Part shown: positions 1-32,360 of the stretch, in pieces | Position numbering within the stretch: position 1 is the stretch's first letter | Layout of the letters: each line of letters opens with the position of its first letter | Source: Candidatus Nomurabacteria bacterium GW2011_GWE2_34_25 | GTDB lineage: Bacteria > Patescibacteriota > Minisyncoccia > Phycocordibacterales > UBA9973 | Assembly: GCA_000990325.1 (NCBI GenBank) | Contig: LBPS01000007.1 | Coordinates: 1 to 32,360 of the forward strand | Length of the DNA: 32,360 nucleotides | Reading direction: 5' to 3' | The notes under the pieces: generated by a model | The model's database searches: none | The model's input: only the letters and a program-made list of their open reading frames with translations | Told to the model about the DNA's origin: nothing | Translations under genes and position numbers: made by a program

Positions 1-1
1 C

Positions 2-562
2 ATTTACGCAAGGCCTTTAAATGACAATGCCACATTTACAGTTTATCAACCAGGATTAATTGGTAACTATAAATCCCTCTCCGACTGGCAAACCTTCTCC
101 TCCCAAGACGCCAACTCCAAAAAGTCCCCCATTTCTATCACTTCCGAATCCGACATCTTCTTCGACTACAACGCCACCCAATCCTCCAAAACAGTCTCCC
201 TCCCTTGGCCAGTAGTAGATATGGACGGAGTCAAACATACAGGTAACATAACTATTGATCCATATCGTTCTGTCATATATCTAAAAGATCCCAACCCTAC
301 ACCCGAACCAGAAATAATTACTCCACCCATCACTCCACCAGCCACTCCATCAGGTGGCGGCGGAGGAGGCGGCGGCTCCTCATCCACCCCTTCCACTCCA
401 TCCCTAACCGAGACCCAACTAAAAGCCAAATCAAAAGACATCAAACAAGACGGACATCTAAACATCATCGACTTCAACATCATCATGACCGGAGATGGTA
501 AGATCGACATCTTTGATATCAATCAATTGATGGTTTATTGGGATGTGAAATATACTGTATAA
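2..562 (+). CDS. C-terminal fragment of a surface protein with poly-Gly linker and dockerin-like C-terminus (5' truncated by window)
   Basis: Frame is open from base 2 through the listed ORF 221..562. Thr/Pro/Ser linker, SGGGGGGGGSSS, then DIKQDGHLNIIDFNIIMTGDGKIDIFDINQLMVYW, resembling two Ca-binding dockerin-type repeats. Confidence 0.7.
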   Translation: MYARPLNDNATFTVYQPGLIGNYKSLSDWQTFSSQDANSKKSPISITSESDIFFDYNATQSSKTVSLPWPVVDMDGVKHTGNITIDPYRSVIYLKDPNPTPEPEIITPPITPPATPSGGGGGGGGSSSTPSTPSLTETQLKAKSKDIKQDGHLNIIDFNIIMTGDGKIDIFDINQLMVYWDVKYTV

Positions 563-580
563 TTTTATGGTGAAGGGCTT

Positions 581-721
581 GCCCCCACACTTAATTTGCT
601 GTAGCTTTTTTGTTCTACCGACAAAACATTTATCTATTTTTTATATTTATTACTCAAAATAAGAATATTATTATTTTTAATATTGAAAAAGCAGAATAAC
701 AGCAAATTGAGTGTAGGGGGC
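581..721. repeat. Inverted-repeat element: 22-bp arms (one wobble/mismatch, one bulge) enclosing ~95 AT-rich bp
   Basis: gcccccacacttaatttgctgt (581-602) versus acagcaaattgagtgtagggggc (699-721). Confidence 0.75.
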
Positions 722-758
722 TTGCTTTTTTAGAAACTTTATAGTAAAGTACGAGGAC

Positions 759-778
759 TAGTCGTTTCGACTATTTTT
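759..778 (+). terminator. Hairpin plus U-tract in rpsL leader (attenuator-like or upstream terminator)
   Basis: tagtcg-ttt-cgacta followed by ttttt, 30 nt upstream of the rpsL ATG. Confidence 0.5.
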
Positions 779-807
779 GTTTGAAATACATGTTCAATTA
801 GAAAATT

Positions 808-1233
808 ATGCCCACAATCAATCAATTGGTTCGAAAGAGCCGTAAAATAATAAAAAGAAAGTCAAAGGCCGTAGCTTTAGCTCGCGGTTTTAATTCGATT
901 CACAATAAGCCAGTATTCTATCCAGCTCCCTTTAAGCGTGGAGTTTGTACTAAAGTTTCAACCACTACTCCTAAGAAGCCTAACTCAGCTCTTCGTAAGA
1001 TTGCCCGTGTTAGACTTACAAATGGTATGGAAGTTACAGCATATATTCCAGGAGAAGGACACAACTTACAAGAACACTCAGTTGTCATGATTCGTGGTGG
1101 TCGTGTGAAAGACCTTATCGGAGTACGTTACCACATCGTTCGTGGACGTCTTGATACAACAGGAGTAGAGAAGCGTCGTCAGTCAAGAAGTCTCTATGGT
1201 ACAAAGACACCAAAAGCAGCAGTTAAAAAATAA
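808..1233 (+). CDS. rpsL: 30S ribosomal protein S12
   Basis: [13 protein letters not shown]... [18 protein letters not shown]... [17 protein letters not shown]; typical S12. Confidence 0.98.
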
Positions 1234-1244
1234 TTTAAAATAGT

Positions 1245-1715
1245 ATGCGAAGAAAAATAAAAAACAGAAATATAGTTGACCCAGATATAATGTATAACTC
1301 TCAGAAGTTAGGTAAGTTCATAAACAACATCATGGTTCATGGCAAGAAGGAAACAGCTCGCAAGGCCGTGTATAAAGCTTTTGAAATAATTAAAGAAAAA
1401 ACTGGTAATCCAAATCCTCTTGAAGTTTTCGACACTGCACTGAAGAATGCTGGTCCTACAGTTGAGGTTCGTTCACGTCGTATTGGTGGTGCTAACTATC
1501 AAGTTCCTCGTGAAGTTCGCCCTGAAAGACGTTTAGCCCTCGCAATGCGTTGGATTATTGGGGCAGCTCGTTCAAAGAAAGGAGCACCTATACACGAAAA
1601 GCTTGCTGAAGAATTGATACTTGCCTCTAAAAATGAAGGAATTGCAATCAAGAAAAGAGACGATACTCACAAGATGGCAGAATCAAACAAAGCCTTTGCA
1701 CACTTCGCTTGGTAG
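1245..1715 (+). CDS. rpsG: 30S ribosomal protein S7
   Basis: MRRKIKNRNIVDPD..., VEVRSRRIGGANYQVPREVRPERR, C-terminal ANKAFAHF-like tail. Confidence 0.98.
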   Translation: MRRKIKNRNIVDPDIMYNSQKLGKFINNIMVHGKKETARKAVYKAFEIIKEKTGNPNPLEVFDTALKNAGPTVEVRSRRIGGANYQVPREVRPERRLALAMRWIIGAARSKKGAPIHEKLAEELILASKNEGIAIKKRDDTHKMAESNKAFAHFAW

Positions 1716-1740
1716 CAGTTATATAAAATATTTAAACGTA

Positions 1741-1763
1741 AAACTCTCCGAAAGGGGAGTTTT
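1741..1763 (+). terminator. Intrinsic-terminator-like hairpin after rpsG
   Basis: aaactctcc-gaaa-ggggagtttt. Confidence 0.65.
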
Positions 1764-1808
1764 GATGTATAATGTAATAGAAATATAAATCTTTTAATTC
1801 TATGTGTT

Positions 1809-1994
1809 ATGTATAAAAAACTTAGCAGAAGTGAGGAAATTCTGGCAAATTTACCAGAGATTCCAGTTGACCCAGAAGAAGAACTGCAAAAGATGGAAAG
1901 AATGAATTCTTACATGAGGGAAGTGCGTAGAGACTTTATTTACAAAAGCGCCATGTCTGAAAGAAGTGCTTCTGAAGTAATTTTAAATAGTTGA
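1809..1994 (+). CDS. Small hypothetical protein (61 aa, charged, helical)
   Basis: ORF MYKKLSRSEEILANLPEIPVDPEEELQKMERM... in an otherwise non-coding interval; no family recognised. Confidence 0.45.
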   Translation: MYKKLSRSEEILANLPEIPVDPEEELQKMERMNSYMREVRRDFIYKSAMSERSASEVILNS

Positions 1995-2015
1995 TGCAAA
2001 TCAGCTATTTATTTT

Positions 2016-2052
2016 TTTACCAACCTAAACCTATGGGTTTGAGTAGGTAAAG
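2016..2052 (+). repeat. 37-bp hairpin repeat, copy A
   Basis: tttaccaacctaaacctatgggtttgagtaggtaaag; imperfect palindrome, 34/37 identical to copy B. Confidence 0.85.
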
Positions 2053-2068
2053 ATGATATAATATAATT

Positions 2069-2569
2069 ATGAGCGTAGAAAAATTGATTTTAGAATATTT
2101 AAAAGAAAATAAAAATAAGCCCGCTATTAGACATGCAGGTGTTCGGTTAGGATTTTTGGGTTTGCCTGATTTTAAGTATTATAAATATCAGACACTTGCG
2201 AATCGATGTTCGGAATTAAAAAATAGGGGATATGTAAAAGAAGTGAATGGACAATATTTTATAACTTATAAAGGGGAAGAATTTTTAAACAGAAAAGCAA
2301 GATTCAATTTTAAAACATTTGTATCAGAAAAAACAGATAAAGATCCAAAAGATTTACTTATATTATATGATATTCCTCAAAATCAAACTTCAATAAGAAA
2401 TTGGTTTAGAAGGGAGCTTCAAAATTTTCATTTTGTCATGGTACAGAGAAGTGTCTGGGTTGGTCCATTTCCATTACCTAAAGATTTTTTACAATATGTC
2501 AAAGAAATGAAAATCAGTAAAAATTTTAAAACGTTTAAATTAGAAAAAGGATTAAATATACAAAAATAA
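2069..2569 (+). CDS. PaaX-like protein: N-terminal wHTH plus C-terminal Cas2-like ferredoxin fold
   Basis: C-terminal DLLILYDIPQNQTSIRNWFRRELQNFHFVMVQRSVWVGPFPLP matches the Cas2/PaaX-C pattern (hhhhYDI...Q.SVW). N-terminus has wHTH-like YKYQTLANRCSELKNRGYVKEVNGQYFITYKGEEFL. Confidence 0.75.
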   Translation: MSVEKLILEYLKENKNKPAIRHAGVRLGFLGLPDFKYYKYQTLANRCSELKNRGYVKEVNGQYFITYKGEEFLNRKARFNFKTFVSEKTDKDPKDLLILYDIPQNQTSIRNWFRRELQNFHFVMVQRSVWVGPFPLPKDFLQYVKEMKISKNFKTFKLEKGLNIQK

Positions 2570-2572
2570 TTC

Positions 2573-2609
2573 TTTACCAAGTTAAACCTATGGGTTTGAG
2601 TTGGTAAAG
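2573..2609 (+). repeat. 37-bp hairpin repeat, copy B
   Basis: tttaccaagttaaacctatgggtttgagttggtaaag. Confidence 0.85.
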
Positions 2610-2649
2610 AGGGTTTTTGAGAAAAATTGAAAGAGGAGTGGAAATTTTC

Positions 2650-2678
2650 TTGCAAAAAAGGTGAATATATTGTATATT
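2650..2678 (+). promoter_or_regulatory. Candidate fusA promoter (TTGCAA-17-TATATT)
   Basis: TTGCAA at 2650-2655, TATATT at 2673-2678. Confidence 0.5.
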
Positions 2679-2686
2679 TGGGGGAC

Positions 2687-2710
2687 AAAAGACTGCTATG
2701 TCTTTTTTTA
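2687..2710 (+). terminator. Hairpin plus U-tract in fusA leader
   Basis: aaaagac-tgctat-gtctttttttt-like; arms 2687-2693 and 2700-2706. Confidence 0.6.
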
Positions 2711-2721
2711 TTACTAAAAAT

Positions 2722-2760
2722 ACTAGTCACTAAAACCTAGCAACTAGAAACTAATTAAAC
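2722..2760 (+). repeat. ACTAG-family repeat directly upstream of fusA
   Basis: actagtcactaaaacctagcaactagaaactaattaaac, ending at the ATG. Confidence 0.6.
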
Positions 2761-4902
2761 ATGGAAAGAGATTATCCACTAGAAAAAGTAAGAAATTTTG
2801 GTATTATTGCTCACATTGATGCGGGAAAGACTACCACAAGTGAACGTGTCCTGTTCTATACAGGAGTGTCACACAAAATAGGTGAAGTTCACGACGGGGA
2901 GACAACCACAGACTGGATGGAGCAAGAAAGAGAGAGGGGTATTACTATTACTTCTGCAGCTGTTACTTGTTTCTGGAACCCTACATACGCACCAACTGAT
3001 AAGAATAAGAAACATCGTTTCAATATTATCGATACACCTGGACACATTGACTTTACTGTTGAAGTGAAGCGTTCACTTCGTGTACTCGATGGAGCTGTCG
3101 TGGTGTTCGATGGAGTTGCTGGAGTAGAACCTCAATCAGAAACTAATTGGCGTTATGCTGACGAAGCACTCGTTCCAAGAATTTGTTTTATAAACAAGCT
3201 TGATCGTATTGGTGCATCTTTTGAGCATTCATATGCGACAATTCTAGATCGCTTAAATAAAAATGCTATTCGTATGCAGATTCCTATTGGACTTGAAGAA
3301 AAACATGAAGGAGTAGTGGATTTGCTAAAAATGAAAGCTTACTATTTTGAAGGGGAGATGGGCTCATCCGTTATTGAAAAAGATATTCCAGAAAATTTAA
3401 AAGCTGAAGCAGAAAAGTATCATGCGGAATTGATCGAGAAGATTGTTGAACAAGACGATACAATTATGACAGAATATCTAGATGGTAAAATTCCAACTCT
3501 CGATGTTTTAAAATCTTTAATGAGAAAAGCAGTTATTGCAAATAAAATTTTCCCAGTTTTTGCAGGTTCAGCTTTAAAGAATAAGGGAGTACAGCTCGTA
3601 CTTGATGCTGTCGTGGACTACCTTCCTTCACCGATCGACATTCCAGCCATAGAAGGTATTAATCCTGACAATGACGAAAAGGATGTACGTCACGCTTCTG
3701 ACGCTGAGCCATTTTCAGCTCTTGCTTTCAAGGTTGCTACAGATCCATTTGTCGGACAGATTATATTCTTCCGTGTTTATTCAGGAACACTAGCTGCTGG
3801 AAGTTATGTATATAATCCTCGCACTCGTAACAAAGAACGTATTGGACGAATCCTTCGTATGCATGCCAATGATCGTGAAGAAGTGAAGAAAGTTTATGCA
3901 GGAGAGATAGCAGCAGCAGTAGGATTGAAAGATACTATCACTTCAGATACTTTGTGTGATGAAGAACACCCAATTGAACTTTACCGTATTGTTTTCCCTG
4001 AGCCAGTTATTCAGCTACGTGTTGAACCAAAGACTAAAGCTGACCAAGAGAAAATGGGTATGGCCCTTTCACGTCTTGCACAAGAAGATCCAACTTTCCG
4101 GGTTACGACAGATGCAGAAACTAACGAAACAATTATCGCAGGAATGGGAGAACTTCATCTTGAAATTATCGTTGATCGTATGAAGCGTGAATTCTCAGTT
4201 GAGACAAATGTAGGTAAGCCTCAGGTTGCGTACCGTGAGACTATCACAGGTGAAGCCCAAGTAGAAGGTAAATATATTAAGCAGTCAGGAGGCCGTGGTA
4301 ACTATGGTCACGTGAAGATTAAGATCAAGCCTATGGATCAAAGTATTAAAGCCGAAGATCTTCCAAAGAATGTAAAAAGAGAAAAAGGATTTGAATTCAT
4401 AAATACAATCAAAGGAGGAGCTATTCCACAAGAATATATTCCTGCTTGTGAAAAAGGATTCAAAGAAGGACTCGACAGGGGAGTACTTGCAGGATTCAAA
4501 CTTGAAAATGTTTCTGTAGAGCTTTACGATGGATCATTCCATGATGTTGACTCCAACGAAATGGCCTTCAAGATTGCAGCTTCAATGGCAGTACAAGATG
4601 CATGTAAAATTGCTCGCCCAGTAATACTAGAACCAATGATGCAAGTAGAAGTTGTGACGCCAGATAAATTCATGGGAGATGTAACAGGATCACTTTCTTC
4701 AAAGCGTGGACTTATAGAAGGAATGGAAGCGAGAGGTATGAATCAAGCAGTCAAGGCTGTTGTGCCTCTATCTGAAATGTTTGGATATATGACAACTCTT
4801 CGCTCTATGACAGAAGGAAGAGCAGGGTTTACAATGGAATTCTTACGTTATGATATAGTGCCACAAAGTGTTGCTACTTCTATAATAGAGGCAAGAAAAT
4901 AA
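2761..4902 (+). CDS. fusA: Elongation factor G
   Basis: [57 protein letters not shown]. Confidence 0.99.
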
Positions 4903-4919
4903 GTAAGTATTATTTGTAA

Positions 4920-4957
4920 ATAAAATACCTTATTATTTTAATAATAAGGTATTTTAT
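4920..4957. terminator. Perfect ~18-bp AT-rich hairpin after fusA
   Basis: aaaataccttattatt (4922-4937) pairs with aataataaggtatttt (4940-4955), plus two more outer pairs. Confidence 0.75.
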
Positions 4958-5048
4958 AGTTATGCACATGTATATTAATAATTTATTACCAGAATATTTT
5001 AATTTATGTTATTATATTTAAATAGTATTATAAATTTAATATTTCTCT

Positions 5049-5696
5049 ATGAAAAAAATCATGTTCAAAAGGGTTCTAGTTGCTTCGATTATTTCGTTGT
5101 TCTTTGTGCAGTCACTTTATTTGACGCTTGAGCCAACTTATGTAATTGCGGCTTCTGTAAATGATTCAGTAGTGGTTACTCTCACTGTTGATGCAGGAAT
5201 TACTATTACTTCTCCTACGGATGTAACAATGTCTCCTAATATGGGCATCACCGCCAATGGATCTATCGGTAGTTCAGCTTGGACAGTAAAAACAAATAAT
5301 ACAACAGGTTACAGTCTAGCGGTCAAAGCCTCAGCAGCTCCAGCTCTTGTTAGTGGGGCAAATTCTTTTGCTGATTATACAGAGGCTGTTAATGGAACAC
5401 CTGAAGTTTGGTCTGTCCCAGCTTCTAGTAAAGAATTTGGTTATTCTGCTTATGGAACAGATGTTGCAACTGCTACTTGGGGGACTGGGGCTGGTTGTGG
5501 TTCAGCTGGGGCTCCATTGGGCACAATGAAATATGTTGGTTTTGAAATAACGGACAAAACTGTTGCTACTGCATCTACCGTCACACCTTTTGCTGGTACC
5601 GCCACAACAGTTTGTTATGCTGTTGAACAGGATACAGTCTATGCCGCTTCAGGAGTCTACACTGCCACTATTACTGCGACAGCGACAACCTTATAG
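5049..5696 (+). CDS. Secreted WxL-like beta-sandwich protein, paralog 1
   Basis: Signal peptide; SVVVTLTVDAGITITSPTDV..., SSAWTVKTNNTTGYSLAVKAS, C-terminal GVYTATITATATTL. Confidence 0.7.
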   Translation: MKKIMFKRVLVASIISLFFVQSLYLTLEPTYVIAASVNDSVVVTLTVDAGITITSPTDVTMSPNMGITANGSIGSSAWTVKTNNTTGYSLAVKASAAPALVSGANSFADYTEAVNGTPEVWSVPASSKEFGYSAYGTDVATATWGTGAGCGSAGAPLGTMKYVGFEITDKTVATASTVTPFAGTATTVCYAVEQDTVYAASGVYTATITATATTL

Positions 5697-5765
5697 TTGT
5701 TTATTTATTTAAGTTTAGTATAATTGAAATATATAGGTTATTTTATTAAAAAATTATTATTTTAT

Positions 5766-6413
5766 ATGAAAAAAGACATTATAAAGAAAGTTATTACAAT
5801 TTCGACCATTTCTTTGTTCTTTGTGCAGTCACTTTATTTGATACTTGAACCAACTTATGTGATTGCGGCTTCTGTAAATGATTCAGTAGTGGTTACTCTA
5901 ACTGTTGACTCTGGTATCACAATTACCACTCCATCTGATGTCACTATGGCTCCTAGTTTTGGCGTTGCTGCTGATAGTTCTATAGGATCTGCTACTTGGA
6001 ATGTAAAAACAAACCACGCTACAGGTTACAGTCTAGCAGTCAAGGCTTCAGCTTCTCCAGCTCTTGTCAGTGGGGCAAATAATTTTGCTGATTATACAGA
6101 AGGTACACCAACAGTACCAGAGCTTTGGTCCGTTGCATCTGGAGCAAAAGAATTTGGTTACTCTGCCTATGGGACTGATACTTCAACTGCAACCTGGGGA
6201 ACATCTGCTTCTTGTGGTTCTGCCGGAGTACCTGCTGCTGCACAGAAATATTTAGGTTTCGAGACAACTGATTTTACTGTAGCTACAAGAGCTGTTGTAA
6301 CAGCAACAACAGGAGTTGATACCACAGTTTGTTTTGCTGCACAGCAAAATGCTGTCTATGCCGCCTCAGGAGTCTACACTGCCACTATTACTGCGACAGC
6401 GACTGAGATTTAA
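5766..6413 (+). CDS. Secreted WxL-like beta-sandwich protein, paralog 2 (listed ORF begins 5724; start at 5766 aligns with paralog 1)
   Basis: MKKDIIKKVITISTISLFFVQSLYLILEPTYVIAASVNDSVVVTLTVDSG; close paralog of 5049..5696 in protein and DNA. Confidence 0.7.
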   Translation: MKKDIIKKVITISTISLFFVQSLYLILEPTYVIAASVNDSVVVTLTVDSGITITTPSDVTMAPSFGVAADSSIGSATWNVKTNHATGYSLAVKASASPALVSGANNFADYTEGTPTVPELWSVASGAKEFGYSAYGTDTSTATWGTSASCGSAGVPAAAQKYLGFETTDFTVATRAVVTATTGVDTTVCFAAQQNAVYAASGVYTATITATATEI

Positions 6414-6425
6414 TACTTCAAATAT

Positions 6426-7394
6426 ATGAAAATTAATTATAAGAAAAAAATAGCAGTAGGGGTCGCTTTTTTAACGGCCTTTTCTTTTATTGGTGTTGCT
6501 TTGGCGTACGAGAAAACAAAAATTGATTTACCTGCTCAAAATGACTTTGTCGTTGAACCAGGTAAAACTGAAATATTTGTAAACCCAGGAGAAAATATAA
6601 CGAAAAGTATTACCATTACTAATCGTATTGGAAAAAATATTAAGTTTAAATTAACAACGGAAGACATGATTGGAACGAATGATTCGTTGTCACCTATTAA
6701 ACTATTAGGGGATGAAAAAGGTCCATATTCTGTCAAAAACTTTATTGAACCAGAAATTAGTGAATTTTCCCTAGAATTAGGAGAAAGAATTGTTATTCCT
6801 GTTAAAGTCTCTGTTCCTTTAGACGCCGAACCGCGTGGTTATTACGGGGCTCTTATTGTTTCAAACGAACCTGAAGTTATTGGTGACACCTCTTCTAAAG
6901 AAACAGAAGGTAAGGCTCGCCTTGTTTCTCGAATTGGGTCACTCTTTTTCTTAAGAATTAATGGGGAAGGTAAAGAATCTGGAGATCTAGAAGATTTTAA
7001 AATAATTGGACCAAATAAAACTTTCTACGAAAACAGGCCAAAGGGGTTTGAAATAGCTTTCAAAAATACAGGGAATGTGCACTTGGTGCCTCATGGCAGG
7101 ATAACCATTAGAAATATTTTAGGTCGGGATGTCGGGTCAATTCCTGTGGATGCATATTTTTCTCTTCCAGATTCTATTCGTTATCGTGAAGTTTTATGGG
7201 AAGAAGGTAGTGGTCTTGGTCGCTATACAGCCAATTTATCTTTATTCCCTGGCTTTGGAAATGAAAATCAAGAATCTTCTGTTGCTTTTTGGATTATCCC
7301 ATGGAAAATACTCTTAGCTACTTTTGTTGGGCTTATTGTTCTTATTTCTTTCATCTACTATATTCTCACTCGTTTCGAACTTAGGAAAAAATAA
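6426..7394 (+). CDS. DUF916-like (WxL-interacting-protein-like) surface protein with C-terminal TM helix
   Basis: Signal peptide; VNPGENITKSITITNRIGKNIKFKL, EPRGYYGALIVSNEP, ENRPKGFEIAFKNTGNVHLVPHGRITIRNILGRDV; C-terminal IPWKILLATFVGLIVLISFIYYIL plus basic tail. Confidence 0.65.
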   Translation: MKINYKKKIAVGVAFLTAFSFIGVALAYEKTKIDLPAQNDFVVEPGKTEIFVNPGENITKSITITNRIGKNIKFKLTTEDMIGTNDSLSPIKLLGDEKGPYSVKNFIEPEISEFSLELGERIVIPVKVSVPLDAEPRGYYGALIVSNEPEVIGDTSSKETEGKARLVSRIGSLFFLRINGEGKESGDLEDFKIIGPNKTFYENRPKGFEIAFKNTGNVHLVPHGRITIRNILGRDVGSIPVDAYFSLPDSIRYREVLWEEGSGLGRYTANLSLFPGFGNENQESSVAFWIIPWKILLATFVGLIVLISFIYYILTRFELRKK

Positions 7395-7407
7395 TATTTA
7401 ATTTAGC

Positions 7408-8181
7408 ATGAATTTCTATCGCTTTTTTTCAAAAAGTAAATACATCGTTATTTTGATGTGGATTGTTATTTCTTCATTTGTTCTCTCTCAGGATAGTTTG
7501 GCTGATTATATGCAAAGCGGAACTTATCGGATTCAATCTGACAGTTTGAATTTTGGTGGAGCTGATAGTTCTAGCTCTAACTATAAAGTTAATGATACTC
7601 TTGGTGAGATAGGAACAGGGGATTCAAATAGTGGAAACTACTATATGCATGCTGGGTATTGGCAAATGCAGGAAAGTTATATTGCCATATCTAGTCCCTC
7701 TGATCTGGCTATGACTTCTATGGGAGGACTCTCAGGAGGCTCTAGTGAAGGTACTATGTCTTGGGTTGTAACAACCGACAACACAGCTGGATATACAATG
7801 TCAATTGCATCCACAACAACTCCAGCACTTAAGTCTGCAGTAGATTCTCTAGATGACTATACTCCGGCAGGAGCTGATCCTGATTATAATTTTACAAACT
7901 TAGCTACCAATTCTTCTTTTGGTTTTTCTCCAGAAGGGACGGAAACCACTTCTCGTTTTAAAGACAATGGAGTAGCTTGTAATATTGGATCTTCGGAAAC
8001 AACTAGCAAATGTTGGGATGGACTTTCTACGACACCGAAGGTTATCGCCGGTAGCACAACTTCTAATCAACCTTCGGGGAGTACGGTGACGACTCGCTTT
8101 AGGGCCGAATCTGGAGCTGATCATATTCAAACATCTGGAGCGTACAATGTGACTATTGTGGTAACAGCTACTACACTATAA
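7408..8181 (+). CDS. Secreted protein with C-terminal domain related to the two WxL-like paralogs
   Basis: Signal peptide; YRIQSDSLNFGGADSSSSNYKVNDTLGEIGTGDSNSGNYYMHAGYW; C-terminal MSWVVTTDNTAGYTMSIAS ... GAYNVTIVVTATTL. Confidence 0.65.
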   Translation: MNFYRFFSKSKYIVILMWIVISSFVLSQDSLADYMQSGTYRIQSDSLNFGGADSSSSNYKVNDTLGEIGTGDSNSGNYYMHAGYWQMQESYIAISSPSDLAMTSMGGLSGGSSEGTMSWVVTTDNTAGYTMSIASTTTPALKSAVDSLDDYTPAGADPDYNFTNLATNSSFGFSPEGTETTSRFKDNGVACNIGSSETTSKCWDGLSTTPKVIAGSTTSNQPSGSTVTTRFRAESGADHIQTSGAYNVTIVVTATTL

Positions 8182-9518
8182 TGAATTATAAATTTATAAA
8201 AATATTATTCCTATTCATCTTTTTATTTTTAAGCCACTTCTCTTTTTCTAGTGCTCAATCTGCGAGTGGAATAGATGTAAATTTACATATTGGAAGTTGT
8301 AATAATAATAATATATGTGAAACAGGCGATGAGGACTTCTTTGTTTGTCCGGCAGATTGTACTCCTATCATAGTTCCTCCATTACCACCTGGAGGAGGGG
8401 GTAGTGGAGGAGGTAGCAATCTAGCTATGGATAATGTTTTTAATAATCTTACGGTTGAAGTTAGTTATAATAGTGCTGTCATAAAATGGGATAGTGTAAT
8501 TCCCGTAATGTCTAGTTTAAAATGGGGAACAAATCCTGATTATAAAGACGGTGTTTTACGAAATATAAACTATCTATTGAAACATAAAGTAGAACTTATA
8601 AACCTAAAGGATGGAACAGTTTATTATTTTAATATAGAAGCTTTGAATCTTTTGGGTAAAACAAATTCAATCGAGAATCAGGTTTTTCGTACACTTTCTC
8701 CACTAGATACTACCCCTCCAGGCAATCTAAAGAATGTAACTGCTTCATCGGGTGCTCCTGGCATTACTATCTCTTGGGAAAATCCTAAAGATTTAGATTT
8801 TGATTATATACGTATTATGAGAAATTTGGATAGGTATTATGGAAGTCCATTTATTGGTAATGTTGCATATGAAGGGAAGGGAAATTATTTTACAGATAGT
8901 AAAGTGAAAGATGGGATCAAATATTATTATTCTTTGTTTGTTCGAGATAGAGCGGGAAATTATTCCTCGGGCTCTCTTGTAGATATAATTCACAATCCGA
9001 GAGGATTGGATACTTGGGGTGAAGTACTTACTTCAGAGGAAAAAGTTGAATCATCTACTGATCTTTATACTGTAACTCAGGGCTCATCAACTTATGATTT
9101 CTATACAGGCAGGACATTATCATTGGACGGTAATGAGCCTATTGTTATAAAAATAAAGCCTTTTTCAACAATTAAAAACGATGATTTGTGGGTAGAGGTT
9201 AAGAATTCCGATAAAGGAATTATCTGGCGATATTTCTTCTCTCATACTAAAGATAAGGACAGCGATATAAGTGTTAGTATTCCATCTTTTGACATTGAAG
9301 GACATTATATCATCTCTATATATAGGTATCATAATGGAGTAGCACAAATAGTGAATCAAGGAGCTTTTCAGATAGCTGAAGTTAAGGGAGAACAGCTATC
9401 TGATTTTTCTTATAAACATATATTTTGGTTTGTTATAATTATTATTTTATTTGTAGGCCTATTATTACGACTACTATTCACTATCTTTCATAGGTTTTTT
9501 AAGAATAATCACAAATAA
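8181..9518 (+). CDS. Membrane-anchored surface protein with Cys motif and Fn3-like domains
   Basis: Signal peptide; CNNNNICETGDEDFFVCPADC; PPGGGGSGGGS linker; LKNVTASSGAPGITISWENPKDLDFDYIRIMRN Fn3-like; C-terminal TM helix. Confidence 0.7.
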   Translation: MNYKFIKILFLFIFLFLSHFSFSSAQSASGIDVNLHIGSCNNNNICETGDEDFFVCPADCTPIIVPPLPPGGGGSGGGSNLAMDNVFNNLTVEVSYNSAVIKWDSVIPVMSSLKWGTNPDYKDGVLRNINYLLKHKVELINLKDGTVYYFNIEALNLLGKTNSIENQVFRTLSPLDTTPPGNLKNVTASSGAPGITISWENPKDLDFDYIRIMRNLDRYYGSPFIGNVAYEGKGNYFTDSKVKDGIKYYYSLFVRDRAGNYSSGSLVDIIHNPRGLDTWGEVLTSEEKVESSTDLYTVTQGSSTYDFYTGRTLSLDGNEPIVIKIKPFSTIKNDDLWVEVKNSDKGIIWRYFFSHTKDKDSDISVSIPSFDIEGHYIISIYRYHNGVAQIVNQGAFQIAEVKGEQLSDFSYKHIFWFVIIIILFVGLLLRLLFTIFHRFFKNNHK

Positions 9519-9666
9519 AATCTGGAATGTTATTTATTGTAAATAATAATGGGGGTTATCAAATAATGAAATGGATGATATAATGTGATTGTATCATTAT
9601 ATTTATTAGTTAATTTTGTTAACCGCTCTTTAACCAATTTAGTGCGGGACATCTTGGTAAAATTGT

Positions 9667-10173
9667 ATGCAAAATCAAAAAGGTAATATATGGGTGATCG
9701 TTGCTTTCATTATTGTTGCTGGTCTCATCGGACTTGTAATTTATTCGCTTATGAATAAAACGACAAAAGTTGACCCATTAGAAGGAATAAAGAGTGGGGA
9801 TGTAAGTGAACAGCTTCAGGCCAACGAAGAGCCTATTAAAAAGGAAGGACAATTATTAAATAAACAAAAAAATATGGAACAAATATCAAAAAATGGGGAT
9901 ACTTTAGTTATGAATTATACAGGTCGTTTTGTTGATGGGAAAGTTTTTGATTCAAACGTTGATCCAAAATTTGGACATGTTGAACCATTCGAATTTCAAT
10001 TAGGGGCAGGGAGAGTTATTAAGGGTTGGGATGAAGGATTACTTGGTATGAAAATAGGGGACAAAAAAACATTAACAGTTCCTCCAGAGAAAGGTTATGG
10101 CCCAAATGATTATAATGGAATTCCAGGAGGCTCAACTTTAATCTTTGATGTTGAGTTAGTTGGTATTAAATAA
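9667..10173 (+). CDS. FKBP-type peptidyl-prolyl isomerase with N-terminal TM anchor
   Basis: NGDTLVMNYTGRFVDGKVFDSN...FEFQLGAGRVIKGWDEGLLGMKIGDKKTLTVPPEKGYGPNDYNGIPGGSTLIFDVEL. Confidence 0.92.
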   Translation: MQNQKGNIWVIVAFIIVAGLIGLVIYSLMNKTTKVDPLEGIKSGDVSEQLQANEEPIKKEGQLLNKQKNMEQISKNGDTLVMNYTGRFVDGKVFDSNVDPKFGHVEPFEFQLGAGRVIKGWDEGLLGMKIGDKKTLTVPPEKGYGPNDYNGIPGGSTLIFDVELVGIK

Positions 10174-10174
10174 T

Positions 10175-11677
10175 ATGAAAGAAAAAGGTAAACTGTTTTT
10201 CCAGAAAAATATTAAGAGGAAGCGCACTTGGGCCGTCATTGGTCTGGTTGTTATTCTTGGCCTCTATTTTATTTTAAGAACACCAAGTAGTGTGATCAAT
10301 ACTGTGACTGATGTTGCTAAAATCTCTGATTTAAAACAGACCGTTTTGGCTACTGGCCAAGTGGTTTCTAATACAGATTTGAATCTATCATTTAATGCGA
10401 CAGGGAATGTGAAGTCTATAAAAGTAAAAGTAGGAGACAAGGTAAAAGCAGGTCAAGTACTGGCAACATTAGAGCAAGGAGCAGAACTTGCATCTTTGAC
10501 TTCAGCTCGTGGAGCTCTTGCTGCCGCCACTGCCCGCCTGAAGCGTATAGTTGAAGGAGCAACGAGCGAGGAGATAGCTCTCTCTCAAATTACTCTTGAT
10601 CAAACTAAGTTGACTCAAGATACGCTCGTTCAAAATGCTTACCAAAATCTTTTGAATTCTACCCCTGAAGCAGTTCCAGAAAATGGTACAAGTGATTATA
10701 CAGCTCCGACTATTAGTGGTACTTATAATTTAGGGAAAGAAGGAAAGATCTACCTTAGTCTATACTATAGTTCTGGTGGAGTAAGCTTTAATGCAACCGG
10801 CCTTACCGAAGGCTCAGGAATTGCAAATACTGTAATTCCTCAACCTATAGGTAATTCTGGACTTTATATCAAGTTTGCATCTGACTCAATCATAGATACC
10901 AAAGATTGGGTAATAGAAATCCCTAATAAAAAAGCATCAAATTATTTAACAAATTATAATGCATATCAAGCTACGGTGTCACAAGCCAAGTCCGCTATTG
11001 ATCAAAGGACAGCTGAGCTTGCAATAAAGAAAGCAAGTGCTCGAAGTTCGGATATCGATCTTGCCAATGCCGATATTCTTTCGGCAGAAGGGCAATTACA
11101 AGCAGCTCTGGCTCGATACAATAACACAGTGATAACAGCACCTGTGGATGGGACTATTACAAGTATAGATATTAAAATAGGAGAACAGGCTACAATGCAA
11201 AAAGAAGCAATAGTGCTTCAAGATGTTTCAAATATTTATCTGGAGACCAATATCAATGAAGCCAATATTGCAAGTCTCTCTTTGGGCATGCCAGTAGAGA
11301 TTACTTATGATTCTTTTGGGACAGATAAAATTTTCAAAGGAAGTATTACAAAGATTGATCCGTCTTCAACTCTTGTTTCTGGTGTTGTGAATTATAAAGT
11401 GACTGCTAGTGCTGAACAGATAGAAGATCTTCGTCCTGGCATGACAGCCAACATGACAATTAAAGTTAAAGAAAAAAGTGATGTTATTGCAATCCCATCT
11501 CGTTCTATCGTTACAAACGACAAGGGAGAAAGGACGATACGTGTCATAACAAATACAAGAAAAAAGAAATGGAAGTCAGTCGGAGTAACAACAGGCATAG
11601 AAGGTGATGGAGGGATGATAGAAGTCTTAAGTGGTCTTTCTACTGGTGATGAATTTGTGATTCTAATTAAAAAATAG
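10175..11677 (+). CDS. HlyD/MacA-like periplasmic-adaptor-type protein (start at 10175 rather than 10160)
   Basis: N-terminal TM; lipoyl-like halves GNVKSIKVKVGDKVKAGQVLATLEQGAELASL and NTVITAPVDGTITSIDIKIGEQA; LRPGMTANMTIKVKEKSDVIAIPSRSI. Confidence 0.88.
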   Translation: MKEKGKLFFQKNIKRKRTWAVIGLVVILGLYFILRTPSSVINTVTDVAKISDLKQTVLATGQVVSNTDLNLSFNATGNVKSIKVKVGDKVKAGQVLATLEQGAELASLTSARGALAAATARLKRIVEGATSEEIALSQITLDQTKLTQDTLVQNAYQNLLNSTPEAVPENGTSDYTAPTISGTYNLGKEGKIYLSLYYSSGGVSFNATGLTEGSGIANTVIPQPIGNSGLYIKFASDSIIDTKDWVIEIPNKKASNYLTNYNAYQATVSQAKSAIDQRTAELAIKKASARSSDIDLANADILSAEGQLQAALARYNNTVITAPVDGTITSIDIKIGEQATMQKEAIVLQDVSNIYLETNINEANIASLSLGMPVEITYDSFGTDKIFKGSITKIDPSSTLVSGVVNYKVTASAEQIEDLRPGMTANMTIKVKEKSDVIAIPSRSIVTNDKGERTIRVITNTRKKKWKSVGVTTGIEGDGGMIEVLSGLSTGDEFVILIKK

Positions 11678-11678
11678 G

Positions 11679-12398
11679 ATGTTAATAGAACTTAAAGATA
11701 TAATTAAAAATTACGACAACGGAGGCGTAATTACGAAAGTGTTGCGTGGGGTTTCTTTGTCTGTAGACGAAGGGGAGTTCGTCGCTATCATGGGACCATC
11801 TGGTTCTGGTAAGTCGACGTTAATGCATACTATTGGCTTCTTAGATAAGCAGACTTCTGGTACTTATCTTTTCGATGGAGAAGATACTTCTTCTTTCAAT
11901 GATGACGAATTGGCTCGTATTAGAAATGATCGTATTGGATTCGTATTTCAATCTTTTAATCTTCTCCCACGTACTTCAGTTTTAGATAATGTAATATTGC
12001 CACTTCTTTACAATTCAAGTAAAGCAAGTCAGGAGGCTCGCGCCAAGAAAGCTCTTGAATCTGTAGGACTTGGTGAAAGAATACACTTTATGAGCAATCA
12101 GATTTCAGGGGGTCAGAAGCAACGTGTAGCTATCGCTCGCGCTCTTGTCTGTGATCCGAAAGTTATTTTTGCTGATGAACCGACAGGGAACTTGGATTCT
12201 AAAAGTGGAGCGACAGTTATGAACATACTTGAGCGACTCAACAAAGAAGGCCGTACTATTATACTTGTGACTCACGACAAAGGGGTGGCCCTACATGCAA
12301 ACCGCATTGTAACTATCAGTGACGGAGAAATAGTCAGTGATGTTCTTATACCAGAGGAAGATCGAATTCACTCAAAAGAAATTAAAGAGGAAGAATAA
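11679..12398 (+). CDS. ABC transporter ATPase, MacB/LolD type
   Basis: Walker A GPSGSGKS, signature ISGGQKQRVAIARAL, Walker B VIFADEPTGNLD. Confidence 0.96.
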   Translation: MLIELKDIIKNYDNGGVITKVLRGVSLSVDEGEFVAIMGPSGSGKSTLMHTIGFLDKQTSGTYLFDGEDTSSFNDDELARIRNDRIGFVFQSFNLLPRTSVLDNVILPLLYNSSKASQEARAKKALESVGLGERIHFMSNQISGGQKQRVAIARALVCDPKVIFADEPTGNLDSKSGATVMNILERLNKEGRTIILVTHDKGVALHANRIVTISDGEIVSDVLIPEEDRIHSKEIKEEE

Positions 12399-13682
12399 AT
12401 GAATAATTTTGTTAAAGAAATCAAGACGACGATAAAAGACTTACTATCAAGAAAAGGGAGGTCTTTTCTGACTATATTAGGAATCATTATTGGTGTTGCA
12501 GGGGTTATTATCATTATCTCTTTGGGTTCCGGGGCTCAGTCATTGGTGTTAGGCCAAATTACGAAACTTGGTTCCAATATGGTAGGAGTCCTTCCTGGTA
12601 AAAGCAATGAGAATGGTCCACCTACCGCTGTCTTTGGAGTTCAAGTTAAAACGCTGACACTTACGGACGTCATGGCTATAAAAGACAAAAGTAAAGTTCC
12701 AAATGCGACAGATGTGGCTACCTTTGTAAGTGGCAATGTGACGATTATTGCAGGGCGTGAAAGTGTCGACACTTCTTTTACAGCTACTGACGGAAGCTAC
12801 GTCCGTGTTCAAAATGTAGAGATTGATAAGGGAACTTTTTTCTCAGATGAAGAAGGTAGGTCCGGAGCCAATGTAATAGTTTTAGGTTATGATGTTGCAA
12901 CAGGGCTTTTCCCAAATGGAAATGAGATAGGACAGATAGTTAAGATAAAAATTCCCAATGCGAATTCATCACGAGGTGAAGTATCTAGTAGTATTCCACT
13001 TCGAGTTATAGGAGTTCAGAAAAAGATGGGGACAGTAGCATTTCAGAATCAAGATGATCAAGTTTTCATTCCTTTCTCTGTCGGACAACGTCAGATACTT
13101 GGCATAGATTATGTTCAATTTATACGTATCAAAATAGATGACGCTATCAATGTAAAACCAGCGATGGGAGATATAGAAAGAGTTTTAAGAGAGCAACATA
13201 GAATAAAAAATCCAGAAAACGACGACTTTTCTGTTCGTGATTTAGCTGACGCTATCAAGATTCTGACAAGTATTACAGATACACTCCGCATTTTCTTGGG
13301 GCTTATGGCAGGTATCTCTTTAATTGTTGGAGGTATAGGTATCATGAATATCATGCTTGTGACAGTTTCAGAGAGAACACGAGAGATAGGGCTTCGTAAG
13401 GCAATAGGAGCAACACGTCGAAATATTCGCAATCAATTCCTCCTTGAGTCTATTGTGCTTACTTTTACAGGAGGAGTGTTGGGAATTCTTTTGGGAATTT
13501 TAATCTCTTATCTGATAGCTATTGGAGCACGTTTTGCAGGTTATGACTGGGTATTTGTCATTTCTCCTATGGCAATTATTTTAGCAGCTACAGTTTCTGT
13601 AGCTACAGGAATAGTATTTGGTCTTTATCCAGCATTAAAAGCAGCGAAGCTAGATCCTATCGTTGCACTTAGATATGAATAG
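12399..13682 (+). CDS. MacB-like ABC permease 1
   Basis: RKGRSFLTILGIIIGVAGVI; IGGIGIMNIMLVTVSERTREIGLRKAIGATRRNI; GLYPALKAAKLDPIVALRYE. Confidence 0.95.
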   Translation: MNNFVKEIKTTIKDLLSRKGRSFLTILGIIIGVAGVIIIISLGSGAQSLVLGQITKLGSNMVGVLPGKSNENGPPTAVFGVQVKTLTLTDVMAIKDKSKVPNATDVATFVSGNVTIIAGRESVDTSFTATDGSYVRVQNVEIDKGTFFSDEEGRSGANVIVLGYDVATGLFPNGNEIGQIVKIKIPNANSSRGEVSSSIPLRVIGVQKKMGTVAFQNQDDQVFIPFSVGQRQILGIDYVQFIRIKIDDAINVKPAMGDIERVLREQHRIKNPENDDFSVRDLADAIKILTSITDTLRIFLGLMAGISLIVGGIGIMNIMLVTVSERTREIGLRKAIGATRRNIRNQFLLESIVLTFTGGVLGILLGILISYLIAIGARFAGYDWVFVISPMAIILAATVSVATGIVFGLYPALKAAKLDPIVALRYE

Positions 13683-13692
13683 AAATTAATAT

Positions 13693-14958
13693 ATGTACAA
13701 CATTTATTTCAAACAAGCTATACGTGGCATCAAGTCCAATCCATCAAGGACGCTTTTAACGACGCTTGGTATTATGATCGGCATAGGTACTGTTATACTT
13801 GTTCTCTCTGCAGGAGAAGGATTTAAGAGTTATGTGAATGCTCAGGTTGAGGTTTATGGATCCAACACCATGTTCGTAGAGACTTCTGTCCCTGCTTCAA
13901 CAAAGGCTCGTTCCAAAGGAGCAAATGAGTCCGGCAATGTGAATAGTTCTGCCAACAATGCTGTCCCCGTTACCACTTTAAAAGTTCGTGATTTGGAAGA
14001 TTTTAAAAATATTCCAAATGTTAAAAATTCATATGGAGTATCAGTTGGACAGCAGATAGTAACTCATAGTGGTATTTCTAAAACAGCAATGATCTTTGGT
14101 TCTTCGGCTTCACGCTTTGATATTGATAAAGGAGTTATAGAGAAAGGGAGAGGGTATAGCTTAGGGGAAGATAAGTCCTTGGCTCAAGTAGCAGTTTTAG
14201 GGAGTAAGATAGCCACAGATTTATTTGGAGACGAAGACCCCATTGGAGAGCTTATTAGGCTTGGTAACTATAATTTTGAAGTTATAGGTGTATATGAAAG
14301 TAAAGGAAGTTTTGGTCCCATGAGTGAGGACGATCAAATTTTCATTCCAGTCTCTACTTTACAGAAGAAAATTCAAGGCATTGACTATCTTTTTTATGCA
14401 GTGATAGAACTAGAAGATAAGTCCAAAGCAGATGCAACTAAGCTAGACATCATTGATGTTTTACGCAAGAATCATTATATCTCTGATCCATCTCGCGATG
14501 ATTTTAAGGTGAATACTCAAGAAGAAAGTTTAAGTGTTTTTAATACAATTTTGAAAGCGATCACATTTTTACTTATTGCGATTGCCTCGATCTCTCTTAT
14601 TGTAGGAGGAGTGGGAGTTATGAATATTATGTACGTGGTAGTTACTGAACGCATAGGGGAGATAGGTCTTAAGAAAGCACTCGGTGCACGTCGCAAAGAT
14701 ATTCTTTATGAATTTTTGATAGAAGCAGTTCTCCTGACGATTATGGGTGGCATTATCGGTATTATCGGTGGATCCTTTTTGGCTTTTGTTGTGGCAAAGT
14801 TTGCACAAAGTACGGGTCTTGCTTGGAAATTCATAGTACCGATCTGGGGAGTTATCATAGCCGTATCTGTGTCCATGATTATAGGCATTGTTTTTGGCGT
14901 TTTTCCAGCTCGCAATGCTTCTCGCTTGGACCCAATTGTCGCCCTCAATAAAGAATAA
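13693..14958 (+). CDS. MacB-like ABC permease 2
   Basis: NPSRTLLTTLGIMIGIGTVI; VGGVGVMNIMYVVVTERIGEIGLKKALGARRKDI; ARNASRLDPIVALNKE. Confidence 0.95.
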   Translation: MYNIYFKQAIRGIKSNPSRTLLTTLGIMIGIGTVILVLSAGEGFKSYVNAQVEVYGSNTMFVETSVPASTKARSKGANESGNVNSSANNAVPVTTLKVRDLEDFKNIPNVKNSYGVSVGQQIVTHSGISKTAMIFGSSASRFDIDKGVIEKGRGYSLGEDKSLAQVAVLGSKIATDLFGDEDPIGELIRLGNYNFEVIGVYESKGSFGPMSEDDQIFIPVSTLQKKIQGIDYLFYAVIELEDKSKADATKLDIIDVLRKNHYISDPSRDDFKVNTQEESLSVFNTILKAITFLLIAIASISLIVGGVGVMNIMYVVVTERIGEIGLKKALGARRKDILYEFLIEAVLLTIMGGIIGIIGGSFLAFVVAKFAQSTGLAWKFIVPIWGVIIAVSVSMIIGIVFGVFPARNASRLDPIVALNKE

Positions 14959-14993
14959 TAATTTCGCCTAGGTCAGACCTAGGCGAAATTATT
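14957..14993. repeat. REP-like palindrome, upstream RAYT copy (18-bp perfect arms); also terminator-like for the permease operon
   Basis: aataatttcgcctaggtc-a-gacctaggcgaaattatt; overlaps the permease stop codon. Confidence 0.9.
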
Positions 14994-15014
14994 TTATAGT
15001 GGTACAATAATCAT

Positions 15015-15692
15015 ATGGCTATAAGAGATAAAAATTTAGTTATAAATGAATATTATCATTTATACAATCGTGGAAATGATAAAAAAGAAATTTTTTTAGA
15101 TGAAGAAGATTATGATCGTTTTATAAAGCTTTTATATATCTGTAATTCGAAAAATGATTTTAATTTTAGAAATTCTATTGTAAGAAATAAAATAAATGCT
15201 TTTGATTTTGAAAGAGGGGAACCTTTAGTTTCAATAGTTGGGTGGGTTTTAATGCCTAACCACTTTCATATTATTCTTATTTCGCATAGGTCTGACCTAG
15301 GCGAAGGAGATTATAATCCAATAACAGAGTTTCTACGAAAAGTTTCTACTGCATATGTAATGTATTTTAATAAAAAGTATGGAAAGACCGGTTCGTTGTT
15401 TGAGGGTAAATTTAAGTCAAAACATATTGGAGAAGAAAATTATTTTAATTATATTTTTTCTTATGTGCACTTAAATCCAATTAAATTGATTCAATCAAAC
15501 TGGAAAGAAAAGGGTATACTTGATAAAAATAACGCCAAAGATTTTTTAGAAAAATATAAGTATTCTAGTTTTCAAGATTATTTTGGTCAAGGAAGAAGAC
15601 AAGAGAATATACTTGATAAAAATTCTATTCCAGAATATTGTCTTTGCAACCATATAAAAGACTTATTTAAGTGGATTATTAAAGACGCCTAG
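15015..15692 (+). CDS. IS200-like / REP-associated tyrosine transposase (Y1_Tnp, HUH)
   Basis: YYHLYNRGNDKKEIF; VLMPNHFHIILI (HUH as HFH); STAYVMYFNKKYGKTGSLFEGKFKSKHI; YVHLNPIKL. Confidence 0.92.
   Translation: MAIRDKNLVINEYYHLYNRGNDKKEIFLDEEDYDRFIKLLYICNSKNDFNFRNSIVRNKINAFDFERGEPLVSIVGWVLMPNHFHIILISHRSDLGEGDYNPITEFLRKVSTAYVMYFNKKYGKTGSLFEGKFKSKHIGEENYFNYIFSYVHLNPIKLIQSNWKEKGILDKNNAKDFLEKYKYSSFQDYFGQGRRQENILDKNSIPEYCLCNHIKDLFKWIIKDA
15281..15305 (-). repeat. REP-like palindrome inside the RAYT CDS
   Basis: ttcgcataggtctgacctaggcgaa; reverse complement differs from the upstream 25-bp core at one base. Confidence 0.85.
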
Positions 15693-15705
15693 GTCAGACC
15701 TAGGC
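15687..15705 (+). repeat. REP-like palindrome, downstream RAYT copy (contains the RAYT stop codon)
   Basis: gcctaggtcagacctaggc, identical to the upstream core; a degenerate half copy ctgacctaagcga follows at about 15723. Confidence 0.9.
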
Positions 15706-15824
15706 AAACTATGTAAAACAAACTGACCTAAGCGAGATATGATTTTTTGTACATAAAAATGATAATGATATAATACATGAAGTTAGTGTTTTATCAATTA
15801 TTAATATAATAAATAATAAACAAT

Positions 15825-16301
15825 ATGCCTGATTTTAAACCAGATTCGATAAATAGTAAGGTTCTAGTTTCAGATTCTGAGAAATTAAAAGCTGATCTTT
15901 GGTCTACTCTTGAAAGTATTATTCCTAACGATGAACATGAATCACGTAAAAGATTTAATTTTGTAAAAGAAAAATATCGTTTTATAAGTTATGAGGATAT
16001 GCTAAAAGAACTTGGTTCTGTGGAAGAAGAAATGAAAAAATATCACTCAAATAACATAAAAGGATTAAATTATACAAAAGATACATCTCCAGATAAATGT
16101 GTGTTTATGAAAGCAGATAGAGAGGATGGTGCCTCAGCATATGCAGTTATAGGAGTTAATACACCCATACAATATCGTGGAGATTTTTTCTCGCCATCTT
16201 TTTACGGTGGTCATGGAAGCAATCATGATTATAATCGCAGTGAGTTGCTTGGAAGTTTATATGAAGCAGTAACAAGATCTCCATATCCAGAAAAAAATTA
16301 G
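15825..16301 (+). CDS. Hypothetical protein
   Basis: 158-aa ORF MPDFKPDSINSKVLVSDSEKLKADLW... followed by a terminator; family not recognised. Confidence 0.6.
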   Translation: MPDFKPDSINSKVLVSDSEKLKADLWSTLESIIPNDEHESRKRFNFVKEKYRFISYEDMLKELGSVEEEMKKYHSNNIKGLNYTKDTSPDKCVFMKADREDGASAYAVIGVNTPIQYRGDFFSPSFYGGHGSNHDYNRSELLGSLYEAVTRSPYPEKN

Positions 16302-16331
16302 AGAAATAAAAAATAATTAGAAAACACCTGC

Positions 16332-16357
16332 AAACACCTTATTGATAGGTGTTTTTT
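16332..16357 (+). terminator. Intrinsic terminator
   Basis: aaacacct-tattgat-aggtgttttttg. Confidence 0.85.
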
Positions 16358-16387
16358 GCAAAATTTTAAATATGCTATAATAGACGG

Positions 16388-17185
16388 ATGGAAACATTAT
16401 TAAACAACAAAAGAATAACATGTGCGGTTTTTATATTATTAATTATTATTTCATTGTTTACTCTGGCTCGTTTTGTGAATGAGATAAAACAAAGTCAGTA
16501 TGTCGGCCGTGGTAATCAGCCATCCAATACAATCTCTGTATCAGGGACTGGAGAAGTTTTGGCTGTTTCTGATATTGCTTCTTTGTATGTAAATTTAAAC
16601 AAAGAAGGCAAAACTTCAAAAGAGGCTCAAACGTTATTAAACGAGGAAATTACTAAAACATTAAATTATTTAAAAGAAAAGAAAATAGAAGACAAAGATA
16701 TTAAGTCAGAATATGGTGGAATAAACCCAAAATATTCTTATGAACAAGTTGCTTGCTTCTCTTATCCTTGCCCAAACAAAGATCTTAAAATTATAGGTTA
16801 TACGGCTACACAGTCAATCGTTGTGAAAGTTCGTGAAGTAGATAGTGCAAGTGAAGTCCGCACGGGGTTAGCCACTCTTGGAGTCACAGATATTAGTGGT
16901 CCCACATTCTCTATCGATGAAGAAGATAACTTTAAAGATAAAGCACGATCTCTTGCTATAGGAGATGCAAAAGAAAAAGCAAAAGTCTTGGCAAGTGAAC
17001 TAGGAGTAAAATTAGGAAAAGTTGTAAGTTTTTCTGAAAATACAGGTGGATATCCAATGATGTATTCTGCAAAAAGTATGGTGGGAGCAGAAGCCTTACT
17101 TGACAGTAGAACTCCAGCCCCAGTCTTACCAAAAGGAGAGAATAAAATTACCTCAGATGTTTCAATTACTTATGAAATACGATAA
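16388..17185 (+). CDS. SIMPL-domain (DUF541) secreted/membrane protein
   Basis: ISVSGTGEVLAVSDIASLYVNLNKEGKTSKEAQ...; KAKVLASELGVKLGKVVSFSE. Confidence 0.85.
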   Translation: METLLNNKRITCAVFILLIIISLFTLARFVNEIKQSQYVGRGNQPSNTISVSGTGEVLAVSDIASLYVNLNKEGKTSKEAQTLLNEEITKTLNYLKEKKIEDKDIKSEYGGINPKYSYEQVACFSYPCPNKDLKIIGYTATQSIVVKVREVDSASEVRTGLATLGVTDISGPTFSIDEEDNFKDKARSLAIGDAKEKAKVLASELGVKLGKVVSFSENTGGYPMMYSAKSMVGAEALLDSRTPAPVLPKGENKITSDVSITYEIR

Positions 17186-17231
17186 GAAAGTCAAACACCC
17201 CCAAGCCTTGCTTGGGGGTGTTTGACTTTCT
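17185..17231. terminator. Perfect ~22-bp hairpin starting at the SIMPL-protein stop codon
   Basis: gaaagtcaaacacccccaagc-ctt-gcttgggggtgtttgactttc. Confidence 0.8.
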
Positions 17232-17300
17232 GCCCATTAAGAGGTACTATTGTATATAAGCCCTCCGGGGTGGTTTTTAATAAGAATAACTAATTTATAT

Positions 17301-17489
17301 ATGAATACAATAACTGATTTTATCAAAGAAGTACTAGCAGAAGCAAAACACATCACTTGGCCGACTCGCAAGCAAGCTATTTACGCTACTATTGCCGTGT
17401 TGGTTATTTCCTTGTTGGTTGCTTACTATTTAGGATTATTAGACTTTTTGTTTAGTAAAGGCTTGGAACAATTATTACTTAACCGATAA
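17301..17489 (+). CDS. secE: Preprotein translocase subunit SecE (start at 17301 within ORF 17250..17489)
   Basis: [30 protein letters not shown] + TM helix, directly upstream of nusG. Confidence 0.92.
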
Positions 17490-17496
17490 AATCAAT

Positions 17497-18051
17497 ATGG
17501 CAAAACAAGAATTAAGAGGGGAGAGGAATTGGTACGCTATTCATACTTATGCAGGATATGAGAATGCTGTTATGCGTAATTTAAAGCAACGCATAGATAG
17601 TCTTGGGGTCAATGATAAGATTTTTAGTGTTGTTGTTCCAACTGAGAAAAAAATAAAAATAAAAGCAGGTAAAAGAGTAGAAATAGAAGAGAAAGTTTAT
17701 CCTGGATATGTACTTGTCGACATGATCGTAGATGATAACTCTTGGTATGTAGTTCGTAATACTCCCCGTGTTACAGGATTCGTAGGTGCTGGGGTAAATC
17801 CGGTTCCATTAAACAAAAAAGAAGTAGATGATCTCTTCGGCCGAATGGATAAAAGTAAGGGCAGTGTAAGTAAACACATGATTGATCTTGAAGTTGGAGA
17901 AATTGTTCGTATTGCTGACGGTCCATTCAAAGAGCTTGAAGGGAAAGTGAGTGATGTTGATAATGAGAGAGGAAAGGTCAAAGTTCTTGTTTCCATGTTC
18001 GGCAGAGAAACCCCCGTCGAATTAGACTTTCTCCAAATCAAAAAGATTTAG
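17497..18051 (+). CDS. nusG: Transcription termination/antitermination factor NusG
   Basis: [46 protein letters not shown] motif [37 protein letters not shown]. Confidence 0.98.
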
Positions 18052-18057
18052 AAATGT

Positions 18058-18186
18058 AGCAGGATTGTTCAAATTTTTATCAGCGTCGGAGCCCTTTAGG
18101 GTAAAGCTGGAAAAATTTAATAATCCTGCGGAGTTTCTATTTGATTAGTGAGGTTAAATATGTTAGATTAAGTCTGTTACGCTGAT
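18058..18186 (+). promoter_or_regulatory. Candidate structured leader RNA upstream of rplK
   Basis: Outer stem gcaggatt (18059-18066)/aatcctgc (18122-18129); mid stem aaattttt/aaaaattt and cagc/gctg; inner ccct..aggg. Alternative pairing atcagcgt (18079-18086) with acgctgat (18179-18186). Confidence 0.55.
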
Positions 18187-18216
18187 GCTTCAAATATTAG
18201 AATAATAAAATAAATT

Positions 18217-18642
18217 ATGGCCAAGAAAATTACAAAAAAAGTTAAGTTACAAATACCAGCCGCAAAGGCAACCCCAGCTCCACCACTTGGACCTGCTCTA
18301 GGTCAGGCCGGAGTCAACATCGCAGAATTCTGTCAGAAGTTTAATGCTATGACCGCTAAGGATGCAGGGGAAATAGTTGGAGTTCTCATTACTGTTTACG
18401 AAGACCGAACTTATGATATCAAAGTCAAGACTCCTCCAGTTGCCGGATTAATATTCAAAGCTGCCGGTATAGAGAAGGGTTCAGGTAAACCCAACACTTC
18501 AAAAGCAGGCAAGATAACAAAAGCTCAAGTCAAAGAAATCGCTATGAAGAAAATGCCTGACTTAAATGCCAAAGATATCGAAGGTGCAATGAAGATTGTC
18601 GAAGGTAGTGCCCGCTCAGCAGGTATTACAGTTGTAGAATAA
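18217..18642 (+). CDS. rplK: 50S ribosomal protein L11
   Basis: [36 protein letters not shown]; typical L11. Confidence 0.98.
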
Positions 18643-18699
18643 AATACAAAATAAATTTCCCCTAGGCACAGCCTAGGGGAAATTTATTTTGTATTTTAT
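18639..18699. terminator. 29-bp perfect hairpin between convergent rplK and efp, with CCTAGG core
   Basis: ataaaatacaaaataaatttcccctaggc-aca-gcctaggggaaatttattttgtattttat. Confidence 0.88.
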
Positions 18700-18713
18700 C
18701 TAGAACCTAACTC

Positions 18714-19292
18714 TTATTTCTGAACTCTTTCTACGTATTGACTTGTTTCGGTATTGATGATTACTTTATCGCCTTCTTCTATGAAGAAGGGAACTTGGAT
18801 TTTGACACCATTTTCAAGTGTTGCGAGTTTGCCTCCACCCGACGCAGTGCTTCCCTTTATAGATGGCGGACATTCTTTGATTACGAATTCCATTTTTATA
18901 GGCAAAGATATTTTAATAATTTGCTCAGTCCCATCGTTATCCCAGACTAAGGCTGTAGCATTTTCATTGGTTTTAAGATATTTGCCTGCTTCACCGATTA
19001 TCTTTTCTTCAATTTTAAATCTATCCTTAGGATCAGTAGGGTCAGCAAACCAAAATTCACCCTTATTGGCATAAAGGAATTTCACATCTTTTTTGCTGAT
19101 TTCAGCTTCGTCGGCTTTATCTGAAGCATGAAAGACTGTATTCCAAGTACGCCCAGAGAGTAGACTCTTGAGTTTGGCTTGGTTTTGAGGCTTACGTTGC
19201 TGGGTGCGAGCGACGTGATTGTCCATCACCTCACAAGGCTCATCTTCATATATAATTATTTTTCCTGTACGTATTTCACTGTATTCAAGCAT
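18714..19292 (-). CDS. efp: Elongation factor P
   Basis: MLEYSEIRTGKIIIYEDEPCEVMDNHVARTQQRKPQNQAKLKSLLSGRTWNTVFHASDK; C-terminal VPFFIEEGDKVIINTETSQYVERVQK. Confidence 0.93.
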   Translation of the reverse strand: MLEYSEIRTGKIIIYEDEPCEVMDNHVARTQQRKPQNQAKLKSLLSGRTWNTVFHASDKADEAEISKKDVKFLYANKGEFWFADPTDPKDRFKIEEKIIGEAGKYLKTNENATALVWDNDGTEQIIKISLPIKMEFVIKECPPSIKGSTASGGGKLATLENGVKIQVPFFIEEGDKVIINTETSQYVERVQK

Positions 19293-19293
19293 A

Positions 19294-19330
19294 TGATTAG
19301 GTTCTAGTGGCTAGTTTCTAGCTTCTAGTA
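19294..19330 (-). repeat. ACTAG-family repeat directly upstream of efp
   Basis: Reverse complement reads ...actagaagctagaaactagccactagaacctaatc, just upstream of the efp ATG. Confidence 0.65.
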
Positions 19331-19413
19331 TATTTAATTTAATAACAAAATGAGTATAACAGAATTGTTTAAAAAACGGAAGGAGAATATTCTCCTGTAG
19401 TTTTTGCAAAATA

Positions 19414-20484
19414 TTATTCACCAGCGCTCGATATCTGTATTTCTCCAAAACGGCTTTTGACCTCTTTAAGGATTTCATCTGAGAGCTTTTTGTTCTCTCT
19501 CAAGTATATGCGAGCTGCATCGTATCCACGTCCAAGCTTTATCTCCTCCACTGGACCTTTCTCTTTTTGTTTGGCTGTTCCTAGATATGAGAATATTGCC
19601 CCGCTCGATTTACTGATAATTCCAAGCTTCTCTCCGAGAGCCATAATTTCTCCTTCACGAGAAATTCCTTCCCCGTATATAATATCGAATTCTGTTTGTT
19701 TGAATGGAGCTGCAACTTTATTCTTTACAACCTTCACTCTTGTACGACTCCCGACTACTTCCTCACCCTTTTTTATCTGGGCGATTCTTCGTATGTCGAG
19801 ACGGACAGAAGTATAGAATTTAAGAGCCTTTCCTCCCGGAGTAGTCTCAGGATTACCAAACATGACCCCGATCTGCATACGGATCTGGTTTATAAAAATT
19901 AGAGAAGTCTTAGAATGAGCGACTATGGCCGTGAGCTTACGAAGTGCTTGCGACATAAGTCTAGCCTGTTTACCCATGTGTTGCTGTCCCATATCGCCCT
20001 CGATTTCATCTTTCGGAGTGAGGGCTGCGACAGAGTCGATAACTACGACGTCTATTTTCCCAGAACGTACAAGACTCTCTGTAATCTCAAGGCCTTGTTC
20101 ACCGTTGTCTGGTTGAGAGATCAGAAGCTCTTTAATATTGACTCCAAGTTTACTAGCATAATCTGGGTCCATCGCATGTTCAGCATCAATATAGGCGCAT
20201 ATACCACCCTTTTTTTGAGCTTCTGCTACGATATGTAAGGCAAGAGTCGTCTTACCTGAGGATTCTGGGCCAAATATTTCTATCATACGGCCTCTGGGTA
20301 CACCACCGACTCCTAGGGCCATATCAAGACCGATTGATCCAGTAGGTATGACATCGATGTCTACCTTTGGAGCATCACCCAATTTCATAATTGCACCTTC
20401 GCCAAACTTTGTCTGGATTGATCTGATTGTATCCTCGATTTCTCCACCTGTTTCTTTTGGAGCCTTTTTTGCTTTTTTTATCAT
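19414..20484 (-). CDS. recA: Recombinase A
   Basis: [71 protein letters not shown]. Confidence 0.99.
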
Positions 20485-20494
20485 ATATTTATTT

Positions 20495-20675
20495 TTTGAA
20501 ATTAAAATAGTTTTTTAAAATAAATTTAGGGCGTATCTAAAATAGTCTTATCAGAGGGGCCGGCGGAGGCTGTCGAGCCGAGCACTGAGCAAATTTCTAG
20601 CAAGAAATTATGCGGACCCGATGAGAAGAGCTATTTTAGAGGAGCCCTTTTTTAAAAAACTATTTTAATTTCAAA
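20495..20675. repeat. 181-bp nested inverted-repeat element (perfect 26-bp terminal arms, multi-hairpin core)
   Basis: tttgaaattaaaatagttttttaaaa (20495-20520) is the exact reverse complement of 20650-20675. Inner stems agggc/gccct, ctaaaatag/ctattttag; hairpins ggct-gtcg-agcc and aatttct-agca-agaaatt. Confidence 0.85.
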
Positions 20676-20690
20676 GATTATTTTATAATT

Positions 20691-21071
20691 TTACTTACTA
20701 TTAAACGCGACTGTTCCCGCACTTTCTTTATAAACCAATTGGAACTTTTTCTCTTTACTTTTACCAAATTTATCTTCGGTATTAATTGTGATAACAGAAA
20801 ACCCAGGGATAAGAGCAATAGATTCTCTGAAACTTCCATCTTTATCTATATATATTTCTCTACCATTAAGACTTATATGAGTAGCATGCTCAGCCTTCCC
20901 AGTTATATAAGTAATAGCAGTGCCACTTCTTTCTATTGCAGCTTCTACCTGTACTCCTTTTAGCAAGAAAGACATTTTCATAAGAGCAAAAATTCCAATG
21001 GTCGAAAATAATACTACACAGGACATTGTCCCTAGCCACCACTTTATGTTTTTGTCTTTTATGCTTTGCAT
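20691..21071 (-). CDS. Membrane-anchored small protein with Ig-like (glucodextranase-B-like) domain
   Basis: N-terminal TM, then ITYITGKAEHATHISLNGREIYIDKDGSFRESIALIPGFSVITINTEDKFGKSKEKKFQLVY. Confidence 0.7.
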   Translation of the reverse strand: MQSIKDKNIKWWLGTMSCVVLFSTIGIFALMKMSFLLKGVQVEAAIERSGTAITYITGKAEHATHISLNGREIYIDKDGSFRESIALIPGFSVITINTEDKFGKSKEKKFQLVYKESAGTVAFNSK

Positions 21072-21146
21072 TATGTATTTGAATTCTTAATTCTTCTCTT
21101 ATTATATCACTTTTTTTAAAAGCTAACACCAAACAGCAAATATCTA

Positions 21147-23327
21147 TTATTGTCCTACTGCGATATCGTCAGTATTATTCACTCCTTTCTCAAGTACATC
21201 CCTTGGTTTAGCACCATTTCCAGGACCGACAACTCCATGGTCTTCAAGCATATCTATAAGCTTAGCAGCTCTGGCATAGCCGACGCCGAGCTTCCTCTGT
21301 AGGTATGAAGTTGAAGCTTTCTGGTCTCTTATTACTACTTCTCTAGCTTCTTCATATAGATCATCTTCTCCACTTTCGCTTTCCATACTATCGCTAAATA
21401 AATTGCTACCTTTTTCAATATTACCTGTCAGTACGATTTGATCGGGGATCTCATCCATATATGCGTTCTTTAAATATTCAACAACTCTCTTGACCTCATC
21501 TTCTGAGATGAAGGCACTCTGTAGACGTTCAGGCTGACTCATTTCTCCACTGGCATAGAGCATATCTCCAGCTCCTAGTAGCTTTTCAGCTCCTCCTTGG
21601 TCGAGAATTGTTCGAGAATCTATCTGTGAAGATACTTGTAGGGCGATACGAGTAGGGATGTTGGCCTTAATGAGACCCGTGATGACATTGACGGACGGAC
21701 GTTGAGTTGAGAGGATGATGTGAATTCCGACAGCACGAGACATTTGCGCAAGTCGCACGATAGCACTTTCTAATTCTCTTGGGTAGGCTTGCATGATATC
21801 GGCAAGCTCATCGATGACGATGACTATATAAGGCATTCTTTCGGCTTCACCTTCTTTGCTTTTTGCATAAACTGTCGAGTGATATGATTCGATGTCTCGG
21901 ACAGATTCAGCCTGGAGGACATCGTATCGGCGATCCATTTCTTTCGCTGCCCATTTGAGAGCCAGGATTGTCTTCTTGGGGTCGGTGATAACAGGGGTAA
22001 GTAGGTGAGGGATTTTGTTGTATAGAGTAAGCTCAACTCTCTTGGGGTCTACCATGATGAGCTTCATGTCTTCTGGTCCATTTCTGTACAAGAGAGAAGT
22101 GATGATTGAGTGAATAGTTACAGACTTACCAGAACCAGTTGTTCCAGCGATTAGTGCGTGAGGCATCTTGGCCAAGTTGCCAAAGACGGCCTTACCAGAG
22201 AGTCCGCGACCAAGGGCGACAGTTAGTGGTTTTGGAGAATTTTGGAATTTATCATCTGATAGTAAAGTAGCAAGTCCGACAGTTGATTTTACTTTATTTG
22301 GAATTTCAACTCCGACGAGAGATTTGCCAGGAATCGGTGCTTCAATACGAATAGGATGGGCAGCGAGAGCGAGGGCTAGGTCATTTTGAAGTCCTACGAT
22401 ACGTGAGAGCTTGACTCCTTGTGCAGGCTTGAGTGCATAGCGAGTGACGGTCGGTCCGACAGTTACCTCATCCATCTCAACAGGAATTCCAAAGTTGAGG
22501 AGGGTACGTTGGATGATGTTTGTATTACCTTTCATGTCCCCGATATTTGGCTTACCTTTATCTTTCTCAAGGAGTGAAAGTGGGGGAGCGATATAGTCAG
22601 TGTGGAATTTCTTTTTAGGTGAAAGTTTTTCTTCCTCGATTGTTTTAATAGCAACTTCGCTGTATTCCAATTCCTGTTCTATTGGTTTCTCATTTTCTTT
22701 TTGAATATTTGGCAGAGCAATCTCGGCAATACTTTCGGTCTCAGTAAATGGTAGGGGAATTTCTTTATTGAAAATGTTTTTAATTTTGTGCCAGATGGCA
22801 AGTAGATTTGGACGTTCGTTTCCGAGTACTATTAGAGAGATGATGAGTATGGTTCCGAGAAGGAGAATCCCTCCATATACTCCAAATGGACTCATAATGA
22901 AAGCCACCAATCTTCCTAGTTGTCCACCATAAGTAAGTACAGTCGAAGTACCTACTCCATTTGTTGCGAGGTCCATGATACCGAGAGTTGAGAGTAGTAC
23001 CGACGCTCCCATTATCAAGTGTAATCGAGCAATACCGAACATTCCTTCTTTCAAGAAAGATACTCCTACGATTCCTAAAATAATAGGTAGTAAGTAGTAC
23101 CCAAATCCAAAAATTAAACTCAACATTTTATAAATAAAATCTCCTGCAACTCCTGCTAACCGAAATATTGATAATAAAATTAAAAGTCCTAAAACCAGAA
23201 AGATAATACCCCAGATACTGTCTGTCGTCTCTTCTTTTAATTCTACTTTTTTCCTGTTATTCTTGCCCGATTTTCGGTTTCTTTTTGCCTCTTCTTTTTC
23301 CTGGTATTCTTTATCTTTTTTTGCCAT
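21147..23327 (-). CDS. ftsK: FtsK/SpoIIIE-type DNA translocase
   Basis: N-terminal TM helices; MPHALIAGTTGSGKSVTIHSIITSLLYRNGPEDMKLIMVDPKRVELTLYNKIPHLLTPVITDPKK; C-terminal gamma domain QRKLGVGYARAAKLIDMLEDHGVVGP. Confidence 0.97.
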   Translation of the reverse strand: MAKKDKEYQEKEEAKRNRKSGKNNRKKVELKEETTDSIWGIIFLVLGLLILLSIFRLAGVAGDFIYKMLSLIFGFGYYLLPIILGIVGVSFLKEGMFGIARLHLIMGASVLLSTLGIMDLATNGVGTSTVLTYGGQLGRLVAFIMSPFGVYGGILLLGTILIISLIVLGNERPNLLAIWHKIKNIFNKEIPLPFTETESIAEIALPNIQKENEKPIEQELEYSEVAIKTIEEEKLSPKKKFHTDYIAPPLSLLEKDKGKPNIGDMKGNTNIIQRTLLNFGIPVEMDEVTVGPTVTRYALKPAQGVKLSRIVGLQNDLALALAAHPIRIEAPIPGKSLVGVEIPNKVKSTVGLATLLSDDKFQNSPKPLTVALGRGLSGKAVFGNLAKMPHALIAGTTGSGKSVTIHSIITSLLYRNGPEDMKLIMVDPKRVELTLYNKIPHLLTPVITDPKKTILALKWAAKEMDRRYDVLQAESVRDIESYHSTVYAKSKEGEAERMPYIVIVIDELADIMQAYPRELESAIVRLAQMSRAVGIHIILSTQRPSVNVITGLIKANIPTRIALQVSSQIDSRTILDQGGAEKLLGAGDMLYASGEMSQPERLQSAFISEDEVKRVVEYLKNAYMDEIPDQIVLTGNIEKGSNLFSDSMESESGEDDLYEEAREVVIRDQKASTSYLQRKLGVGYARAAKLIDMLEDHGVVGPGNGAKPRDVLEKGVNNTDDIAVGQ

Positions 23328-23401
23328 ATTGTTTAGTTTAATTGTGATGATTTTATGAGTTCATTATAGCATAAAATTATCAAAAATAATTACGACAAAC
23401 A

Positions 23402-23437
23402 GGTGATTTTTTCAAATATTAATTTGAAAAAATCACC
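23402..23437. repeat. Perfect 16-bp hairpin upstream of ftsK
   Basis: ggtgattttttcaaat-atta-atttgaaaaaatcacc. Confidence 0.8.
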
Positions 23438-23456
23438 CTGTGGATAACTTTTTTTA

Positions 23457-23572
23457 TAATTACTAATTACCTATTACTAATTAATAATTAGAATCCATAA
23501 AATACCAGCACAAAAGCAAAGCTTTTGTGCTGGTATTTTCATTTGTAATCAGTAATTGGTAATTAGTAATTA
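23457..23572. repeat. Nested inverted-repeat element: 27-bp arms (25/27) around a perfect 19-bp hairpin
   Basis: Outer 23457-23483 versus 23546-23572; inner aaaataccagcacaaaagc (23499-23517)/gcttttgtgctggtatttt (23521-23539). Confidence 0.82.
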
Positions 23573-23584
23573 CTCATTTTTTTC

Positions 23585-23612
23585 TTTACAAGAAAAAAAT
23601 AGAGTATATAAT
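23585..23612 (+). promoter_or_regulatory. Candidate promoter (TTTACA-16-TATAAT)
   Basis: TTTACA 23585-23590, TATAAT 23607-23612, ~50 nt before the ATG. Confidence 0.55.
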
Positions 23613-23661
23613 GGACACATTAAAGACATAAAAATCCACTCTAGGTGGTCAAAAAGACATT

Positions 23662-24495
23662 ATGAATAATCAAAAAGACACACAAAAGACAAGTTTGAAT
23701 TCATATGGACAAGAGAATGTCCTAGACGTTAAATCTTTGCATAGTAAGCATATTTACGAATTTGCAAACAAAAAGACAGAGAAGTTAGTTACCGCTCTTT
23801 ATATGGTCACAGACTGTATGGACACCGACGATGCACTGAAAGCAAAACTTCGAGAACTCGGAGTAAGGTTGCTATCGGACATGTATAAGTTGTCAACACT
23901 CTCTCCTCAAGACAAGCACTTACATATCGGAGCATCTTTGGCACATGTAGATGAAGTACTTTCTTTTATAGAAATCGCTTATACCATAGGTTTTATTTCA
24001 GAGATGAATACAGCCATTTTAAAGAAAGAATTTATGATTCTGATAGGGGAGCTAGAGAACTTGGAGAAGAAAGACAAGCACTTCACTTTCACTCTTGATG
24101 AAGAAATGTTTTCTCTTCCAGCAATCTCCCCTAGGCAAGGCCTAGGGCAAGAGAATAATGTAAAGGACAATAATATTAAAAGGACAAACTTTAATATTAT
24201 GTCTTTTACAAATCACAAGCCTAATTCTTCTTACGGACAAAACCTTTCTGCTAGCCTGCCGAAGAGGCAGGTCTCTGATAAAAAAGAAAGAACAGATAAA
24301 ATACTTACTCTCATTAAGGAAAACAAGAACTTGTCTACCGGAGAGGCTGGAGTTTCTATAAAAGACATTTCAACTGCATTCACCGACTGCTCAGAAAAGA
24401 CAATTCAGCGTGAATTAAATTCTCTTCTTGCTAAAGGACAAATTAAAAAGACTGGTTCCAAGAGGTGGTCAAGGTATCAATTAGTTGCTAATTAG
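23662..24495 (+). CDS. Hypothetical regulator-like protein: helical N-terminal domain, low-complexity linker, C-terminal wHTH
   Basis: C-terminal KILTLIKENKNLSTGEAGVSIKDISTAFTDCSEKTIQRELNSLLAKGQIKKTGSKRWSRYQL is wHTH-like; N-terminal ~130 aa predicted helical. Confidence 0.75.
   Translation: MNNQKDTQKTSLNSYGQENVLDVKSLHSKHIYEFANKKTEKLVTALYMVTDCMDTDDALKAKLRELGVRLLSDMYKLSTLSPQDKHLHIGASLAHVDEVLSFIEIAYTIGFISEMNTAILKKEFMILIGELENLEKKDKHFTFTLDEEMFSLPAISPRQGLGQENNVKDNNIKRTNFNIMSFTNHKPNSSYGQNLSASLPKRQVSDKKERTDKILTLIKENKNLSTGEAGVSIKDISTAFTDCSEKTIQRELNSLLAKGQIKKTGSKRWSRYQLVAN
24128..24147 (+). repeat. CCTAGG palindrome inside the wHTH gene
   Basis: ccctaggc-aag-gcctaggg; same core as 18658-18680 (ccctaggc-aca-gcctaggg). 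Confidence 0.8.
24255..24271 (+). repeat. Second palindrome inside the wHTH gene
   Basis: cctgcc-gaaga-ggcagg. Confidence 0.75.
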
Positions 24496-24656
24496 GTTCT
24501 AGTAATTAGTGACTAGTTTCTAGTAAAAATGCCTCGGCGTACGCCGAGGCATTTTGTTGTAAGAATTGTATTCCAAGTTCGTCTACTTATGTATATGGTA
24601 GGGCGTATTATTAATATAACACTAGAAACTAGTCACTAGCTACTAGAAACTAATTA
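24489..24656. repeat. Nested inverted-repeat element: 36-bp ACTAG-family arms (33/36) around a perfect 30-bp palindrome
   Basis: Arms 24489-24524 and 24621-24656; centre aaaatgcctcggcgtacgccgaggcatttt (24526-24555). Confidence 0.85.
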
Positions 24657-24676
24657 TTGACTTATCCACAGCTATT

Positions 24677-24706
24677 CACTAAAAACTAGCTACTAGAACC
24701 TAATTA
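24677..24706 (+). repeat. Additional ACTAG-family repeat copy
   Basis: cactaaaaactagctactagaacctaatta. Confidence 0.6.
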
Positions 24707-25020
24707 TTCTTGCATATTATAAACCCCTATTATATAATGGTATTGCGTATTAGTAGTTGGCATTTATATGCTTTATATGCTAATATGTAATATCTCTATA
24801 TGTATGGTTTACAACCTTATATATTGAGATCCGATCATTGAAAATTTAATACTATATTATTGTTAATACCAAACAGTATATAGCCGTAGTTAGTTCTAGT
24901 ATTTTGTTGTTAGAAATTTTCTTTCAACTTTATAACTTTTAACTTTCTACTTATTCAGTTTTCACTGGTCAAATTGCTATTCGTTTTCTCGTATTTTTCT
25001 TTTTGTTTTTCCTTGCTAAA

Positions 25021-25322
25021 TTTACTTTGATAGAGAAGTAATCTAACGCAGGAAAAATTACATTGTTTTTTTTCTCGCTTTTATTATTACTTTGATAGAG
25101 AGGTAATATATTGCAAGAAAATTCATAAAGATTATTTATTAGATTTCGTTTAGTAGTATCGGCCCTGTCGACAAGGCAGATATGCTTGTCTATATTTGTA
25201 AATTATTCGCAAGAATATTTTATAAATGAAGCAAGCAGATTGTTTATGGATTTCGTTTACGATTCTAAATTTTGTTTCTCCTTTCATCACAACTTTTTTG
25301 ATAGAGAGAAGTCTTGAGAAAA
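25021..25322 (+). repeat. Degenerate direct repeats in the leader of the S-layer-like gene
   Basis: tttactttgatagagaagtaat (25021-25042), ttactttgatagagaggtaat (25087-25107), tttgatagagagaagt (25307-25322); also gattatttattagatttcgtttag (25130-) versus gattgtttatggatttcgtttac (25238-). Confidence 0.65.
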
Positions 25323-25491
25323 GTTTCAAGGTTTAGAAGTTCAGTAAAAGATTATTCTTTATTATTAAAAAGTAGAGAATAATCAAATATGCACACATAT
25401 TGGTTTTTTCCTCGTCGTATTATTATTTTATTAGTCACGTCCGAGGATAAGTCGAAATCAATTTAAAAGTGCATACAATTAATTAAAAATT

Positions 25492-27486
25492 ATGTTAAAT
25501 AAATCAAAGACTTTCAAATTTTTGATCGGAACATTCGTTTTTGCTATGGCTTTCGTAGCTACATCAGCATTTGCTATTGATTTCGGTACAACAACTTTGA
25601 AAGTAGGAAGTAAAGGAGAAGCTGTGAAGACTCTTCAAACTTTAGTTGGTGCTGATGTTGATGGATCTTTTGGTCCTCAGACAGCATTGAAAGTTAAAGC
25701 TTGGCAAGCAGCTAACGGCCTAGAAGCTGATGGATTGTTTGGTAACAAGTCAAAGACAGTAGCTATGGGTGCTTACAACAGTGGCAATCCAAATGCAGCA
25801 GGTTCACTTTGTCCAAACGGAATGACATTGGCAAGTAACTGTTCAGTAGCTCCAGGAGCTGCAACAGCAGTAACACTTTGTCCAAATGGAATGACATTGA
25901 CAAGTAACTGCATGACAGCTCCAGGTACAGCAGTTCCAGGAGCATTGGTAGGAACAGCTGGAGAAATAGCCACATTAACTCAACTTTCACAATATAGTGG
26001 AGAAGAAGTTGGTGCAGGACAAAAGGATATCAAAGTACTTGGTTTTGATATGAAATCATCAAAAGATGGTGATATTGGTATCAATTCAGTAAAGGTAAGT
26101 TTTGTTATCACTAATGCTAGTGGTTCAACAAGACTAACTGACTATGCTAGTACAGTTACACTATGGCAGGGCTCAACAAAGGTTGGTTCAGCCCTAGCAG
26201 CTGATTTCAACAAAGACAGTACAGGTCATTACAGTAAGACAATCAGTGTTTCAAGTTCTGTAGTTAAAGCAGATGTTACAGAGAAGTTTTACGTAACAGT
26301 AGATGCTCTTTCAAGTCTTGATTCTGCAGATATTGATTCAGAAGTTATGACTATCGGTATTGATAATGTTAGATATGTTGATGGATCAGGAGTAACAACT
26401 ACTGAAGCTTTAGCAGGAGATCTTCCAATTTCAGGAGTTTCTGTTGCTTTCGTAAGTTTTGCAACTGCAGCTGACACTGAATTGAAGATTACTACATCTT
26501 CATCTTCACCTAAGGCTCAAGTTGTTAAGGCAAGTACAACAGCTAATACTGATGGAGTTGTTCTTTTGAAGGGAGTATTAACCCTAAAGGGAACATCTAA
26601 TGTTTGGTTGGATGAATTGCCAATAACATTTACTGCAGCCAATGATAGTATTGATTCAATGGCAGGATCAGTTACACTTAAACTCGGTGATAATACATAC
26701 ACAGAGTCTCTAGGTGCAAACTGTGTCAGTACTTGTGCTTCAAATACTACAGCCGTAGTTACATTCAACAATCTTGATTACACTATCACTGCAGGAGCTA
26801 CTGTAAACTTTACAGTATCTGCTGACATGAATGATATTGAAAATACAGGAGTTACTGCAACTGACTTTGATGAAGGAGATACTCTTCTTGCTTCTTTGAC
26901 ATCAACAAACCGTGCAGCTATGGTTGTTGAGAATAGTCAAGGAGATTCATTGACTGATGCAACAGAGAGAACTGGTTCATCTGTTGGTGAAGCTATGACA
27001 TTCCGTTCAGAAGGAGTAAATGTAGCAATGGGAACAGTTACTTATGGAAACACAGAAGATTCAAGTGGAAACATCACAACTGTTACTTATACTATTCCAG
27101 TATCTGTAACATCATTCGGTGATACTCTATATATGGGTCAGTCAGCACAATTGGCAACAGCAGCAACAGCTTCAAACGCATTTGCTGTAGTATTCCAAAA
27201 TTCAACTGCACCTACTGTTTCTGATGTAGCAGCAACTGCTTCATTCACTCTTGCAACTTCAGATGCAACTATTGAAACAAACGGTTTCCGTCTTGATGAT
27301 GGGGTAACAAAGAACTTCACAATAACAGCAGTTCTTACAACACCTACAACAGCAAGTAACTCATACCGTGTTGCTCTAAAGCAATTGCAAACATTCACAG
27401 ACGCAAACTTGGGTCTTGGATCAACATTAAATTCTTTGACTCCAGTAGAGTCATATCAAACTGGCTACAAGTTCATAACAAGTTAA
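25492..27486 (+). CDS. Secreted PG_binding_1-domain surface protein (S-layer-like)
   Basis: Signal peptide; TTTLKVGSKGEAVKTLQTLVGADVDGSFGPQTALKVKAWQAANGLEADGLFGNKSKTVA; two LCPNGMTLxSNC motifs; long Thr/Ser/Ala-rich beta region. Confidence 0.8.
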   Translation: MLNKSKTFKFLIGTFVFAMAFVATSAFAIDFGTTTLKVGSKGEAVKTLQTLVGADVDGSFGPQTALKVKAWQAANGLEADGLFGNKSKTVAMGAYNSGNPNAAGSLCPNGMTLASNCSVAPGAATAVTLCPNGMTLTSNCMTAPGTAVPGALVGTAGEIATLTQLSQYSGEEVGAGQKDIKVLGFDMKSSKDGDIGINSVKVSFVITNASGSTRLTDYASTVTLWQGSTKVGSALAADFNKDSTGHYSKTISVSSSVVKADVTEKFYVTVDALSSLDSADIDSEVMTIGIDNVRYVDGSGVTTTEALAGDLPISGVSVAFVSFATAADTELKITTSSSSPKAQVVKASTTANTDGVVLLKGVLTLKGTSNVWLDELPITFTAANDSIDSMAGSVTLKLGDNTYTESLGANCVSTCASNTTAVVTFNNLDYTITAGATVNFTVSADMNDIENTGVTATDFDEGDTLLASLTSTNRAAMVVENSQGDSLTDATERTGSSVGEAMTFRSEGVNVAMGTVTYGNTEDSSGNITTVTYTIPVSVTSFGDTLYMGQSAQLATAATASNAFAVVFQNSTAPTVSDVAATASFTLATSDATIETNGFRLDDGVTKNFTITAVLTTPTTASNSYRVALKQLQTFTDANLGLGSTLNSLTPVESYQTGYKFITS

Positions 27487-27546
27487 TAGCTTTTAATGAA
27501 TTAAGTTTAGTTTGAAAACTTAAACAGAAGGAAAACTGCGAACCAC

Positions 27547-27574
27547 AAAAAGCCACCCAATTGGGTGGCTTTTT
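27547..27574. terminator. Perfect 28-bp palindromic terminator
   Basis: aaaaagccacccaattgggtggcttttt. Confidence 0.88.
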
Positions 27575-27622
27575 GTTGTTTATTACTAGGCATTTTATGT
27601 ATTTTTAGATATAATTTACCTT

Positions 27623-29707
27623 ATGAGTTCAATTAAGAAAGACATACTTAATTATGGAATATTATTATTATTTTTTCTTACTCCACTGATGTATTTTGGT
27701 AGTAGGATTTATCCACACATAACTTCTAAAACTTTCTTTTTCTATGGATTTGCAAATATATTATTTTTCTATTGGTTATATATTATTCTTATAGACAAAA
27801 GTTATCGTCTTTCTAGGAAACAATGGTTATTTTTTGCACCATTATTTTTGTATGTTATCTGGATGACTATTGCAGGTATATTTGCCGTTAATCCACATCT
27901 CGCTCTTTGGTCATCCTTAGGGAGGGGGACAGGATTATTAACATTATATTATTCGACAACTACAGCTATTATAGTAGCTTCTATCGTTAAAAATAACGGT
28001 ATTAGATATATTTACTCTATATTGAAATGGTTTATAATATCATCTTCTCTTGTTGTTTTGACTGTATGGCTTGGGAACGAAGGTTTTCATTTACAAGGTG
28101 GTTTGTTTGTAAATTCTGGTGGTGGAGGTATCATAGGCAACTCTTCATTAGCTGCAGCTTATCTCATATTTAGTTTATTCTTTGGATTATTTTTAATATT
28201 TTCTAATTCAATACAGAAAAAAATCAAAATATTTACTGGAGTAATTCTTGCTTTTATCTTATTTTCACCCTTATTTATTAATTTATTTGGATTATTGCAA
28301 AGAGGGGAATTACTCGGAAGTGCAAGAGGGGCCATGATTGGAATTATTGTAGGAGTGGGAATAATGATTGTGTCTTATTTCTCTTTTTCAAATAATAAAG
28401 CTCTCAAAATTATAGGGATAATTGGAATTTTCTTATCATTACTTATATTTTCGATTGGATGGAGTAAATTTATGAATCCCGATACTGCTATTCATCAGAA
28501 ATTTACTGAAGTTGCTTCAGGGACTCGTTTCCTATTCTGGAATGTAGCCCAAGAATCAATGAATAAGCATCCATGGCTTGGTTATGGCCCAGAGAACTAC
28601 ATGATTGCTTTCCAGGAAAACTTTAATCCTCAAATATTAAATAAGGATTTAAGTGTTGAGGCATGGAATGATAGGGCTCACAATATTTATTTTGATACTG
28701 GTGTTTCCGGTGGTTATCCAGCCATTATATTTTACAGTATTTTTCTACTCAGTATATTTTATGGTATTTTTGTTTTGTTTAAAAATAATAAAATATCAAA
28801 TGTACAAGTAGGCATCTTTTATGGCTTATTATGTGCTTACATCTTCCAGAATTTATTTGTTTTTGATTCTACTCTATCCATAATGAATTTATTTATGTTT
28901 GCAGGGTTAGCATTTGGATATATTGGATATAAAAGTGATGATGAGAAGAAAAATAAAGAAGAACAAAATGGTAAACAAAAGAAAATAATCGTTAGTCAGA
29001 CTAATGAGATGTTAATAGGTACCACTCTTTTGGTCTTATGTGTGATATTCTGGATATATTTTTCTATATTACCGGCCGATAAGTCTAAGGCATTTTGGTC
29101 TGTATTTAGTAAAAAAATAGAAGTACGTTCAGATTATAGTAATTTATTGCAAGGGTCATCTGTGGGGAATGATTGGGATGTCAGTGGCCTTGCTCATGAT
29201 GTATATAAATCTTATGCACTTAATCCTATTCAAATAAAAAATAACAAAGCCATGCTACCAATTTATGAGAAAGATTTAAATTCGCTATTAAAATATCTTG
29301 AATCTGTCTCAAGGGAAAATACCACTGATTTTAGATTATATAAGAAAATATTTGATTTATATAGCACTTCCATATTTCTTGGTGATAAAAGAAATGATCC
29401 AATATTGATACAGCATTTATTTGAAGTCTTGAATCAAGCAAAAGAACTTTCTCCCAATAATCCAGAGGTATATTGGGGTATGGCTCAATTATATGCATGG
29501 TCTGGTGATTTTAAGAATATAGAGCAAGTATATAAACAAGCCATTGATCTTGACCCAAGTGTTTCAGCTTCACATAAATTACTTATTCAATTTGCTCAAG
29601 CGATAAGAGATCAGAAATTATATAATGAGGCTATTATACAAGCAGAAAAAGATATTCCTGGTTTTGTTGAAGCTAATAAAAAAGAACTAAATATAATAAC
29701 AAAATAA
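27623..29707 (+). CDS. O-antigen ligase/Wzy-like multi-TM protein with C-terminal TPR-like region
   Basis: Multiple TM segments; GTRFLFWNVAQESMNKHPWLGYGPENYMIAFQENF; C-terminal LSPNNPEVYWGMAQLYAWSGDFKNIEQVYKQAIDLDPS. Confidence 0.85.
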   Translation: MSSIKKDILNYGILLLFFLTPLMYFGSRIYPHITSKTFFFYGFANILFFYWLYIILIDKSYRLSRKQWLFFAPLFLYVIWMTIAGIFAVNPHLALWSSLGRGTGLLTLYYSTTTAIIVASIVKNNGIRYIYSILKWFIISSSLVVLTVWLGNEGFHLQGGLFVNSGGGGIIGNSSLAAAYLIFSLFFGLFLIFSNSIQKKIKIFTGVILAFILFSPLFINLFGLLQRGELLGSARGAMIGIIVGVGIMIVSYFSFSNNKALKIIGIIGIFLSLLIFSIGWSKFMNPDTAIHQKFTEVASGTRFLFWNVAQESMNKHPWLGYGPENYMIAFQENFNPQILNKDLSVEAWNDRAHNIYFDTGVSGGYPAIIFYSIFLLSIFYGIFVLFKNNKISNVQVGIFYGLLCAYIFQNLFVFDSTLSIMNLFMFAGLAFGYIGYKSDDEKKNKEEQNGKQKKIIVSQTNEMLIGTTLLVLCVIFWIYFSILPADKSKAFWSVFSKKIEVRSDYSNLLQGSSVGNDWDVSGLAHDVYKSYALNPIQIKNNKAMLPIYEKDLNSLLKYLESVSRENTTDFRLYKKIFDLYSTSIFLGDKRNDPILIQHLFEVLNQAKELSPNNPEVYWGMAQLYAWSGDFKNIEQVYKQAIDLDPSVSASHKLLIQFAQAIRDQKLYNEAIIQAEKDIPGFVEANKKELNIITK

Positions 29708-29710
29708 TAT

Positions 29711-29800
29711 ATGTCTAAAATAATTGTCATCCCAGAACGAAAATTTATATCGAATGCATATAAAATTTCGTACGGGACAAGCAGGGGGAGCGGGGTTTAT
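29711..29800 (+). pseudogene. Possible disrupted remnant of an epimerase 5' end
   Basis: taaaataattgtca (29716-29729) and cagggggagcggggtt (29782-29797) match exactly the start of the epimerase gene (31054-31082), separated here by ~52 unrelated bp. Confidence 0.5.
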
Positions 29801-30059
29801 AAGACTAGCCAGAACTTGCCACAGGGAAGGTAAACGGGGGACAGCCACCATTGTTTATTGTTTTCTACATAAAGGTGTAATAGTAACTAGTTTACAATAG
29901 GTTGACAATAAGATATAGAATAGTTGACAATAGATAGTCTTATCATTATATCTATATTTTATAATGAAATTTTCAGTATGTGCAAAAATTGCATAAGTTC
30001 AAATTTAAGAAAGAACTCGCCAGAAAGATTCTTATGAAAACTAGACAAATACAAAATAT

Positions 30060-30102
30060 AACTTTATAAAGTTCCGTTAATTTTGACTAACTTTATAAAG
30101 TT
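30060..30102. promoter_or_regulatory. Twin 14-bp palindromic operators upstream of HTH-Fic
   Basis: aactttataaagtt at 30060-30073 and 30089-30102, 29-bp centre spacing. Confidence 0.75.
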
Positions 30103-30119
30103 TGGTAATATGTTTATGT

Positions 30120-31055
30120 ATGGATTTACAGCAAAAGCTTAAGATTATTCAAAAAAGACTCGGATTAACTCAGACGGAATTAGCAACAAGATTTGGTGTT
30201 TCTTTTGTGGCATTTAACAATTGGTGGACAGGTAAGTCAGTTCCTCGTAAAAAAGCAGAAGATCTAATAGAAGATTTATTTTTAGAAGTTACTGGTCAGA
30301 AAGTAATATCTAAAGATAAGCTTTTGTTAAAAAAGAAAATAATAAAAGAAAGATCTTCAAGATACAAAAACGTGGTAGGGGAGATTTTGAAAAATAAAGA
30401 TATTTATGATGAGTTTGTTCTTAAATTAACTTATCATAGTAATAGCATAGAAGGAAGCACTCTTACAGAAGCAGATACAAAAGCTGTTATTTTTGATAAT
30501 GTCGCCTTACAAAACAAAACATTAATTGAGCAATTAGAAGCGAAGAATCATCAAACTGCCTTAAATTATTTATTTGAATATATTGCTAAGAACGGAAAAA
30601 TTAATGAAGATTTAATATTGAAACTTCATAGTATTCTTATGAATGGCATTAGGCCTGATGCAGGATTGTATCGAAACCATGGAGTTAGAATTGTAGGAGT
30701 TAGTTTACCAACTGCAAATTATGTCCGAGTGCCGGATTTAATCAAATTGATTGTCTCAGATCTTGAGAAAATAAATAAAGATATTATAGGTATTTCTGCA
30801 AGCGCGCATAGTCGTTTTGAGCAGATTCATCCATTTTCTGATGGCAATGGTCGTATTGGACGATTAATTATGACAGCCATGCTTTTAAGGGCAAATTTAG
30901 CTCCAGCTATTATTCATCAACAGCAAAAACAACTTTATTATACTTATCTTTATAAAGCTCAAACCAAAGACGATCAAAGTCAATTAGAAGATTTCCTTTG
31001 TGATACAGTAATAAGCGGATTTAATATTTTAGATCGAAATAATGAACAAATATAA
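30120..31055 (+). CDS. HTH-Fic fusion protein (ATG at 30120; listed ORF starts with TTG at 30102)
   Basis: XRE-like HTH KIIQKRLGLTQTELATRFGVSFVAFNNWWTGKSVPRKK; inhibitory-helix-like SNSIEGSTLT; Fic core HPFSDGNGRIGRLI. Confidence 0.92.
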   Translation: MDLQQKLKIIQKRLGLTQTELATRFGVSFVAFNNWWTGKSVPRKKAEDLIEDLFLEVTGQKVISKDKLLLKKKIIKERSSRYKNVVGEILKNKDIYDEFVLKLTYHSNSIEGSTLTEADTKAVIFDNVALQNKTLIEQLEAKNHQTALNYLFEYIAKNGKINEDLILKLHSILMNGIRPDAGLYRNHGVRIVGVSLPTANYVRVPDLIKLIVSDLEKINKDIIGISASAHSRFEQIHPFSDGNGRIGRLIMTAMLLRANLAPAIIHQQQKQLYYTYLYKAQTKDDQSQLEDFLCDTVISGFNILDRNNEQI

Positions 31056-31950
31056 AATAATTGTCACAGGGGGAGCGGGGTTCATAGGGTCACATATAGT
31101 AGATGCACTTGTAGAGGAAGGGCACGAAGTGCATATAGTTGACGATATGTCCGCAGGCAAGGAGGAGAATATCAACCCAAAGGCTACGATGCACAAGCTG
31201 GATATCAGAGATGGAGAAGCCCTTCTTCCTATCTTTGCTGGGGCTACTTATGTCTTCCACGAGGCCGCTATTCCCCAAGTGCAGTACTCTATAGAGCATC
31301 CAGTAGAGACAAACGATATCAATGTAAATGGCACTTTAAACGTGCTTGAGGCTTGTAGGCTAAACAAAGTGAAGAGGGTTGTATTTGCCTCTTCTTGTTC
31401 TGTATATGGCGATCAGGAAAGGCTTCCTATAGTTGAAGACATGGTTCCTCACCCTATATCTCCATATGCCTTACACAAGTACATCGGCGAAGGGCACATG
31501 AAGCTATATAGCGAGATATATGAGCTCGAGACTGTCTGCCTTCGCTACTTCAACGTCTATGGTCCTCGTCAGTCAGTAGACGGCTCGTATCCTTTAGTCA
31601 TCGCCAGATTTTTAGATCTTAAAAAGAATGGGCAGAAACTCATCATCGTTGGTACTGGGGAAAACACTCGCGACTATGTGAATGTGGCCGACGTCGCCCG
31701 TGCCAATATTTTAGCTATGAAGGGGGAGAAAGTAGGCAAGGGTGAAGTTATAAATATTGGTACTGGGTATCAAGCCTCCGTGAATAGGATTGCTGAGCTA
31801 GTCGGTGGTGAAGTCGAACACATCGCCCCTCGCCTCGAGCCGAAGAGCTTACAAGCAAGCATATCAAAAGCCAAAGAGCTTCTAGGTTGGGAGCCAAGTA
31901 TAAGCTTAGAGGAAGGTATTGGGGAATTGATAAAGTTAAACAATATTTAA
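31042..31950 (+). CDS. NAD-dependent epimerase/dehydratase (UDP-glucose-4-epimerase-like)
   Basis: IIVTGGAGFIGSHIVDALVEEGHEVHIVDD; SSCSVYGD; YALHKYIGE; LRYFNVYGPRQ. Confidence 0.95.
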   Translation: MNKYKIIVTGGAGFIGSHIVDALVEEGHEVHIVDDMSAGKEENINPKATMHKLDIRDGEALLPIFAGATYVFHEAAIPQVQYSIEHPVETNDINVNGTLNVLEACRLNKVKRVVFASSCSVYGDQERLPIVEDMVPHPISPYALHKYIGEGHMKLYSEIYELETVCLRYFNVYGPRQSVDGSYPLVIARFLDLKKNGQKLIIVGTGENTRDYVNVADVARANILAMKGEKVGKGEVINIGTGYQASVNRIAELVGGEVEHIAPRLEPKSLQASISKAKELLGWEPSISLEEGIGELIKLNNI

Positions 31951-32360
31951 ATGATAATCACACGACTACAAGGAGGTATGGGCAATCAGATGTTCCAGTA
32001 TGCACTAGGAAGAGCTCTTTCTGTGAAGAATAATGTGCCACTTGGACTTGATCTGACCTTTCTGCTGGATCGTACACCAATACCAAACTTTACTTTCAGG
32101 GATTATCATCTTGATGTTTTTAATATAGAAGCTACTTTTGTATCTAAAAAGGATATCCCTTTTTTATATAGAAAACATAATCTTGGAATATTTATGAGGT
32201 ATTTAGATTATATTCGTCGCAAATTGATATCGACACCCGGAAAAGAAAAGATGAATTGTATTTTTGATGCATCTATTTTACAACTTGGGTCAGATGCATA
32301 TCTTGAAGGATGGTGGCAGAGTTATAAATATTTTGAAAGCATTGAAGATATTATTCGCAA
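31951..32360 (+). CDS. GT11-family (alpha-1,2-fucosyltransferase-like) glycosyltransferase, truncated by window end
   Basis: Reading from ATG 31951: MIITRLQGGMGNQMFQYALGRALSVKNNVPLGLDLTFL...YLEGWWQSYKYFESIEDII, typical GT11 N-terminus. Confidence 0.85.
   Translation, partial: MIITRLQGGMGNQMFQYALGRALSVKNNVPLGLDLTFLLDRTPIPNFTFRDYHLDVFNIEATFVSKKDIPFLYRKHNLGIFMRYLDYIRRKLISTPGKEKMNCIFDASILQLGSDAYLEGWWQSYKYFESIEDIIR

Follow-up and report, generated by a model that had tools for sequence, protein, structure and literature searches.

Matching palindromes bracket a PaaX- and Cas2-like gene family in Patescibacteria: a candidate REPtron-like element

Introduction

Between rpsG and fusA, in the 767-kb genome of a bacterium related to Candidatus Nomurabacteria, a small gene encoding a winged helix (wHTH) and a Cas2-like domain stands between two nearly identical hairpins. 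Why should such a gene carry the same hairpin on both sides? A preliminary description proposed a self-flanked cassette and left two readings side by side: a regulator with hairpin operators, or a small mobile unit resembling a REPtron. We compared the locus with related loci, genomes and proteins. The window, meaning the whole stretch of 32,360 nucleotides that was analysed, is contig C7 of its source genome, labelled G000 below; contig C5 of that genome holds locus L007. Most of the genomes compared are fragmented metagenome-assembled genomes (MAGs).

Results

The window locus

The cassette gene has rpsL, rpsG and fusA as neighbours, in the positions first given for them. The features of the locus are:

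1245-1715, rpsG, 5' neighbour of the cassette gene
1792-2650, DNA missing from the rpsG-fusA gap of relatives, e.g. G017, G009 and G008 (edges approximate)
1809-1994, + strand, 61-aa ORF, probable cargo remnant (likeness judged by eye)
2016-2051, no strand, upstream palindrome (copy A), TTTACC-N24-GGTAAA, covering the promoter's -35 region
2057-2062, + strand, -10 box TATAAT, 6 bp before the ATG, a leaderless geometry common to the family
2069-2569, + strand, gene for a wHTH plus Cas2-like (PaaX_M) protein of 166 aa, with D101, R110, R114, Q126 and S128 conserved
2573-2608, no strand, downstream palindrome (copy B), TTTACC-N24-GGTAAA
2761-4902, fusA, 3' neighbour of the cassette gene

Both palindromes lie within a 44-nt direct repeat (2010-2053 and 2567-2610, 89% identical). 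Between copy A and the ATG at 2069 there are 17 bp, and copy B starts 3 bp past the stop at 2569. Their folding energies, -14.3 and -22.5 kcal/mol respectively, are lower than those of shuffled sequences (z = -3.1 and -7.5). The pair of hairpins seen initially is thus real, with a palindrome length of 36 bp in place of the 37 bp reported, and the TATAAT was correctly placed. Within this genome, TAAACCTATGGGTTTGAG occurs without mismatch only in the two cassette hairpins; a search allowing three mismatches yielded one extra site in the same genome, which equals the control rate. An Rfam scan of window positions 1-8000 gave no match.

By eye, the ORF at 1809-1994 resembles the tail of a 169-aa ORF in G019 (L008), where that longer ORF precedes a palindrome and a gene of the window's type; it is probably the remnant of a cargo gene. 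Farther upstream, at 581-721, lies a MITE-like inverted-repeat element of about 140 bp (GCCCCCACACTTAATTTGCTGT...ACAGCAAATTGAGTGTAGGGGGC). Repeats of this type also occur in the rpsG-fusA gap of G004, G016, G002 and G009, and in three of those four gaps the repeat adjoins an apparent GIY-YIG nuclease gene.

The protein

A Pfam scan of the window protein returned PaaX_M (PF20803, 6e-12, 45.9 bits against a cut-off of 24), CRISPR_Cas2 (PF09827, 4e-6) and a wHTH, in agreement with the domains proposed at the outset. The Cas2 profile TIGR01573 was just reached (24.6 bits, cut-off 24.5), and the full-length PaaX equivalog TIGR02277 was not (15.2 bits, cut-off 264.55). The predicted structure, a model of only moderate confidence (pTM 0.49), combines a wHTH with a ferredoxin-like fold; its top PDB match was E. 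coli PaaX (8a39), with Cas2 (3exc) among the next ones. The wHTH also bears a weak similarity to the chromatin protein Sso10a. Signature residues of Cas2 were nearly invariant among the bracketed proteins of the family (D in 70/70, R in 70/70, Q in 69/70, S in 70/70), while the positions of D101, R110, R114, Q126 and S128 are taken by E, L, K, A and S in E. coli PaaX. The window protein thus retains the Cas2 signature, of which little is left in E. coli PaaX. The Cas2 fold is able to cut DNA, since BPSL1038, a protein of this fold outside CRISPR, is a dsDNA nuclease (PMC10491678).

Two familiar assignments were set aside. Cas1 (PF01867) was absent from the window's genome and from 59 of its 60 relatives, leaving one positive among the 61 genomes searched, and a role in CRISPR adaptation was rejected on that ground. 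Pfam found only PaaX_M, Cas2 and HTH-type domains in the bracketed gene, with no Y1_Tnp (PF01797), HUH/Y1 or other recombinase domain; lacking a Y1 transposase domain, the gene was not counted as a RAYT. A Y1_Tnp gene resembling REP-associated transposases does occur elsewhere in the window's genome (L007:65-715, G000:C5); with its palindromic flanks, it is a candidate for a genuine REPtron.

Protein architecture varies within the family. Some short members, about 125 aa long, keep the palindromic bracket although most of the winged helix is missing (L276, L279, L081-L084, L260, L275). Many distant members (L031, L103, L215, L232 and similar ones) have a hydrophobic N-terminal stretch that could span a membrane. 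Two members on one contig, L268 and L273 (JAPLXO010000005), share Cas2-domain DNA that is 96.6% identical and differ in their winged-helix parts, a pattern of either domain swapping or gene conversion.

Bracketing by private palindromes

The PaaX_M family was found in 122 of 380 sampled Patescibacteria genomes, about a third, with a patchy distribution and up to 11 copies per genome. Under one fixed scoring rule, a matched palindrome bracket was present at 47 of 98 family genes as compared to 10 of 433 control genes (Fisher p 6e-30), and at 70 of 165 family genes in an enlarged set; clear cases in G003, G013 and G019 score below the cut of this rule. Among relatives, members of the short clades are mostly bracketed, and bracketing extends to genomes of other orders and classes of the phylum. 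The palindromes are thus linked to family genes and are not simply abundant hairpins with no tie to them. Where brackets could be oriented, 18 were direct and 12 inverted; the other 40 of the 70 were undecidable.

Each pair of palindromes is private to its cassette. Outer arms agreed at 13.1 of 16 positions within a cassette and at 7.1 of 16 between cassettes, in pairs picked by core similarity, with the arms not part of the selection. Arms vary from locus to locus and keep their palindromicity through compensatory change. Within the window's genome there are three paralogues of the cassette gene, two of them bracketed by different, internally matching palindromes, with cores GCCATGGC at L005 and ACGGCCGT at L006. 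The third (L007:1429-1950, G000:C5) sits between grpE and dnaK, with a lone palindrome at 1979-2026 in the divergent promoter. This paralogue and its single promoter palindrome are kept in many relatives, the downstream palindrome is lacking, and Q126 is replaced by K in 11/11 members of the grpE-linked clade. It is a candidate heat-shock repressor with an HrcA-like role.

G023 carries two different rpsL-rpsG contigs (C22, C27), probably from mixed strains, and its count of 12 members may be inflated. Very long palindromes at contig ends (120 bp in L075, 60 bp in L069) were suspected to be assembly fold-backs and given no weight. The patterns used found no relatives of the family in viral contigs.

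Promoter geometry

The spacing of palindrome and gene recurs across the family, with a median of 19 bp from the end of the upstream palindrome to the ATG and 12.5 bp from the stop to the downstream palindrome. A TATAAT-like box (at least 5/6) was present in 45 of 62 cases, where shuffles predict 34, and in 28 of those 45, a pattern that includes the window, the box ended 6 or 7 bp before the ATG. The family promoter is leaderless, and its -35 region lies within the palindrome. The upstream hairpin precedes the -10 box of this leaderless promoter, and a classical terminator was rejected as the main role of the hairpins for that reason. Given the private palindrome pairs, the promoter geometry and the relation to PaaX, self-binding and autorepression are likely. 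The suggestion that copy A is an operator agrees with this geometry; repression itself would follow from binding there.

The cassette as a probable moving unit

Cassettes of the window's type (67-70% protein identity) occupy the rpsG-fusA interval in G012, G003, G013, G019 and G023, and other subtypes occur at the same site beside rpsG (G023:C22, G032, G010). The interval has no cassette in at least nine genomes of the same genus, for example G001, with a gap of 16 bp, and G017; many str operons are without it. The gap is also a general hotspot for accessory DNA. At tmk, a NUDIX gene overlaps tmk in G001, G012, G009 and G003, and a cassette splits the two in G004. Because the gyrB-thrS, tmk and rpsG sites are each common to several species, cassettes are often inherited vertically.

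Homology between cassettes at different loci can end at the palindromes. The window cassette and one beside murG (G013:C66) share 607 bp of homology, which starts 0 bp and stops 0-2 bp from the outer palindrome edges. Of all 101 cassette comparisons, 45 had the left homology edge within 12 bp and 31 the right edge. Palindromes mark the boundaries of the unit, sharply in the best pairs and more loosely overall. In MFWB01, two cassettes, one of them at rpsG-fusA, share 91% identity across 479 bp and have unrelated flanks; they are the only near-identical whole-cassette pair seen within one genome.

Other small genes are bounded by hairpins as well, in strings of hairpin, gene, hairpin and cargo in G003, G013 and G019. 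A 23-codon copy of the end of rpsG follows the third hairpin in G013 (L065:1510-1569 = G013:C19:3768-3836), which looks as if an element had entered rpsG and restored its end. By eye, no target-site duplication was recognised at tmk, rpsG, murB or miaA, where flanks are much diverged, and no strand-transfer motif was recognised. Judged from sequence comparison, the cassette acts like a moving unit: the same unit lies at different loci, its ends are sharp in the best pairs, and empty sites exist. Together with the family-wide bracketing, this strongly supports the self-flanked cassette of the preliminary description.

Solo palindromes in and between genes

Away from family genes, solo cores of a given type exceeded reversed-pattern controls in genomes with the matching type. 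They are few, about 1-8 per genome per type, and lie both between and inside genes; none of the window's own type was recognised in the window's genome. Some have no matching gene that we found in the genome (G004, G007). At the map locus, a palindrome nearly identical to the window's is present in G004 and missing from G000, and the neighbouring gene differs as well.

Two housekeeping genes carry palindromes in frame. In miaA of G012, G019 and G004, a palindrome replaces 11 ordinary codons with the length unchanged. In murB of nine genomes, a palindrome stands where other species are 12 nt shorter. Its two arms compensate each other in 12 of 19 pairs, a result matched by 0 of 500 shuffles for most measures; the nine sequences are related, so that shuffles are not independent. 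In G005 and G009, the murB arms resemble, by eye, the arms around cassettes of that genome. Matches to ACGCTATMGCG inside coding genes were discounted as chance when palindromic arms were lacking; murB and miaA were retained for theirs. Two reverse-transcriptase-like ORFs (L145:1761-2837 in G014, L155:1707-2714 in G019) also contain family palindromes, in frame and at the same position.

Discussion

We favour, at a probability of about 0.5, a small selfish element resembling a REPtron, whose Cas2-like protein would bind and act on its own palindromes. This reading is preferred because a regulator alone would not account for the palindrome after the gene, the edges of the unit, the sites found empty, the solo copies or the palindromes within coding genes. 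The comparison of sequences shows the specific pairing of palindrome and gene, the unit edges in the best pairs, the empty and filled sites, the solo copies and the compensatory arms. Several points weigh against it: no target-site duplication, strand-transfer motif or recombinase domain was recognised, several sites are common to different species, a single near-identical pair was seen within one genome, homology edges are looser over all comparisons, solo copies are few and some occur where we found no matching gene, the characterised relatives are ordinary repressors, and most genomes are fragmented. Solo and intragenic palindromes and compensatory evolution also favour the REPtron-like alternative named earlier, in which catalysis by the protein is presumed.

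The most serious competitor, rather unlikely in our judgement, is a set of autoregulated PaaX-type transcription factors with an upstream operator and a second downstream site for looping or insulation. Solo palindromes would be regulons, and the genes would spread by horizontal transfer and homologous recombination, not by chemistry of their own. Family relation to PaaX and palindrome-promoter geometry speak for it, as does the fact that the characterised relatives, E. coli PaaX and TTHA0973, are ordinary repressors, the latter binding a palindrome (PMC6651687). The grpE-dnaK clade, with one palindrome in a divergent promoter, looks classical in this respect; however, this regulator-like clade is set apart from the cassettes by its Q126K change and the missing downstream palindrome. 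Autoregulation does not account for a palindrome right after the stop, the sites inside murB, miaA and a reverse-transcriptase gene would serve a regulon poorly, and the long, variable arms exceed what a fixed dimer site needs. If this reading is right, the novelty shrinks to a variation on PaaX regulators.

Sites that lie between and within genes and have long been kept in place, as in murB of nine genomes, would also suit dispersed chromosomal sites of the parS, matS or uptake-signal kind, through which the protein organises or marks the chromosome, its own gene bearing two of them. The Sso10a likeness of the wHTH fits as well, but this is made improbable by the coexistence in one genome of several cassettes whose palindromes are private, by the low number of sites per genome and by the patchy distribution in the phylum. 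Least probable of all, in our view, are passive palindromes that arise or are perfected by template-switch (quasipalindrome) correction and are dispersed through short-patch illegitimate recombination, with a gene that hitch-hikes in hypervariable gaps. Arms perfected by compensatory change, the constant-length patch in miaA and the general rpsG-fusA hotspot are as expected under such a process, which leaves unexplained both the pairing around one protein family, with few control genes affected, and the recurrent promoter spacing.

For the selfish REPtron-like element, we envisage the following. The element would consist of palindrome, wHTH/Cas2-like gene and palindrome, a REPtron architecture with an unrelated protein. 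A protein dimer would bind its own palindrome; its wHTHs would probably recognise the cassette-specific arms, with the Cas2-like core placed at the centre. Occupation of the upstream palindrome, over the -35 region, would repress the gene. Palindromes might be met as cruciforms or as single-stranded hairpins at replication forks, where the protein would nick or hold them, so that a single palindrome, a cargo gene bounded by palindromes or the cassette as a whole would be copied or patched into a new site. Template-switch correction may contribute to the perfection of the arms. A more tentative proposal is that catalysis lies with the Cas2-like protein, which as a nicking dimer would process its own palindromes and cause DNA bounded by them to be copied or patched into new places.

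Were the protein the catalyst, DNA would be moved by a Cas2 fold alone, without Cas1 or HUH, DDE, tyrosine or serine recombinases, and many mutually private systems would coexist in Patescibacteria genomes, which are tiny and in which few mobile elements have been described so far. A family whose bracketed members act like palindrome-bounded elements and alter short segments of housekeeping genes would offer these genomes a new way to change. It would also connect DNA mobility outside CRISPR with the Cas2 fold and bear on the origin of the Cas2-Cas1 partnership. The many natural protein-palindrome pairs are ready material for recognition tests. We found no account of such palindrome-bracketed Cas2-like cassettes in the open literature, the coverage of which mostly excluded subscription papers and preprints.

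Comparison with known systems

Several known systems share part of this arrangement. In integrons, imperfect attC hairpins separate genes, as hairpins do in G003, G013 and G019; here the strings are short, the palindromes are not of the attC type, and no integron integrase was noticed at the loci. Rickettsia palindromic elements and MITEs are short palindromes inserted in frame within protein-coding genes, a likeness to murB and miaA; here, in contrast, the palindromes are shared with a linked protein family, and the miaA palindrome replaced an equal length of sequence.

By protein, the closest relatives are the PaaX repressors (E. coli PaaX, Thermus TTHA0973), which share the wHTH and PaaX_M, the palindromic operators and the fold (8a39). 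Cassette proteins are about half their size (125-200 aa), keep the Cas2 signature, are bracketed by palindromes and go with no catabolic operon. At the E. coli locus, paaX leads into paaY and no palindrome follows it. CRISPR Cas2 and stand-alone Cas2/VapD-type nucleases (BPSL1038, PMC10491678) have in common with the cassette protein the ferredoxin-like fold and the YD...R...L...Q.SV signature, but the cassette protein is fused to a wHTH, and Cas1 is confined to one of the 61 searched genomes, not the window's own.

By architecture, the closest system is that of the REP-associated tyrosine transposases (RAYT/REP, or REPtron; PMC2817692). There, too, one gene stands between two palindromes with further palindromes scattered in the genome, orthologous flanking palindromes change in sequence and stay palindromic, and several gene-palindrome types occur per genome. 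The cassette protein differs in being a wHTH plus Cas2-like protein without a Y1_Tnp domain or HUH/Tyr motif, and the cassette palindromes are low in copy number, direct as well as inverted where their orientation could be read, and also found inside coding genes. Because the cassettes correspond in full neither to RAYT/REP elements nor to PaaX regulators, they appear to be of an undescribed kind.
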